Assembly: GCF_019052805.1 (NCBI RefSeq)
Contig: NZ_JAHQRJ010000001.1
Span: 2,108,001 to 2,172,000, forward strand
DNA length: 64,000 nucleotides
Direction: 5' to 3'
Source: Noviherbaspirillum sp. L7-7A
Lineage (GTDB): Bacteria > Pseudomonadota > Gammaproteobacteria > Burkholderiales > Burkholderiaceae_D
The position numbers and the translations under genes were made by a program. Below, in pieces: positions 1 to 64,000 of the stretch (its first letter is position 1; each line of letters begins with the position of its first letter). The notes beneath the pieces are model-generated. The model was not told where the DNA came from and made no database searches. It saw nothing but the letters and a program-made list of their open reading frames with translations.

Positions 1-261
1 TCGTGCATATCTGGCTTTCCAACCATCACGCAAGAATTCGTGCTGGGCACAATACTCGAAATAAATCACTACACATTGTTGCAAAACCAAGGGGTGTTCG
101 GTCTAGACGAGCAAATGCAGATTGTATTGTCACGATCGGATTTACTTGAACATCTGACAGTACATGCCTATGCCGAAAATCTGTCCGTAATGCTCGAGCA
201 GGCCCTGCGGCTGCAGCGCCTGTTGCTGATGCTGCACCCCGTCATCATGATCAATGCCTAA
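1..261 (+). CDS. C-terminal part of an unrecognised protein (open at left edge)
   Basis: The reading frame is open from base 1 to a TAA stop at 259-261; an internal GTG at 40 could start a 73-residue protein, but nothing forces that start, so this is probably the end of a longer gene. The visible C-terminus is Leu-rich and amphipathic (…LEQALRLQRLLLML…), with no motif I recognise. The stop codon TAA lies inside the CTAA target into which the neighbouring mobile elements inserted. Removing those elements rejoins it to the sequence at 4216 with the same stop, so the protein end appears intact rather than truncated. Function unknown. Confidence 0.4.
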   Translation, partial: SCISGFPTITQEFVLGTILEINHYTLLQNQGVFGLDEQMQIVLSRSDLLEHLTVHAYAENLSVMLEQALRLQRLLLMLHPVIMINA

Positions 262-262
262 G
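258..262. repeat. Left 5-bp target duplication (CTAAG) of IS copy 1
   Basis: CTAAG at 258-262 is repeated at 1712-1716, directly bracketing the first IS copy. The G at 1716 is the first base of the inner IS5-type element, so this IS copy landed exactly across that element's left junction. Confidence 0.75.
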
Positions 263-1711
263 CTGGACTTTGTCCATTTTTGAGGGAAAGGAGGTAAGCC
301 CGAAGGGGCCTATCATGGTGTAACCACTCCTGCACGAGAGGTCATCATGAAATCGTTTCCCTTCGAGCTTACTCAGCTCAGTCTATTATTCCGCCCTATG
401 TTTTCCAAGGTCGTCTGGCCGTCGGTGCAGCTATTGCTGGCTGGCGCCATTTTGGCGGTGGGCACGCGCACCGTCACTGCGGTGCTGCACGTCATGGGGC
501 ATTCTGAAGAGCAGCAATTTCAGAAGTTCCATCGCATCCTCAACCGGGTTAAATGGTCGCCTCTGGCGGCAAGCCGGCGCCTTCTGCTAGCCTTGATGGA
601 GGCATTTGTTCCGCACGGACCGCTGGTCATGGCCCTCGATGACACAATTGAGCGACGCCAAGGCGCCCGGATTGCGGCCAAAGGTATCTATCGGGATCCG
701 GTCCGCTCCAGTCACAGCCATTTCGTTAAAGCCAGCGGCTTGCGATGGCTATGCCTGATGCTGATTGCTCCGATTCCTTGGGCCCACCGTGATTGGGCCT
801 TGCCATTCTGCACCGCACTTACGCCATCAGAACGCTATTACCATGAACGTGGCCGGCGCCCCAGCAAACTGACGGACCGTGCACGGCAAATGCTGTTCAT
901 GGTCAAACGCTGGCTGCCGCAGCGAGACATCGTGATCGTCGCTGACAGCAGCTTCGCTGCTATCGACTTGCTGGCGGCTGTGTCACCGCAAGTCTGTGTC
1001 ATTACGCGCTTGCGGTTGGATGCCGCTTTATATGAGCCGGCTGCGCCGCGCCGGGCCAATAAAGTCGGCCGCCCACGGCGCAAAGGCGTGCGCCTCCCGA
1101 CGCTGCAGACAGTATTGGCAAATCCCAGGACAATGTGGCAGACGGTCACGGTCACACGCTGGTATAGCCAAGGAGAACGGAATGTCCAAGTGGCCTCTGG
1201 CACGGCACTCTGGTATCACACGGGCAAGCCAGTTGTGCCATTGCGATGGGTACTGGTACGTGACCCACAGCGTCGATTCAAACCCCAGGCGTTTCTCTGT
1301 ACCAATCAGAAAGCATCACCCGACCAAATCCTGAATTGGTTCGTCAAGCGCTGGCAGGTGGAAGTGACCTTTGAGGAAGCACGTGCCCACCTGGGTATGG
1401 AAACACAACGCCAATGGTCTGCGCGAGCCATTGCTCGCACCACGCCGGTGATCCTGGCGCTGTATTCCATTGTTGCCTTACTGGCGAAGCAACGAATCAA
1501 GGAACAACCGATCATTCTGCGACATGCCGCTTGGTATAAGAAGGAGGTCGCAACATTCTCCGACACGATCGCTCTGGTGCGTCGGTGGTTCTGGTGCAAA
1601 CAGGCTTTATCAACATCAGAAGGCCCGTCTGAGATGATAAAAATCCCGCTACCTCTATTCGACCGCTTGACCGAGACGCTCAGTTACGCCGCCTGAAGGG
1701 ATAAAGTCCAG
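263..1711 (+). mobile_element. Insertion sequence copy 1 (1449 bp, DDE transposase, IS4/IS701-like)
   Basis: The element starts CTGGACTTTGTCC and ends with the complement of CTGGACTTTATCC, i.e. 13-bp terminal inverted repeats with one mismatch. It is flanked by the 5-bp direct repeat CTAAG. It carries one transposase gene in the same orientation. A second copy with identical transposase and the same ends lies at 2623-4071 in reverse orientation. Because each copy has its own target duplication, each inserted separately. The family is inferred from the transposase; 5-bp duplications are not the usual value for IS701 (4 bp), so the family label is tentative. Confidence 0.85.
347..1696 (+). CDS. 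DDE transposase of IS copy 1 (449 aa)
   Basis: This is an RNase H-fold transposase resembling the DDE superfamily endonucleases found in IS4/IS701-type elements. The first acidic residue is probably in MALDDTIERRQG (about residue 97), the second in IVIVADSSFAA (about 200), and the Glu in the WQVEVTFEEAR stretch (about 347), the usual YREXXK-like zone. It has one complete frame with no internal stop, begins with ATG 10 nt after GAGAGG and ends just inside the right inverted repeat. The 449 residues match the transposase of the inverted copy exactly, which suggests recent duplication and probable activity. Confidence 0.85.
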   Translation: MKSFPFELTQLSLLFRPMFSKVVWPSVQLLLAGAILAVGTRTVTAVLHVMGHSEEQQFQKFHRILNRVKWSPLAASRRLLLALMEAFVPHGPLVMALDDTIERRQGARIAAKGIYRDPVRSSHSHFVKASGLRWLCLMLIAPIPWAHRDWALPFCTALTPSERYYHERGRRPSKLTDRARQMLFMVKRWLPQRDIVIVADSSFAAIDLLAAVSPQVCVITRLRLDAALYEPAAPRRANKVGRPRRKGVRLPTLQTVLANPRTMWQTVTVTRWYSQGERNVQVASGTALWYHTGKPVVPLRWVLVRDPQRRFKPQAFLCTNQKASPDQILNWFVKRWQVEVTFEEARAHLGMETQRQWSARAIARTTPVILALYSIVALLAKQRIKEQPIILRHAAWYKKEVATFSDTIALVRRWFWCKQALSTSEGPSEMIKIPLPLFDRLTETLSYAA

Positions 1712-1716
1712 CTAAG
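1712..1716. repeat. Right target duplication (CTAAG) of IS copy 1
   Basis: This is the partner of CTAAG at 258-262. Its TAA part is also the left target repeat of the inner IS5-type element, and its G is that element's first base. Confidence 0.75.
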
Positions 1717-2618
1717 AAGCTGTTTCAAAATGACCATTTGAGTGTGCGCCAGCATATCAGGCAAAAAGCGATTTGTAAGAGGGCTTCGTGGATGTCGGCC
1801 CGCCGTTCATGGCGAACACGAAGACGACGATTGGCGTATAACCAAGCATGTGTCCGCTCGACGACCCATCGAATTTTGCCAAGGCCACTACTATGGGGTT
1901 GGTCCCGGCGAGCAATCGCTGTAGCAATACCGTTGGCGTGAAGCAGTCGGCGATATTTGTCGTGGTCATAGCCGCGATCTGCATAAACGCGTTGCGGCTT
2001 CTGGAGTGCGCGGCCGCGGCGGCTCGCGATGGGAGGAATCGCAGCGACCAGCGGTTCAAGCTGGGTGACGTCGTTGCGATTGGCACCAGTCAGGATTGCG
2101 GCGAGCAATGCGCCATTGGCATCGGTGGCGGGATGGTGCTTGGAGTCTGGTTGCGCACGATCAGTGGGGTTCGGACCTGTTTTAGACCCGTCCCAACAGC
2201 ACGAATGGGAGAAGAACCGACGATGACGCGAGAAAAATCGATGCGATCAGCAGCGCGCAATTTCAACAGCAGTAGGATATGCAACTGCTCCCATACGCCG
2301 GCTTGCTGCCAGTCGCGTCGACGCCAGCAGCTTACGCCCGAACCGCAGCCCATTTCAACGGTTAGCTCGCTCCAGCGAATGCCGCTTCTGAGCACGAATA
2401 GGATACCCGTTAGCGCTGCACGGTCCGATATGGGCATCCGACCAGGATACTTGAAGCACCTCGGTTTCCGAGGCAGCAGAAGTGGCTCAATTAGTGCCCG
2501 CAATTCGTCATCAACGATGGGCTTTCCCATCTCCTTAGCCCCCACTGTCACAACCGGAAAGGTCAACAGAATCGCCAATAAGTTAACAGAGCCCCTTTGG
2601 GCTTTTTGTAACAACTTC
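1716..2618 (-). mobile_element. Degenerate IS5-family element (about 903 bp, IS427/IS1031-like)
   Basis: The ends are GAAGCTGTTTCAAAA on the left and, complemented, GAAGTTGTTACAAAA on the right: 15-bp inverted repeats with two mismatches. The flanking repeat is TAA (1713-1715 and 2619-2621); CTAA is also possible because the outer C is ambiguous. The transposase is split between two frames and lacks the first catalytic Asp. The element is older than the two IS copies, which sit precisely on its two junctions. Confidence 0.8.
1725..2614 (-). pseudogene. IS5-family transposase, two frames, catalytic Asp lost
   Basis: The N-terminal frame (2090-2614) contains the family helix-turn-helix part, MGKPIVDDEL… to …FSRVIVGSS. 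The C-terminal frame (1725-2108) contains LAAILTGANRNDVTQ, VYADRGYD (second Asp) and WVVERTHAWL (catalytic Glu). The frames join by a -1 shift at a run of four A's (CTA-AAA-C), about base 2165. Related elements use programmed -1 frameshifting, so the split alone need not mean inactivation. However, the first DDE Asp, normally in an IVDSS-type motif, reads Gly (codon GGT in VIVGSS). I infer a dead transposase. Confidence 0.75.
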
Positions 2619-2622
2619 TAAC
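2618..2622. repeat. Left target duplication (CTAAC) of IS copy 2
   Basis: CTAAC is repeated at 4072-4076, bracketing IS copy 2. It is composed of the last C of the IS5-type element, the TAA spacer and the first C of the MITE-like element, so this copy landed across the IS5/MITE boundary. Confidence 0.75.
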
Positions 2623-4071
2623 CTGGACTTTATCCCTTCAGGCGGCGTAACTGAGCGTCTCGGTCAAGCGGTCGAATAGAGGTAGCGGGATTTTTATCAT
2701 CTCAGACGGGCCTTCTGATGTTGATAAAGCCTGTTTGCACCAGAACCACCGACGCACCAGAGCGATCGTGTCGGAGAATGTTGCGACCTCCTTCTTATAC
2801 CAAGCGGCATGTCGCAGAATGATCGGTTGTTCCTTGATTCGTTGCTTCGCCAGTAAGGCAACAATGGAATACAGCGCCAGGATCACCGGCGTGGTGCGAG
2901 CAATGGCTCGCGCAGACCATTGGCGTTGTGTTTCCATACCCAGGTGGGCACGTGCTTCCTCAAAGGTCACTTCCACCTGCCAGCGCTTGACGAACCAATT
3001 CAGGATTTGGTCGGGTGATGCTTTCTGATTGGTACAGAGAAACGCCTGGGGTTTGAATCGACGCTGTGGGTCACGTACCAGTACCCATCGCAATGGCACA
3101 ACTGGCTTGCCCGTGTGATACCAGAGTGCCGTGCCAGAGGCCACTTGGACATTCCGTTCTCCTTGGCTATACCAGCGTGTGACCGTGACCGTCTGCCACA
3201 TTGTCCTGGGATTTGCCAATACTGTCTGCAGCGTCGGGAGGCGCACGCCTTTGCGCCGTGGGCGGCCGACTTTATTGGCCCGGCGCGGCGCAGCCGGCTC
3301 ATATAAAGCGGCATCCAACCGCAAGCGCGTAATGACACAGACTTGCGGTGACACAGCCGCCAGCAAGTCGATAGCAGCGAAGCTGCTGTCAGCGACGATC
3401 ACGATGTCTCGCTGCGGCAGCCAGCGTTTGACCATGAACAGCATTTGCCGTGCACGGTCCGTCAGTTTGCTGGGGCGCCGGCCACGTTCATGGTAATAGC
3501 GTTCTGATGGCGTAAGTGCGGTGCAGAATGGCAAGGCCCAATCACGGTGGGCCCAAGGAATCGGAGCAATCAGCATCAGGCATAGCCATCGCAAGCCGCT
3601 GGCTTTAACGAAATGGCTGTGACTGGAGCGGACCGGATCCCGATAGATACCTTTGGCCGCAATCCGGGCGCCTTGGCGTCGCTCAATTGTGTCATCGAGG
3701 GCCATGACCAGCGGTCCGTGCGGAACAAATGCCTCCATCAAGGCTAGCAGAAGGCGCCGGCTTGCCGCCAGAGGCGACCATTTAACCCGGTTGAGGATGC
3801 GATGGAACTTCTGAAATTGCTGCTCTTCAGAATGCCCCATGACGTGCAGCACCGCAGTGACGGTGCGCGTGCCCACCGCCAAAATGGCGCCAGCCAGCAA
3901 TAGCTGCACCGACGGCCAGACGACCTTGGAAAACATAGGGCGGAATAATAGACTGAGCTGAGTAAGCTCGAAGGGAAACGATTTCATGATGACCTCTCGT
4001 GCAGGAGTGGTTACACCATGATAGGCCCCTTCGGGCTTACCTCCTTTCCCTCAAAAATGGACAAAGTCCAG
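2623..4071 (-). mobile_element. Insertion sequence copy 2 (1449 bp), inverted relative to copy 1
   Basis: It has the same length, the same terminal sequences (CTGGACTTTATCC on the left; complement of CTGGACTTTGTCC on the right) and the same encoded protein as copy 1, in opposite orientation. It has its own 5-bp duplication, CTAAC. With copy 1 it forms inverted flanks around the IS5-type element. The differing target duplications argue against one composite-transposon insertion. Confidence 0.85.
2638..3987 (-). CDS. DDE transposase of IS copy 2 (449 aa)
   Basis: The protein is identical at all 449 residues to the transposase at 347-1696, including the candidate catalytic segments MALDDTIERR, VADSSFAA and EVTFEEAR. 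The upstream leader (AAAGGAGG, then GAGAGGTCATC before ATG) is also the same. Identity of both copies implies very recent transposition or gene conversion. Two long inverted repeats this close together could promote inversion of the segment between them. Confidence 0.85.
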   Translation of the reverse strand: MKSFPFELTQLSLLFRPMFSKVVWPSVQLLLAGAILAVGTRTVTAVLHVMGHSEEQQFQKFHRILNRVKWSPLAASRRLLLALMEAFVPHGPLVMALDDTIERRQGARIAAKGIYRDPVRSSHSHFVKASGLRWLCLMLIAPIPWAHRDWALPFCTALTPSERYYHERGRRPSKLTDRARQMLFMVKRWLPQRDIVIVADSSFAAIDLLAAVSPQVCVITRLRLDAALYEPAAPRRANKVGRPRRKGVRLPTLQTVLANPRTMWQTVTVTRWYSQGERNVQVASGTALWYHTGKPVVPLRWVLVRDPQRRFKPQAFLCTNQKASPDQILNWFVKRWQVEVTFEEARAHLGMETQRQWSARAIARTTPVILALYSIVALLAKQRIKEQPIILRHAAWYKKEVATFSDTIALVRRWFWCKQALSTSEGPSEMIKIPLPLFDRLTETLSYAA

Positions 4072-4075
4072 CTAA

Positions 4076-4215
4076 CAGGCTGTTGAAAAACGCTTTCGCA
4101 TGTATTGCAGCACAATGAATCTGCTTAACATTTGTGCAAAACTGGCTGCTTTTACTGAATAAATAAGCAAACTCCATAGGTGCGTGGCGCCTGCAATTCA
4201 TTTTTTAACAGCCTG
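4076..4215. mobile_element. 140-bp MITE-like element with CTAA target repeats
   Basis: CAGGCTGTTGAAAAA at 4076 and the complement of CAGGCTGTTAAAAAA ending at 4215 form 15-bp terminal inverted repeats with one mismatch. The direct repeat CTAA flanks the element at 4072-4075 and 4216-4219. No coding frame is credible inside. The GCTGTTnnAAAA core resembles the ends of the neighbouring IS5-type element, and YTAR targets are known for IS5-family transposases, so mobilisation in trans by such an enzyme is plausible (inference). Confidence 0.65.
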
Positions 4216-4219
4216 CTAA

Positions 4220-4256
4220 AGCTGCTCAGGCTTCTGACAACCTCGTCAGAGCAGCT
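4220..4256. terminator. Weak hairpin after the left-edge gene / end of paoC
   Basis: GCTGCTC…TGAC pairs with GTCA-GAGCAGC across the stop of the paoC-like gene. After mental removal of the mobile elements, this hairpin would lie directly downstream of the left-edge ORF, so it may have served as a shared terminator for the convergent genes. There is no T-run, so confidence is low. Confidence 0.3.
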
Positions 4257-6456
4257 TGTCCAGCGTGATCGGCAGGTCCCGCACCCGCTTGCCGGTGGCG
4301 TGATAGACGGCGTTGGCAATCGCTGCCGCCACGCCCGTGATGCCGATCTCGCCGATGCCCTTGGCGCCCAGCGGATTGATATGCGCATCCTTTTCCGGCA
4401 CCACCACGATGTCGATTGCGCCGATGTCGGCATTCACCGGCACATGGTATTCAGCCAGGTTGGCATTGACCGCGCGGCCATAGCGCAGGTCGTATTCGGT
4501 GGCTTCCATCAGGGCCATGCCCACGCCCCAGACGATGCCGCCCATCAGCTGGCTGTGGCCGGTCTTGGCATTGAGCAGCTGGCCCACGCCATAGGCCGCG
4601 GTGATGCGCGGCACCCGGACTTCGCCGAGGTCGGCATCCACATGGACTTCGGCAAACACGGCGCCGAAGGAATGCATCGAATACGCCTCCTTCTCGCTGC
4701 CGGCCCTGGCCTCGCCGCTGGCTTCGAGCGCCCGCCCGCCGTTGCGGGCGAGGATGGCGGCATAGGGTTCGCGCCGGTCCGTCGACGAACGCAGGAACAG
4801 CCAGCCGTTGTCCATGCCGACGTCGTCCGGGCTGGCGCCGGCCAGTGGCGACCTGCGGTCGGCCAGCGCCAGGCCGACCAGCTTGTCGCGCAGGGCCGCG
4901 CAGGCCGCCTGCACCGCCGGCGAAACGCTGGCCACGGACTGCGAGCCGCCCGATACCGGTGCCTGGGGCAGCGCCGAGTCGCCGAGTTCGAAACGCACCT
5001 TGTCCGGCGCCAGGCCCAATGCATCGGCGGCCACCTGGGTCATCACGGTATAGGTGCCGGTGCCAAGGTCCTGGGTGCCGGAACTCACCACCGCGCTGCC
5101 GTCGGGCAGCAGGCGCGCGCTGGCCTTGGCGGCGGAGCGATTGGCCGGATAGGTCGCGCTGGCCATGCCCATGCCGATCAGGGTGCTGCCGTCGCGCATG
5201 GACAGCGGACGCGGATCGCGCCTGGCCCAGCCGAAGCGCTCGGCGCCGACCCGATAGCATTCGCGCAGCGCATTGCTGGACCACGGCTTGTCCTTTTCCG
5301 GGTCGCGCTGCGCGTAATTGCGCATGCGCAGGTCGATCGGGTCGACCTTCATTTCATATGCAAGCTCGTCCATCGCGCATTCGAGCGCGAAGCTGCCAGT
5401 GGCCTCGCCGGGTGCGCGCATGAAGGTCGGCGTGCCGATGTTGAGCCGGGCCAGGCGGTGCGTGGTCTGCTGGTTGGGCGACTCGTACATCATGCGGGTG
5501 ACAAGCGCGGCGGTTTCCAGCCAGTCTTCCTGGAACGAGGTGCTGGCCAGCACATTGTGGCGTACTGCCGTCAGCGCGCCATCGCGTCCGGCGGCCAGCA
5601 GCATGCGCTGCTCGGTGTTGGGCCGCCCGCCCACCGGGCCGAACATCTGCGGCCGGTCCAGCACCAGCTTCACCGGGCGGCCGGCGCGGCGCGCGGCCAT
5701 TGCCGCCAGCACCACATGCGACCAGGTCGAGCCCTTGCAGCCGAAGCCGCCGCCCACATAAGGGCAGACCACGCGCACCTTGTCAGGCGCGATGCCCAGC
5801 GTCTTGGCCACGGCGTTGCGGTCGCCGGTGACGTACTGGGTCGAGTCGTACAGCGTCAGGTGCTCGCCTTCCCAGACCGCGATGGTGGCATGCGGCTCCA
5901 TCGGATTGTGATGCTCCATCGGCGTGCGATAGGCCACGTCGATCTGCGCCGCCGCCGCGGCGATGCCGGCATCGAGATTGCCGCGGCTGGTGTCGGCCGG
6001 GCCGTCCTTGGCCTTCTTCGGATCGACCGGCTGCAGCTTGGCCTTTTCAAAGTCCAGGGTTGCCTGTTCAGCGTGGTAGCTGAAACGTACATGGCGCGCC
6101 GCGTCGGCGGCCTGTTCCAGCGTTTCGGCCACCACCAGGGCCACCGGCTGGTTGTTGTAGTGCACCCGGTCGTCCTGCAGCAGGTTGAGCACCCTTCCCG
6201 CCGGCGGCTGGCCGGCGGCGGCCTTGCCGGCCGACGGCAGGCGCGGCGCGTTCTTGTGCGTCAGCACCGCGATCACGCCGGGCATGCGTTCCGCCTCAAG
6301 GCTGTCGACCGCGCTGATGCGGCCGTTGGCAATGGTGCTCATCACCATCACCGCATGCGCCAGCCGCGGTATCTTGTGCTCGGCCGAAAAGGTAGCCGTG
6401 CCCGTGACCTTGCGTACGCCATCGACGCGATTGAGTGGCTGTCCTGTGGAAGTCAT
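4246..6456 (-). CDS. paoC: Molybdopterin-binding subunit of a PaoABC-type aldehyde oxidoreductase
   Basis: This is the large catalytic subunit of the xanthine dehydrogenase family (736 aa; E. coli PaoC is close to this length), which would bind the molybdenum cofactor and oxidise aldehydes to acids. N-terminal residues about 10-120 form the aldehyde oxidase a/b hammerhead domain (PLNRVDGVRKVTGTATFSAE). The Moco-binding part follows (VCPYVGGGFGCKG near 220; TFMRAPGE near 345). The catalytic Glu is expected in KGIGEIGITG near 705. Its start overlaps the stop of the FAD subunit by 4 nt, so the two are translationally coupled. No Moco-insertion chaperone (XdhC/PaoD type) lies in the window. Confidence 0.9.
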   Translation of the reverse strand: MTSTGQPLNRVDGVRKVTGTATFSAEHKIPRLAHAVMVMSTIANGRISAVDSLEAERMPGVIAVLTHKNAPRLPSAGKAAAGQPPAGRVLNLLQDDRVHYNNQPVALVVAETLEQAADAARHVRFSYHAEQATLDFEKAKLQPVDPKKAKDGPADTSRGNLDAGIAAAAAQIDVAYRTPMEHHNPMEPHATIAVWEGEHLTLYDSTQYVTGDRNAVAKTLGIAPDKVRVVCPYVGGGFGCKGSTWSHVVLAAMAARRAGRPVKLVLDRPQMFGPVGGRPNTEQRMLLAAGRDGALTAVRHNVLASTSFQEDWLETAALVTRMMYESPNQQTTHRLARLNIGTPTFMRAPGEATGSFALECAMDELAYEMKVDPIDLRMRNYAQRDPEKDKPWSSNALRECYRVGAERFGWARRDPRPLSMRDGSTLIGMGMASATYPANRSAAKASARLLPDGSAVVSSGTQDLGTGTYTVMTQVAADALGLAPDKVRFELGDSALPQAPVSGGSQSVASVSPAVQAACAALRDKLVGLALADRRSPLAGASPDDVGMDNGWLFLRSSTDRREPYAAILARNGGRALEASGEARAGSEKEAYSMHSFGAVFAEVHVDADLGEVRVPRITAAYGVGQLLNAKTGHSQLMGGIVWGVGMALMEATEYDLRYGRAVNANLAEYHVPVNADIGAIDIVVVPEKDAHINPLGAKGIGEIGITGVAAAIANAVYHATGKRVRDLPITLDKLL

Positions 6457-7439
6457 GCTGTCTGCCCCGCCTTGCGCAATGCGCGTGTGATGGCCCGCTG
6501 GGCGAGCGCGATCTTGAAAGCGTTGTGCTCATAGCCTTTGGCGCCGGCCAGCGCCGCCGCCGCGCACTGGTCGAGCACCTCCGCGGTCAATGCCTGGCCC
6601 ACCAGGAGGGCCTCGGCCTCGCGCGCGCGCCAGGGCTTGTGCGCCACCCCGCCAAGCGCGATGCGGGCCTCGCGCACCACCTCGTTTTCCATCCGCAGCG
6701 CCGCCGCCACCGACACCAGCGCGAAGGCATAGCTGGCGCGGTCGCGCACCTTCAGGTAATGGCTGTGGTCTGCATGCATGGCCGGCGGCAGGTCCACGCC
6801 AAGGATCAGTTCGCCGGGCTGCAGCACGCTGTCGCGCTGCGGCGTGTCGCCGGGCAGCGTATGAAAGTCGGTCATGGCGATGGCGCGCTCGCCATTTGGC
6901 CCGCGCACCTGCACCACCGCGTCCAGCGCAGCCAGCGCCACGCTCATGTCGGACGGGTTAGTCGCGATGCACTGCTCGTTGGCGCCGAGGATGGCATGGA
7001 TGCGGTTGTAGCCTTCGCGGGCGGCGCAGCCCGATCCGGGCTGGCGCTTGTTGCACTTGTCGAACGCGGTGTCGTAGAAGTAGTAGCAGCGGGTGCGCTG
7101 CAGCAGATTGCCGCCCACGGTCGCCATGTTGCGCAGCTGCGGCGAGGCGCCCGACAGGAAGGCCTGCGACAGAAGCGGATAGCGCTGCCGCACCAGCGGA
7201 TGGTTGGCGGTATCGCTGTTGCGGGCCAGTGCGCCGATGCGCAGGCCGCCCTGCGGCAGCTCGGTGATGGCCGCCAGCGGCAGGCGGCTGACATCGATCA
7301 GGCGCTGCGGCGTCTCGACGCCGTTCTTCATCAGGTCCAGCAGATTGGTGCCGCCGCCGATGAAGCGGGCGCCCGGCTGCTGGGCCAGCGCGACTGCCTG
7401 CGCCACATCGGCCGGACGTTCATAGGAAAAGGGATGCAT
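6453..7439 (-). CDS. paoB: FAD-binding subunit of the PaoABC-type oxidoreductase
   Basis: This 328-aa medium subunit passes electrons from the Moco subunit to the 2Fe-2S subunit through FAD. An FAD-binding segment is seen in GARFIGGGTNLLDLMKNG (about residue 25) and in SPQLRNMATVGGNLLQ (about 105). A cysteine-rich insertion (RTRCYYF…DKCNKR…SGCAA, about 125-150) matches the extra 4Fe-4S cluster known for PaoB, which is absent from ordinary xanthine dehydrogenase FAD subunits. ATG at 7439 (HPFSYERP…) is chosen over an upstream in-frame ATG because the family starts there. It lies 13 nt after the paoA stop. Confidence 0.9.
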   Translation of the reverse strand: MHPFSYERPADVAQAVALAQQPGARFIGGGTNLLDLMKNGVETPQRLIDVSRLPLAAITELPQGGLRIGALARNSDTANHPLVRQRYPLLSQAFLSGASPQLRNMATVGGNLLQRTRCYYFYDTAFDKCNKRQPGSGCAAREGYNRIHAILGANEQCIATNPSDMSVALAALDAVVQVRGPNGERAIAMTDFHTLPGDTPQRDSVLQPGELILGVDLPPAMHADHSHYLKVRDRASYAFALVSVAAALRMENEVVREARIALGGVAHKPWRAREAEALLVGQALTAEVLDQCAAAALAGAKGYEHNAFKIALAQRAITRALRKAGQTA

Positions 7440-7452
7440 GATGGCCTTCGGG

Positions 7453-8142
7453 CTAGCGTTTGACGCTGGCGACGTCCTGCACCGCCGCAACGATATTCGG
7501 GTAAGCGCCGCAGCGGCAGAGATTGCCGCTCATGCGCTCGCGGATTTCCTGTGCGTCCAGTGCGATCGGTATTTGGCGCACATCTTTCGTGACGGCGCTG
7601 GCGGCATTCGCGGCAGCTTCGTTGAGCAGGCCGGCGGCCGAGCAGATCTGGCCCGGCGTGCAGTAGCCGCACTGGAAGGCGTCGCGCTCGATGAAGGCCG
7701 CCTGCAGCGGATGCAGCGCGCCTTGCTGCCCCAGTCCTTCGATGGTGGTGACTTCCTGGCCTTCATGCATGATGGCCAGCGTCAGGCAGGCATTGATGCG
7801 GCGTCCTTCCACCAGCACGGTGCAGGCGCCGCACTGGCCACGGTCGCAGCCTTTCTTGGCGCCGGTCAGCCCCACCACTTCCCGCAGCGCGTCCAGCAGG
7901 GTGACCCGCGGCTCCAGGTTCAGCCGGTGTTCGCGGCCGTTGATGCGCAGCAGCACCGGCACGGCGGCCGCCGCCGCCGGCGTTGCGTTGGCTGGCCGCG
8001 CCGGAGCCGCCTCGGCGCCTCCCAGCGGCGTGGCCAGCCCGCCTATGGTGGCCACCGCGGTCTGGATGAAGCCGCGCCGCGTCAGGGCTGCGCGGGAAAG
8101 CTCGTCGAACGACCTTTCAGGGTCGGAGGCATCGTTTTGCAT
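7453..8142 (-). CDS. paoA: 2Fe-2S subunit of the PaoABC-type oxidoreductase, Tat-exported
   Basis: This 229-aa small subunit carries two [2Fe-2S] clusters. The plant-type ferredoxin domain has Cys in GCDRGQCGACTVLVEG and INAC (about residues 105-130). The C-terminal cluster is in QCGYCTPGQ and NLCRCGAY. The N-terminus has a twin-arginine signal (TRRGFIQTAVATIGGLA, about residues 21-37), so the folded heterotrimer is probably exported to the periplasm, as known for E. coli PaoABC. It is the first gene of a three-gene operon reading leftward; its promoter should lie in the roughly 290-bp gap shared with the divergent lipoprotein gene. Confidence 0.92.
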   Translation of the reverse strand: MQNDASDPERSFDELSRAALTRRGFIQTAVATIGGLATPLGGAEAAPARPANATPAAAAAVPVLLRINGREHRLNLEPRVTLLDALREVVGLTGAKKGCDRGQCGACTVLVEGRRINACLTLAIMHEGQEVTTIEGLGQQGALHPLQAAFIERDAFQCGYCTPGQICSAAGLLNEAAANAASAVTKDVRQIPIALDAQEIRERMSGNLCRCGAYPNIVAAVQDVASVKR

Positions 8143-8436
8143 GGTATGGCGCCTGTCTGGATAGGACGGCCCGGCGTTTGTGCCCGGCCCGATGCGGGCA
8201 CGGCCAATGCAAATTCGATACCATGCCGCTGCGCAGGCAGCAATTGGCGTATGGATGCCTGCAACAACGTGGCCTGCCGGTAAAGCCGTGTAATTTTTAC
8301 AGCCGAGCCGCGCATCCTGCCGCTTTCTTCAATTCAACTCTCCCTCGCAGAATCTATGACGGGCCCGTTGGCGGACGTGGCCGCAATCCTGTAGTGTCCT
8401 GCACTGCTTGCTTTTGACAAAAATTAAGGAGACCCA
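8143..8436. promoter_or_regulatory. Divergent intergenic region of paoA and the lipoprotein hydrolase
   Basis: These 294 bases hold no credible gene. They must contain the promoters of both outward-reading transcripts. The visible signal for the rightward gene is the ribosome-binding site AAGGAG at 8426-8431, before ATG 8437. TTGACA at 8414-8419 is too close to the start codon to be its -35. I could not identify a convincing promoter pair or operator. Confidence 0.3.
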
Positions 8437-9837
8437 ATGAAGCCTGTCCTAACTCTTCCCCTGTTTGCGGCCGCGCTGATGGCAGGCTGCGCCAGCCAGG
8501 GCGACACCAATACCACCGCCGATGCCACGCCGCCCATCGTCTTCGTGCACGGCAATGGCGACAGCGCCGCGCTCTGGCAAACCACCTACTGGCGTTTCGA
8601 GAGCAATGGCTGGCCGCGCTCGCACCTGCATGCGATCAACCTGCCCTACCCGCTGGCGCGCGACGACGACGGCAAGCCGCAGCCCGGCCGTACCTCCACC
8701 GCCGAGCACCGCGATTACCTGAAGAAGGAAATCGACCAGGTGCTGCGCCAGACCGGCGCCAGCAAGGTGGTTTTGGTGGGCAACTCCCGCGGCGGCAATG
8801 CGATCCGCAATTACATCCAGACCAGCATGCAGCAGACCGGCACGGTGGCCGTCTCCCATGCGATCCTCGGCGGCACGCCCAACCATGGCGTGTGGTCGCG
8901 CGCCGGTGAGCGCGAAGGCAATGAATTCGCCGGCACCGGCTCTTTCCTGACCGGCCTGAACGCGCCGAAGAACGCCGCCGGCGACGAAGTCGCCGGCCCG
9001 GTGCGCTGGATGACGATACGCTCGGACAACAACGACAAATATGCCCAGCCCGACGCCGGCTGGCCGGCAAGCACCGGCAAACCCACCGGCGTCGACTACG
9101 CCGGGCCGGAACTGAAGGGCGCGCGCAATGTGGTCGTCCCCGGCATCGACCACCGTGAAACCTCGTACAGCGCACCGGCATTCGAGGCGACCTACCGCTT
9201 CATCACCGGACACGCGCCGGTTCGCCTGGACATTGCGCCCGAGTCGCAGGTGCAGTTGTCCGGCATGGTGACCGGCTCCGGCATCGACCCGCTGGATGCG
9301 AAATCCGGCAACTTCGCCAACAATCTCCCGCTGCCCGGGGCGAAGCTGGAAGTGTATGCAGTGCAGCCGGATGGCCCGGATGCCGGCGCGCGCATCGGCC
9401 AGCCGCTGCATGTGCAGACCATCGCCGCCGACGGCAAGTGGGGCCCGTTCCGGGCGCAGGCCAACAGGCCCTACGAGTTCGTGATCGGCGCGCCGGGCTA
9501 TGCGACCACCCACGTCTACCGCAGCGGCTTTCCGCGCTCCAGCGACATCGTGATCCTGCGGCCGGAGCGTATCGCCGAAGCCGACCGTGCAGCGAAGCAG
9601 ATCGTGATCCTGACCCGGCCGCGCGGCTACCTCGACGCCGGCCGCGACCGCATGCTGCTGGATGGCCGCGCGCCCGCCGGCCTGCCGCCCCACGGCGGCA
9701 TGCTGGCCAGCAGCAAGCTGCTGCTGCAGGAAACCGCGCCACGCGCAGTCCAGGCCGAGTTCAACGGCGAGCGCCTTGCCGGGCGCAGCTGGAATGCGGC
9801 GGATGGCGAGGTGACGGTGCTGGAAATCACCCAGTAA
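8437..9837 (+). CDS. Lipoprotein alpha/beta hydrolase with C-terminal beta domain (466 aa)
   Basis: A lipoprotein signal ends in LMAGC (lipobox, Cys 18), so the protein should be membrane-anchored outside the cytoplasm. An alpha/beta hydrolase domain follows: oxyanion-type IVFVHGNGDSAALW (about residue 35), nucleophile elbow VGNSRGGNA (Ser near 115) and a probable catalytic His in VPGIDHRET (about 235). From about residue 265 there is a separate beta-rich part (LPGAKLEVYAVQPDG…GYATTHVYRSGF) resembling carboxypeptidase-regulatory or transthyretin-like domains, perhaps for binding. The substrate is unknown; an esterase or lipase is plausible. RBS AAGGAG precedes the ATG. Confidence 0.75.
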   Translation: MKPVLTLPLFAAALMAGCASQGDTNTTADATPPIVFVHGNGDSAALWQTTYWRFESNGWPRSHLHAINLPYPLARDDDGKPQPGRTSTAEHRDYLKKEIDQVLRQTGASKVVLVGNSRGGNAIRNYIQTSMQQTGTVAVSHAILGGTPNHGVWSRAGEREGNEFAGTGSFLTGLNAPKNAAGDEVAGPVRWMTIRSDNNDKYAQPDAGWPASTGKPTGVDYAGPELKGARNVVVPGIDHRETSYSAPAFEATYRFITGHAPVRLDIAPESQVQLSGMVTGSGIDPLDAKSGNFANNLPLPGAKLEVYAVQPDGPDAGARIGQPLHVQTIAADGKWGPFRAQANRPYEFVIGAPGYATTHVYRSGFPRSSDIVILRPERIAEADRAAKQIVILTRPRGYLDAGRDRMLLDGRAPAGLPPHGGMLASSKLLLQETAPRAVQAEFNGERLAGRSWNAADGEVTVLEITQ

Positions 9838-9849
9838 AACGCGTCGGGG

Positions 9850-10737
9850 TCAGCCCTGGTGCGCCGGCGCTGGCAGCGCTGCCAGCGCCGATTGCACCGT
9901 CGGATAATGCAGCCGCATGCCCAGTTCCTGCATGATGCGGTCGTTGCGCAGGCGGCGCGACTCCGACATGAAGGACAGCATCATCGGCGACACCGCCTCG
10001 CGCAACTGGGCGCGCGGCAGGCGCGGCGGCCGCGGCAGCTGGCAGGCGTCGGCCACCGCATCGAAATACTCGGCCATGCGCATGTCGCTGTCGTCCACGG
10101 CGTGATAGAGGCGCGACGGCGCGCCGCGAAACAGCGCCAGCAAAATCAGCCGCGCCAGGTCGTCGGCGTGGATATGGTTGGTGTAGACATCGTCCTCGGC
10201 CACCAGCGCCGGCGTGCCCTTGTGCAGCCGCTCCAGCGGCAGCCGGTCATGGGCATAGATGCCCGGCACTCTCAATATTGCCAACCGCCCGCCTGATCTT
10301 TTCGCCCAGCGCCGCAGCACGCGCTCGGCATCCACCCTGCGCACCGCGCGCGGATTGGCCGGCCGCACCGGCCGGGTTTCATCGAACACCGCGCCGCCGC
10401 AGTCGCCATAGACCCCGGTGGTACTCACATAAACCAGGCTGGTACCCTGGGGTAAAATGGCGGCCAGATTGCGGGTGCGGCTGTCAATGGCGCCCGCGGC
10501 GGGCGGCGGCGCCAGGTGAATGACATGACTGGCCAGCCGCGCCAGACGCGCCAGCGTCGCCGGCTGATCCAGGTTTGCCGTCAGCGGCACGGCGCCGGCC
10601 GCGCGCAGTTCGGCATGACGCGCCGGCTGGCTGGTCGCCGCATAGACCCGAAAGCGGTCGCGCACCAGCGGCAACAGCCGCATGCCGACGTCGCCGCAAC
10701 CAATGATCAGCAGCCGTGGCTTGCCGATCTTATTCAT
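9850..10737 (-). CDS. NAD(P)-dependent epimerase/dehydratase-like (SDR) protein
   Basis: An extended short-chain dehydrogenase-like protein of 295 aa. The Rossmann nucleotide motif is LLIIGCGDVGMRL (about residue 9), and LVYVSTTGVYGDCGG (about 115) is the equivalent of the SDR Ser/Tyr region (Y followed by G rather than the classic YxxxK). Similar proteins are usually annotated as NAD-dependent epimerase/dehydratase or YeeZ-like, with unproven substrates. It ends 12 nt from the convergent hydrolase gene and starts 27 nt from the divergent reductase gene. An alternative in-frame ATG five codons upstream (10752) is possible. Confidence 0.75.
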   Translation of the reverse strand: MNKIGKPRLLIIGCGDVGMRLLPLVRDRFRVYAATSQPARHAELRAAGAVPLTANLDQPATLARLARLASHVIHLAPPPAAGAIDSRTRNLAAILPQGTSLVYVSTTGVYGDCGGAVFDETRPVRPANPRAVRRVDAERVLRRWAKRSGGRLAILRVPGIYAHDRLPLERLHKGTPALVAEDDVYTNHIHADDLARLILLALFRGAPSRLYHAVDDSDMRMAEYFDAVADACQLPRPPRLPRAQLREAVSPMMLSFMSESRRLRNDRIMQELGMRLHYPTVQSALAALPAPAHQG

Positions 10738-10764
10738 GGACAATTTTTTCATTTGCGGGATTGT

Positions 10765-11793
10765 ATGACTTTCCAAGTAACGGTAGAGCCCAGCGGCCGC
10801 CAATTCAGCTGCGACGAAGACGAAACCGTGCTGGCCGCCGCCATCCGCGCCGGCGTCGGCCTGCCCTACGGCTGCAAGAACGGCGCCTGCGGCAGCTGCC
10901 GCGGCAAGCTGGTTTCGGGCGAGGTCAGCCATCGGGCCCACCAGGAACGGGCGCTGCCGGTGGCCGACGAGGCGCGCGGCTTCGCCCTGTTCTGCTGCGC
11001 CGTGCCGCACAGCGACCTGGTGATCGAGGCGCGCGAGGTGCTGGGCATCGGCGAATTCCCGATCAAGAAAATGCCGACCCGGGTGGCTAAGATAGACCGC
11101 GTCACCGACGATGTGATCGTGCTGTCGCTGCAGCTGCCGGCCAACGAGCGGCTGCAGTACCGCGCCGGCCAGTTCATCGAATTCATCCTGAAGGATGGCC
11201 GCCGCCGCAGCTACAGCATGGCCAATGCGCCGCACCTGGACGAGCACCTGACGCTCCACATCCGCCATCTGCCGGGCGGCGTCTTCACCGACCATGTATT
11301 CAACACGATGAAGGAGCGCGACATCCTGCGCTTCGAAGGCCCGCTGGGCACCTTCTTCCTGCGCGAGGACAGCAGCAAGCCCATCGTGATGCTGGCTTCC
11401 GGCACCGGGTTCGCGCCGATCAAGGCCATGGTGGAACAGGCGCAGCACAACAAGATGACGCGTCCGATCACCCTGTACTGGGGCGGCCGCCGGCCGGGCG
11501 ACCTGTACATGGATGCGCTGTGCCGCGAGTGGGCCGAGACCCTGCCCAACTTCCGCTACGTGCCGGTGATATCGGATGCCAAACCCGAGGACAACTGGCA
11601 GGGCCGCACCGGCTTCGTGCATCGCGCCGTGATCGAAGACCTGCCCGACCTGTCCGGTTACCAGGTCTATGCCTGCGGCGCGCCGGCCATGGTGAATGCG
11701 GCCCAGAATGACTTCACCGCGCAGTGCAAGCTGCCGGCCGACGAATTCTATGCCGACGCCTTCACCTCGGAAGCCGACCTGGCCGCACCGTGA
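10765..11793 (+). CDS. Ferredoxin-type NAD(P)H oxidoreductase (2Fe-2S + FAD), 342 aa
   Basis: A single-chain electron-transfer reductase. The N-terminal 2Fe-2S ferredoxin domain has PYGCKNGACGSCRGKL (about residues 32-47) and a fourth Cys in ALFCCAV (about 77). The ferredoxin-NADP reductase part follows, with flavin motif RRRSYSMANAP (about 150) and pyridine-nucleotide motifs VMLASGTGFAPIKAM (about 210) and YACGAPAMV (about 305). Such proteins are often labelled CDP-6-deoxy-delta-3,4-glucoseen reductase, but no deoxysugar genes are nearby, so I read it only as a generic NAD(P)H reductase that feeds an unknown oxygenase or dehydrogenase. Confidence 0.85.
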   Translation: MTFQVTVEPSGRQFSCDEDETVLAAAIRAGVGLPYGCKNGACGSCRGKLVSGEVSHRAHQERALPVADEARGFALFCCAVPHSDLVIEAREVLGIGEFPIKKMPTRVAKIDRVTDDVIVLSLQLPANERLQYRAGQFIEFILKDGRRRSYSMANAPHLDEHLTLHIRHLPGGVFTDHVFNTMKERDILRFEGPLGTFFLREDSSKPIVMLASGTGFAPIKAMVEQAQHNKMTRPITLYWGGRRPGDLYMDALCREWAETLPNFRYVPVISDAKPEDNWQGRTGFVHRAVIEDLPDLSGYQVYACGAPAMVNAAQNDFTAQCKLPADEFYADAFTSEADLAAP

Positions 11794-11819
11794 TTGCGCA
11801 AGCCGGCGATGCGGGTCGT

Positions 11820-11848
11820 TTGACGCGCTGCGATAAAAATCATACTAT
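11820..11848 (+). promoter_or_regulatory. Sigma70-type promoter of the aminotransferase leader
   Basis: TTGACG (11820-11825), a 17-bp spacer and TACTAT (11843-11848) make a good housekeeping promoter. Transcription should begin near 11855, so the transcript would have a leader of about 130 nt before the aminotransferase ATG at 11989 and must pass the terminator at 11941-11972. Confidence 0.65.
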
Positions 11849-11855
11849 CGCCGGC

Positions 11856-11924
11856 ATGCCAAATTCACTGACCGCCTCGCGACGCCGCATCCCGCATCCT
11901 GAACCCGGGAAGCCGTGCGCGTGA
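11856..11924 (+). CDS. Candidate 22-residue leader peptide with three consecutive Arg codons
   Basis: An ATG at 11856, almost at the predicted transcription start, opens a 22-codon frame ending TGA at 11922-11924. It contains Ser-Arg-Arg-Arg (codons TCG CGA CGC CGC, 11877-11888). The frame ends 17 nt before the terminator stem and precedes a gene of the arginine-type aminotransferase family. That is the layout expected of a translation-coupled attenuator, but there is no Shine-Dalgarno sequence and the peptide would be essentially leaderless. Treat it as a hypothesis. Confidence 0.3.
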
Positions 11925-11940
11925 ATGTCAGTCAGTCACC

Positions 11941-11972
11941 AAGCCACAGGTCAGCCCTGTGGCTTTTTTTTT
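11941..11972 (+). terminator. Intrinsic terminator in the 5' leader (probable attenuator)
   Basis: AGCCACAGG (11942-11950) pairs perfectly with CCTGTGGCT (11956-11964) around a 5-nt loop and is followed by a run of eight or nine T's. It lies downstream of the only visible promoter and only 17 nt before the aminotransferase start, so it should act on that gene's own transcript. The sequence CTGACC at 11868-11873 can pair with GGTCAG at 11949-11954, inside the stem/loop, giving a possible competing structure (inference). Confidence 0.8.
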
Positions 11973-11988
11973 GAACAGGAGTCATCAA

Positions 11989-13197
11989 ATGGAATTCAGC
12001 CAGTACGACACCGACGCGCTGCTCTACATCACCAACCGCCCGCCGCTGGTCTTCACCGAAGGCCAGGGCATGTGGCTGACCGACCATACCGGCAAGCGCT
12101 ACCTCGATTACCTGCAGGGCTGGGCGGTGAACTGCCTGGGCCATTCGCCGCAATGCGTACAGGATGCGCTGACCGCGCAGGCGAAGAAGCTGATCAACCC
12201 CTCGCCCGCCTTCTACAACGAGCCGATGGTGTCGCTGGCTTCGGCACTCACCGCCAACTCCTGCTTCGACCGCGTGTTCTTCGCCAACAGCGGCGCCGAA
12301 GCCAATGAAAGCGCGATCAAGCTGGCGCGCAAGTGGGGCCAGAAGACGCCCAATGAAAAAGGCGAGAGCCGCCACGAGATCATCACCTTCGATCACAGCT
12401 TCCACGGCCGCACCCTGGCGACCATGTCGGCCAGCGGCAAGCCAGGCTGGGACAAGATCTTCGCGCCACAGGTATCGGGCTTCCACAAGGCCGACCTGAA
12501 CGACATCGCCACCGTCGAAAACCTCATTACCGACCGTACCGTGGCGGTGATGCTGGAACCGGTGCAGGGCGAAGGCGGCGTGATCCCCGCCAGCCGCGAA
12601 TTCATGCAGGCGCTGAGGAAGCTGACGAAGGAGCGCAAGCTGCTGCTGATCGTCGACGAAGTGCAGAGCGGCATGGGCAGGACTGGCGAGCTGTTTGCCT
12701 ACCAGCTTTCCGGCATCGAGCCCGACATCATGACCCTGGGCAAGGGCATTGGCGGCGGCGTGCCGCTATCGGCCATGCTGTGCAAGGAAGAAGTCGCCTG
12801 CTTCGAGCCGGGCGACCAGGGCGGCACCTACAACGGCAATCCGCTGATGACGGCGGTGGGCGGCGCGGTGCTGAAGGCCCTTCTGGAGCCGGGCTTCCTG
12901 CCTGGCGTGCGCGAGAAAGGCGATTACCTTCGCGGCGAACTGCTGAAGCTGACCGACCGCTTCGGCCTGGCAGGCGAGCGCGGCAAGGGTTTGCTGCGGG
13001 CGCTGAAGCTGGGCCGTGCTATCGGCCCGCAGATCGTCGAGCTGGCGCGCGACATGGAGCCGGTGGGCTTGCTGCTTAATTCGCCACGGCCGGATCTGCT
13101 GCGCTTCATGCCGGCGCTGAATGTGAGCACGGAGGAGATTGACCAGATGATCGCGATGCTGGCGGAGGTGCTGGAAAAGGTGGAAAAACAGGGGTAA
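11989..13197 (+). CDS. argD: Acetylornithine/ornithine-type class III aminotransferase (402 aa)
   Basis: A PLP-dependent class III aminotransferase, closest in appearance to acetylornithine transaminase of arginine synthesis (transfers an amino group from acetylornithine to 2-oxoglutarate). Phosphate-binding [18 protein letters not shown] is near residue 98, [14 protein letters not shown] (cofactor Asp) near 220, and TLGKGIGGG near 248 carries the Schiff-base Lys. ATG 11989 is chosen because AGGAG lies 8 nt upstream; a GTG extension to 11959 would run through the terminator hairpin. The class has members acting on 4-aminobutyrate or succinylornithine, so the substrate is not certain. Confidence 0.8.
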
Positions 13198-13354
13198 GTT
13201 GAATTCCAGGCCGCTGGCAATCGACCACCGGCTTGGAATTGCTTAAGTACATAGAACGCCCGGAACACTTCCATTCAAAAATTGCAAAAATGCCTTTGAA
13301 CGTATCGACTCATGAAGCTCGGAGAAATTCACACCGATACTTCATCATCAGAAC

Positions 13355-14398
13355 GGCTTTGTTGCGCAAATCGGGCAGCCAAGCGCATTGGCAGCAATTC
13401 GGGTAGGCTGGGTGCATGAAACCCGCTGCTCGGAAGTACCAAACGACGAACTGGAAAGCCTATAACGCGGCATTAAAGGCGCGTGGCTCTCTGCTGATCT
13501 GGCTCGATCCCACTATGAACTGGCACGGCCAGGCAAACGGTAAGCGTGGACGAAGTCCAACCTTTAGTGACGAAGCCATTCAGTTCTGTCTGAGTATCAA
13601 ATGCCTGTTCAGCTTGCCGCTACGCCAGGCCATGGGCATGACGCAAAGCTTGCTGCAATTGACAGGCCTCGACTGGCCCGTCCCCGACTACAGCACGATA
13701 AGCCGCCGGCAAAAGAAATTGCGCGTTGCCATCGAAGTCATGCCCACCACGACCGGCCTGCACCTGCTGGTCGATAGCACCGGCATCAAGATGCTGGGCG
13801 AAGGCGAATGGAAGACCAGGAAGCATGGCGCTGATTACCGCCGCCAATGGCGCAAAGTCCATCTTGGCATTGATGCTTCCACACTCGAGATTCGCGCGAT
13901 GGAAGTGACGGACAACAGTATCGGCGATGCGCCTATGTTGCCCAACCTATTGGGTCAGATTCCTCCAGAAGAGCTGCTCGCCAGCGTCAGTGGTGATGGC
14001 GCTTACGATACGAAGGGCTGCCATGAAGCCATCGCACGACGTCAGGCCGATGCCATAATCCCGATCCGGAAAAATGCCAAGCTATGGAAGATGAATCGCA
14101 TTGGTGCCACGGCACGAAATGAGATTCTACGAGCGACACGCCGACTGGGCCGAACGATCTGGAAGAAATGGAGTGGCTATCACCGACGAAGTTTGGTCGA
14201 GACTAAGATGCGCTGCTTCAAGCTACTTGGCGAACGCATCATGGCCCGTGACTTTGATCGGCAAGTCGCTGAATTACAGGTCCGTGCCGCTGTGCTGAAT
14301 CGCTTTACGCGCCTTGGCACGCCAATTACGGTCGCTATGCCATAAATCCATCTACAGCAAGGTTAACTCGTCCCTTACTTTATTTCTGCAACAGAGCC
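13355..14398 (+). mobile_element. IS5-family element, IS903-like ends (about 1044 bp)
   Basis: The left end GGCTTTGTTGCGCAAAT (13355) and the complement of the right end, GGCTCTGTTGCAGAAAT (ending 14398), form inverted repeats with a few mismatches. The GGCTTTGTTG start is typical of the IS903 group. It contains one intact transposase. The flanking bases (CATCAGAAC on the left, AAATTCCTG on the right) do not match, so no 9-bp target duplication is visible. That suggests an old insertion or a rearrangement using one end. Confidence 0.8.
13416..14345 (+). CDS. IS5-family (IS903-like) transposase, 309 aa
   Basis: A full-length DDE transposase in one frame. The N-terminal part (about 1-100) includes the DUF4372-like WLDPTMNWHG and FCLSIKCLFSLPLRQ segments. 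The catalytic residues are in LHLLVDSTGIK (Asp, about 113), SVSGDGAYDTKG (Asp, about 195) and RSLVETKMRCFKLLG (Glu with the K of YREXXK, about 260). The frame is unbroken and all three acidic residues are present, so it could be active. It lies between the aminotransferase and lpdA, both transcribed away from or into it without being interrupted. Confidence 0.88.
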   Translation: MKPAARKYQTTNWKAYNAALKARGSLLIWLDPTMNWHGQANGKRGRSPTFSDEAIQFCLSIKCLFSLPLRQAMGMTQSLLQLTGLDWPVPDYSTISRRQKKLRVAIEVMPTTTGLHLLVDSTGIKMLGEGEWKTRKHGADYRRQWRKVHLGIDASTLEIRAMEVTDNSIGDAPMLPNLLGQIPPEELLASVSGDGAYDTKGCHEAIARRQADAIIPIRKNAKLWKMNRIGATARNEILRATRRLGRTIWKKWSGYHRRSLVETKMRCFKLLGERIMARDFDRQVAELQVRAAVLNRFTRLGTPITVAMP

Positions 14399-14560
14399 AA
14401 ATTCCTGTGAAAAAGCGTTCCTCCTGAAAAACAGATTTTTATCCACGGGCGATGGGCCAATCAGCACGCCGCTAGTGATCGCCAGTACATCTTTTGGCGA
14501 GCTTTTTATAAAACGCCAAGCCTTGCTCACCAACCCGGCGCCATGCGCCGATGTCAAATG

Positions 14561-14595
14561 AAAAACGGGCATGGACGCTTGCGCGTCCATGCCCG
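14561..14595 (-). terminator. Intrinsic terminator of the pyruvate dehydrogenase operon
   Basis: On the minus strand a 13-bp perfect stem (CGGGCATGGACGC against GCGTCCATGCCCG, loop of 4) is followed by TTTTT, about 20 nt past the lpdA stop. This is a strong rho-independent terminator. The rest of 14399-14615 contains no gene that I can support. Confidence 0.85.
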
Positions 14596-14615
14596 CTTCA
14601 ATAGGAAACCCCGCC

Positions 14616-16721
14616 TTACTTCTTCTTCGGCACGTACAGATCCGTAATCACCCCCAACCCCATCTCCGCCGCGAACATCGGCGTCTCCGACAGCGTCGGA
14701 TGCGCATGGATGGTCAGCGCCAGGTCTTCCAGGTCCGCGCCCATTTCCATCGCCAGCACGGTCTCGGCCAACAACTCGCCCGCATTCACGCCGACAATGC
14801 CGGCGCCGATGATGCGCCTGGTTTCCGGGTCCCACAGCAGTTTGGTCATGCCGTCGTCGCGGCCCATGGCCAGCGCGCGGCCGGAGGCGGCCCAGGGGAA
14901 ATTGGCTTTCTCATAGGGGATGCCCTGCGACTTGGCGTCGTTCTCGGTCAGGCCCATCCATGCCACTTCGGGGTCGGTGTAGGCGACCGACGGGATGGTC
15001 ATCGGGTCGAACTCGACCTTGTGGCCGCCTATGACTTCCGCAGCCACCTTGGCCTCGTTGGTGGCCTTGTGGGCCAGCATCGGGTCGCCGCAGATGTCCC
15101 CGATCGCATAGATGTGGCCGACGTTGGTGCGCTGCTGGCGGTCAACCGGGATGAAGCCGCGCTCGTTGACGATCACGCCAGCCTTCTCCGCGCCAATGTC
15201 GCGGCCGTTCGGGCGGCGGCCCACTGCCATCAGCACCATGTCGTAGAGCTGCGGCTCGGCCGGCGCGTTGGCGCCTTCGAAGGTGGCCAGCAGGCCGTCT
15301 TCGCGCGCTTCCAGCTTTGTGACCTTGGTCTTGAGGTAGATGCCCTCGTAGCGCTTCTCGATGCGCTTCTGCAGCGGCTTGACGATGTCGCGGTCGGCGG
15401 CCGGGATCAGGCCGTCGGCGAATTCCACCACGGTGATCTTCGTGCCCAGCGCGTCATACACGCACGCCATTTCCAGGCCGATGATGCCGCCGCCGATCAC
15501 CAGCATGCGCTTGGGGATCTGGCGCAGCTCCAGCGCGCCGGTGGAGTCAATCACGCGCGGATCGTCATACGGGAAGCCGGGGATGCGCGCAACCGACGAG
15601 CCGGCCGCGATGATCGCATTCCTGAAGGCGATGGTCTTGCTGCCTTCGGCGGTTTCCACCGTCAGCGTATTGGCCGACGAGAAGGCCGCCTTGCCATGCA
15701 CCACCTGCACCTTGCGCGCGCGCGCCAGGCCCGACAGGCCGCCGGTCAGCTTCTTGACCACGCTGTCCTTCCAGCCGCGCAGGCCGTCGAGGTCGATCTC
15801 GGGCGCGGACATCTTCACGCCGAAGTGCGACATCTCCTCGGCCTCGGTGATGACCTTGGCCGCATGCAGCAGCGCCTTGGACGGGATGCAGCCCACGTTC
15901 AGGCAGACGCCGCCCAGCGACGCATAGCGCTCCACCAGCACCACTTTCTGGCCAAGGTCGGCGGCGCGGAAGGCGGCGGTGTAGCCGCCAGGGCCGGCGC
16001 CCAGTACCAGAGTCTCGCATTCGATATCGGCCTGGCCGCTGAAACTGGCGGCGGTCGGCGCCTGCACCGGCGCGGCAGCGGCGGGGGCGGCAGCAGGCGC
16101 TGCGGCCGGCGCAGGCGCCGCAGCGGCACCCTGCCCTTCCAGCACCAGCAATGGCGAACCCTTGGACACCTTGTCGCCCAGCTTGACCTTCAGCTCCTTC
16201 ACCACGCCGGCATGGCTGGACGGGATTTCCATGCTGGCCTTGTCCGATTCCACCGTGATCAGCGACTGGTCGACGCTGACGGTGTCGCCCGGCTTGACCA
16301 GCACCTCGATCACTTCCACTTCCTTGAAGTCGCCAATGTCGGGTACCTCGACATTGATGATGCCGCCGGTTGCAACCGGGGCGGCCGCAGCAAGTGCGGG
16401 GGCAGCGGCAGGCGCCGGCGCAGCAGCAGGTGCTGGTGCGGCAGCGGGCGCAGCGGCAGCCGGCGCCGCCTGCTGCGCTTCGCCTTCCGTTTCCAGCATC
16501 AGCAGCAGCGAACCTTCCGCCACCTTGTCGCCGAGCTTGACCTTCATTTCCCTGATCACGCCGGCCTGGCTGGACGGAATTTCCATGCTGGCCTTGTCGG
16601 ATTCCACCGTCACCAGCGACTGGTCCACCGCAATCCGGTCACCCGGCTTGACCAGCACCTCGATCACTTCCACTTCCTTGAAATCCCCGATGTCGGGAAC
16701 CTTGACTTCAACCAGGCTCAT
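14616..16721 (-). CDS. lpdA: Dihydrolipoyl dehydrogenase (E3) with two N-terminal lipoyl domains
   Basis: The E3 component of pyruvate dehydrogenase (701 aa) reoxidises lipoyl groups with NAD+. It carries two lipoyl domains in tandem, with attachment lysines in [10 protein letters not shown] at residues 43 and 161, separated by Ala/Pro linkers. The flavoenzyme core starts near 235: FAD motif [13 protein letters not shown], redox disulfide [16 protein letters not shown] motif [12 protein letters not shown], and C-terminal HAHPTLSE with the active-site His. Standard E3 is about 470 aa without lipoyl domains; several Proteobacteria have one. It is the last gene of the operon, 94 nt after the proteasome-like gene. 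Confidence 0.93.
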
Positions 16722-16815
16722 AACTTAGCTCCATGTTCTGCCCGGGCCGCCCGTGTGGCGCGCGCCGGGGAATTGTTATAGCTCCCTGCAGGGACAAAGC
16801 GGGAGGATGGGTGTT

Positions 16816-17382
16816 TCATTGCATCGCGATACTGTGGATCTGCATGGGCCCGGCCGAATTCTTGTCGAACTCGATGCCGGCGGCAACGCCCACTTCGGCA
16901 ATCCGCCGCGCCGACTCCAGGCTGTCGTAGACCGCATGCATCGCGCCCAGCGCGAAGTTGCGGCCGCTGCCTATGCCCCAGAAACGGTCGAAGGCAAACA
17001 CCTCGCGGTACGAATAGACGCCGAAGATGCCATGCGGATTGGCGATCAGCGAGATCAGCTGCGACGATTCATACGGGTCGTCCTCGTCCTCCCGGGTGTT
17101 GAGGAAGTACTTCTCCTTCAGGATGTTGTGCACCCGGGTATAGGTCTCGAATACCTGGTCCTTGCTGCCCAGCCGGCAGTCCTCGCCCATCTCGGTCAGC
17201 ACCTTGCGCATGACCGGGAAATGGGCGGTGGTGCCGGCCAGCGTGACCCAGGACTCGCCGACCTGGAAGATCTTGCTGTTGGCCTCGTAATTGCCGGGCA
17301 GCCGGGTGTCGCCGAACGTCACCAGCGAATCGGCGGCAATCGCAACCTCTCCATTCTTTCTGACGACGACACAGGTGGTCAT
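16816..17382 (-). CDS. Proteasome/HslV-like Ntn hydrolase (probable BPH family), 188 aa
   Basis: The N-terminus TTCVVVRKNGEVAIAADS aligns closely with HslV (TT-VxVR-NG-V-IAGDG). After Met removal, Thr1 would be the nucleophile; Asp17 is conserved, and Lys36 in NSKIFQVG most likely takes the role of HslV Lys33, with a short insertion before it. LAGTTAHF matches the HslV AGGTAD strand, and GIGSGRNFALGAM the GSGG region. No ATPase partner (HslU) is adjacent. Its size and host fit the group described as beta-proteobacterial proteasome homologue (BPH). Database entries often mislabel it as a transporter. It lies 46 nt after aceF inside the pdh operon. Confidence 0.8.
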   Translation of the reverse strand: MTTCVVVRKNGEVAIAADSLVTFGDTRLPGNYEANSKIFQVGESWVTLAGTTAHFPVMRKVLTEMGEDCRLGSKDQVFETYTRVHNILKEKYFLNTREDEDDPYESSQLISLIANPHGIFGVYSYREVFAFDRFWGIGSGRNFALGAMHAVYDSLESARRIAEVGVAAGIEFDKNSAGPMQIHSIAMQ

Positions 17383-17428
17383 GGCGGATCTCCCAACGAC
17401 GGGCGGCCAGGGACGACCGCCCTGCCCA

Positions 17429-18778
17429 TTACAGCAGCGTCTTGCGCATGTCGCCCAGCACTTCGGACAGATAGACCGTGAAGCGGGCAGCCATCGCGCC
17501 ATCGATCACGCGGTGGTCATACGACAGCGAGGTCGGCATCATCAGGCGCGGCACGAACTGCTTGCCGTCCCAGACCGGCTTGAACTCGGACTTGGACAAG
17601 CCCAGGATCGCCACTTCCGGCGCATTGATGATGGGCGTAAACGCCGTGCCGCCGATGCCGCCGAGCGACGAGATGGTGAAGCTGGCGCCCTGCATGTCGG
17701 CTGGCTTCAGCTTGCCGTCGCGGGCCTGGGCCGACAGCTCGCCCATTTCCTGGGCGATCTGGGCAACGCCCTTCTTGTCGGCATCCTTCACCACCGGCAC
17801 CACCAGGCCATTGGGCGTGTCCGCGGCGAAGCCGATGTGGTAGTACTGCTTCAGGATCAGGTTCTCGCCCTTGGCATCCAATGATGAATTGAAGACCGGG
17901 AATTTCTTCAGCGCGGCCACCGATGCCTTGATCACGAACGCCAGCATGGTCAGCTTCACGCCCGACTTGGCCATCGCGGCATTGGCCGACTTGCGGAATT
18001 CCTCCAGCTCGGTGATGTCGGCCTGGTCGTACTGGGTCACATGCGGAATCATGACCCAGTTGCGGTGCAGGTTCGGTCCGCTGATCTTCTTGATGCGCGA
18101 CAGCGGCTGCAGCTCGGTGGCGCCGAACTTGGTAAAGTCCAGCGACGGCCATGGCAGCAGGTCCAGGCCCACGCCGCTGCCCTTGGCAGCCGGGGCGGGT
18201 GCGGCGGCCGCAGCTGCGCCGCCGGCGATCGCGCCCTTCACATAGCCCTGCACGTCCTGCTGGGTGATGCGGCCTTTGGGTCCGCTGCCCTTGACCTGGG
18301 TCAGGTCCACGCCCAGTTCACGGGCGAACTTGCGAATCGATGGCGATGCATGCGGCTTGATGCCGTTGGCCGCGGCAACCGGCGCTGCCGGTGCTGCGGG
18401 TGCCGGCACAGGCGCGGAGGCGGGTGCTGCGGGCGCCGGCCCTGCCACCGGTGCCGGGGCTGCCGGCGCGGCTGCGGGTGCAGGTGCTGGCGCGGCTGCT
18501 GCAGGCGCGGGTGCCGGCACAGCCGGCGCTGCCGCCGCGCCCTCGGTTTCCAGCATCAGCACCAGCGTGCCTTCGGCCACCTTGTCGCCCAGCTTGACCT
18601 TCAGTTCCTTGACCACGCCAGCCTGGCTGGACGGGATCTCCATGCTGGCCTTGTCCGACTCGACCGTGATCAGCGACTGGTCCACCGCCACCGTGTCGCC
18701 TGGCTTGACCAGCACTTCAATGACTTCGACTTCCTTGAAATCGCCGATATCCGGGACTTTGACTTCCACCATGCTCAT
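17429..18778 (-). CDS. aceF: Pyruvate dehydrogenase E2, dihydrolipoyl acetyltransferase
   Basis: The E2 core of the complex (449 aa) transfers acetyl groups from lipoyl to CoA. It has one lipoyl domain (Lys43 in [12 protein letters not shown]), a long Ala/Pro linker (about 80-140), a peripheral subunit-binding domain ([15 protein letters not shown]…KGRITQQDV, about 143-178) and the acyltransferase domain with catalytic His/Asp in [16 protein letters not shown] near 420. E. coli E2 has three lipoyl domains; here E2 has one and the E3 two. It lies 130 nt after aceE, across a hairpin with a T-run. Confidence 0.95.
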
Positions 18779-18811
18779 TGTTCTAGCTCCGTTTTATGTC
18801 CGCCGCATTCC

Positions 18812-18873
18812 AAAAAAAGTCCGGGAAAGGAAGCACCGCGGCATGGCTGCCGTGCTGCTTGCGATTCCCGGAC
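18812..18873 (-). terminator. Terminator-like hairpin between aceE and aceF
   Basis: On the minus strand GTCCGGGAA pairs with TTCCCGGAC, with an inner GC-rich stem-loop (GCACGGC…GCCGCGGTGC), followed by seven T's. The structure is in the aceE-aceF gap. It could be a partial terminator that lowers E2/E3 expression relative to E1, or a stabilising 3' end for an aceE-only transcript. Confidence 0.65.
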
Positions 18874-18908
18874 CCGATTGGGCATGACAGGGGATTCGTT
18901 AGTCTTGT

Positions 18909-21605
<2,697 letters not shown>

Positions 21606-21692
21606 CGTGCGTCTCCTATCTTTGCCGGATTGGTTTAGACATCGCGGGCGTGGGTTTGTTACAGGCGTGACTTGTGGGATGAACAACCCGCG

Positions 21693-21726
21693 CATTTTAT
21701 CAGCGAAATTTGAAATTTCAAACTAC
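21693..21726 (-). promoter_or_regulatory. aceE promoter with perfect 14-bp palindrome over the -35 box
   Basis: On the minus strand TTGAAA, a 16-bp spacer and TAAAAT form a sigma70-like promoter about 90 nt before the aceE ATG. TTTGAAATTTCAAA at 21709-21722 is a perfect palindrome that includes the -35 hexamer, as expected of a repressor operator. Known pdh repressors (PdhR family) bind a different sequence (AATTGGT/ACCAATT-type), so the regulator is unidentified. Confidence 0.5.
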
Positions 21727-21805
21727 GATATGAGTTTTCATAATGTGGGATTTAGTGTGCAGCGCAACATCGGTTTCCTCGTGCATCCGGAGCGGCAAGC
21801 GCCCG

Positions 21806-21811
21806 TATAAT
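21806..21811 (+). promoter_or_regulatory. -10 box TATAAT upstream of folD
   Basis: A perfect TATAAT in the context CCCGTATAATCCTG lies 32 nt before the folD ATG. No good -35 is seen, so it may rely on the upstream CG/GT extended -10 context. The same GTATAATCC context precedes rpmE2 and ribF. Confidence 0.5.
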
Positions 21812-21842
21812 CCTGTTTTCCAACCGCAATCCTCCCTTCATC

Positions 21843-22688
21843 ATGTCCGCACAAATCATCAATGGCACCCTGCTATCCCAACAACTGCGCACCGACGTCG
21901 CGCGCCGCGCCGCCGCGCTGAGCGCGCAAGGACGCCAGCCGGGCCTGGCCGTGGTGCTGGTGGGCGACAATCCGGCCTCCCAGGTCTATGTACGCAACAA
22001 GGTGAAAGCGTGCGAGGACAATGGGCTGTATTCCGTGCTGGAGAAATACGACGCCACGCTGTCGGAGGCGCAGCTGCTGGAACGCATCGCCGCGCTGAAC
22101 GCCGATCCGAAGATCAACGGCATCCTGGTCCAGCTGCCGCTGCCGGCCCATATCGACTCGCACAAGGTGCTGGAAGCGATCGCGCCGGAAAAGGATGTCG
22201 ACGGCTTTCATATCAGCAACGCCGGCCTGCTGATGACGGGCCAGCCGATGTTTCGTCCCTGCACGCCCTATGGCGTGATGAAGATGCTGGAGTCGATCGA
22301 CTACCCGGTGCGCGGCGCCCATGCGGTGGTGGTGGGCGCATCCAACATCGTCGGCAAGCCGCAGGCGATGCTGCTCTTGCAGGCGGGCGCCACGGTCACC
22401 ATCTGCAACTCCAAGACCCGCGACCTGGGCCTGCATACCCGCCAGGCCGACATCCTGGTGGTGGCCACCGGCAAGCGCAACATCGTCACCGCCGACATGA
22501 TCAAACCGGGAGCGGTCGTCATCGACGTTGGCATGAACCGGGACGACAACGGTAAATTGTGCGGAGACGTCGATTTTGAAAACGCCAAGGAAGTCGCCGG
22601 CTGGATCACGCCCGTGCCGGGCGGGGTCGGCCCGATGACCATCACCATGCTGCTGGTAAACACCATAGAAGCCGCCGAGAGAACCTGA
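21843..22688 (+). CDS. folD: Methylene-THF dehydrogenase / methenyl-THF cyclohydrolase
   Basis: This bifunctional one-carbon enzyme interconverts 5,10-methylene-, methenyl- and 10-formyl-tetrahydrofolate using NADP. At 281 aa it has the usual length. Signature segments are [17 protein letters not shown] (catalytic Lys about 56), [11 protein letters not shown] (about 98), [17 protein letters not shown] (nucleotide-binding, about 165) and [17 protein letters not shown] (about 261). It ends 3 nt before the oligopeptidase start, so the two are probably cotranscribed. Confidence 0.95.
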
Positions 22689-22691
22689 CCC

Positions 22692-24758
22692 ATGAATGCA
22701 CAGACCAATCCCCTGCTCGACTTTTCCGACCTGCCGCGCTTCGACACCTTCGCGCCGGAATTCGTCACCCCCGCCATCGACAGCCTGCTGAATGAATGCC
22801 GCGAGGTAGTGGCGCGGCTGGAAGCGGAAACCGAGCCGGCCAGCTGGACCAATTTCGTGGAACCGCTGGAACAGGCAACCGAGAAGCTGGGCCGGGCATG
22901 GGGCGTGGTCGGGCATCTGAACGCCGTGGTGGACACGCCGGAACTGCGCGCCGTCTACAACGAGAATCAGCCCAGGGTCACCGAGTTCTGGACCGCGCTG
23001 GCGCAGAATCCGGCGCTGTTTGAAAAGTACAAGTCCCTGAAGAACAGTGCCGAATTCGCCACGCTGACGCCGGCGCGCAAGAAGATCATCGACAACGCGC
23101 TGCGCGACTTCCATCTGGGCGGCGCCGACCTGCCGGACGACAGGAAGGCGCGCTTTGCCGAGATCCAGGAACGCCAGGCGGAACTGGCGACCAAGTTTTC
23201 GGAAAACGTGCTCGACGCCACCAATGCCTACGAATTGATCGTCGAGGACGAAGCACGCCTGTCCGGCCTGCCCGACGACGTGCGCCAGGCCGCCCGCGCC
23301 TCCGCCGAGAAGGCCGGCAAGCCGGGCTACCGCTTCACCCTGCATTTCCCCTCCTATTTCCCGGTGCTGCAGTATGCGGACGACCGCGCGCTGCGCGAGA
23401 CCATCTACCGCGACAACGCCACCAAGGCATCCGAACTGGGCGCGAAGCCGGAGTGGGACAACACCGCCCTCATCAGCGAACTGCTGCAGCTGCGCCAGGA
23501 AGAAGCCCGGCTGCTGGGCTACAACAACTATGCCGAAGTGTCGCTTGTGCCCAAGATGGCCGAAACGCCGCAGCAGGTGATCGGCTTCCTGGAAGACCTG
23601 GCGCAGCGCGCCCGTCCCTTCGCCGAAAAGGACCTGGAGGAAGTGCGCGCCTTCGCCAAAGCGGAACTGGGCATAGAACAGCTCGAAGCCTGGGACCTGG
23701 CCTATGCCTCGGAAAAGCTGCGCCAGAAGCGGTACGCGTTTTCCGAGCAGGAGGTCAAGCAGTACTTCCCGGAACACAAGGTGGTGGACGGCCTGTTCCG
23801 CCTGATCGAAAAGCTGTTTTCGGTGAAGATTTCGCCGGACAGCGCGCCGGTCTGGCACAAGGATGTCAGCTTCTTCCGCATCGAACGCGACGGCCGCCTG
23901 CTGGGCCAGTTCTACCTCGACTTGTATGCCCGCACCGGCAAGCGCGGCGGCGCCTGGATGAACGACGCCCGCGGCCGGCGCCTGGCCGGCGAAGCGGTGC
24001 AGACGCCGGTCGCCTACCTCACCTGCAATTTCACCGAGCCGGCGGTAATCGACGGCAAGGCACGGCCGGCGCTGTTCACCCACGATGAAGTCAACACCCT
24101 GTTCCATGAATTCGGCCACGGCCTGCATCACATGCTGACCCAGGTGGATGAGCTGGGCGTGTCCGGCATCTCCGGCGTGGAGTGGGACGCGGTCGAGCTG
24201 CCTTCCCAGTTCATGGAAAACTTCTGCTGGGAATGGGATGTGGTGCAGGACATGAGCGCCCATATCGACACTGGAGCGCCGCTGCCGCGCGCATTGTTCG
24301 ACAAGATGACCGCGGCCAAGAACTTCCAGTCCGGCCTGCAGATGCTGCGCCAGGTCGAGTTCTCGCTGTTCGACATGCATCTGCACTACGACTACGACCC
24401 GCGCGGCCAGCGCAGCGTGCAGGACGTGCTGGACGATGTGCGCCGCCGCTTCGCGGTGATGATTCCGCCTTCCTTCAACCGCTTCCAGAATTCCTTCGGC
24501 CATATCTTCGCTGGCGGTTATGCGGCCGGCTACTACAGCTACAAGTGGGCCGAGGTGCTGTCCGCCGACGCCTACAGCGCCTTCGAGGAAGCCAGCGGCA
24601 GCGGCGACGAGGAGCACCTGGCCGAAGCCGGACGCCGCTTCCTGGCGGAGATCCTGTCGGTTGGCGGTTCGCGCCCGGCGCTGGAATCGTTCAAGGCCTT
24701 CCGTGGCCGCGAACCGGAAATCGATGCGCTGCTGCGGCACAGCGGCATGACCGCCTGA
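22692..24758 (+). CDS. prlC: Oligopeptidase A (M3 metallopeptidase)
   Basis: A cytoplasmic zinc endopeptidase of the thimet family (688 aa) that degrades small peptides, including signal-peptide fragments. The zinc motif FHEFGHGLHHM lies near residue 472, with the third zinc ligand Glu about 25 residues downstream in the ISGVEWDAVELPSQ region. The N-terminal helical part begins QTNPLLDFSDLPRFD. The start is 3 nt after the folD stop, with GAGAAC as a weak ribosome-binding site, indicating translational coupling. Confidence 0.95.
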   Translation: MNAQTNPLLDFSDLPRFDTFAPEFVTPAIDSLLNECREVVARLEAETEPASWTNFVEPLEQATEKLGRAWGVVGHLNAVVDTPELRAVYNENQPRVTEFWTALAQNPALFEKYKSLKNSAEFATLTPARKKIIDNALRDFHLGGADLPDDRKARFAEIQERQAELATKFSENVLDATNAYELIVEDEARLSGLPDDVRQAARASAEKAGKPGYRFTLHFPSYFPVLQYADDRALRETIYRDNATKASELGAKPEWDNTALISELLQLRQEEARLLGYNNYAEVSLVPKMAETPQQVIGFLEDLAQRARPFAEKDLEEVRAFAKAELGIEQLEAWDLAYASEKLRQKRYAFSEQEVKQYFPEHKVVDGLFRLIEKLFSVKISPDSAPVWHKDVSFFRIERDGRLLGQFYLDLYARTGKRGGAWMNDARGRRLAGEAVQTPVAYLTCNFTEPAVIDGKARPALFTHDEVNTLFHEFGHGLHHMLTQVDELGVSGISGVEWDAVELPSQFMENFCWEWDVVQDMSAHIDTGAPLPRALFDKMTAAKNFQSGLQMLRQVEFSLFDMHLHYDYDPRGQRSVQDVLDDVRRRFAVMIPPSFNRFQNSFGHIFAGGYAAGYYSYKWAEVLSADAYSAFEEASGSGDEEHLAEAGRRFLAEILSVGGSRPALESFKAFRGREPEIDALLRHSGMTA

Positions 24759-24781
24759 CGCTGCCAGCCAGGAGAATGTCG

Positions 24782-25408
24782 ATGACCAGAAACACCAAAC
24801 TGCTGCCGATCGCCCTGCTGGCCTGCGCCACGCTGGCCCGGGCCGAACTGTACAAGTCGGTCGGTCCCGACGGACGCGTCACCTACAGCGACACGCCCAC
24901 CGCCAGGGCCCAGCCGGTCGATACCCGCAAGGCGCCGGCGGCGTCGGTCAGCGGCACCGCGCTGCCCTATGAACTGGCGCTGGTGGTGAAGGCGCATCCG
25001 GTGACGCTGTACACCTCCGACAAGTGCCCGCCCTGCTTCACGGCGCGCAACCTGCTGGCCAGGCGCGGCGTTCCCTATACCGAGAAGACCGTCAGCAGCA
25101 ATGAGGACATTGCCGCCCTGGCTGCCGTCGGCGGCGAAGCCCGCCTGCCCTTGCTGACCGTCGGCAAGGCAAGGGAACAGGGTTTCGAGGAAGGCGCCTG
25201 GAACAGGGCATTGTCGGCGGCAGGCTATCCGCAAACCAGCCAGCTGCCTGCAAGCTGGCGCAATCCGCCGCCCCAGGCCGCGGCGCCAACGCAGGCCGAA
25301 CCGGCGGCGCCTGCGGCCCCGCCGGCCGCCCAGAACCGTGAGCCGGCCCGCCTCCCGGCCGAAGCGGCGCCGCCAGCCGGCAAGGCGCCACCGGGATTCC
25401 GGTTTTGA
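24782..25408 (+). CDS. Secreted DUF4124 + glutaredoxin-like protein, Pro/Ala-rich tail
   Basis: This 208-aa protein has an N-terminal signal peptide (LLPIALLACATLARA). A DUF4124 segment follows (ELYKSVGPDGRVTYSDTPT, about 21-40), then a glutaredoxin/thioredoxin-like part with a redox motif TSDKCPPCFTARNLL (CPPC, about 80) and RLPLLTVG, where the cis-Pro lies. Residues about 155-208 are a Pro/Ala-rich, probably disordered tail. It would be a periplasmic thiol-disulfide protein, partner unknown. The start ATG at 24782 is preferred over 24776 because AGGAG sits 7 nt ahead. It overlaps nothing and precedes holC by 14 nt. Confidence 0.75.
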   Translation: MTRNTKLLPIALLACATLARAELYKSVGPDGRVTYSDTPTARAQPVDTRKAPAASVSGTALPYELALVVKAHPVTLYTSDKCPPCFTARNLLARRGVPYTEKTVSSNEDIAALAAVGGEARLPLLTVGKAREQGFEEGAWNRALSAAGYPQTSQLPASWRNPPPQAAAPTQAEPAAPAAPPAAQNREPARLPAEAAPPAGKAPPGFRF

Positions 25409-25422
25409 GCCAGGCAATCGCC

Positions 25423-25854
25423 ATGACCCGTATCGACTTCCACAGCAATGTGCCGGACAAGGTGGCCTATGCCTGCCGGCTGGTGCGCAAGGCGCGGTCG
25501 CAGAACCTGCGTGTGGTGATGCTGGCCGCCGATGCCGACCAGCTGCGCCAGCTCGATGAAAGCCTCTGGACCTTTTCCGACCTCGACTTCCTGCCGCATG
25601 TAAGCGCCGACAGCCCGCTGGCCGGGCAGACGCCCATCCTTCTGATGGAAGCGGGCGCGGAGACGGACGACCTGCCGCATCATCAGATACTGGTGAACCT
25701 GTCGCAGCAGCCGCCGGCCCACTTCGCCCGCTTCGAGCGCATGTTCGAGATCGTTTCCTCGGAAGATGCCGACCGCCTGGCCGGCCGCGAACGCTATCGC
25801 CATTACCAGCAGCGCGGCTATCCCCTAACCCATTACGACGCCGATAAAGCATGA
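25423..25854 (+). CDS. holC: DNA polymerase III chi subunit
   Basis: The chi subunit (143 aa) of the clamp-loader complex bridges the polymerase to SSB. The family start TRIDFHSNVPDKVAYACRLVRKA and the central LDESLWTFSDLDFLPHV and ILLMEAG…PHHQILVNLS segments are visible; in known chi proteins the Phe/Tyr-rich surface binds the SSB tail. ATG 25423 is chosen over an upstream TTG because the family begins TR-DFY/H. Its stop overlaps the next start by 4 nt. No holD or valS is adjacent. Confidence 0.88.
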   Translation: MTRIDFHSNVPDKVAYACRLVRKARSQNLRVVMLAADADQLRQLDESLWTFSDLDFLPHVSADSPLAGQTPILLMEAGAETDDLPHHQILVNLSQQPPAHFARFERMFEIVSSEDADRLAGRERYRHYQQRGYPLTHYDADKA

Positions 25855-26504
25855 GCACACCCCCGCGCGACGCCGGCATCCCGATGCTGACCGAGGTGAT
25901 CAACGATGCGGACATGGAACTGAGCGGCCCGCCTGAACTGGTCGAACCGCTTTCGGAGGCGGAGCAGCAGGCGGCAGGCATCCTCGATGCCGAAGAAGCG
26001 CAGGCAGCCGTGCCGCATGAGGCGCCGGCGCAGGAACCAGCACTGGCGCCGCCGGCTGCCGCACCCGCCACATCGCCCCAGCCCCAGGCTACGCCCGAAC
26101 CGGCGTTTGCCCAGCCACAACCGCAATCCGCGCCTGCATATCCGATCCCGCTCAAGCCGGCCGCAGCGGCAGCGCCTGCAGCGCTTGCCCCGCGTGCTGT
26201 ACCGGGACCCGCAGCGCCGCCCATCGCCGGGCCGGCGCGGGCGGAAACCCAGCCCTCATCCATGGATGACGAGGAATGGCAGCGCATGGAACGACGGGTG
26301 CGGGAACGCATTCTGGGGCAACTGCTGTCGCGCACCGATGCCATGCTGGAGGAACGCATCCGCGCCGGCCTGACGGGCGTGGTTGAACAGGCTGTAGAAG
26401 GTCTGGCGGCCAGCCTGCGGCTAAGCCTGCACAAGACGCTGGAAGACGTGGTGTCGCGGGCGGTGGCGCAGGAAATTACCCGTCTGCAATCTTCTAAAAA
26501 ATAA
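25851..26504 (+). CDS. Unknown Pro/Ala-rich protein coupled to holC (DUF2486-like)
   Basis: A 217-aa protein with three parts: an acidic N-terminus (about 1-60, IPMLTEVINDADMEL…), a low-complexity Pro/Ala linker (about 60-140) and a basic, amphipathic helical C-terminus (WQRMERRVRERILGQLL…LHKTLEDVVSRAVAQEITRL). Its start codon overlaps the holC stop (ATGA). I recall similar holC-linked proteins in Burkholderiales as DUF2486; no function is established to my knowledge. The tail could be a coiled coil or protein-binding helix. Coupling to holC hints at a replisome-related role (inference). Confidence 0.65.
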   Translation: MSTPPRDAGIPMLTEVINDADMELSGPPELVEPLSEAEQQAAGILDAEEAQAAVPHEAPAQEPALAPPAAAPATSPQPQATPEPAFAQPQPQSAPAYPIPLKPAAAAAPAALAPRAVPGPAAPPIAGPARAETQPSSMDDEEWQRMERRVRERILGQLLSRTDAMLEERIRAGLTGVVEQAVEGLAASLRLSLHKTLEDVVSRAVAQEITRLQSSKK

Positions 26505-26652
26505 AAAATTCTGGCGGATTTTTGTTTTTATAAACAAGATTTGCACTCCGAAGCAGGAATTCCGAAAATTTCGGCTTCGCTTTGTTCGCTCAAAAAAACT
26601 GGAATTTCTTACAATTCTGGTTATTGAATTGCATCGCATCGGGGAGAGCGAA
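26505..26652 (+). promoter_or_regulatory. AT-rich dadA upstream region with palindrome and -10 box
   Basis: This short stretch is far more AT-rich than its neighbours. It contains the perfect inverted repeat CCGAAA-A-TTTCGG (26562-26574) and TACAAT at 26610-26615 as a possible -10. Lrp-type regulators prefer AT-rich DNA, and an Lrp gene lies just beyond dadA, so regulation by it is a reasonable inference. Confidence 0.4.
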
Positions 26653-27969
26653 ATGAAGGTCATGGTTCTGGGTTCGGGCATTATCGGGACGGCATCCGCG
26701 TGGTTTCTGCGCCAGGCCGGTCATGACGTCACCGTGATCGAGCGCCAGCCCGGCGCCGCGCAGGAGACCAGCTTCGCCAACGGCTGCCAGATCTCGGTGT
26801 CGCACGCCGAACCCTGGGCCAATCCGGCCGCGCCGATGAAGGTGCTGAAATGGCTGGGCCGGGAAGATGCGCCGCTGCTGTTCCGGCTGCGCCCGGAATG
26901 GCTGCAATGGCGCTGGGGCCTGCAATTCCTGCGCGAATGCACGGCCGCCCGCACCGACCACAACATCCGCCAGATCGTCGCCCTCTGCGAATACAGCCGC
27001 CAGACGCTGCAGGCGGTGCGCGCCGAAACCGGCATCGACTACGACCACCTGACCCGCGGCATCCTGCATTTCTATACCGAGCAGCGCGACTTCGACGAGT
27101 CGCTGCGCGCCGCCAAGCTGATGCGCGACCTTGGCTGTCCGCGTCAGTCCATCGATGCCGACGAGGTCGTGCGCATCGAGCCCGCGCTGGCCGCCTCGCG
27201 CGAGCGCATCGTCGGCGGCGACTACACCGCCACCGATGAGTCGGGCGACGTCTACAAGTTCACCACGGGCTTGGCCGCCCGCGCCGAACAGGCTGGCGTG
27301 GCATTCCGCTTCAACACCACCGTGACCCGGCTGCTGACCGAAGGCGCCGGCGCTTCCGCACGCATCACCGGCGTGGAAGTGATCGACGAACACGGGGTGC
27401 ACCGGACCCTGCGCGCAGATGCCTATGTGATGGCGATGGGCAGCTTCAGCGAGGCTCTGCTGAAGCCGCTGGGCATCGACCTGATGATCTATCCAGGCAA
27501 GGGCTACTCGGCAACCTACAAGGTGACCAACCCGGCCGCCGCGCCTTCGGTCTCGCTGACCGACGACGGCTACAAGCTGGTGGTGTCGCGACTGGGCGAC
27601 CGGCTGCGGGTGGCCGGCACCTGCGAGCTCAACGGCTACACCCGCGAACTCAACACCACCCGCTGCGAAGCCATCACCCGCCGCACCCGCGAGCTGTTCG
27701 CGGATGCCTGCGACTACGACAACCCGGCTTACTGGACGGGCCTGCGCCCGCTGACGCCGTCCAACGTGCCGTATGTGGGCAAGAGCCGCTACGGCAACCT
27801 GTTCCTCAACACCGGCCACGGCACGCTGGGCTGGACCATGGGCTGCGGCTCGGGACGCGCCATCGCCGAGATCGTATCGGGCCGCCAGCCCGAGGTGGAC
27901 TTTGCCTTCACCGGCATGGAACGCCCGCGTGGCGCCGCCTTCCCGGGCAAGCAGGTGGCAAGCGCCTGA
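26653..27969 (+). CDS. dadA: D-amino acid dehydrogenase (small/FAD subunit)
   Basis: A membrane-associated flavoenzyme (438 aa) that oxidises D-amino acids, notably D-alanine, to 2-oxo acids and passes electrons to the respiratory chain. The FAD Rossmann motif MVLGSGIIGTASAW is at the N-terminus, the glycine-rich TSFANGCQISVSHAEPW follows (about 38), and the C-terminal FAD segment NLFLNTGHGTLGWTMGCGSG is near 385. ATG 26653 is preferred to an upstream ATG at 26629 because the dinucleotide fold must start the protein and GGGAGAG lies just ahead. A convergent Lrp-type regulator follows, a pairing typical of dad loci. Confidence 0.92.
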   Translation: MKVMVLGSGIIGTASAWFLRQAGHDVTVIERQPGAAQETSFANGCQISVSHAEPWANPAAPMKVLKWLGREDAPLLFRLRPEWLQWRWGLQFLRECTAARTDHNIRQIVALCEYSRQTLQAVRAETGIDYDHLTRGILHFYTEQRDFDESLRAAKLMRDLGCPRQSIDADEVVRIEPALAASRERIVGGDYTATDESGDVYKFTTGLAARAEQAGVAFRFNTTVTRLLTEGAGASARITGVEVIDEHGVHRTLRADAYVMAMGSFSEALLKPLGIDLMIYPGKGYSATYKVTNPAAAPSVSLTDDGYKLVVSRLGDRLRVAGTCELNGYTRELNTTRCEAITRRTRELFADACDYDNPAYWTGLRPLTPSNVPYVGKSRYGNLFLNTGHGTLGWTMGCGSGRAIAEIVSGRQPEVDFAFTGMERPRGAAFPGKQVASA

Positions 27970-28029
27970 CGCATCGGGCATCGCCGCAGGCTGCACAGCA
28001 GGGGCGCCGATGTGGCGCCCCTGGCTTTT

Positions 28030-28539
28030 CTAGCGTTCCGCCCTGACCTGCACTTCGGCCGCCTTTTCATCGAATGCAATGCGGGTGACGAACTTGGCGC
28101 GCTTCATCGGGAAGCGCGACTGGAAATGCCGCACATTGCCCGAACCCGAAATGGCCCTGCGCACGAACTGGTAATACGCATCCATGTCCAGTACGTGCAC
28201 CACCAGGAAGTAGTCGTAATCCCCCGACACGAAATAGCATTGCAGCACCTCGGCCTCGCGGTTCATGCGGGCCTCGAACTCCTTCATCTGCTCATCCGAC
28301 TGGTTGTTCAGCGACACCTCAAGAAAGGCCATCATGCCGTAGCCGATCGCGAACGGGTCCACCAGCGCGACATCGGCGCTGATGATGCCGGCCTCGCGCA
28401 GATCGCGCACCCGGCGCAGGCAGGTCGGCTGCGATACATGCACCTTGTCGGCCAGTTCCCTGGTCGGTATCTGGTTGTCCTTCTGCAGAAGGTTGAGGAT
28501 CTTGCGGTCGACCTTGTCTAGCGAGCGGGATATGGGCAT
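28030..28539 (-). CDS. Lrp/AsnC-family transcriptional regulator
   Basis: A 169-aa feast/famine regulator. The N-terminal helix-turn-helix (LDKVDRKILNLLQKDNQIPTRELADKVHVSQPTCLRRVRDL split across two helices, about 7-47) is followed by the ligand-binding RAM domain (about 75-150; CYFVSGDYDYFLVV is its core strand). The start ATG 28539 gives the standard length. It converges on dadA, 60 nt apart, and is divergent from the two substrate-binding-protein genes, so it could control amino-acid catabolism at both. Confidence 0.85.
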   Translation of the reverse strand: MPISRSLDKVDRKILNLLQKDNQIPTRELADKVHVSQPTCLRRVRDLREAGIISADVALVDPFAIGYGMMAFLEVSLNNQSDEQMKEFEARMNREAEVLQCYFVSGDYDYFLVVHVLDMDAYYQFVRRAISGSGNVRHFQSRFPMKRAKFVTRIAFDEKAAEVQVRAER

Positions 28540-28878
28540 GGCGATGTGTGTATGGACCGACGGATGCAGGCACTGCCGCGGTGAATGAAGGGAAGACGCC
28601 CGTGCAAGTCTACTGCCTGGGCGCCGGTTGCAGCAACCGTGCATGGCTGCAATCGTCACAGCCGGCATCCTTCCGCAGGCACATACTTTCAGCAACGGTT
28701 CCGGACGGGCGTCGTGGTCGAACAAGACGCGACGGCAGGTGACGAAACAGGGACATTGCCACAAGGCCGAACTTCACGCCAATGCCACAGCGATGCCAGC
28801 AGGCGATCGCTGGCCCGGCACCAGGCCAGAGCGTCGTGGCAAAGGTCGGCCACCTCAATCTCCAGGAGCAAATCCATC
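28540..28878. promoter_or_regulatory. 339-bp region between the Lrp gene and the first binding protein
   Basis: I see no credible gene here. GGTTGC-A-GCAACC at 28626-28638 is a perfect 6+1+6 inverted repeat about 90 nt upstream of the Lrp start and could be an operator. AGGAG at 28864-28868 is the ribosome-binding site of the binding-protein gene. No convincing -35/-10 pair was found. Confidence 0.35.
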
Positions 28879-30021
28879 ATGCAGTTCATGTCAAGAAAAG
28901 GTTTTGTCGCAACCGTCATCGCACTCCTCTGCGGCGCCGCGCTTGCGCAGGAAACCGTAGTCCGTCTGGGCCATGTGGCGCCGATGTCCGGCGAGCAGTC
29001 GCATTACGGCCGGGACAATGCCAACGGCGCCATCCTCGCTGTTGAGGATCTGAATGCAAAGGGCATCACCATAGGCGGCAAAAAGGTCAGGTTTGAATTG
29101 CTGAATGAAGACGATGCCGCCGATCCCAAGCAAGGCACGGCGGCGGCGTACAAGCTGGTCGATGCCAAGGTCAACGGCGTGATCGGCCATCTCAATTCCG
29201 GCACCACCATTCCCGCCTCGCGTATTTATCACGACGCACGCATTCCGCAGATCACGGCTACGGCCACCAATCCGAAATACACCCACCAGGGCTACGACAC
29301 CACGTTCCGTCTTGTAGCGAACGACGGCCAACTCGGCGGCAAGCTGGGCAGGTATGCAATCGAGACTCTGAAGGCCAGAAACATCGCCGTCATCGACGAC
29401 CGTACCGCCTACGGCCAGGGCGTGTCCAGCGAGTTCATCAAGGGCGCCAGGGCAGCCCTGCCTAGCGTCCAGATCAGCCAGGAGTACACCACCGACAAGG
29501 CCACCGACTTCACCGCCCTGCTCACCACCATCAAGGGCAAGCATCCGGACATCATTTTTTTTGGCGGCACCGACAACGTCGGCGGCCCCATGCTGCGCCA
29601 GATGAAGCAGTTGCGCATCAATGCCAAATTCATGGGCAGCGATGCCATCTGCACCACCGGGCTGCCTGAACTGGCGGGCGACGCGCTGATCGACAACCAG
29701 GTGATCTGCCTCGAGGCCGGCGTCAGCGAAACCAGTGCAAAGAGCATGGCGCAGTTCAACGGACGCTACAGGAAGCGATTCGATATGGACGTGCGCCAGT
29801 ATGCACCTTATGTCTATGACGCGGTGATGACCATGGTGGCCGCCATGCAGAAGGCCGACTCGGCCGAGCCGGCGAAGTACCTGCCCGAACTGGCCGGGAT
29901 CAGCTACGACGGCATTACCGGCCCGATCGCCTTTGATGCCAACGGCGATATCAGGGACCGAGCGCTGGTCCTGTTCACCTACAAGGGCGGCAGGAAGGAA
30001 AGGATCGCCGTTGTCAGGTAA
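28879..30021 (+). CDS. Periplasmic branched-chain-type amino acid binding protein, copy A
   Basis: A LivJ/LivK-like solute-binding protein (380 aa) of an ABC importer. The signal peptide ends ALAQ (cleavage near residue 23), then ETVVRLGHVAPMSG and YGRDNANGAILAVEDLN at the start of the type I periplasmic-binding fold. SGTTIPASRIYHDARIPQITA includes the usual ligand-contact segment. It is closely similar throughout to the next gene, so a tandem duplication is clear. No permease or ATPase gene is adjacent. The sequence is more divergent in basic residues (RKERIAVVR at its end) than copy B. Confidence 0.88.
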   Translation: MQFMSRKGFVATVIALLCGAALAQETVVRLGHVAPMSGEQSHYGRDNANGAILAVEDLNAKGITIGGKKVRFELLNEDDAADPKQGTAAAYKLVDAKVNGVIGHLNSGTTIPASRIYHDARIPQITATATNPKYTHQGYDTTFRLVANDGQLGGKLGRYAIETLKARNIAVIDDRTAYGQGVSSEFIKGARAALPSVQISQEYTTDKATDFTALLTTIKGKHPDIIFFGGTDNVGGPMLRQMKQLRINAKFMGSDAICTTGLPELAGDALIDNQVICLEAGVSETSAKSMAQFNGRYRKRFDMDVRQYAPYVYDAVMTMVAAMQKADSAEPAKYLPELAGISYDGITGPIAFDANGDIRDRALVLFTYKGGRKERIAVVR

Positions 30022-30040
30022 AAGGTAATACAGACAAACA

Positions 30041-30065
30041 AAACGCCGGCCTGAAGCCGGCGTTG
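30041..30065 (+). terminator. Hairpin after binding protein A
   Basis: AACGCCGGC pairs with GCCGGCGTT around CTGA, just past the stop. The T-run is poor (GTTGTCG), so termination may be weak. The stem is nearly the same as that after copy B, so the duplication probably included the downstream hairpin. Confidence 0.5.
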
Positions 30066-30293
30066 TCGCATCTGGCAACGCATTCGATTCGGGAATCATT
30101 CGTTTCACTGCGGCATGTTCAACAACCGACTGCAGCTTTTTGCAAAGCGCGCCAGGACCGGCAATTCGAGCTTTCAGAAAATCAGCAGAAAGCTGCATAA
30201 TGACGCGGCACCAGGATACCGCCGGGGATACACGACACCCTGTCTCCGGCATTGCGGCAACCATTGAAGACTTCAATCCTCAGGAGGAAATCC

Positions 30294-31439
30294 ATGCAGT
30301 TCATTCCAAAAATGCTTCCCGTCGCAGCCGCCGTCGCCCTGCTCTCCGGTTCCGCGCTTGCACAGGAAACCGTGATCCGTCTGGGCCATGTGGCGCCCAT
30401 GTCGGGCGGACAGGCGCACTATGGCCGCGACAATGCCAACGGCGCCATCCTGGCTGTCGAAGACCTCAATGCCAAGGGCGTGACCATAGGCGGCAAGAAG
30501 GTCAAGTTTGAACTGGTCAATGAAGACGACGCCGCCGATCCCAAGCAGGGCACCGCGGTGGCGCAGAAGCTGGTCGACGCCAAGGTCAACGGCGTGATAG
30601 GCCACCTGAACTCGGGCACGACCATTCCCGCTTCCCGCATCTATCACGATGCAGGCATCCCGCAGATCTCGCCTTCGGCCACCAATCCGCAATACACCAA
30701 GCAGGGCTACAAGACCGCCTTTCGCGTGGTGGCCAATGACGGCCAGCTTGGCGGCACGCTGGGCAAGTATGCGATCGAGACCCTGAAGGCCAAGAACATT
30801 GCCGTCATCGACGACCGTACCGCCTACGGCCAGGGCGTGGCCAGCGAGTTCGTCAAGGGCGCCAAGGCCGCCCTGCCCGGCGTGCAGATCACCCAGCAGT
30901 ACACCACCGACAAGGCCACCGACTTCAATGCCATCCTGACCGCCATCAAGGGCAAGAACCCGGACATCGTCTTCTTCGGCGGCATGGACAACGTTGGCGG
31001 CCCGATGCTGCGCCAGATGAAGCAGCTGGGCATCAATGCCAAGTTCATGGGCGGCGATGGCATCTGCACCACCGAACTGCCGAAGCTGGCCGGGGACGGC
31101 TTGAGCGACAGCCAAGTGGTCTGCGCCGAGGCCGGCGGCGTCACCGGCGCCAAGGAAAAGGACATGGCGCAATTCATCGAACGCTACAAGAAGCGCTTCA
31201 ACATCGATGTGCAGCTGTATGCGCCGTATGTCTACGATGCGGTGATGACCATGGCGACCGCCATGCAGAAGGCCAATTCGGCCGAGCCGGCAAAGTACCT
31301 GCCTGAACTGGCCAAGGTCAGCTATGACGGCGTCACCGGCCCGATCACCTTCGACAGCAAGGGCGACATCAAGGAAGGCACTTTGACGCTGTTCACCTTC
31401 AAAGGCGGCAAGAAGGAAAAGATCGCCGTCGTCAAGTAA
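30294..31439 (+). CDS. Periplasmic branched-chain-type amino acid binding protein, copy B
   Basis: The second tandem paralogue (381 aa) has the same architecture: a signal peptide ending GSALAQ, ETVIRLGHVAPMSGG, SGTTIPASRIYHDAGIPQ, DDRTAYGQGVASEF and GPMLRQMKQLGINAKFMG. The ribosome-binding site AGGAGG at 30282-30287 is stronger than that of copy A, so it may be the more highly expressed one. The roughly 270-bp gap between the copies holds a weak terminator and possibly an own promoter (CATAAT near 30197). The ligand is not deducible; Leu/Ile/Val or an aromatic acid are options. Confidence 0.9.
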   Translation: MQFIPKMLPVAAAVALLSGSALAQETVIRLGHVAPMSGGQAHYGRDNANGAILAVEDLNAKGVTIGGKKVKFELVNEDDAADPKQGTAVAQKLVDAKVNGVIGHLNSGTTIPASRIYHDAGIPQISPSATNPQYTKQGYKTAFRVVANDGQLGGTLGKYAIETLKAKNIAVIDDRTAYGQGVASEFVKGAKAALPGVQITQQYTTDKATDFNAILTAIKGKNPDIVFFGGMDNVGGPMLRQMKQLGINAKFMGGDGICTTELPKLAGDGLSDSQVVCAEAGGVTGAKEKDMAQFIERYKKRFNIDVQLYAPYVYDAVMTMATAMQKANSAEPAKYLPELAKVSYDGVTGPITFDSKGDIKEGTLTLFTFKGGKKEKIAVVK

Positions 31440-31468
31440 GGCCCATCGCGGCAATCCGATCCGCAAAT

Positions 31469-31499
31469 GAAAAACGCCGGCTTCAAGCCGGCGTTTTTA
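31469..31499. terminator. Strong bidirectional terminator after binding protein B
   Basis: AAAAACGCCGGCTT pairs with AAGCCGGCGTTTTT around CA, giving A- and T-runs on both sides. It serves the binding-protein gene and the convergent cytochrome c gene. Confidence 0.88.
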
Positions 31500-31513
31500 T
31501 CATTCCCTCAAGC

Positions 31514-31822
31514 TTACTTCTGCGCCAGAATCCACTTCACCAGGGTATGCGCCTCAGCTTCGGTCACCTGGGTGTTGGCCGGCATTGGAACCGGGCCCCA
31601 GACGCCGCCGCCGCCCTTCAGGACCTTCTGGACCAGCTTGTCCTCAGCATCCTTCTGGCCGGCATATTTGGCAGCCACATCCTTGAAGGCCGGACCCACC
31701 ACCTTGTTGGCCACCGCATGGCAGGCCATGCAATTTTTCGCTTTCGCCAGGTCGGCATTTGCCATGGCGGCATTCGATGCCAGTGCGCTGGCGGCAAGGC
31801 CGATGAACAACAGAGCTTTCAT
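31514..31822 (-). CDS. Small class I cytochrome c (c5/c551-like)
   Basis: A periplasmic mono-heme cytochrome c of 102 aa with an N-terminal signal peptide (LLFIGLAASALASNAAMA). The heme attachment motif is NCMACHAVANKVVGP (CxxCH, about residue 32) and the axial Met lies in VWGPVPMPAN (about 78). It would shuttle electrons in respiration. It is transcribed leftward as a single gene, sharing a terminator with the upstream binding-protein gene; the upstream GATTCTCCTGGG complement gives GGAGAATC as ribosome-binding site. Confidence 0.9.
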   Translation of the reverse strand: MKALLFIGLAASALASNAAMANADLAKAKNCMACHAVANKVVGPAFKDVAAKYAGQKDAEDKLVQKVLKGGGGVWGPVPMPANTQVTEAEAHTLVKWILAQK

Positions 31823-31938
31823 TCGATTCTCCTGGGTATCCATATAGGTTATTGTTGCGGGGCTACATTATCACACGGCCCAAGCCCCCTTGTTGACCGT
31901 TACAGAGTTTAACAATAAGCTGCCGCAAAGGAGTTTCC

Positions 31939-32160
31939 ATGCTGTTGATCATCCTCATCGCGGCCCTCAGTGTGCTGCGTTTCCTTGAAATCGGGCCTGT
32001 CGCCGAGCTGTCGTGGTGGTGGATCGGCGCCCTTTTCGTCGTCGCCTTCCTCTGGTTCGAATACATTGAAAAAATGTTCGGCCTCGACAAGCGCCGCGCC
32101 CATGACCAGTCCGACGAAACCAGGCGCAAGCGGGTCGACTCCACCTTCAGGAAAAAATGA
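31939..32160 (+). CDS. Small Trp-rich membrane protein (TIGR04438-like)
   Basis: A 73-aa protein with two hydrophobic helices (about 2-16 and 27-43) around the tryptophan cluster LSWWWIGALF, then a basic, charged tail (LDKRRAHDQSDETRRKRV). The pattern fits the small Trp-rich protein family found across Betaproteobacteria, of unknown function. AAGGAG sits 8 nt ahead of the ATG. It is divergent from the cytochrome c gene, with 116 nt between them. Confidence 0.75.
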   Translation: MLLIILIAALSVLRFLEIGPVAELSWWWIGALFVVAFLWFEYIEKMFGLDKRRAHDQSDETRRKRVDSTFRKK

Positions 32161-32260
32161 ACTTGGTCGGCATGGCGTGACGCAGTTTTCCGTGATGTGC
32201 GCGGCCTGTTGCAGTTGCGTCGGAAGGCTGCATCAATCGTAAAGGTGCGTGGCTCGTAGG

Positions 32261-32285
32261 GCGTAATACCCGAAGGGCATTACGC
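32261..32285. repeat. Palindromic hairpin repeat 1
   Basis: GCGTAATACCC pairs with GGGCATTACGC around GAA (one mismatch). Its composition and layout match the second hairpin 50 bp downstream, so both look like units of a dispersed palindromic repeat. Confidence 0.6.
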
Positions 32286-32334
32286 GCGTCGCAAACCCGA
32301 ACGGCATAGCCACCCGCCTCCTCGATCGAAAAGC

Positions 32335-32363
32335 GGTGCAATGCCCCTGCGGGGTATTGCACC
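32335..32363. repeat. Palindromic hairpin repeat 2
   Basis: GGTGCAATGCCCC pairs with GGGGTATTGCACC around TGC (one G·T/A mismatch). With hairpin 1 it shares the core (T)AATrCCC…GGGyATTr. The pair occupies the otherwise empty 297-bp gap downstream of the Trp-rich protein gene and ilvD. Confidence 0.6.
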
Positions 32364-32378
32364 CTGCAAGCCGCGCAC

Positions 32379-32424
32379 AAAAAACGCTTCCGGCGCCTGA
32401 TCCCAGGCGCCGGAAGCGTTTTTG
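32379..32424. terminator. Bidirectional terminator downstream of ilvD
   Basis: AAAACGCTTCCGGCGCCTG pairs with CAGGCGCCGGAAGCGTTTT around a short loop, with A-runs and T-runs at the two ends. On the minus strand it follows the ilvD stop by about 35 nt. Confidence 0.85.
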
Positions 32425-32457
32425 GTTGATGCCGGAAGCAAGCCCGGCAATACTGCA

Positions 32458-34131
32458 TCAGCCCGTGATGGCGCCCTTGCTCGCCGGCGCGGCCAGCGCG
32501 GAGAACTTCGCCAGCACGCCACGGGTATAGCGCGGCGCAGGCTGCTTCCACTCCGCGCGGCGACGGGCGATTTCCTCTTCCGTCACATTGAGCTGAATCA
32601 GCAGCGCATGCGCATCGATGGTCACCGAATCGCCTTCCTTGACCAGGGCGATGGTGCCGCCCACGAAGGCTTCCGGCGCCACATGGCCAACCACCATGCC
32701 CCAGGTGCCGCCCGAGAAGCGGCCGTCGGTGATCAGGCCGACCGATTCGCCGAGGCCCTTGCCGATCAGCGCCGACGTAGGCGCCAGCATCTCCGGCATG
32801 CCCGGTCCGCCCTTCGGGCCGAGATAGCGCAGGATCAGCACATCGCCCGCCTGGATCTTGTCGCCCAGGATCGCATCCATGGCGGAAGGTTCATCATCGA
32901 ATACCCGTGCCGGGCCGGTGATGACCGGATTCTTCAGGCCGGTGATCTTGGCCACGGCGCCTTCAATGGCCAGATTGCCTTTCAGGATGGCCAGATGGCC
33001 CTCGTCGTACAGCGCGCGGTCGATGGTGCGGATCACGTCCTGGTCGGCGCGCGGCACATCGGGCACGTCGGCCAGTTCCTCGGCCAGCGTGCGGCCGGTG
33101 ATGGTGATGCAGTCGCCGTGCAGCAGGCCAGCCTTGAGCAGCACCTTCATGACCTGCGGAATGCCGCCGGCCTTGTGCAGGTCGGTCGCCACATATTTGC
33201 CGGACGGCTTCAGGTCGCAGATCACCGGCACCTTCTTGCGCATGCGCTCGAAGTCGTCCAGCGACCATTCGACGCCGGCCACGTCGGCGATGGCCAGGTA
33301 GTGCAGCACCGCGTTGGTCGAACCGCCGGTTGCCATGATCACGGCAACCGCATTCTCGATCGCCTTCTTGGTGACGATGTCGCGCGGCTTCAGGTCGCGC
33401 TTGACCGCCTCGACCAGCACCCGCGCCGACTCGGCGGCGGAGCCGACCTTTTCATCGTCCGGATTGGCCATGGTGGAGGAATACATCAGCGCCATGCCCA
33501 GCGCCTCGAACGAGGACGACATGGTGTTGGCGGTGTACATGCCGCCGCAGGAGCCGGACGACGGGCAGGCATTGCGCTCGATGCCGTCGAAGTCTTCCTG
33601 CGACATGCGGCCCGCGGTGAATTCGCCGACGGCTTCGAAGGCCGAGACGATGGTCAAGTCCTTGCCCTTCCAGTTGCCCGGCTTGATGGTGCCGCCATAC
33701 ACATAGATGCTGGGCACGTTGGTGCGCAGCATGCCTATCATGCCGCCCGGCATATTCTTGTCGCAGCCGCCGATGACCACGCAGCCATCCATCCACTGGC
33801 CATTGACCACGGTTTCAATGCAGTCGGCAATGACTTCGCGCGAAATCAGCGAATACTTCATGCCTTCGGTGCCCATGGACATGCCGTCGGAGATGGTCGG
33901 CGTGCCGAACACCTGGGGATTGGCGCCTGCGTCCTTGACCGCCTTGATGGCGATGTCGGCCAGCTTCTGCAGGCCGGAATTGCAGGGTGTGATGGTGGAG
34001 TGGCCATTCGCAATGCCGATCATGGGCTTGTCGAAGTCAGCCTTTTCATAGCCCATCGCGTAGTACATCGAACGGTTGGGGCTGCGGGCCACGCCCTGGG
34101 TAACGTTTTTTGAGCGGCGATTGAATGCCAT
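32458..34131 (-). CDS. ilvD: Dihydroxy-acid dehydratase
   Basis: This Fe-S dehydratase (557 aa) converts 2,3-dihydroxy-isovalerate and its homologue to the 2-oxo acids that precede Val, Leu and Ile. Cluster cysteines are seen in ITPCNSG (about 48), [16 protein letters not shown] (about 120) and [16 protein letters not shown] (about 190); [14 protein letters not shown] (about 470) is the C-terminal signature. The start ATG 34131 gives [12 protein letters not shown]; upstream codons lack similarity. It is divergent from a LysR-type regulator gene with 92 bp between the starts, an arrangement conserved in related genomes as far as I recall. Confidence 0.95.
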
Positions 34132-34223
34132 AGTGCCTCCGGAAAGTGAGCCGCTACCTTGCCTTGCCTGCGGTGCGCTGTCAAATATATCATTCACCCT
34201 CGATCAATCTCTTTTGCATATCA

Positions 34224-35126
34224 ATGAACCTGGAACTGCGCCAGTTGCGCCATTTCCTGGCGGTTGCCGAGGAAATGCATTTCGGCCGTGCGGCGCAACG
34301 CCTGCACATGACGCAGCCGCCGCTGTCGCAGAGCATCCAGGCGCTCGAAGCGCTGCTGGGTACGCCGCTGTTTGCCCGCACCAGCCGCAGCGTGACGCTG
34401 ACCCCGGCCGGCGCGGCCCTGCTGCCGCATGTGCGCCAGTTGCTGCAGGATGTGCAGGCCCTGCCCGACCTTGCCCGCCGCGCCGCCGCCGGCGAATCCG
34501 GCCGCCTGTCCCTTGCCTTCGTCTCGACCGCCGACTACAGCGTGCTGCCGCCTTTCCTGCACCGCTTTCGCACCGCCTATCCGCAAGTGCAGATCGAGCT
34601 GCGCGAAGCCACCAGCGACCTGCAGCTCGATGCGCTGGAACAGGGCGCAATCGATGTGGGCCTGCTGATTCCCCCCCTCCCCGACCGGATGAAGGACATG
34701 CTGTCGTATCGCCCCGTTTTCTCCGAACCGCTGGTGCTGGCGGTGCCCCAGGAGATGGGCGCGCCCGATGGCGCCGGGCCGCTGACGCTGCGCGCCGTGG
34801 CCGACATGCCGCTGATCATTTTCCCGCGCCGCATTGCGCCTGCCTTTCACGACGCCATCCTCGATTGCTACCGCGAGGCCGGGCTGCCGCCGCGCATCGG
34901 CCAGGAAGCGATACAGATGCAAACCATCGTCGGCCTTGTTTCGGCCGGCATGGGCATCGCTCTTGTGCCACAATCTGTGTCCAATTTAAAACGGCCGGGC
35001 GTGGCCTACCGCCAGCTGGCGGGCAAGACGGCACTGATTGAAACCGGACTCGCCTGGCGCCGCGACAATGCGTCGCCGGTGCTGCACGCTTTTTTAGAAC
35101 TGCTCGGAAAGACTCCCTTATGCTGA
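34224..35126 (+). CDS. LysR-family transcriptional regulator
   Basis: A 300-aa LysR-type regulator. The N-terminal winged helix-turn-helix is [20 protein letters not shown]…[14 protein letters not shown] split over about 4-50. The ligand-binding domain starts near 88 ([20 protein letters not shown]). Its divergent orientation to ilvD suggests it could regulate branched-chain amino-acid synthesis, but the target is inference. The start ATG 34224 is preferred to an upstream ATG at 34146 because the family starts MNLELRQLR. It overlaps lgt by 7 nt. Confidence 0.88.
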
Positions 35127-35935
35127 TACACCCGATGCCCGACCCGGTCGCGATTGCGATCGGCCCGCTTGCGATCCGCTGGTATGGCCTGATGTACCTG
35201 CTGGCCTTTGCGCTGTTCATCGGGCTGGGCCGGCTGCGCATCAGGCAGCCGCACATTGCCGCCGTCGGATGGAAGCCCGAGCATCTGGACGACATGCTGT
35301 TCTACGGCGTGCTTGGCGTCGTGGTCGGCGGCCGGCTGGGCGAGGTGCTGTTCTACAACCCGGCCTACTACTTCAGCCATCCGCTGGAAATCTTCGCGGT
35401 CTGGAAAGGCGGCATGTCCTTTCACGGCGGCTTCCTGGGCGTGATGGTGGCAATGGCGGTCTGGGGCCGGCGTCATGGCCGGCGCCTGATGGACATCATG
35501 GACTTCATCGCGCCATTGGTGCCGCTGGGTTATGCGGCCGGCCGCATCGGCAACTTCATCAATGCCGAGCTGCCCGGCCGGGTTGCCGACGCGACGCTGC
35601 CCTGGGCCATGATCTGGCCCAATGTCGACCAGCTGCCGCGCCATCCGTCGCCGATCTATCAGGCGCTGGTCGACGGCGTATTGCTGTTCATCGTGCTATG
35701 GCTGTACGCGCGCAAGCCGCGGCCGCGGCTGGCGGTCTCGGGCGTGTTTGCGCTGGGCTACGGCTGCGCCCGCTTCTTCACCGAGTACTTCCGCACGCCT
35801 GACTACGAAGTGCATTTCGCCGGCTTCACGATTTCTGCCGGCCAGATGCTGTCGCTGCCCATGATCGTTCTGGGCCTGATCCTGCTTGTCATTGCCTATC
35901 GCCGCCAGGGCAGCACCGCGCCCTCGCCTGTCTGA
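35120..35935 (+). CDS. lgt: Prolipoprotein diacylglyceryl transferase
   Basis: An inner-membrane enzyme (271 aa) that attaches diacylglycerol to the lipobox Cys of prolipoproteins. Several transmembrane segments are visible ([21 protein letters not shown] at the end). Signatures include HPMPDPVAI…IRWYGLMYL at the start, [13 protein letters not shown] (conserved His, about 100) and the Lgt signature [14 protein letters not shown] (about 143). It reads into a malonyl-CoA synthetase-like gene 19 nt downstream, so the LysR gene, lgt and that gene may form one transcript. Confidence 0.95.
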
Positions 35936-35954
35936 CTTTGTCCCCTACCTCCGC

Positions 35955-37475
35955 ATGAACGCCAATCTTTACGACCTGTTCCAGTCACGCTTTCCCGAGA
36001 ACCGCGCATCCTGCTGCATCGAAACCGGCTGCGGCCGGCAGTACAGCTGGGACGACATGGAGCGCGCCAGCGCCCGCATCGCCAACCTGCTGGCTAGCCT
36101 CGACCTGCCGGCCGATGCGCGGGTGGCGGTTCAGGTGGAAAAATCGCCGGAGGCGGTGATGCTGTATCTGGCGACGTTGCGCGCCGGCCTGATCTACCTG
36201 CCTCTGAATACCGCCTATCGGGCGTCCGAGATCGAGTACTTCCTGCAGGATGCCGCCCCATCGGTGGTGGTCTGCTCGCCCGGCAATCTCGACTGGGTGC
36301 AGCCCCTGGCACGCCAGGCCGGCACCATGCATGTATTTACCCTCGATGAATTGCGCGACGGCCGCAACAGCGGCAGCCTGCTCGACAGCGCGGCCGCCTG
36401 CGCAGACCGTTTCGACACCGTGCCACGCGATGCCGACCAGCTGGCAGCCATTCTCTATACCTCGGGCACGACAGGCCGCAGCAAGGGCGCGATGCTCAGC
36501 CACGGCAACCTGGCATCGAATGCACTGGTGCTGCGCGACTACTGGCGCTGGCAGGCCGATGACGTGCTGCTGCATGCGCTGCCGCTGTTCCATATTCATG
36601 GCCTGTTCGTCGCCTGCAATGGCGCGCTGGTCAATGGCAGCAAGATGATCTTCCTGCCGAAGTTTGACGGCGCCGAAGTCGTGCGCCAGCTGCCGCGCGC
36701 GACCGTGTTCATGGGCGTGCCGACCTACTACACCCGCCTGCTGGACGATGCCGCCTTCGACAGCGCGGCATCGTCCAACATCCGGCTGTTCATCTCCGGC
36801 TCGGCGCCGCTGCTGCCAGCGACCTTTGATGCATTCCGCGAGCGCACCGGCCACACGATCCTGGAACGCTACGGCATGAGCGAAACCGCGATGCTGAGTT
36901 CGAATCCCTATGACGGCAAGCGCATTCCCGGCTCGGTCGGCATGCCCTTGCCGGGCGTAGCGATACGCACGGTCGGCAAGGATGGCCAGGCCTGTGCAAT
37001 CGACGAGATCGGCGACATGCAGGTGCGCGGTCCTAATGTGTTCAAGGGCTACTGGCGCATGCCGGAAAAGACCGCGGAAGAATTCACCGCCGACGGTTAC
37101 TTCAGGACCGGCGACGTCGGCAAGTTCGATGCAAACGGCTATCTGTGGATCGTCGGGCGCAGCAAGGACCTGATTATTTCGGGCGGCTACAACGTCTATC
37201 CCAAGGAAGTCGAGGCCGTGATCGATGGGATGGATGGCGTGCTGGAATCAGCCGTGATCGGCGTGCCGCATGCGGACTTTGGCGAAGCGGTGGTGGCGGT
37301 CGTCGTGCCAGATCCCGCTTCCGGCGTCGTCCTCGATGAAGCCGGCATCATTGCCAGCCTCAAGCAGACGATTGCCAACTTCAAGGTGCCCAAGCAGGTG
37401 CATGTGATCGACGAGCTGCCGCGCAACACCATGGGCAAGGTGCAGAAGAATCTGCTGCGCAGCCGCTTTGCGTGA
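35955..37475 (+). CDS. AMP-forming acyl-CoA synthetase, malonyl-CoA synthetase-like
   Basis: A 506-aa ANL-superfamily ligase that activates a carboxylic acid with ATP and CoA. The P-loop is ILYTSGTTGRSKGAMLSH (about 165); further signatures are ERYGMSETAML (about 305), GYFRTGDVGKFDANGYLWIVGR (split, about 385) and the catalytic Lys in LPRNTMGKVQKN (about 493). Its size and sequence resemble MatB-type malonyl-CoA synthetases, but no malonate decarboxylase or transporter gene is adjacent, so substrate identity is tentative. ATG 35955 (NANLYDLFQS) is chosen because upstream codons overlap lgt. Confidence 0.8.
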   Translation: MNANLYDLFQSRFPENRASCCIETGCGRQYSWDDMERASARIANLLASLDLPADARVAVQVEKSPEAVMLYLATLRAGLIYLPLNTAYRASEIEYFLQDAAPSVVVCSPGNLDWVQPLARQAGTMHVFTLDELRDGRNSGSLLDSAAACADRFDTVPRDADQLAAILYTSGTTGRSKGAMLSHGNLASNALVLRDYWRWQADDVLLHALPLFHIHGLFVACNGALVNGSKMIFLPKFDGAEVVRQLPRATVFMGVPTYYTRLLDDAAFDSAASSNIRLFISGSAPLLPATFDAFRERTGHTILERYGMSETAMLSSNPYDGKRIPGSVGMPLPGVAIRTVGKDGQACAIDEIGDMQVRGPNVFKGYWRMPEKTAEEFTADGYFRTGDVGKFDANGYLWIVGRSKDLIISGGYNVYPKEVEAVIDGMDGVLESAVIGVPHADFGEAVVAVVVPDPASGVVLDEAGIIASLKQTIANFKVPKQVHVIDELPRNTMGKVQKNLLRSRFA

Positions 37476-37491
37476 CGGCTGCGCCAAGGCC

Positions 37492-38736
37492 TTACCAGCC
37501 TATCGTGATCGTCGCGGCGGTGGGCGACGCGGTGTGCAGCGACGGGCTGGCATCCCATACATCATCATAGGCAAAGCCGTAGCTGAGTGCCCTGATGCTG
37601 CGGTCATGCCAGAACTTTGAGTAGGCATTGGACGGCTTGTCGGCGGGGTAATAAGACGCCGCATCGCTCCACTTTTCCGGCGTTTCGGCGACATGGCGAT
37701 TCAGGGCGGCGCACAGTTGCGCCTGGATCTGCAACTGCCTGTCTATCCTGACAGCATCGCCGTTGGTATCAGTGGCATCATCAAGAACGCCATTGCCCAG
37801 CAGGGCTTCCATGGTGCTTGGCTTGCGCTTGATCCGGTACATGTCCTTATTGGCGTCCTTGGCTTCCGTGAAACGGAACACGCCATCACTGCCGACGCGG
37901 CCGGTGAAGGTGCCCTGCTTGTTGGTGAACGTCAGGGCTTCTAGCCGGTACTTTTCCCACACCTCGTCGATGTAGCGATCCAGGTAGTGCGCATCCTTCT
38001 CGCCATCCCGGAAAGTGCCATGGGCAGGCGCGATGATGCGATACGGTGCATGCACCAGGCTGCGAAACTCGGCAGGCTCGATGCTGCTGAAGTCGGCAAA
38101 GATCTTGTCGCGTGACAGGCCTGCCACTTCCCCGACTTCCTGATCATAGCCATCCGCGCCCTGCAGCCGCAGCCGGATCGGAAAACCAAAGTGATCGACC
38201 CGGGTGGTATTGATGTAGATGCCATCCTTGGGCGGAATCGCCATTTCAACAAAGTCAAAGGTCACGTCCAGATTGGGATCGTCCTTGTTCTCGATATTGG
38301 CGCCCGCATAGGCCAGTTCGCCGTTGACATCCTTGTTCACCTGGATGTAGATCGGCGTGGGTCCAACGCTGAAAAGGATGCGTGCGGAATCGATCAGTGG
38401 CACCGTGACCGAATTTTTTTCAGCCAGCGTATGGAAGTAATTGGTGTACCGCTGGCCGTTCTTGGTCAGCGCGCCGTTGTCGTCGATGCGCATGTCCACC
38501 AGACTGCCGTTGGCGTCGACGTACACGAACGGATGCTTGCCATCCTTGTCCCATCGGCGTCCGACGATGGCCCAGTGGATCTGGTTGTCTGCAAACTGGC
38601 CATTGGTGCCGTTGACGAAGTTGAAGCGGACCTGCTGGTTCCATGGTGCTGTTGCCTGGGGCGCGGCGATGGCGGCCATCGTGGCGAGCATCGTGCAGAG
38701 AACGAATAACAGTCGCTTGAAAAACATTGATTCCAT
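37492..38736 (-). CDS. GH64-like beta-1,3-glucanase, secreted (414 aa)
   Basis: The signal peptide is near the start (LLFVLCTMLATMAAIAA). The fold then matches glycoside hydrolase family 64, laminaripentaose-producing beta-1,3-glucanases: QVRFNFVNGTNGQFADNQIHW (split) and the central DFVEMAIPPKDGIYINTTRVDHFGFP segment, which carries the family's Glu and Asp catalytic pair (about residues 170 and 185). RBS GGAG lies 5 nt ahead of ATG 38736; an internal ATG at 38727 is less well placed. It would hydrolyse fungal or algal beta-glucans outside the cell. It is an isolated single gene. Confidence 0.7.
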   Translation of the reverse strand: MESMFFKRLLFVLCTMLATMAAIAAPQATAPWNQQVRFNFVNGTNGQFADNQIHWAIVGRRWDKDGKHPFVYVDANGSLVDMRIDDNGALTKNGQRYTNYFHTLAEKNSVTVPLIDSARILFSVGPTPIYIQVNKDVNGELAYAGANIENKDDPNLDVTFDFVEMAIPPKDGIYINTTRVDHFGFPIRLRLQGADGYDQEVGEVAGLSRDKIFADFSSIEPAEFRSLVHAPYRIIAPAHGTFRDGEKDAHYLDRYIDEVWEKYRLEALTFTNKQGTFTGRVGSDGVFRFTEAKDANKDMYRIKRKPSTMEALLGNGVLDDATDTNGDAVRIDRQLQIQAQLCAALNRHVAETPEKWSDAASYYPADKPSNAYSKFWHDRSIRALSYGFAYDDVWDASPSLHTASPTAATITIGW

Positions 38737-38902
38737 GATGGCTCCGGAGTGTGGCCGCCAACAAGGCATGCCAGTGTGGTCTGTTGCCCACGCGGCGCGG
38801 CATCATGTGCGCCAGGCAGACTCCAGATGAGTTCCGGAATGGATGGAAAGGATCCCGATAACCCGCACGAACGTTCGTCGGAATCGGGCTGCCTGCAAGC
38901 GG

Positions 38903-39361
38903 CTATCCCAGCAGGGTCAGGATGTGACGCCAGTCGGAAGCGGTGACAGGTGTAATGGAAAGGCGGCTTCCACGCCGCAGCATCATCAGTTCGGCCAGCG
39001 CGGGATCGCCCCGCATTTCGGCCAGCGGCAGCAGCCTCGTCTTGCACAGCACGCGCACATCCACCATTTGCCAGCGCGGCTCCTGCGGCGTGGCCTTCGG
39101 GTCGTAGTAATGGCTGGCGGGATCGAATTGCGTCGGATCGGGATAGGCGCTGCTTGCCACTTCGGCAATGCCAACGATGCCCGGTTGTGCGCAGCCGGAA
39201 TGATAGAACAGCACGCCATCGCCCACCTTCATTGCATCGCGCATGAAGTTGCGGGCCTGGTAATTACGCACGCCAGTCCAGGGCACCACGCAGCCCGGCG
39301 CGGCAAGTGCGTCATCAATGCTGACCTCATCGGGTTCGGACTTCATCAACCAGTAGGACAT
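38903..39361 (-). CDS. EVE-domain protein
   Basis: A 152-aa single-domain protein of the EVE/PUA-like family (relatives include human THYN1), which in other proteins binds modified cytosine or RNA. Family signatures are SYWLMKSEPDEVSIDD (start), WTGVRNYQARNFMRD (about 28), VGDGVLFYHSGC (about 47) and ISITPVTASDW-like text near the end. It lies on the same strand as, and downstream of, the 6S RNA. E. coli has 5-formyl-THF cyclo-ligase at this place instead. Confidence 0.88.
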   Translation of the reverse strand: MSYWLMKSEPDEVSIDDALAAPGCVVPWTGVRNYQARNFMRDAMKVGDGVLFYHSGCAQPGIVGIAEVASSAYPDPTQFDPASHYYDPKATPQEPRWQMVDVRVLCKTRLLPLAEMRGDPALAELMMLRRGSRLSITPVTASDWRHILTLLG

Positions 39362-39410
39362 CGTTGGCTGTTCCTGGGCGGCGTTGAAAAGGAAGCAAAA
39401 AAGAAGAACG

Positions 39411-39443
39411 AAAAAAACGGCTGCATTTTCATGCAGCCGTTTC
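39411..39443 (-). terminator. Intrinsic terminator downstream of 6S RNA
   Basis: On the minus strand AAACGGCTGCAT pairs with ATGCAGCCGTTT around a GAAA-type loop and is followed by T's (seven A's at 39411-39417 on the plus strand). It lies about 10 nt past the predicted 6S RNA end. Confidence 0.8.
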
Positions 39444-39451
39444 CGGTATAA

Positions 39452-39626
39452 AGCCCCGCCTGTGCCGCTTTGCCGGCATCCCGAACCAAGAGGTTCAAGG
39501 TGGTCACAGTCAGTTCAACTTCGGGTTCATCGGACTAGCGACGCTCACACCCGTCAAACAATTTTCCGCAACCTATGCACATAAATGGTTCAAGGATTTT
39601 ATGGCAATCGCGAACACGGCAGGAGT
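39452..39626 (-). ncRNA. ssrS: 6S RNA (RNA polymerase mimic)
   Basis: The minus strand contains CACCTTGAACC-TCTT-GGTTC, close to the E. coli 6S hairpin CACCTTGAACC-AAG-GGTTC, followed by GCCGGCAAAGCGGCA. The ends pair: CTCC(T)GCC-GTG near 39625 with CAC-A-GGC-GGGG near 39455, as expected for the long closing stem. The length of about 175 nt fits. It follows zapA on the same strand, the classical ssrS location. 6S RNA binds the sigma70 holoenzyme by mimicking an open promoter. Exact ends are inferred from the promoter and the closing stem. Confidence 0.78.
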
Positions 39627-39631
39627 GGCTA

Positions 39632-39659
39632 AGTCTACGCGAATCGGGCTGCATGTCAA
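39632..39659 (-). promoter_or_regulatory. 6S RNA promoter
   Basis: On the minus strand TTGACA (complement of 39654-39659), a 16-bp spacer and TAGACT (complement of 39632-39637) sit just upstream of the predicted RNA start near 39626. The -35 is perfect. Confidence 0.65.
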
Positions 39660-39686
39660 ACCTTTTGGGCCGAAATCCGGAAGTGT

Positions 39687-39986
39687 TTATTTGGACGCAA
39701 GGGCCGCGTCCAGCACGGCATGCATGGCGCCCAGTTTCTGTTTCACTTCTGCCATGCTCTGGCCTGCAAGCGGCCCCTGCGGCGCGCGCGTGGCCAGCAA
39801 TTCGGCTGCCATGCCGAGCGCGGCAATGACGGCGATCCGGTCGTTGCCCTTGATCCGGCCGGCGTCGCGTATGGCCGACATGCGTTGATCGAGGTAGCGC
39901 ACCGCCTGCAGCAGCGCGCCCTCCTCGCCTTCCTTGCAGGTCAGGGCAAACGACTGGCCCATGATCATCACGTTTAACTGGCTCAT
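39687..39986 (-). CDS. zapA: Cell division protein ZapA
   Basis: A 99-aa protein that binds FtsZ and promotes bundling at the division ring. Family features are SQLNVMIMGQSFALTC at the start (beta hairpin) and a C-terminal coiled coil with the conserved KGNDRIAVIAALGMAAELL (about 46-64). The start ATG 39986 overlaps the TGA of the preceding small coiled-coil gene by 4 nt. The 6S RNA promoter begins 28 nt past its stop. Confidence 0.9.
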   Translation of the reverse strand: MSQLNVMIMGQSFALTCKEGEEGALLQAVRYLDQRMSAIRDAGRIKGNDRIAVIAALGMAAELLATRAPQGPLAGQSMAEVKQKLGAMHAVLDAALASK

Positions 39987-40228
39987 GCGGCTTTCTCGCC
40001 CTCGGGCTGGTCGGACGCTTGCGGCTGCTCGGCCTCGGGCGCGGGCAACTGCTCTAGCACGGCGACGACGCGGTCGTGCGCTTCGTTCATGCGCGCGGCG
40101 AGAGCGGCGTTGCTGGCGTTGAGTGCGTCGATCTGCTGATGCAATGTGGCATTTTGCTGACGCAGCGACTGCACCAGTTGCACCAGCTGGTTGATCTTGT
40201 CGGAAAGTTGGTCGAATTCTGAAGTCAT
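39983..40228 (-). CDS. Small coiled-coil protein, ZapB-like
   Basis: An 81-aa protein with long heptad repeats (FDQLSDKINQLVQLVQSLRQ…LHQQIDALNASNAALAARM) and an acidic Gln/Pro tail (PEAEQPQASDQPEGEKAA). Small coiled coils directly before zapA are common in Betaproteobacteria (TIGR02449-like) and probably act in Z-ring organisation like ZapB; that is inference from position. Its stop overlaps the zapA start. Confidence 0.75.
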   Translation of the reverse strand: MTSEFDQLSDKINQLVQLVQSLRQQNATLHQQIDALNASNAALAARMNEAHDRVVAVLEQLPAPEAEQPQASDQPEGEKAA

Positions 40229-40283
40229 CCCGCAACTATAGTTGCGGCGCCAAAGCAACGTCAATAGATTCCGTCGCCGTGCG

Positions 40284-41072
40284 TCAGATGGCGATCTCGC
40301 CGACCGCAGGCCTGGCCACCCTGTCGAGCCAATAACACGCAAAGGCTGCCTTGGTTGCAGGGAGGCGGTATGCCAGCAGGCTTTCCAGCAAGCGCTGGAA
40401 ATGGCGCACGGTGCGCGCGTCGAGCGCATCGCGCGGATGCAGCGACAGCCGCGCCAGCGGCGCGTTGCGCTGGCCTATGCCAGCCCACGAGACCGCCTGG
40501 CGCGACAGTGCCCTGCCCCAGGCATTGCGGCTGCTGTAGACGAGGCTGGGCGCCTCCACGGGGGCCGCGTCCTGCAGAAAATGAAAGTGCCGCCAGGTCG
40601 TGGCGTAGAGCAGGCCGGATGCGCGCAGCGCGCGCCAGCCGCCCTCGCCCAGCAGCCAGGCCGGCGGCACGAAGCCCTGCAGCGGCCAGCCGCGGCAGGC
40701 GAACCACTGCCGGCCCAGTGCCAGCCGGCGCGCCGCTTCCTGCTCCGTCAGCGCCGCGAATTCACCCTCGCCTTTGGTATAGATGTGGCGCGCATAACGC
40801 TGTCGCAAGCTGCGTGGCGGCGGGCCCTGGTCGAGATGCACATAGCCGTGCAGCGCCAGTTCGTCCCCCAGCGCCAGGCGGCACGCCAGCTCGCGGTCAT
40901 ACCATGGCAGGTCGCGGCTGTCGCCATGATAGGCGGGCACCACCAGGAGGGTCAGGGGGACGTTGGCCACCGCGCTGACCGCAGCCAGCAGGCGTTCGCA
41001 CAGCTCCCAGGTCGCGGGCGCGACATCGTGGATGGACACGCACAGATGCCCCTGAAACTCAGCGGATGGCAT
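40284..41072 (-). CDS. DUF2334-type polysaccharide deacetylase-like protein
   Basis: A 262-aa protein with a NodB-like barrel pattern: LCVSIHDVAPATWELCERLL (metal-binding Asp, about 12), LLVVPAYHGDSRDLPW (about 40) and ELALHGYVHLDQG (HxxxH-type zinc ligands, about 76). The start ATG 41072 (PSAEFQGHLC) lies inside the end of the preceding glycosyltransferase gene, a 14-nt overlap, so the two are translationally coupled. The pair probably acts on one glycan; the substrate is unknown. Confidence 0.78.
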   Translation of the reverse strand: MPSAEFQGHLCVSIHDVAPATWELCERLLAAVSAVANVPLTLLVVPAYHGDSRDLPWYDRELACRLALGDELALHGYVHLDQGPPPRSLRQRYARHIYTKGEGEFAALTEQEAARRLALGRQWFACRGWPLQGFVPPAWLLGEGGWRALRASGLLYATTWRHFHFLQDAAPVEAPSLVYSSRNAWGRALSRQAVSWAGIGQRNAPLARLSLHPRDALDARTVRHFQRLLESLLAYRLPATKAAFACYWLDRVARPAVGEIAI

Positions 41073-42195
41073 AACCGTTTTCGAGCGCATGCCGCCCGCG
41101 CCGCTCATCCGCCAGCAGCCTGCTGTAATGCTGCACCAGCTGGGGCATGACGACATCCCAGTCATACTGCCGCAGCATGCGGTTGCGGCCGCACTGTCCC
41201 ATGGCGCGCAGGTCGCGCCGCGCCAGGTCGGCAATGCCCTGTGTCAGCGCCTCGACGCTGCGCGGCGCAACCAGCATGCCGCAGTCGGCATCCACCAGTT
41301 CGGGCACGGCGCCGGCCGCCATTGCCAGCACCGGCACGCCGCAGGCCATGGCTTCGAGCAGCACCATGCCGAAGGTTTCCTGGTCGCCGGGATGCACCAG
41401 CATGTCGCAGGCGCCGATCAGGCTGGCCAGCACGCCCGGCTCGCTCTGAAAGGGAAACTGGATCACCCGCTCCATTGGCGCCAGGCGCGGCCCACTGCCG
41501 ATGAGCAGCAGATGAAATGGCGCGCCGAGGCGGCGCATCGCTTCCAGCAGCAGCGGCAGGTGTTTCTCGCGGGTGAAGCGCCCGGCATAGACCAGAAGGC
41601 GCGCGTTGCCCGGCAGCCCCAGATGCTCGCGCAGCTTGGGCGCGGCGCGGCGCGGGTTGAACACTTCGGTGTCCACGCCCAGCGGCTGGCGCATCGCGCG
41701 CTGTATGCCCAGGTCGCGCAGACGCTCCACCATCACCATGCTGGGCGCGAGCACCAGGTCGAACTGGCGGTACAGGCGCGCGACATAGCGGGTGGCCAGC
41801 CGGCGCGCAGGCTGGCCGAAACGCTGGCCCACCAGCGAGGGCAGATCGGAATGATAGAAGCCCACCACCGGCACGCCGAGGTGGCGGCCGGCGTGCAGGC
41901 TGCTCCATGCGCACTGGTATGGGTCGCTGCATTCGATCAGGTCAGGATGCAGCCGTTCCACCACCCGACGCGCCTGGCGCATCGACAGGGGCAGCCGGTA
42001 GCCATGGCTGCCGGGCAGCGGAAAGCCTGCGATCGGCGTCACATTGGCCGCGCGCGGCGCGCGCGGCGACATCGGCGCGACGATCGTGTGCCGGATCGGC
42101 GTATGGCGCGCCAGCCAGCGCGCCTTCGCGCCCAGGTAGGTGCCGACCCCGCCCGTGATCGCGGGATAGAACATGGTGAGATCGAGCAAGTGCAT
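41059..42195 (-). CDS. GT4-family glycosyltransferase
   Basis: A 378-aa cytoplasmic glycosyltransferase with the GT-B fold. The N-terminal glycine loop is FYPAITGGVGTYLGAKARW (about 9-27), and the C-terminal donor-binding region has LVYAGRFTREKHLPLLLEAM (about 207) and the EX7E motif in HPGDQETFGMVLLEAMACG (about 290). It would transfer a nucleotide-sugar unit to a lipid or polysaccharide acceptor, unidentified. It is coupled to the downstream DUF2334 gene. Confidence 0.85.
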   Translation of the reverse strand: MHLLDLTMFYPAITGGVGTYLGAKARWLARHTPIRHTIVAPMSPRAPRAANVTPIAGFPLPGSHGYRLPLSMRQARRVVERLHPDLIECSDPYQCAWSSLHAGRHLGVPVVGFYHSDLPSLVGQRFGQPARRLATRYVARLYRQFDLVLAPSMVMVERLRDLGIQRAMRQPLGVDTEVFNPRRAAPKLREHLGLPGNARLLVYAGRFTREKHLPLLLEAMRRLGAPFHLLLIGSGPRLAPMERVIQFPFQSEPGVLASLIGACDMLVHPGDQETFGMVLLEAMACGVPVLAMAAGAVPELVDADCGMLVAPRSVEALTQGIADLARRDLRAMGQCGRNRMLRQYDWDVVMPQLVQHYSRLLADERRGRHALENGYAIR

Positions 42196-42220
42196 GGCCA
42201 GGCCCGCGCGATGAAGGAAG

Positions 42221-42239
42221 TGCCCTTAAAGTAAGGGCA
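42221..42239. promoter_or_regulatory. Perfect inverted repeat upstream of the GT4 gene
   Basis: TGCCCTTA-AAG-TAAGGGCA is an 8+3+8 perfect inverted repeat 26 nt ahead of the glycosyltransferase start. It looks like an operator. The remaining part of 42196-42364 is GC-rich and shows no gene. Confidence 0.45.
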
Positions 42240-42364
42240 AACGCCGGCCTGTCGCTTGAGATCAGTCAACGCCGGGAAAGCCCTGTCCCGGGAGCCGCGC
42301 CGTAGCGGGACGGCGGCCACGCCGCGGGGAAACGGCCCGGTAGGGCAACACCGCCTTGTGCCGC

Positions 42365-45300
42365 TCAGGCGCCCAGCTCCCACAACTGCCCGTCGACCGT
42401 GATCAGCGCCGATCGCAGGCGCAGTGCGGGAAAGACCGCACCCAGCGCCGCCCGGTATTGCGCGAGTTGCTGCGCATACTTTTCGCGCTCGACGTCGAGG
42501 AAGGCGCGCTTGTAGTCGAGTATCCAGACCTCGTCGTCGAACAGCACCACCCGGTCCAGCCGCAGCAGGCGGCCGCCGACGATGACGTCCATTTCGTTGC
42601 GCCCTTCGCGGTGCATGGCGGGGTCGAAGAAGCGCTGCAAGGCGGGCTGCGACAGGATGGTTTCGGCATGCTTGCGCGCCACGCCGGCCAGCGCGGCGCT
42701 GCAGCCCAGCCAGCGCGCCACCATGTCCGCCGGCGGCAGGGCGAGCGGCCAGGCGCGGCATTCCGTCAGGCGTTCCAGCAGGCCGTGCAATGCCACGCCC
42801 TCGTCGATTGCGGCGCTGGAGAACTCGGCCGGCGCCTCGGCCGGCGGCATGCCCGGCATGGCGGCAGGCGCAAACAGGTCGAGGGAGAATTCCCGCTGGC
42901 CACCCAGCATGGCGGCAGCCCTGCCGCTGCCCGGCTCCATCAGCGGCGCCGCGCCAAGGCGCTGGTACCAGCTGCCGCCCACCACGCCATCCGCGCCGGC
43001 GCCGCGGCGGCCGGCCACGCCGCTGACGATCAGCAGGTCCTTGGCGCGGGTCGCCGCGACATACAGCAGATTCCAGTCTTCCTGCTCGCGAAAGCCCTGC
43101 TCCTCCTGGAAGAGATGGTCGCGCGCGGCGCCGCGCTCGTCGGCGCGGGCAAAGGCCGAAAAATGGCGCGGCGTGTCGGCATCCTGCGGCCAGTCGCACA
43201 GGATGCCCACGTCGTCGCGCGCCGGCTCGCTGTGATTGGCGTCGAGCATCACGACGATGCGCGCCTCCAGCCCCTTGGCGCTGTGGATGGTCATGATGCG
43301 CACCGCATCCACGGCGGCGTCGACGCTGGCCTCGTCGGGCGCCTCGTTGTCCAGCCCGTTCTGCAGCACCCGCAGCGCATCGATGAAACGCGGCAGGCTC
43401 GGATAGCGGCCCGCGTCCAGGTTCAGCGCCAGCGCGGTGAAGGCCTCGATATTGCCCAGCACCTTGCCGCGCGTCAGCGGCTGCGCCGCCTGCGCATAGC
43501 GCGCCACCAGCTCGCCCTCGTGCAGGATGCGGTCGAGCAGGTCATGCACCGGCAGCCGCGGCGCGATCTGCAGCCAGTGTGAGAGCAGGTGCGCCGCGCG
43601 CGCCAGCGCCGGGCTCGCGCCTTCCAGCGCCAGCGCCTGCAGCCGGCGCCACCAGTTGCCTTCCTCGCGCTGCGCCAGCGCGATCAGGTCATTGTCGTGG
43701 GCGCCGATGATGGGGCTCTTCAGCACATGGGCCAGGGCCCGGTTGTCGCCGGGCGTGATCAGGAAACCCAGCAACGCGATCAGGTCGGCCACTTCCAGCG
43801 ATTGCAGCAGGCCGCCGCGCCGGTCGGACAGGAAGGGAATGCCGGCTTCGCGCAGGGCGCTTTCATAGGCCGCCAGGTTGGTGCGCTTCTTCACCAGCAG
43901 CATCACGTCCGACCAGCTGGTGCTGTCGATGGCCTGCATGCCTTCGATGATGGCGCGCGCCACCATGCGCCCTTCCTCCAGCCGGCGCGCATCCTCTTCC
44001 TCGGCGCGCGGCATGGTCAGCGGATCGCGCAGCGCCAGGCTTTCAGGCTGCGTGGCTGGCGCGGCGGCGGGCGCTTCCACCAGCGGCAGCCGCCATGCCA
44101 TGCCGTCCCGTCCCGACAGGGTGGTCTGCGGCGCATAGATCGGATTGGTGCCCAGGCTTTCATTGAGCAGCGCGACGATGGCCTCGCCGTTGCGCCGCGT
44201 CTGGTTGGTGCGCAGCACATCGGCGCCATTGGCCGCCAGCAGCGCGGTGGCAGCCGCGAACACGCGCGGCTCGGCGCGGCGGAAGCGGTAGATCGACTGC
44301 TTGGGGTCGCCGACGATGAAGACGCTGGGCTGCGCCGCATCGCCGCCATAGGCCGCCAGCCAGGCCCGCACGATGCTCCATTGCAGCGGGTTGGTGTCCT
44401 GGAATTCATCCAGCAGGATATGGCTGTAACGGGCGTCGAGCCGGCTTTGCAGATAGGCCGCATGCTCCTCATTGTTCAGTAGCCTCCAGGCCTGCCATTC
44501 CAGGTCGGAGAAGTCCAGCACGCGGCGCTCGGCCTTCAGTGCCTGGTAACGCTCGAGGTAGGCGGCGCCAACGGTAAACAGCGCCCCGTTCATCGCCAGC
44601 ACCAGCGCCTCGCAGCTGCGCCGCTGCAGCGTCCATAGCGCCGACGACAGCGCGCCCAGCACCGCTTCGAACAATGCCACGCCATGCTCGCCCAGATCAT
44701 TCTGGATGGCGGCCAGCAGCTTGCCGCGCTTGTGGTCATTGCCCTTGGGCGCGCCCTTGTCATCGCAGAACTGGGCCAGCAGCTGTTCGAAGGCCGGAAT
44801 CGACGGACCGCTGCTCATCGCTTCCTCGATCAGCATCGCGCGTTCCTGATTGCGCTTGGCGCCCTGGCCCAGCAGGGCGGCGATCTGCCAGATGCCCTGC
44901 TGCAGCGCTTCATCCTCCCACACCGACAGGCGGGCATCGGGCTGGTCGGCGCAGCACAGCTCGCGCAGCCATTGCAGCGGCCGGCCGGCCTGGTTGGCGG
45001 CCCACCATTCGGCGCGCTTGTCGACGAAGGCATCGAGCAGGCGCCTGGTGGTCCAGTCGCCGAGCTGCTCGTACAGCGCCAGCAGCGCCTGCCGCACCGG
45101 CGCGAGTTCCGGCTCGTCGAGCGACTGCATCAGGCCGTTGTAGGCCTCGGTCATCAGTTCGCCGCTGTTGTCGGCCAGCGCATAGCCATGCGGCACGCCA
45201 GAACTCAGCGGCGCCAGTTGCAGCAGCCGCGCGAACCAGCTGTGAAAGGTGTCGATCGACAGCGACTGCGGACTGGCCAGCACCCGCTCGTACAGGCTGC

Positions 45301-45640
45301 GCGCCAGCGGCATGGCCTGCGGCAGAGCCTGTTCCGGCACGCCGCGCTCAAGCAGCAGCGCCCGCACCGCGGCCTCGGGCAGCAGCGCCAGGTCGCGCAG
45401 AAGCAGCATCAGGCGCTCGCGCATTTCCTGTGCCGCCTTGCGGGTAAAGGTAATGGCCAGCAGGCCGGCCGGCTCGGCGCCGGCCAGCAGCAGCCGCAGC
45501 ATGCGCGCAACCAGCAGCCAGGTCTTGCCGCTGCCGGCGCAGGCCTCCACCGCTACCGAGCGCGCCGGGTCGCAGGCGACGGCGACGAAGCGCGCGGCAT
45601 CGACCGCATCGCCATTGATTTCATAGGCACGCGCCGCCAT
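42365..45640 (-). CDS. addA: Double-strand break repair helicase-nuclease AddA
   Basis: A UvrD/RecB-like helicase with a C-terminal nuclease (about 1091 aa), working with AddB to resect double-strand breaks for RecA. Walker A is VEACAGSGKTWLLVARM (about 30), Walker B is ILLDEFQDTNPLQW (about 410) and VGDPKQSIYRFRRAEPR (about 447) is helicase motif III/IV. The nuclease motif is VWILDYKRAF near 1043 (the RecB-family D…DYK pattern). The start is ambiguous between 45646 and 45640; 45640 has the better spacing from AAGGGAG. It abuts the addB stop, so coupling is clear. Confidence 0.9.
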   Translation of the reverse strand: MAARAYEINGDAVDAARFVAVACDPARSVAVEACAGSGKTWLLVARMLRLLLAGAEPAGLLAITFTRKAAQEMRERLMLLLRDLALLPEAAVRALLLERGVPEQALPQAMPLARSLYERVLASPQSLSIDTFHSWFARLLQLAPLSSGVPHGYALADNSGELMTEAYNGLMQSLDEPELAPVRQALLALYEQLGDWTTRRLLDAFVDKRAEWWAANQAGRPLQWLRELCCADQPDARLSVWEDEALQQGIWQIAALLGQGAKRNQERAMLIEEAMSSGPSIPAFEQLLAQFCDDKGAPKGNDHKRGKLLAAIQNDLGEHGVALFEAVLGALSSALWTLQRRSCEALVLAMNGALFTVGAAYLERYQALKAERRVLDFSDLEWQAWRLLNNEEHAAYLQSRLDARYSHILLDEFQDTNPLQWSIVRAWLAAYGGDAAQPSVFIVGDPKQSIYRFRRAEPRVFAAATALLAANGADVLRTNQTRRNGEAIVALLNESLGTNPIYAPQTTLSGRDGMAWRLPLVEAPAAAPATQPESLALRDPLTMPRAEEEDARRLEEGRMVARAIIEGMQAIDSTSWSDVMLLVKKRTNLAAYESALREAGIPFLSDRRGGLLQSLEVADLIALLGFLITPGDNRALAHVLKSPIIGAHDNDLIALAQREEGNWWRRLQALALEGASPALARAAHLLSHWLQIAPRLPVHDLLDRILHEGELVARYAQAAQPLTRGKVLGNIEAFTALALNLDAGRYPSLPRFIDALRVLQNGLDNEAPDEASVDAAVDAVRIMTIHSAKGLEARIVVMLDANHSEPARDDVGILCDWPQDADTPRHFSAFARADERGAARDHLFQEEQGFREQEDWNLLYVAATRAKDLLIVSGVAGRRGAGADGVVGGSWYQRLGAAPLMEPGSGRAAAMLGGQREFSLDLFAPAAMPGMPPAEAPAEFSSAAIDEGVALHGLLERLTECRAWPLALPPADMVARWLGCSAALAGVARKHAETILSQPALQRFFDPAMHREGRNEMDVIVGGRLLRLDRVVLFDDEVWILDYKRAFLDVEREKYAQQLAQYRAALGAVFPALRLRSALITVDGQLWELGA

Positions 45641-48354
45641 CACCATGCTCCCTTGCGGCACAGTCCGCGCACGTCGCAGTACTGGCAAATGGTTTCGACG
45701 CCGTTGGCAGGCAGCGGCGCGCCGCCGGCGATAGCCTGCATGCTGGCCACGATATGGGCCATCAGCGCTTCCTGCGACTCGGCATAGCGCGGCGCCTCGG
45801 CGTCGCCGGCACGGTCGCGGCTGGGCTCCAGCGCCACATAGCTGGCGCTGGCGATCGGCGCATCCGACAGCAGGCCATAGAAGGCCAGCTGGTGGTCCTC
45901 GCCCAGCTTCAGCTTTGCGCGCAGGCTGGCGGCGTCGCGGGTTTTATAGTCAAGCACGGCGCGCTCGCCATCGGCATTGCAGTCGATGCGGTCGACGCGG
46001 CCGTGCAGCGTGATGCTGCCGCCCGGCCAGCTCAGCGTGCGCTCGAAGCGCTGCTCGCCGAACAAGAATTGCCAGCCCTGCGCCTCGCGCTCGCCAGCCC
46101 AGGCCAGGTAGGCCGGCAGCGCCTTCTGCCAGCGCGCGTAGTAGGCGATGGCTGCGCTGTTGCGCGCCAGGACGTCGCCAAACACCTGCTCGGAGCAGGA
46201 CCGCAGCAGGGCCTCGCGCTGCTCGGGCGGCACTGCGCCGGCCGCCACGGCGCTGTGATAGGCATGCAGCACCTGGTGCAGCCAGTCGCCATAGTCGCGC
46301 TTTTCCGGCATGTCGGAAAATTCGTCGAGGCCCGACAGGTTCAGCATGCGGCTGGCGAAGAACTGGTAAGGACAGGCGACGAAGGCGTTGTAGCCACTGG
46401 CCGACAGGCGCTGCGGCAGCAGTTGCGGCGCCGACGGCGTCGGCCGCGCCGGCGGCGCTGCGCGCAGTGTATGCGGCGGGCTTTCCACCAGGTGCTTGCG
46501 CAGCGGTGCGCAGCCGGCGCGCGCCAGGCACAGCTGCAGCCGCTCGATCCAGACGCTCACCGGATTGGGCTCGCCATCATGCTGCGCCTGCCAGGACAGC
46601 ACCACGTCCGGATTGGCATGCAGCAGGCTGGCGAAGTCGCGCATCTGCTGGCGCTGCCGGCTCTCGCGGGTGGGAAGGCCCAGTTCGCGCCGCACGGCGC
46701 TGGCGAAGAACAGGGTTTCATTGTGGGCCGATGGCAGGTGCCGGGCATCGGCGCCCACCATCAGCACCGCATCGAAGCTGCGCAGGCGGGCGCCGGCCAG
46801 GGGCAGCATGAGCACCCGGTCATCCACCGCGGGCGCGAGGAAGTCGGTGGCTTCCATCTGCAGGCCGACCAGCGCGCGCCATTCGCCAAAGGAAAACGCC
46901 GGCGCCACCCGCGACGATTCCGAGGCCAGCTGGTCCAGCATCGCCACCACCTGTGCGCCGGCGGCATCGGCTTCCAGCGCGGCGCGCATGCCGAGGTCGC
47001 GCAGGATGGCGTCGGTGCAGGCAACCCATTCCGCCAGGCTCCTGCGGCCGGAAAAGCGTTGCGCCAGCTGCTGCCACTGCTGCACCAGCGCCAGCCCCTG
47101 CGGCACCGCGCGCAATGCGCCGCGCACGGCTTCCCAGCCGCCTGCGACATTGGCCGCGCGCAGCGCCAGCTCGATGTCCAGCACCAGGCCGGGCTTGTCG
47201 TCCAGGCCGGCCAGCATGAAGGGCGACTTCAGCAGGTCCAGCAGCGCGGCGGTTTCGGCACGGCCGGCCACCACGTCGAACCATGCCGCCAGCGACGCCG
47301 CGGCGCGGGTGGTGGAAAGCTTCCAGCCGGTTTCGTCGGTCACCAGCACATCGGCCCGTTCCAGCAATGCGCGGATGCGGCGCGCCACCACCCTGTCCTG
47401 GGCAATGATGGCGATGTGGCGGCGACCCTCTGCCAGCCAGGCAAGCACGGTGCGCGCGCCGCTGACGGCTTCCTGCTCCATGCTGGCGGCGGCCAGCAGC
47501 GCCGCGCCGGGCAGCGGCTGCGGAGCGGGCGCCTCCCCGCCGGCATCGCCGCCGTCATGCGCACCGGCGCCGGCTTCCACCATCTCGGGCCAGGCGGCGG
47601 CGCAGGCCGGCAGCACCGCGCCGGCGCGCCAGTCGGGCTGCAGGAGCAGCACCGGCTGCCGCTCGGCATAGGCATCGAGGAAGGCAAGCTCGTAGGCGTC
47701 CGGCTCGCAGGAAGCAATCCACACCAGCGGCTCCCTTGCCTGCCCGGCGATCTGCAGCATGCGCGCAAAGCGTTCGGCGCAGGCGTCGTTGCCGTCGAGC
47801 TGCGTCTTCCACAGCGTCCACACCATCTGCCCTTCGTCCGACAGCAGGGTGCGCGCCGACGGCGGCAGCTGCGCCAGCGCCGCATGCCAGAGATTGTCGG
47901 CGGCTTCCGCGCTGTGCCGCACCGAAGGCAGCAGGCTGCGGCTCAATTCGTCGAACAGGGTCAGGAGGGTTTCGGCCAGCGGCAGCAGGTCGGTGTTGCG
48001 GCGCGCGCTGAACAGCTTCTTGAGCCAGGCATGCTGGCGCAACTCGCCATACAGCGCCATCAGGCGCTCGCTGCCGCCACCGGGCGCCGGCCGCAATGGG
48101 TCCGGCGGCAGCAGGTCGACCCATGCCGACAGCGTGCCTATCCTTGGCGGAATGCAGGCGTCGCCAAGTTCCTGCGCCAGTGCCCGCTGCAGCAGCCGCG
48201 CATGGGCAAAGCCGGGCGCGAGCACCCTTAATCCGGACATATCCAGCGGACTGACCCTGTGCTGCAACACTGTTTGCGAATGCGCAATGAGCGCCCGGGC
48301 AACATGCGGCCAGAATGCGGCATCAGCGGGAATCGACAGGGTAGCCAGGGACAT
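45640..48354 (-). CDS. addB: Double-strand break repair nuclease subunit AddB
   Basis: The AddB partner (about 904 aa). The N-terminal helicase-like region lacks an obvious intact Walker A. The C-terminal PD-(D/E)XK nuclease has RAVLDYKTRD near 810, and Cys residues in FVACPYQFFAS and at the end (ICQYCDVRGLC) fit the iron-sulfur cluster that staples the AddB nuclease domain. ATG 48354 (SLATLSIPADAAFW) is the best guess for the start; a longer frame begins at 48390 or farther. The stop overlaps the addA start. Confidence 0.85.
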   Translation of the reverse strand: MSLATLSIPADAAFWPHVARALIAHSQTVLQHRVSPLDMSGLRVLAPGFAHARLLQRALAQELGDACIPPRIGTLSAWVDLLPPDPLRPAPGGGSERLMALYGELRQHAWLKKLFSARRNTDLLPLAETLLTLFDELSRSLLPSVRHSAEAADNLWHAALAQLPPSARTLLSDEGQMVWTLWKTQLDGNDACAERFARMLQIAGQAREPLVWIASCEPDAYELAFLDAYAERQPVLLLQPDWRAGAVLPACAAAWPEMVEAGAGAHDGGDAGGEAPAPQPLPGAALLAAASMEQEAVSGARTVLAWLAEGRRHIAIIAQDRVVARRIRALLERADVLVTDETGWKLSTTRAAASLAAWFDVVAGRAETAALLDLLKSPFMLAGLDDKPGLVLDIELALRAANVAGGWEAVRGALRAVPQGLALVQQWQQLAQRFSGRRSLAEWVACTDAILRDLGMRAALEADAAGAQVVAMLDQLASESSRVAPAFSFGEWRALVGLQMEATDFLAPAVDDRVLMLPLAGARLRSFDAVLMVGADARHLPSAHNETLFFASAVRRELGLPTRESRQRQQMRDFASLLHANPDVVLSWQAQHDGEPNPVSVWIERLQLCLARAGCAPLRKHLVESPPHTLRAAPPARPTPSAPQLLPQRLSASGYNAFVACPYQFFASRMLNLSGLDEFSDMPEKRDYGDWLHQVLHAYHSAVAAGAVPPEQREALLRSCSEQVFGDVLARNSAAIAYYARWQKALPAYLAWAGEREAQGWQFLFGEQRFERTLSWPGGSITLHGRVDRIDCNADGERAVLDYKTRDAASLRAKLKLGEDHQLAFYGLLSDAPIASASYVALEPSRDRAGDAEAPRYAESQEALMAHIVASMQAIAGGAPLPANGVETICQYCDVRGLCRKGAW

Positions 48355-48623
48355 GGGATGGATAGCGGGGGATGGCGGACGGGAAAGCATTTTATGCGAG
48401 CCCCGGGCAAAACCAGTAGCCTTGTCCCACATTTCTTGAAAATCGGTTATGATTCCCCGAAATCCCGCCGCAGCACCTCTTGCCACCCCGCTTTGAACTT
48501 GAATTTGCATACCTCGTCCGCAACTGCTTAAGGCATACCGGCAGCATGCAGCACAGGCCCGGAGCAGACTCGGCATCCATACTGCAGCGTTAACCCCTGA
48601 TATCCCCTCACCTTGAGGAAACC

Positions 48624-48950
48624 ATGAGCGAAAACATTAAACATATCTCTGACTCGTCCTTTGACGCCGACGTGCTCAAATCCGACAAGCCGGTTCTGGT
48701 CGATTTCTGGGCCGAATGGTGCGGCCCCTGCAAGATGATCGCCCCCATCCTGGAAGAAGTCGCCAAGGAATACGACGGCAAGATCCAGATCGCCAAGATG
48801 GACGTCGACGCCAACCAGGCAGTGCCTGCCCAGTTCGGCATCCGCGGCATCCCGACCCTGATCCTGTTCAAGAACGGCGTGGTCGCCGCACAGAAGGTCG
48901 GCGCGCTCGGCAAGGGCCAGCTGACGTCCTTCATCGATAGCAACATCTGA
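48624..48950 (+). CDS. trxA: Thioredoxin
   Basis: A 108-aa thioredoxin with the active site [17 protein letters not shown] (Cys 33/36 by counting) and the cis-Pro loop [12 protein letters not shown] (about 75). It reduces protein disulfides in the cytoplasm. The ribosome-binding site TTGAGGAA lies 6 nt ahead of the ATG. It is divergent from addB and precedes rho by about 100 nt; trxA-rho linkage is common in Proteobacteria. Confidence 0.97.
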
Positions 48951-48964
48951 GACAAGCACTAGCC

Positions 48965-48992
48965 GCAGCGGCGCCCTCGCGCCGCTGTGTTT
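48965..48992 (+). terminator. Hairpin after trxA
   Basis: CAGCGGCGC pairs with GCGCCGCTG around CCT/C and is followed by TGTTT. A probable terminator or partial terminator between trxA and rho. Confidence 0.55.
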
Positions 48993-49054
48993 AACGACTA
49001 TCCCACGCTGTTCCCTCCCCCACCTTTTACCTTCCCATCCCGGGACACATACAC

Positions 49055-50320
49055 ATGCATTTATCTGAACTCAAGGCGTTGCACGTCTCTGCCCTGCTCG
49101 AAATGGCAATCGGCCTGGACATCGACAATGCCGCCCGCCTGCGCAAGCAGGAGCTGATGTTCGCGATCCTGAAGAAGCGCGCCAAATCCGGCGAACAGAT
49201 TTTCGGCGACGGCGCCCTCGAAGTGCTGCCGGACGGCTTCGGCTTCCTGCGCTCGCCCGACGCCAGCTACATGGCCTCGACCGACGACATCTATATCTCG
49301 CCCTCGCAGATCCGCCGATTCAACCTGCACACCGGCGACTCGATCGAAGGCGAAGTGCGCACGCCCAAGGATGGCGAACGCTACTTTGCGCTGGTCAAGG
49401 TCGACAAGGTCAACGGCGAATCGCCGGAAGCGTCCAAGCACAAGATCCTGTTCGAGAACCTGACGCCGCTGCATCCGAACAAGCCGCTGATGCTCGAGCG
49501 CGAGATGCGCGGCGAGGAAAACACCACCGGCCGCATCATCGACATGATCGCGCCGATCGGCAAGGGCCAGCGCGGCCTGCTGGTGGCCTCGCCCAAGTCG
49601 GGCAAGTCGGTGATGCTGCAGCACATCGCGCATGCGATCACGGCCAACCATCCCGACATCGTGCTGATCGTGCTGCTGATCGACGAACGTCCCGAGGAAG
49701 TGACGGAAATGCAGCGCTCGGTGCGCGGCGAAGTGGTGGCCTCCACCTTCGACGAACCGGCCACGCGCCACGTGCAGGTCGCCGAGATGGTGCTGGAAAA
49801 AGCCAAGCGCCTGGTCGAGATGAAGAAGGACGTAGTAATCCTGCTCGACTCCATCACCCGCCTGGCGCGCGCCTACAACACCGTGATCCCGGCATCGGGC
49901 AAGGTGCTGACCGGCGGCGTGGACGCCAATGCACTGCAGCGCCCGAAGCGTTTCTTCGGCGCGGCCCGCAACATCGAGGAAGGCGGCTCGCTGACCATCA
50001 TCGCCACCGCGCTGATCGAGACCGGCAGCCGCATGGACGACGTGATCTACGAGGAATTCAAGGGCACCGGCAACATGGAAGTGCACCTGGAGCGCCGCCT
50101 GGCCGAGAAGCGCGTCTACCCGGCCATCAACTTGAACAAGTCCGGCACCCGCCGCGAGGAACTGTTGATCAAGCCCGACCAGCTGCAGAAGATCTGGGTG
50201 CTGCGCAAGCTGCTCTACAGCATGGACGAGATCGAGGCGATGGAGTTCATCCTCGACAAGATGAAGGGCACGAAGAACAATGCCGAGTTCTTCGACATGA
50301 TGCGGCGCGGCGGTTCCTGA
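49055..50320 (+). CDS. rho: Transcription termination factor Rho
   Basis: A hexameric RNA helicase (421 aa; E. coli 419) that ends transcription. The N-terminal helix bundle is [17 protein letters not shown], followed by the cold-shock-like RNA-binding domain with [19 protein letters not shown] (about 55). Walker A is [16 protein letters not shown] (about 172) and Walker B is [17 protein letters not shown] (about 262). The Q-loop lies in the [20 protein letters not shown] region (about 285). Standard length, no anomalies. Confidence 0.97.
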
Positions 50321-50331
50321 CGCATCAGAAC

Positions 50332-50360
50332 GAGGGTGCGCTGCGGGTCAGCGCCCTTTG
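50332..50360 (+). terminator. Hairpin after rho
   Basis: AGGG(T)GCGCTG pairs with CAGCGCCCT around a short loop, followed by TTTG. A probable weak terminator for the rho transcript. Confidence 0.45.
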
Positions 50361-50414
50361 TCACGCGCCGGCACACCGAATTGGCGGCCTGCAAGACAGG
50401 CCGCCAATTTAGGG

Positions 50415-50420
50415 TATAAT
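50415..50420 (+). promoter_or_regulatory. -10 box TATAAT upstream of rpmE2
   Basis: A perfect TATAAT in AGGGTATAATCCGG lies 96 nt before the rpmE2 ATG. AATTTA upstream gives no clear -35. Confidence 0.5.
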
Positions 50421-50515
50421 CCGGCCTCCATTTTCCGGCAAGTGATCGACAATCGGGTCAAGAAGCAGGCAGACCGACGAAGTGACGATTGGCTACCCAA
50501 CCTACCGAGGCAAAC

Positions 50516-50782
50516 ATGAAAGCAGGCATTCACCCGAATTATCGCGAAGTCGTGTTCCACGACGTTTCCGCCGACACCAAATTCATCACCCGTTCCACGA
50601 TGTCCAGCCGTGAAACGATCAATCACGAAGGCAAGGACTACCCGCTGATCAAGATCGAGGTATCCTCCGAGTCGCACCCCTTCTTCACCGGCAAGCACAA
50701 GATCGTCGACACCGCTGGCCGCGTCGAGAAATTCCGTCAGAAATTCGGCAAGGTCGGTTCCAAGACCGCAGTGGCAGAGTAA
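50516..50782 (+). CDS. rpmE2: Ribosomal protein L31 type B
   Basis: An 88-aa bL31 protein ([17 protein letters not shown]…). It has no cysteine, so it is the zinc-independent type B form; type A L31 carries a CxxC zinc site. [20 protein letters not shown] is the family signature. ATG 50516 (the first AUG; a TTG nine codons upstream is unlikely) gives the standard length. In other bacteria type B L31 replaces type A under zinc shortage, but whether this genome has a second L31 cannot be seen here. Confidence 0.93.
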
Positions 50783-50800
50783 TCACGCTGCCCAGGCCAC

Positions 50801-50826
50801 AAAGGCAGCTTCGGCTGCCTTTTTTG
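50801..50826 (+). terminator. Intrinsic terminator of rpmE2
   Basis: AAAGGCAGC pairs with GCTGCCTTT around TTCG, followed by a run of T's. It lies 18 nt past the stop. Confidence 0.9.
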
Positions 50827-50854
50827 TTATGACCGCCGAACAGCCCAGGAATCC

Positions 50855-52564
50855 ATGAAGCCTGTCCGCCTACCCGCTTCCGCCACGCTTGCCCTGCCGC
50901 GCTGGGGCGTGATCGCCCTGTGCCTGCTCTACATCCTGCCCGGCCTGATCCGGCGCGATCCGTGGAAGAGCGACGATGCCGCCGGTTTCGGCATCATGTG
51001 GACCATGGCGCGCGGCACTTGGCAGGACTGGCTGTGGCCGCATGTGGCCGGGCTGCCGGCGCCGGGCGAAGGGCCGCTGGCCTTCTGGCTGGGCGCGCTG
51101 TTCATCCGCCTGTTCGGCTGGCTGCTGGGCGATGCGCTGGCAGCCCGTATTTCCACCATCGGTTTTTTCATCATCGGCGCGCTGTCGGTCTGGTATTCCA
51201 CTTACCTGCTGGGCCGGCGTAGCGAGACCCAGCCGCTGCGGCTGGCCTTCGGCGGCCAGCCGGAAGCGCGCGACTACGGCCGCACGCTGGCCGATGGCGC
51301 GCTGCTGATCTATCTCGCCTGCCTTGGCCTGCTGCTGCGCAGCCATGAAACCACCGCCGAAGCGCTGCAGGTCTCCATGATCGGCTTTGCGATCTATTCC
51401 GCGGTGCGGCTGTTCGAGTCGCAGTCGCTGCGCTCGGCCATGGTGCTGGGCGTGACGCTGGGCCTCCTGGTTCTCACCCGCGGCTGGCTGGTGCCGATGG
51501 CGTTCTGGAGCGCGCTGGTGCTGGTGTCGCCAAGGCACGGCGACCGGCTGCTGCAGCGGCTGGCGCTGGTGACGCTGCCGCTGGGCTTTGCCACCGCCAG
51601 CATCTGGCCGCTGCTCAATGCGCTGATGCAGCCGTTCGGCGGCAATCCCACGCCGGCCTGGCTGCAGTGGAATGCGGCGCAGCTGGCGCTGCCATCGCTG
51701 GAGAGCACCGTCTACTTCTTCAAGTACATTCCCTGGTTCGCCTGGCCTGCCTGGCCTTTCGCCGCCTGGGCCGTGTATGCATGGCGCAAGCAGCGCGGCG
51801 CGCTGCACATCACGCTGCCGCTGGGCCTGATCATCGCCTTCATCCTGCTGGTGCTGCTGCATCCGCATGGCGAGGAAAGCTTCCTGCTGCCGCTGCTGCC
51901 GCCGCTGTCCATCCTGGCCGCATTCGGCCTGCCGACCATGAAGCGCGGTGCCATCAATGCGGTCGACTGGTTCGCGATGATGACGCTGTCGACATGCGCC
52001 GCCTTCATCTGGATAGGCTGGATCGCCAAGCAGACCGGCTGGCCGCCACGCCTGGCGCACAATGCGCTGAAGCTGGCGCCCGGCTTCAAGCCCGAATTCA
52101 ATCTGCTGGCCTTCCTGATCGCCGCTGCCGCCACCATTGCCTGGATTCTGGTGATCCGCTGGCGCATCGCGCGCCATCCGTCGGTGCTGTGGCGCGCCGT
52201 GGTGCTGTCGTCCGGCGGCGTGATCCTGTGCTGGCTGCTGCTGATGACGCTGTGGCTGCCATGGCTCAACTATGGCAAGAGCTATGCCGGCGTGGCCAAG
52301 CAGATCGGGGCCAGGCTGCCATCCGCCGATTACTGCGTCGACACCAATGTCGGCGCGGCGCAGCGCGCTTCCTTTGCCTATTTCGGCGGCGTCGAGTTCG
52401 CCCGTTTCGACAAGCACGACTGCGCCTACCTGCTGCTGCAGGACCGCGGCAGCGACCCGCTGATGAAAAAGGACGAGGATGGCCGCCTGGCATTGCTGTG
52501 GGAAGGACGCCGGCCCTCCGACCGCGACGAACGGTTCCGCCTCTACCGGCGCGTGAAACAATGA
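50855..52564 (+). CDS. ArnT/PMT-like membrane glycosyltransferase (569 aa)
   Basis: An integral inner-membrane protein with many hydrophobic helices. It resembles lipid-linked-sugar glycosyltransferases of the GT39/GT83 (dolichyl-phosphate-mannose or ArnT) type: a first-loop acidic motif in RRDPWKSDDAAGFG (about 33-46) is where those enzymes keep catalytic Asp. It probably moves a sugar from a polyprenyl phosphate to lipid A, protein or another envelope acceptor. Its stop overlaps the MATE start (ATGA), so the two are one operon. Confidence 0.75.
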   Translation: MKPVRLPASATLALPRWGVIALCLLYILPGLIRRDPWKSDDAAGFGIMWTMARGTWQDWLWPHVAGLPAPGEGPLAFWLGALFIRLFGWLLGDALAARISTIGFFIIGALSVWYSTYLLGRRSETQPLRLAFGGQPEARDYGRTLADGALLIYLACLGLLLRSHETTAEALQVSMIGFAIYSAVRLFESQSLRSAMVLGVTLGLLVLTRGWLVPMAFWSALVLVSPRHGDRLLQRLALVTLPLGFATASIWPLLNALMQPFGGNPTPAWLQWNAAQLALPSLESTVYFFKYIPWFAWPAWPFAAWAVYAWRKQRGALHITLPLGLIIAFILLVLLHPHGEESFLLPLLPPLSILAAFGLPTMKRGAINAVDWFAMMTLSTCAAFIWIGWIAKQTGWPPRLAHNALKLAPGFKPEFNLLAFLIAAAATIAWILVIRWRIARHPSVLWRAVVLSSGGVILCWLLLMTLWLPWLNYGKSYAGVAKQIGARLPSADYCVDTNVGAAQRASFAYFGGVEFARFDKHDCAYLLLQDRGSDPLMKKDEDGRLALLWEGRRPSDRDERFRLYRRVKQ

Positions 52565-53928
52565 TTGCAGTGCCAGCCGGCCGCACCCGCCGCATCGGCG
52601 CCCTGGCCTGGCCGCTGCTGATCGGGCAACTGGCGGTCATTGCCAACGGCGTGATCGACACCGCGATGACATCGCGCTTTTCCTCCGCCGACCTGGCCGC
52701 GCTGGCGGTGGGCGCATCGATCTATGTCAGCTCCTTCGTCGGCCTGTCCGGCGTGCTGCAGGCGGTGTCTCCCATCATCGGCCAGCTGTATGGCGCCAGA
52801 AAGCATGAGCGCATCGGCTCTGAAATCAGGCAGAGCCTGTGGCTGGCGCTGTTCCTGTGCCTGGTCGGACTGACGCTGCTGCTGTTCCCGCAGCCGCTGC
52901 TGGCCCTGGCCCAGGCAACGCCGGAAGTGGCCGACAAGGTCACCCTGTATCTGCGCATCCTGGCGCTGGCGCTGCCGGCCACGCTGGCCTTCCGCATTTA
53001 CGGTTCGCTCAACACCGCGCTGGCCCGGCCGAGGATGGTGATGGTGATCCAGGTCGGCACCCTGCTGCTGAAGATTCCGCTGAACCTGCTGTTCATCTTC
53101 GGCGGCCTCGGCCTGCCGGCCATGGGCGGGCCGGGCTGCGCGGTCGCCACCGCGATTGCCGCCTGGATCGCGGTACTGGCCGGCCTGGCATTGCTGCGGC
53201 GCGACCGCTTCTACGACCAGTTCAGGCTGTTCGGCGCAGGCTTCGAGTGGCCGCACTGGGCGGCGCAGCGCGCCTTCCTGAAGCTGGGCATACCGATGGG
53301 CCTGTCCTACCTGATCGAAGTGACTGCCTACACCTTCATGGCGCTGTTCATTGCCCGCATCGGCACCAACGCGGTCGCCAGCCATCAGGTCACGGCCAAC
53401 TTCGGCACCGTGCTCTACATGCTGCCACTGTCGATTGCCAATGCCACCGGCACGCTGGTGGCGCAGGCGCTGGGCGCCAGGCAGCTGGACGAGGCCAGGC
53501 GCATCGGCCATGCCGGCATCCGGCTGGCCGCCCTGGCTTCGGTCACCGTGGGCGTGCTGGTGTGGCTGTTCCGCGGCTTCATCATCCGGGCCTACACGCC
53601 GGACGAGGCGGTGATCGCGGCTGCGATGCCGCTGTTCCTGTTCATAGCGTTCTACCAGCTGTTCGACTCGGTGCAGGTGACCACAGCCTTCGTGCTGCGG
53701 GCCTACAAGGTCGCGGTGGTGCCCACCGTGATCTATGCCGTTGCGCTGTGGGGCGTGGGCCTGTGCGGCGGCTACCTGATGGGCCTGGACCCGCTGGGCA
53801 TCGCGCCCGCGGCGGTGCGCGGCGCGGCCGGCTTCTGGCTCGGCAACAGCGCCAGCCTGGGGCTGGTGGCCATTGGCCTTTTGTGGTACCTGCGGGTCAT
53901 AGAACGCCGCGCCAGGAGGGCGGCTTAG
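52561..53928 (+). CDS. MATE-family multidrug exporter
   Basis: A 455-aa antiporter with about 12 transmembrane helices. It begins RTRRIGALAWPLLIGQLAVIAN and has VIDTAMTSRFSSADLAALAVG (split), the MATE signature near helix 1. The two MatE halves lie at about 15-180 and 240-400. Gene overlap with the ArnT-like gene suggests coordinated envelope functions, but the exported substrate is unknown. The ORF extends upstream to 51667 in the same frame, but the family starts at 52561. Confidence 0.88.
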   Translation: MIAVPAGRTRRIGALAWPLLIGQLAVIANGVIDTAMTSRFSSADLAALAVGASIYVSSFVGLSGVLQAVSPIIGQLYGARKHERIGSEIRQSLWLALFLCLVGLTLLLFPQPLLALAQATPEVADKVTLYLRILALALPATLAFRIYGSLNTALARPRMVMVIQVGTLLLKIPLNLLFIFGGLGLPAMGGPGCAVATAIAAWIAVLAGLALLRRDRFYDQFRLFGAGFEWPHWAAQRAFLKLGIPMGLSYLIEVTAYTFMALFIARIGTNAVASHQVTANFGTVLYMLPLSIANATGTLVAQALGARQLDEARRIGHAGIRLAALASVTVGVLVWLFRGFIIRAYTPDEAVIAAAMPLFLFIAFYQLFDSVQVTTAFVLRAYKVAVVPTVIYAVALWGVGLCGGYLMGLDPLGIAPAAVRGAAGFWLGNSASLGLVAIGLLWYLRVIERRARRAA

Positions 53929-53973
53929 CGGCTTAGCGGCTTGACGACCTAGCGGGCCCGGCCGTGTGCAGAC

Positions 53974-54198
53974 TTAGCCGCCGCCGACATCGGCCAGCAG
54001 CCGGTGGGCCAGCGCCTTGGCTTCTTCCAGCGCTTCCTCGGGGGTTTCCGACACGCTGTTGACGGTCTGGGGCGCGCTGTCGGCGCCCGGGCTGCCCATC
54101 CGGGTCAGCAGCACGACGCCCTGGTAGGTGCCATCGGGCAGCCGCTGTATGTCGGCTTCCGCTTTCCAGTCCTGCTTGGTATAGGTCACTGCTGCCAT
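53974..54198 (-). CDS. Small unknown protein A (74 aa)
   Basis: A short protein with the pattern …RLPDGTYQGVVLLTRMG…EEALEEAKALAHRLLADVGGG. It has a beta-hairpin-like core (PDGTYxGxVxL) and an amphipathic acidic helix. The same pattern appears in the next gene (MPDGTYEAQVFVRLSR…ALQAAQARAQRALDEHEF), so the two are diverged paralogues. I do not recognise the family. A GGAACC upstream of ATG 54198 is a weak ribosome-binding site. No membrane or signal segment. Confidence 0.65.
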   Translation of the reverse strand: MAAVTYTKQDWKAEADIQRLPDGTYQGVVLLTRMGSPGADSAPQTVNSVSETPEEALEEAKALAHRLLADVGGG

Positions 54199-54313
54199 GG
54201 TGGTTCCTGTAAGGGGTTGAGTAAGAGGGAAAGCCTGCCTCCGGCAAGCGTTGCTTGCGGCCGCTCAAGGACTGCGGACGGTATATGCGGATGATGATCA
54301 GGCGCGTGCGGGG

Positions 54314-54532
54314 CTAGAATTCATGCTCGTCCAGCGCCCGCTGCGCGCGTGCCTGGGCTGCCTGCAAGGCCGACGGTTCGTCGGGATGGATGCCGGCCGG
54401 AATGAAGGTCTCGGCGCTTTCCGGCTCGCGGCTCAGTCGCACGAATACCTGGGCTTCGTAGGTGCCGTCAGGCATCTGCTTGGTATCGGTGCGGGCGATG
54501 TGGGTGCCGCTTTGCAGGATGTTTCCTGTCAT
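54314..54532 (-). CDS. Small unknown protein B (72 aa), paralogue of A
   Basis: This protein aligns with protein A: HIARTDTKQMPDGTYEAQV, then an Ala/Glu-rich helix. It directly follows the next small gene on the minus strand (its ATG touches the TGA of that frame), so both are probably translated from one message. Function unknown; no conserved catalytic residues are visible. Confidence 0.65.
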   Translation of the reverse strand: MTGNILQSGTHIARTDTKQMPDGTYEAQVFVRLSREPESAETFIPAGIHPDEPSALQAAQARAQRALDEHEF

Positions 54533-54676
54533 TCAGTCCTCCTGGGCGATCATGCGCAGCTGGGGATTGTGGTCAGGTACCGGCTCGTCGTCGGGAGCGG
54601 GAACCCCCGGAACCGGAATGGAATCGTCTTCCTCCATCGGTTCATGGTCCGGATGCGGCACAGGGGCTCGATGCAT
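54533..54676 (-). CDS. Small acidic Pro-rich unknown protein (47 aa)
   Basis: A 47-residue acidic, Pro-rich peptide (HPDHEPMEEDDSIPVPGVP…DNPQ-like). ATG 54676 is chosen; a longer frame begins at 54715. Its stop abuts the start of small gene B. Low complexity means the call is uncertain, but the tight arrangement supports a real leading gene of the pair. Confidence 0.45.
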   Translation of the reverse strand: MHRAPVPHPDHEPMEEDDSIPVPGVPAPDDEPVPDHNPQLRMIAQED

Positions 54677-54850
54677 GACGGTCTCCGCGCTGAAATGGAA
54701 CAAAAATGCTATCACGCATGCCTGGCGCGGCCTTGCGCCTGATCACGCGTGCCGGCATCCCCGCTTCCTGGCTCATCAAAAGTGCTCTGGCGTACCGACC
54801 CGCGCCATGCAGCGGCGCACAGTCGGGTTCGAAAGGCAAACGGGAAACAC

Positions 54851-55738
54851 ATGGTCAGGATGAAATTTTCGATCGTGCTGGCTTACGACATCGTCGACAG
54901 CAGCGCGGACTTTATTTTCAACATCGAGGCATCGCGCACCGCGCACCAGCACGTCGTCTCCGAGTCGCTGCACATCAGCCAGCCGCTACAGCCGGACAGC
55001 CACGTCGACCGCCGCCTCGGCGCCCGCCTGCTGCGCCTGAAGGCGGCCCGTGGGGCGCTCACGATACGCTATGACGCCGTGGTCGACATCGATCACCATC
55101 GCGCCATGCCGCAGGAACTGCAGGAAATGACCATCGCCGACCTGCCGCTGGAAGCCCTGCCCTATATCCTGCCCAGCCGCTACTGCCAGTCGGACCGGCT
55201 GCAGAAGTTCGCAACCGCCGAGTTTGGCGGCCTGCCGCGCGGCTACTCCAGGGTATGGGCGATCCAGCAGTGGGTGCGCAGCCATGTGAGCTTTCGCAGC
55301 GGCAGCTCCGACGGCAGCACGTCGGCAATGGATACCATCATCGAGCGCGGCGGCGTCTGCCGCGACTTTGCGCATCTGATGATCGCCTTGTGCCGCGCCC
55401 TCAACATCCCGGCGCGCTTCGTCTCCGGCATCGACTATGGCGCCGACCCGGCGCTCGGCCCCACCGACTTCCATGCCTATGTCGAGGTCATGCTTTCCGG
55501 GCGCTGGTACCTGTTCGACCCGAGCGGCGTCTCGGCACCGATGGGCCTGGTGCGCCTGGGAACCGGCCGCGACGCCGCCGATGCCGCCTTTGCCACCGTG
55601 TTCGGCATGGTGTATTCGCAGCCGCCGTTCATCCTGATCGAGGCGGTCACGGACGAGCATGGCCAGCTGGTCATGCCGCAGTACTCCGAGCATCTGCTGT
55701 CGACCATGGGCATGGAGCCGGCGCCGACAGCATCGTGA
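54851..55738 (+). CDS. Transglutaminase-like cysteine protease-fold protein (295 aa)
   Basis: A transglutaminase/protease-fold protein. The catalytic triad is visible: Cys in ERGGVCRDFAHLMIALCRAL (about 178), His in PTDFHAYVEVML (about 216) and Asp in WYLFDPSGVSAP (about 230). The N-terminal part resembles the bacterial transglutaminase N-domain (about 4-100). It may cleave or cross-link peptides, often seen near ATP-grasp/alpha-E genes elsewhere; none is visible here. An internal ATG at 54860 (KFSIVLAYD) is an equally good start. Confidence 0.85.
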   Translation: MVRMKFSIVLAYDIVDSSADFIFNIEASRTAHQHVVSESLHISQPLQPDSHVDRRLGARLLRLKAARGALTIRYDAVVDIDHHRAMPQELQEMTIADLPLEALPYILPSRYCQSDRLQKFATAEFGGLPRGYSRVWAIQQWVRSHVSFRSGSSDGSTSAMDTIIERGGVCRDFAHLMIALCRALNIPARFVSGIDYGADPALGPTDFHAYVEVMLSGRWYLFDPSGVSAPMGLVRLGTGRDAADAAFATVFGMVYSQPPFILIEAVTDEHGQLVMPQYSEHLLSTMGMEPAPTAS

Positions 55739-55755
55739 AGCAGGCGGCGAAGGCC

Positions 55756-56580
55756 CTACTGCGCGCCCGGCAGGGTGAAGGTCAGGTTGCCCCAGAAGCT
55801 GTCCCAGTCGGCATTCGCCGTGCCCTCGGCCGCCTGCATGTGAACCGCGCTGACCATCCATTCGCCGGCATACGGCAGGCTGAGGCCCACCTCGCCCTCT
55901 GCATCGGTGCGCGCCCGGATGATCAGCAGTTGCGACTGGTCCCGGTGCCGATGCCATCCCTTGACCAGCACGTCCGATAGCGGCTTGCCGTCGAAGGTCA
56001 GCTTCAGGCGCAGCGTGGCGCCGGGAGCGGCTGCGAACGGGTCCGACAGCGGTGTGATTTCCATGCGCTGCCCGGTGCGCAGCGCATAGGTGCCGTCCGG
56101 CACGGCGCCTGCGCGCAGCAGGGTTTTCACATGGCGCCGGTAGCGTTCACGGCCGGGCGTGGCGTCCTTGCCGGCCGCCTTGCGCTGCTCGATCACATGG
56201 TCCAGACCTTCGTCATGCAGGTAGGCGTGGAATTTATCAGCGGACAGGGAAAAGGTAATCGGCTGGCTGTCGAACGCAATCAGGCTGGTGCCGGCCGGGA
56301 TGGGCAAGGCCAGCGTGGGCAATGCAGTGCGGCGCGGCAGGCGCGTGGCCAGGTCAGTCACTGCGCCGGCGGCGTAATGCCGCAGGGCGGCCGTGCGTTC
56401 GTCGACGAAAGGCGTGAGCTCGCCATCGAAGTTCTCGCCGACCCGCAGCGTCACTTCGCTCACCCCGCCGGCGGCAGGCATGGACGGTCGGGCCTGCAGC
56501 CAGAACTCGTGTGCGGCGGCGGGCAAGGCGGCCAGGCAGCACAGCCCGGCGAACAGCATGGAAGACAGGCAGGAGCGCAT
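55756..56580 (-). CDS. Periplasmic DUF4198-family protein (274 aa)
   Basis: A signal peptide (SSMLFAGLCCLAALPAAA) is followed by AHEFWLQARPS, the typical N-terminus of DUF4198 proteins (CbiK/NikK-like, proposed to bind metal ions such as nickel or cobalt in the periplasm). His residues in the AHEFW motif and in KGWHRHRDQSQL are candidate ligands. The gene is convergent with the transglutaminase-like gene. No metal transporter is next to it, so the role is uncertain. Confidence 0.75.
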   Translation of the reverse strand: MRSCLSSMLFAGLCCLAALPAAAHEFWLQARPSMPAAGGVSEVTLRVGENFDGELTPFVDERTAALRHYAAGAVTDLATRLPRRTALPTLALPIPAGTSLIAFDSQPITFSLSADKFHAYLHDEGLDHVIEQRKAAGKDATPGRERYRRHVKTLLRAGAVPDGTYALRTGQRMEITPLSDPFAAAPGATLRLKLTFDGKPLSDVLVKGWHRHRDQSQLLIIRARTDAEGEVGLSLPYAGEWMVSAVHMQAAEGTANADWDSFWGNLTFTLPGAQ

Positions 56581-56702
56581 GGGCTGGGGGATCGGCAATT
56601 GGGGATCGGCATTGGCAGTGGATTGCCTGTCACTATCGCACAAGCGCCATCGTTGATCTTGCCTGCGGACAAAAGCGCACCCAGCTTTGAGGGACCGGAA
56701 AC

Positions 56703-56729
56703 AAAAACGCCCCGCAGCGCGGGGCGTTT
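56703..56729 (-). terminator. Terminator downstream of gapA
   Basis: On the minus strand AAACGCCCCGC pairs with GCGGGGCGTTT around a 3-nt loop and continues in T's. It lies 22 nt past the gapA stop. Confidence 0.8.
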
Positions 56730-56750
56730 CTTCACCGGAAAGACCGAAGA

Positions 56751-57761
56751 TTACTTCGCGTTCATCAATGCAACCGTGGTATCGAGCATGCGGTTGGAGA
56801 AGCCCCACTCGTTGTCATACCAGGAAGACACCTTCACCAGACGGCCGGACACCTTGGTCAGGGTGGCGTCGAAGTTGGACGATGCCGGATTGTGGTTGAA
56901 GTCGACCGACACCAGCGGCTCGGTGTTGTAGGTCAGGATGCCTTTCAGCGCGCCTTCCGATGCTTCCTTCATGATGCTGTTGATTTCATCGACGGTGGTG
57001 TCGCGCTTGGCGATGAAGGACAGGTCGACGATGGAGACGTTGATGGTCGGGACGCGGATCGCGTAGCCGTCCAGCTTGCCGTTCAGTTCCGGCAGCACCA
57101 GGCCGACCGCGGCGGCGGCGCCGGTCTTGGTCGGGATCATGCTCTGGGTCGCGGAACGGGCGCGGCGCAGGTCTTCATGCATCACGTCGGTCAGCACCTG
57201 GTCGTTGGTGTAGGCATGCACCGTGGTCATCAGGCCGTTTTCCAGGCCGATCTTGTCGTTCAGCGGCTGGACCAGCGGCGCCAGGCAGTTGGTGGTGCAG
57301 GATGCGTTGGAAATCACGGTGTCGGAAGCCTTCAGCACCGAGTGGTTCACGCCGTACACGATGGTGGCGTCGACATCCTTGCCGCCCGGCGCGGAGATGA
57401 TCACCTTCTTGGCGCCGCCCTTCAGGTGGGCCGATGCCTTTTCCTTGGTGGTGAAGAAGCCGGTGCACTCCAGCACCACGTCTACGCCCAGCTCGCCCCA
57501 TGGGATCTCGGCCGGATTGCGCTGCGCGAACACGCGGATGCGGTCGCCATTGACGACCATGAAGTCGCCATCGACTTCCACGGTGCCGGGGAACTTGCCG
57601 TGCGCGGTGTCGTAGCGGGTCAGGTGCGCATTCGACTTGGCATCGCCCAGGTCGTTGATGGCGACGATCTGGATGTCGTTCTTCTTACCGCCTTCATAGT
57701 GAGCGCGCAGCACATTGCGGCCGATACGGCCATAGCCGTTGATTGCAACCTTGATCGTCAT
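56751..57761 (-). CDS. gapA: Glyceraldehyde-3-phosphate dehydrogenase
   Basis: A 336-aa NAD-dependent enzyme. The N-terminal Rossmann motif is [17 protein letters not shown], and the catalytic Cys lies in [15 protein letters not shown] (about 157). The start ATG 57761 is preferred to an in-frame ATG 27 nt upstream because of the family sequence [10 protein letters not shown]. It directly follows tkt on the same strand with a gap of 104 nt, the common tkt-gap pairing of carbon metabolism. Confidence 0.95.
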
Positions 57762-57865
57762 TTCTACTCTCCAAACATAGTTAAGCAAACCGAATTCGTG
57801 ACCTGGCGTCGTGACGCCGTCTCATGGCTTCCTGAAGTCGCCACGCAGGCCAGCCGGCGCAGGAC

Positions 57866-59860
57866 TCAGGCCAGCACCATCTTCACCGCGTCCGCCACCT
57901 TTTCCGGGGTGAAGCCGAAGTGCTTGAACAGCACGCCAGCCGGGGCGGACTCGCCAAATGTGTCAATTCCGACAACAGCGCCTTCGAGGCCGACATACTT
58001 GTACCAGAAGTCGGAGACGCCGGCTTCGACAGCAACACGAGGTATGCCTTTGGTCAACACGCTGGCCTTGTAGGCGGCGTCCTGGCGGTCGAAGACATCC
58101 GTGCAGGGCATGGAGACCACGCGCACCGCAACGCCCTGCTGGGCCAGCGCGTCGGCGGCCTTGATTGCCAGCTCCACCTCGGAGCCGGTGGCGATGATGA
58201 TGGCTTTCGCGTCCGGCGCGTCGCGCAGCACATAGCCGCCGCGGGCGATGTCGGCGACCTGGCCTTCATTGCGCTGCATGAACGGCAGGTTCTGGCGCGA
58301 GAAGATCAGGGTGGACGGACCGTTCTTGCGGCGCACCGACTCGGCCCATGCCACCGCCGATTCCACGGTGTCGCACGGGCGCCAGTTGTCCAGGTTGGGG
58401 ATCAGGCGCAGGCTGGAGATATGCTCGACCGACTGGTGGGTCGGGCCGTCTTCGCCCAGGCCGATGGAGTCGTGGGTGAAGACGAACAGCGTGCGGATCT
58501 TCATCAGCGCGGCCATGCGCAATGCATTGCGGCTGTAGTCCGAGAAGGTCAGGAAGGTCGCGCCGAACGGGATGAAGCCGCCATGCAGCGTGATGCCGTT
58601 CATGATGGCGCTCATGCCAAACTCGCGCACGCCGTAGTTGATGTGGTTGCCCGGCTGGTTATAGCGCACCGGCACCGATTCCTTCCAGTTGGTCAGGTTG
58701 GAGCCGGTCAGGTCGGCCGAGCCGCCCAGGAATTCCGGCAGCACCTGCGCCAGCGCCTGGATCGCATTCTGGCTGGCCTTGCGGGTGGCGATGGTTTCCT
58801 GCTTCTCGACGCAGCTGGCGATGTAATTGCGCACGGTCTCGTCGAAGCCGGCCGGCAGTTCGCCCTTCATGCGGCGCTGCAGTTCGGCCGCTTCCTGCGG
58901 ATATTTTTCCCGGTACAGGCCGAACAGGTTGTTCCAGTCGCCCTCGACGCGGGCGCCGCTCTCACGGGCATCCCAATCGGCATAGACATCGGCCGGAATC
59001 TCGAAGGGCTGATCGGACCAGCCCAGCGCTTCGCGGGTCAGGGCGATTTCCTTGTCGCCCAGCGCGGCGCCGTGCACCTTGTCGCTGCCCTGCAGCGTCG
59101 GCGCGCCCTTGCCGATCACGGTGCGGCAGCAGATCAGGGTCGGCTTGCCGGCGTCGCGCGCCTGGCGGATCGCCGCGTCGACCGCGTCCACGTCATGGCC
59201 GTCGACGGCGCGGATTACATTCCAGCCATAGGCTTCGAAGCGCTTGGGCGTGTCGTCGGTAAACCAGCCTTCCACCTTGCCGTCGATCGAGATGCCGTTG
59301 TCGTCGTACAGCACCACCAGCTTGGACAGGCCCAGGGTGCCGGCCAGCGAGCAGGCTTCGTGGGAAATGCCTTCCATCAGGCAGCCGTCGCCGGCGAACA
59401 CATAGGTGTGATGGTCGATGATGTCCAGGCCCGGACGGTTGAAGTGCGCCGCCAAGAGCTTCTCGGCCAGCGCCATGCCGACTGCATTGGTAATGCCCTG
59501 GCCCAGCGGGCCGGTGCTGGTTTCCACGCCCGGCGTGATCTCGTATTCCGGATGGCCCGGCGTCTTCGAATGCAACTGGCGGAAGTTGCGGATCTCGTCC
59601 ATAGCCAGTTCATGGCCGGTCAGGTGCAGCAGCGCATACAGCAGCATCGAGCCGTGGCCATTGGACAGCACGAAGCGGTCGCGGTTGATCCAGCGCGGAT
59701 TGGCCGGGTTGTGGCGATAGTGTCGCGCCCACAATGCGACCGCGATCTCGGCCATGCCCATTGGCATGCCGGGATGGCCGGAGTTGGCTTTTTGAACGGC
59801 ATCCATTGCCAGCGCGCGAATTGCATTGGCCATTCTGTTGGTGGAAGGGGTGGAAGTCAT
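57866..59860 (-). CDS. tkt: Transketolase
   Basis: The thiamine-diphosphate transketolase (664 aa) transfers two-carbon units between sugar phosphates in the pentose phosphate pathway. The N-terminal [24 protein letters not shown], ThDP motif [16 protein letters not shown] (about 155), [11 protein letters not shown] (about 470) and [11 protein letters not shown] (C-terminal domain) are visible. ATG 59860 ([12 protein letters not shown]) is the best start; longer frames add no family sequence. Confidence 0.96.
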
Positions 59861-60097
59861 GATGGATTCGGGTAGTGGACGAGACGCGGAGGCGGTTTGG
59901 GACATTACTGCAGGCATTGCTGCAAAGCCGCACATTCTAGCAGACTGCCGGGCGTTAATCGTAGTTCCCAGCTGTTGCCAGCACGACAAGCACCGATGTC
60001 GCTCAATACCAAACCGGACGGCACAGGCCGCCGACCGGCTTGATGACAGGACACCCGGCCTGGCCTAAAATCAGCCGCCCACCCTAACGGATCAACC

Positions 60098-60823
60098 ATG
60101 CCCCGCTTCTACTTTCCCGATGCCCTGACCGAAGGCGCCATCGTCGCCCTGCCCGATCATGTCGCGCATCATCTGCATGTGCTGCGGCTGGCGCCGGGCG
60201 ACCGGATCACCCTGTTCAACGGCCAGGGCGGCGAATACCACGCCACCCTGGAAAACCTGGACCGCAGGCGGGCGCAGGTGGAAATCAAGCTGTTTTCGCC
60301 GCAGGAAGCGGAACTGCCGTATGCAGTCACCCTGGCCCAGGCGCTGCCCGAGGGCAGCAAGATGGACTGGATCATCGAAAAGGCGGTGGAACTGGGCGCC
60401 ACCGCGCTGCAGCCGCTGGCCGCGCAGCGCTGCGTGGTGCGGCTCTCCGCCGACCGGGCGGCAAAAAAGACGGCGCACTGGCAAGGCATCATCACCGCCG
60501 CCGCCGAGCAGTGCGGCCGCAACCGGCTGCCGCACCTGGCCGAGGTCGGCGACTTTGGCGCCTGGATCGGCCAGCATGACCTGCACAAGCGCATCCTGCT
60601 GTCGCCGCGCGCCGAACAGCCGCTGTCGGACTGGGCGCGCCACCATCCGCCGCAGGCGGTGACGCTGATGGTCGGCCCGGAAGGCGGCTTTTCCGACGCC
60701 GAGGAAAAGGCCGCGCTCGACCATGGCGCGCTCGCCCTGGGCATGGGTCCGCGGGTGTTGCGTACCGAGACCGCTGGCCTTGCCGCGCTGGCGGCGCTGA
60801 ACGCAGTCTGGGGCGCGATCTAA
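60098..60823 (+). CDS. rsmE: 16S rRNA (uracil-1498-N3)-methyltransferase
   Basis: A 241-aa SPOUT-class methyltransferase acting on 30S subunits. The N-terminal PUA-like part (about 1-72, PRFYFPDALTEGAIVALPDHVAHHLHVLR split) precedes the knotted domain with LMVGPEGGFSDAEE (about 190) and LGMGPRVLRTETAGLAAL (about 212), the SAM-binding signature. It is followed 13 nt later by the mtfA-like gene. Confidence 0.93.
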   Translation: MPRFYFPDALTEGAIVALPDHVAHHLHVLRLAPGDRITLFNGQGGEYHATLENLDRRRAQVEIKLFSPQEAELPYAVTLAQALPEGSKMDWIIEKAVELGATALQPLAAQRCVVRLSADRAAKKTAHWQGIITAAAEQCGRNRLPHLAEVGDFGAWIGQHDLHKRILLSPRAEQPLSDWARHHPPQAVTLMVGPEGGFSDAEEKAALDHGALALGMGPRVLRTETAGLAALAALNAVWGAI

Positions 60824-60836
60824 TGCGGCAACCATC

Positions 60837-61667
60837 GTGAAGCTGCTCAACCGCCTGTTCCGCCGCGCCGTGCCGGAGATCGATGAAGCGCAATGGCAGC
60901 AGGCGGTGCAGGGCATGCCTTTCCTGCATCGACTCGATGCAGGCGAACTGGCGCGCCTGAAATCCCTGGCGGCGCGCTTCCTCGACACCCACGCCGTCAG
61001 CGGCGCCGGCGGCTTCGAGGTCGGCGATGAGGTGGCGCTGCGCATTGCCGCCCAGGCCTGCCTGCCGGTGCTCAACCTGACCCTGGACCTTTATGACGAC
61101 ATGGCCGGCGTGATCGTCTATCCCGCCGCCTTCGTGGTGCGCCACAGCGAGGTCGACGAAGCCGGCGTGGTGCATGAATGGGAATCAGCCATGGCCGGCG
61201 AGGCGCTGGATGCCGGCGGCGCCGTGGTGCTGTCCTGGGAAGATGCGCAGGAAGACCATCTGTGGGACGACGGCGGCAATCTGGTGATCCATGAATTCGT
61301 GCACAAGATCGACATGGGCAGCGGCGGCGCCAACGGCTGCCCGCCGTTTCTTGCGCAGTTCCATGCGGGCATCGACCCGGCGCACTGGAAAGCTGCCTTT
61401 TCTGCTGCCTATGACGACTTCTGCGCCCGGGTCGACGCGCTGGAACGCCAGCTGCCGCCTGATTTCGACGACGAAAACGAAGATCACCTGGACCTGTACG
61501 CCGAACTTGCGCAATCGTTGCCGATGGACCCCTACGGCAGCGAGGCGCCGGCGGAATTCTTCGCGGTTGCTTCCGAGGCATTTTTCGCAAGACCCGCGCC
61601 GCTGCGGCGCGTCTACCCGCAAGTGTTTGAATTGCTTGAAAAATATTACCGCCAGCGCATGCCATGA
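60837..61667 (+). CDS. mtfA: MtfA-like zinc peptidase (M90 family), 276 aa
   Basis: A zinc aminopeptidase-like protein with the metal motif LVIHEFVHKIDMGSGG (HExxH, about residue 150), the same pattern as E. coli MtfA, which binds the glucose regulator Mlc. The protein starts with GTG (KLLNRLFRRAVPEID). The C-terminal part, EAFFARPAPLRRVYPQVFELL, is typical. A role in sugar-uptake regulation is only suggested by homology. Confidence 0.85.
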   Translation: MKLLNRLFRRAVPEIDEAQWQQAVQGMPFLHRLDAGELARLKSLAARFLDTHAVSGAGGFEVGDEVALRIAAQACLPVLNLTLDLYDDMAGVIVYPAAFVVRHSEVDEAGVVHEWESAMAGEALDAGGAVVLSWEDAQEDHLWDDGGNLVIHEFVHKIDMGSGGANGCPPFLAQFHAGIDPAHWKAAFSAAYDDFCARVDALERQLPPDFDDENEDHLDLYAELAQSLPMDPYGSEAPAEFFAVASEAFFARPAPLRRVYPQVFELLEKYYRQRMP

Positions 61668-61713
61668 AAAGTCCTGTACGGGCGCCTGATACGGAAAGGC
61701 AAAGGTTTGCCCG

Positions 61714-61719
61714 TATAAT
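61714..61719 (+). promoter_or_regulatory. -10 box TATAAT upstream of ribF
   Basis: A perfect TATAAT in CCCGTATAATCCAAGG lies 40 nt before the ribF ATG. No convincing -35 is seen 17 nt upstream, so it may be an extended -10 type. Confidence 0.5.
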
Positions 61720-61758
61720 CCAAGGTTTTTCGACCGACTCCCGACCCGGCTTCTCCCC

Positions 61759-62736
61759 ATGAAGGTATTTCGCGGACTTCCCAATGCCGAATCGCGCGCG
61801 CCCTGCGCGCTTACCATCGGCAACTTCGACGGCGTGCATCGCGGCCACCAGGCCCTGCTGGCGCGTCTGCGCGAAGCGGCGGACCTGCGCAACCTGGAAA
61901 CTGCGGTGATGACGTTCGAACCGCATCCACGGGAATATTTCGCCCAGCGCGCCGGCGACCTGTCCAAGGCGCCGACCCGCATCGCCAGCCTGCGCGACAA
62001 GCTGCAGTCGCTGGCCAATGCCGGCGTCGACCGGGTCATCGTCGAACACTTCAATGCGCATTTCGCGGCGCTGACGCCCGATGAGTTCGTCAGCCGCGTG
62101 CTGGTCGAGGGCCTGCATGTGAAATGGCTGATCGTCGGCGAAGACTTTTGCTACGGTGCGCGCCGCGCCGGCAACATGGCCACGCTGATGGAAGCCGGCC
62201 GCCGCCATGGCTTCGAGGTCGAGGCGCTGCCCACCGTGAGCAATGACGGCAGCCGCATCTCTTCCTCGGCCATCCGCGCAGCGCTGGCCGCGGCCGACTT
62301 CGACCATGCGCGCCAGCTGCTCGGCCATGGCTACACCGTGTCCGGCCATGTGATCCACGGCCAGAAACTGGGCCGCACCCTGGGCTTTCCGACGCTGAAC
62401 CTGCGCATCGCCCATCGCCGCCCCGCCCTGTCGGGCATTTTCGTGGTGCAGGTGCACGGCCTGGCGCCGCAGCCGCTGCCGGCCGTGGCCAGCCTGGGCG
62501 TGCGCCCGACTGTGGACGACAGCGGCCGGGTGCTGCTGGAAACCCATCTCTTCGACTACAACCAGCAGTGCTACGGCAAGCTGATCCGGGTCGAATTCCT
62601 GGCCAAGCTGCGCGACGAAGAGAAATACGACGGCCTGGCGGCGCTGACCGCCGCCATCCGCAACGATGAAGAACAAGCCCGCGCCTGGTTCCGCCAGCAC
62701 AACAGCGGCGCCGTGTCCGCCACCGACCGAATTTGA
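61759..62736 (+). CDS. ribF: Riboflavin kinase / FMN adenylyltransferase
   Basis: A bifunctional enzyme (325 aa) making FMN and FAD. The N-terminal FAD synthetase domain has [17 protein letters not shown] (about 20) and [17 protein letters not shown] (about 172). The C-terminal flavokinase domain has [24 protein letters not shown] (split, about 192) and [11 protein letters not shown] (about 250). The order ribF-ileS is conserved in many Proteobacteria, usually followed by lspA. Confidence 0.95.
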
Positions 62737-62824
62737 CGCTGCCCAAGAGCGCCGTACCCGATTGCGCCTGGCGGCCACGCCACCGGGCATACCGACAAGT
62801 CACCGATTCCAGCAAAGCCATTCC

Positions 62825-64000
62825 ATGTCAGACAACAAGCCCAGCAAACCAGCCAGCAAGCCGCAAAGCCGTTATCCGGTCAACATGCCCGAGACGCCCT
62901 TCCCGATGCGCGGCGACCTCGCCAAGCGCGAACCCCAGTGGGTCAAGCAGTGGCAGGAGCGCAAGGTCTACGAAAAGATCCGGGAAGCGTCGAAACAGCG
63001 CGAGAAGTTCATCCTGCATGACGGCCCGCCCTATGCCAACGGCGACATCCACATCGGCCACGCGGTCAACAAGATCCTGAAGGACATGATCGTCAAGTCG
63101 CGCCAGCTGGCCGGCTTCGACGCGCAGTACGTGCCGGGCTGGGACTGCCACGGCATGCCGATCGAGATCCAGATCGAGAAGCAGTATGGCAAGGGCCTGC
63201 CCACCGCCGAAGTGCTGGCCAAGTCGCGCGCCTATGCAGCCGAGCAGATCGAGCGCCAGAAGAAGGACTTCATCCGCCTGGGCGTGCTGGGCGAATGGGA
63301 CAACCCCTACAAGACCATGAACTTCAGCAATGAGGCCGACGAGATCCGCGCGCTCGGCGCCATCCTGGAAAAGGGTTATGTGTACCGTGGCCTGAAGCCG
63401 GTGAACTGGTGCTTCGACTGCGGATCGGCGCTGGCCGAGGCGGAAGTCGAATACCAGGACAAGCGCGACCCGGCCATCGATGTCGGCTTCGCCTTCGCCC
63501 AGCACGACCGCCTCGCCACCGCCTTCAACCTGTCGGCCCTGCCGACCGACAAGGGCTATGCGGTGATCTGGACCACCACGCCCTGGACCATCCCGGCCAA
63601 CCAGGCGCTGAACGTGCATCCGGAATTCAGCTATGCCCTGGTGCAGACCGAGCGCAACGGCGAGCCGCTGCTGCTGCTCCTGGCCGCCGACCTGGTCGAC
63701 GACTGCCTGGCGCGCTACGGCCTGTCCGGCCGCGTGATCGCCACCTGCGCCGGGGCGGCGCTGTCGGGCATCGCCTTCCGCCATCCGCTGGCCACGGCCG
63801 ACGCCGGCTACGACCGGCTCTCGCCCATCTATCTCGGCGACTATGTGACCCTGGACGCCGGCACCGGCATCGTCCACTCCTCGCCCGCCTATGGCGTCGA
63901 CGACTTCCTGTCCTGCAAGGCGCATGGCATGAAGGACGACGACATCATCAACCCGGTGATGGGCGACGGCCGCTACGCTTCCTGGCTGCCGCTGTTCGGC
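62825..64000 (+). CDS. ileS: Isoleucyl-tRNA synthetase, N-terminal part (cut at right edge)
   Basis: The first 392 codons of a class I aminoacyl-tRNA synthetase (full enzymes are about 930-950 aa) that charges tRNA-Ile. After a basic N-terminal extension ([16 protein letters not shown]), typical sequence begins at [17 protein letters not shown]. The HIGH motif is in [15 protein letters not shown] (about 78), and [19 protein letters not shown] and [14 protein letters not shown] belong to the editing/CP1 region. The KMSKS motif lies beyond the window. The start ATG is 88 nt past ribF. Confidence 0.96.

Follow-up and report, generated by a model that had tools for sequence, protein, structure and literature searches.

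Two paralogous small-protein families and a conserved acidic microprotein at one locus of Noviherbaspirillum sp. L7-7A

Introduction

Are three tiny open reading frames that lie side by side in a bacterial genome real genes, and if so, to what families do they belong and what might their products do? Small orphan proteins account for a large share of the unexplained content of bacterial genomes. The window analyzed here is a stretch of 64,000 nucleotides from Noviherbaspirillum sp. L7-7A, in which three such frames, here called A, B and C, occupy positions 53974–54676. An earlier note made from the letters alone had described them as a cluster of small genes, two of them paralogous, belonging to no family that came to mind.

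Layout of the locus

All three frames were found on the minus strand where the earlier note had placed them, and they are read in the order C-B-A. Gene C (54533–54676, minus strand) encodes a microprotein of 47 amino acids that is acidic and proline-rich, as had been noted, and that carries the pattern MHRAPxPxPDxEP...PVPDxNP. Genes B (54314–54532, minus strand) and A (53974–54198, minus strand) encode proteins of 72 and 74 amino acids, respectively, each a paralogue of the other with a predicted bbbb-alpha fold. We based the assignments of A and B on relatives, predicted fold and pN/pS, and that of C on relatives and codon-position bias. In the window, the TGA stop of C directly abuts the ATG of B, in agreement with the earlier description, and 115 bp separate B from A.

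Convergent with these genes is a plus-strand gene at 52561–53928 that we take to encode a MATE-type transporter, a lasting neighbor of C. Upstream of it on the same strand lies what is presumably an ArnT-like glycosyltransferase gene (50855–52564), the second lasting neighbor within the clade of the window. On the other side, divergent from C, a presumed transglutaminase-like gene (54854–55738, plus strand) adjoins C here and also at locus L062. All three names follow the earlier note rather than a family scan. Scanning 53800–55000 for promoters and terminators returned none, which is roughly what shuffled sequences yield.

Conservation and selection

The earlier note had named a lack of conservation in related genomes as one half of what would count against it. 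Among 60 related genomes, 14 contained a relative of A and 12 a relative of B, so the proposal stands in this respect. Across 294 family genomes, A was present in 43 (E ≤ 0.001, including one weak g6 genome at 5e-4) and B in 53 (E ≤ 0.001, including weak matches at 1e-4 to 1e-6 in three g22 genomes). The corresponding count for C, at most 62 of 294 under a looser threshold of E ≤ 0.1, is an upper figure that takes in uninspected weak matches with E above 5e-5, with 31 rows at 5e-5 or better. In an order-wide sample, C appeared in 3 of 250, one of them a weak match with an internal stop.

Scanning genome contigs with A gave 114 encoding stretches, and the best 80 of these 114 include many from Paraburkholderia, Trinickia and Burkholderia sp. 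The closest named relative among these best 80 was that of Noviherbaspirillum soli, at 99% identity. The alignment of A was built from 39 of the best 80 loci plus the window protein, omitting L079, which has no start, and the remaining loci, which were mostly near-identical.

Comparing each gene with six relatives of its own gave pN/pS of 0.02–0.27 for A, 0.09–0.40 for B and 0.18–0.37 for C. Differences at first, second and third codon positions amounted to 0.16/0.15/0.50 for A and 0.25/0.19/0.57 for B, and for C to 0.19/0.17/0.63 in the window clade and 0.14/0.15/0.59 in genus group g5. Judged by their relatives in other genera, the low pN/pS and the accumulation of substitutions at third positions, A, B and C are genes under purifying selection and not chance open reading frames, with selection on the amino acids serving as the proxy for translation. 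In several genomes (G026, G151, G207 and G218) the A/B family is represented by three or four scattered copies.

A and B are paralogues

BLASTP aligned only 19 residues between A and B. Aligning their profiles with hhalign matched 64 columns in register (probability 84%, E = 7.5e-6), a score that none of 150 column-shuffled or 60 reversed controls attained. Distant relatives bridge the two proteins and align through their whole length, and the g22 relatives are mixed, their loop resembling that of B and their helix that of A. AlphaFold models point the same way. For A (pLDDT 86.7, from 40 sequences), strands are predicted at 4–8, 11–19, 25–33 and 44–50 and a helix at 53–72; for B (pLDDT 87.9, from 9 sequences), strands are predicted at 5–8, 11–19, 25–33 and 42–49 and a helix at 52–68. 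The models thus give A and B a common bbbb-alpha layout with nearly equal boundaries. Because the profile match is full-length, intermediates exist and the predicted fold is the same, A and B are true paralogues of one family, as the earlier note had supposed.

That note had drawn attention to a shared PDGTYxxxV motif and an alanine-rich acidic helix, and both features are indeed present in A and B, with the helix at the C-terminal end. The motif is nevertheless not the conserved part. Among relatives of A, the PDGTY turn (residues 20–24) is the second least conserved element, with a mean majority identity of 0.45, ahead only of the loop after strand 3 (0.38), whereas the helix reaches 0.84 and is the best kept element after strand 1. 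The best conserved elements of B include strand 3 (0.97) and the loop that follows (0.89). As far as sequence comparison goes, the homology of A and B rests on whole-length profiles rather than on the PDGTY motif.

A likely superfamily with DUF6566-like proteins and CV_2116

Scans against Pfam, NCBIfam, PHROGs and PADLOC brought no match above threshold for any of the three proteins, in line with the earlier remark that no family came to mind. The Pfam family DUF6566 (PF20204) gave a weak end-to-end match to A at 12.4 bits, below its cut-off of 26.7, and none to B or C; its model touches 4 of 40 relatives of A (best E 0.0092). When the combined A and B profile was aligned by hhalign with a set of DUF6566-like proteins, the probability was 86.7 over 62 columns, with 0 of 150 and 0 of 60 controls reaching it. 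The compared set itself falls narrowly short of the Pfam threshold, its best member reaching 26.2 bits (E 8.7e-06), and contains no certified member. It carries a YxGYxI...ID signature, which is absent from A and B. An order-wide search for DUF6566 found it in 0 of 250 genomes and is uninformative, since the control genomes were equally silent. DUF2188 (PF09954), which we take to have a similar strand-helix make-up, matched 4 of the 33 proteins in the combined alignment, but with a best E of 0.057 this is not significant.

Among solved folds, the top match of both models was CV_2116 of Chromobacterium violaceum (PDB 2KON), the protein of the CV_2116-like family (PF21617). The match covers nearly the whole length with similar residue numbering, at Z 7.4 for A (72 aligned, rmsd 3.3) and Z 6.7 for B (70 aligned, rmsd 3.2), values under 8; Z scores such as those obtained here (6–7.4) are rated as common by the tool itself. 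Second for both was 6d7k_D, at Z 6.0 for A (60 aligned, rmsd 2.2) and Z 6.1 for B (57 aligned, rmsd 2.0). The best Foldseek E values were weak, at 0.058 (A) and 0.092 (B). According to its 2012 report, CV_2116 represented a novel fold for which a single sequence relative was known, and its strands lie at 4–6, 9–12, 15–18, 23–26, 29–32 and 41–44 with a helix at 52–72 (PMC3397530). These published positions are close to those in the model of A.

The same source places CV_2116 in a prophage tail operon (PMC3397530), which raises the question of whether A and B are prophage or phage-tail remnants, as proposed for CV_2116. We consider this extremely unlikely. The genes of A and B have chromosomal surroundings and do not lie in such an operon, searches of viral contigs and of plasmids found no relatives of either, PHROGs contributed one match only (for B, E 0.079), and no phage gene was recognized by eye among the neighbors looked at.

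How far does sequence support the link to CV_2116? The PF21617 model is absent among the Pfam matches of A, B and their relatives, while the CV_2116 fragment matches at 5.3e-47. A direct sequence link between A or B and CV_2116 was rejected, as shuffles reached its score in 98 (A and B combined), 59 (A) and 67 (B) of 100 trials. The DUF6566-like set did align with CV_2116 at probability 69, reached by 0 of 100 shuffles, and hmmsearch matched the two end to end at E 1.3. A mixed profile of the DUF6566-like set with A and B reached a probability of only 6 against CV_2116, also with 0 of 100 shuffles. The path from A and B to CV_2116 is indirect, because the DUF6566-like set links to CV_2116 and the A and B profiles do not. 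Together, A, B, the DUF6566-like proteins and CV_2116 likely form a superfamily, which is distinct from membership of A or B in PF21617 or PF20204. Two unnamed families are thereby connected with one another as well as with DUF6566-like proteins and a solved fold, and the link between DUF6566-like proteins and CV_2116 may merit a Pfam clan.

Some individual proteins touch on these relationships. The DUF6566-like proteins at L031, L034 and L060 resemble CV_2116 (PDB 2KON) in sequence (YRGYEI...AKIIID). In G018, a DUF6566-like gene (L233:5663-5926) lies directly upstream of B (about 6001–6216) on the same strand, so that related bbbb-alpha genes adjoin each other.

Sequence searches of solved structures with the A, B and combined profiles yielded no coherent match, and two candidates were set aside. 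The best hit of the combined profile, the T18.1 T-antigen pilin (8f70_A, 9.4e-05), covers 38 residues and thus only part of the domain, and the best match of the A profile, pyrroline-5-carboxylate reductase, reached 0.0063 over 44 residues. The B profile had one match among solved structures, at E 2.1. In the papers searched, neither DUF6566 nor the string PVPDHNP was mentioned, and queries about Ribo-seq of small proteins and about MmoD returned no more than listings. Within the reach of these literature searches, A, B and C are unreported in print.

Possible functions of A and B

The paralogy and proximity of A and B, on the same strand, would suit two halves of one complex or an antitoxin pair, and the earlier note had suggested both a heterodimer and an antitoxin-like role. 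Their distribution speaks against an obligate pair. Both occur in 25 of the 294 genomes, A alone in 18 and B alone in 28, which does not support a heterodimer as a necessity. Only 8 of the 25 genomes with both (G000, G002, G003, G005, G019, G026, G033 and G065) have C-B-A side by side, C and A occur without an intervening B in G001, G018 and G027, and the gap between B and A varies among relatives from about 20 to 600 bp. Nor did an antitoxin-like role find support: in a comparison of neighbors at a selected 33 A loci (15 groups) and 20 B loci (6 groups), no neighbor family outside the ArnT/MATE/rho clade recurred in more than three genus groups, leaving A and B with no conserved partner gene across genera, and PADLOC matched neither. 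We therefore regard a complex or antitoxin pair as very improbable. The other roles named in that note, inhibitor or chaperone, may still apply.

Both proteins are acidic (pI 4.5 for A and 4.9 for B; net charge about −5), and their alignments contain no conserved cysteine or catalytic-looking set of residues. Our preferred reading, which we hold tentatively and at slightly less than an even chance, is that A and B are paralogous cytosolic single-domain bbbb-alpha proteins that serve as non-enzymatic binders of different partners, with C a separate microprotein whose translation is likely coupled to that of B. A would bind its partner via the almost invariant C-terminal helix EALEEAKALAHR, and B via strand 3 and the loop after it (YEAQVFVRLxREPExAET). 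Different partners are suggested by the different surfaces that are kept, a matter of element-wise conservation rather than of coordinates, and by the occurrence of A and B apart. Most likely the two would act as small regulators or adaptors, with the genes of their partners encoded elsewhere than at the locus. The structural match 6d7k_D, an inhibitory subunit (MMOD-type) bound to methane monooxygenase hydroxylase, is an example of a small protein acting by binding an enzyme; its likeness to A and B is one of fold only, at Z about 6, and profile searches with A and B gave no sequence link to it.

The main rival to protein binding holds that the exposed sheet surface of A and B contacts nucleic acid, in the manner of dsRBD, AP2 or Pur-alpha-like domains, and that both proteins take part in RNA or DNA regulation. 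Many dsRBDs are among the solved-fold matches, as is, for B, the GCC-box domain of AtERF1 (1gcc_A, Z 5.7); the Pfam AP2 model touches 2 of 12 members of the B family (best E 0.059), and Pur-alpha chains appear among the Foldseek matches. The dsRBD and AP2 folds are a reminder that tiny non-catalytic proteins can still bind nucleic acid, which counts against the protein-binder reading. However, both proteins are acidic, and the nucleic-acid folds matched below cut-off or at middling Z. On balance, we judge a nucleic-acid role to be unlikely.

The microprotein C and its neighbors

The pattern of C is conserved in a family whose members are 35–47 amino acids long, and C, a conserved microprotein separate from A and B, is probably disordered. 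The tail LRMIAQED with which C ends in the window is a local addition: 5 of 9 relatives stop immediately behind the N(K)PS motif, and in the others the tail differs. The last codons of C, AGGAGGACTGA (54533–54543, minus strand), directly precede the ATG of B and contain an AGGAGG that reads as the Shine-Dalgarno-like site of B. Because this binding site for ribosomes lies within C, translational coupling of the two genes appears likely in this lineage.

The same arrangement could make C chiefly a leader, translated so as to expose the ribosome-binding site of B, with the residues of C mattering little. C and B also touch or overlap at L061 and L069. Yet the amino acids of C are conserved, as its pN/pS and third-position bias indicate, and the arrangement itself is not constant: C lies 19–113 bp from B at L062, L064, L066 and L076, and is found without an adjoining B at L063, L065, L067 and in g5. 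A role as a mere leader is accordingly highly doubtful.

The MATE gene accompanies C more widely. Of ten clade loci that have C, nine (L061-L065, L067-L069 and L076; the exception is L066) place it tail-to-tail with MATE, and A, or both A and B, lie in between. The same orientation was found at all 16 g5 loci (L196-L207, L209 and L211-L213), and no g5 genome is on the list of A or of B in the 294-genome sample. Since C adjoins MATE in g5 as well, where A and B are absent, gene order suggests that C and MATE are probably the older pair, between which A and B came to lie in one clade. The two convergent genes end very close together in g5, where the stop codon of C overlaps or all but meets that of MATE (e.g., L198:1501-1614 and 1611-3101).

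This association allows that C works with its MATE and ArnT neighbors, one possibility being a small protein that modulates the transporter, with A and B as later additions to a C-MATE locus. Convergent neighbors are, however, often inherited together without a common function, and MATE is missing beside C at L066 and beside the C-like frames of all three g15 loci (L208, L210 and L214), which leads us to consider a joint function quite unlikely. A more far-reaching version takes C as the first of a new family of acidic, disordered microproteins that stay next to MATE in separate genera and act on it or its substrate pathway, and A and B as two new families of CV_2116-fold regulators; it strikes us as improbable. 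The locus shows no surprising mechanism; it offers unnamed families, one with a conserved transporter neighbor. C gains a sequence signature and a lasting neighbor, and three hypothetical genes become testable.

Two observations concern individual copies of C. One g5 copy (L202:1501) has a stop codon halfway, so that in this genome C may be expendable or in decay. At the three g15 loci, the C-like frames (HRAP...PVPDHNPS) have no ATG at the usual position, an upstream start being possible, and by eye they adjoin an apparent amino-acid ABC transporter.
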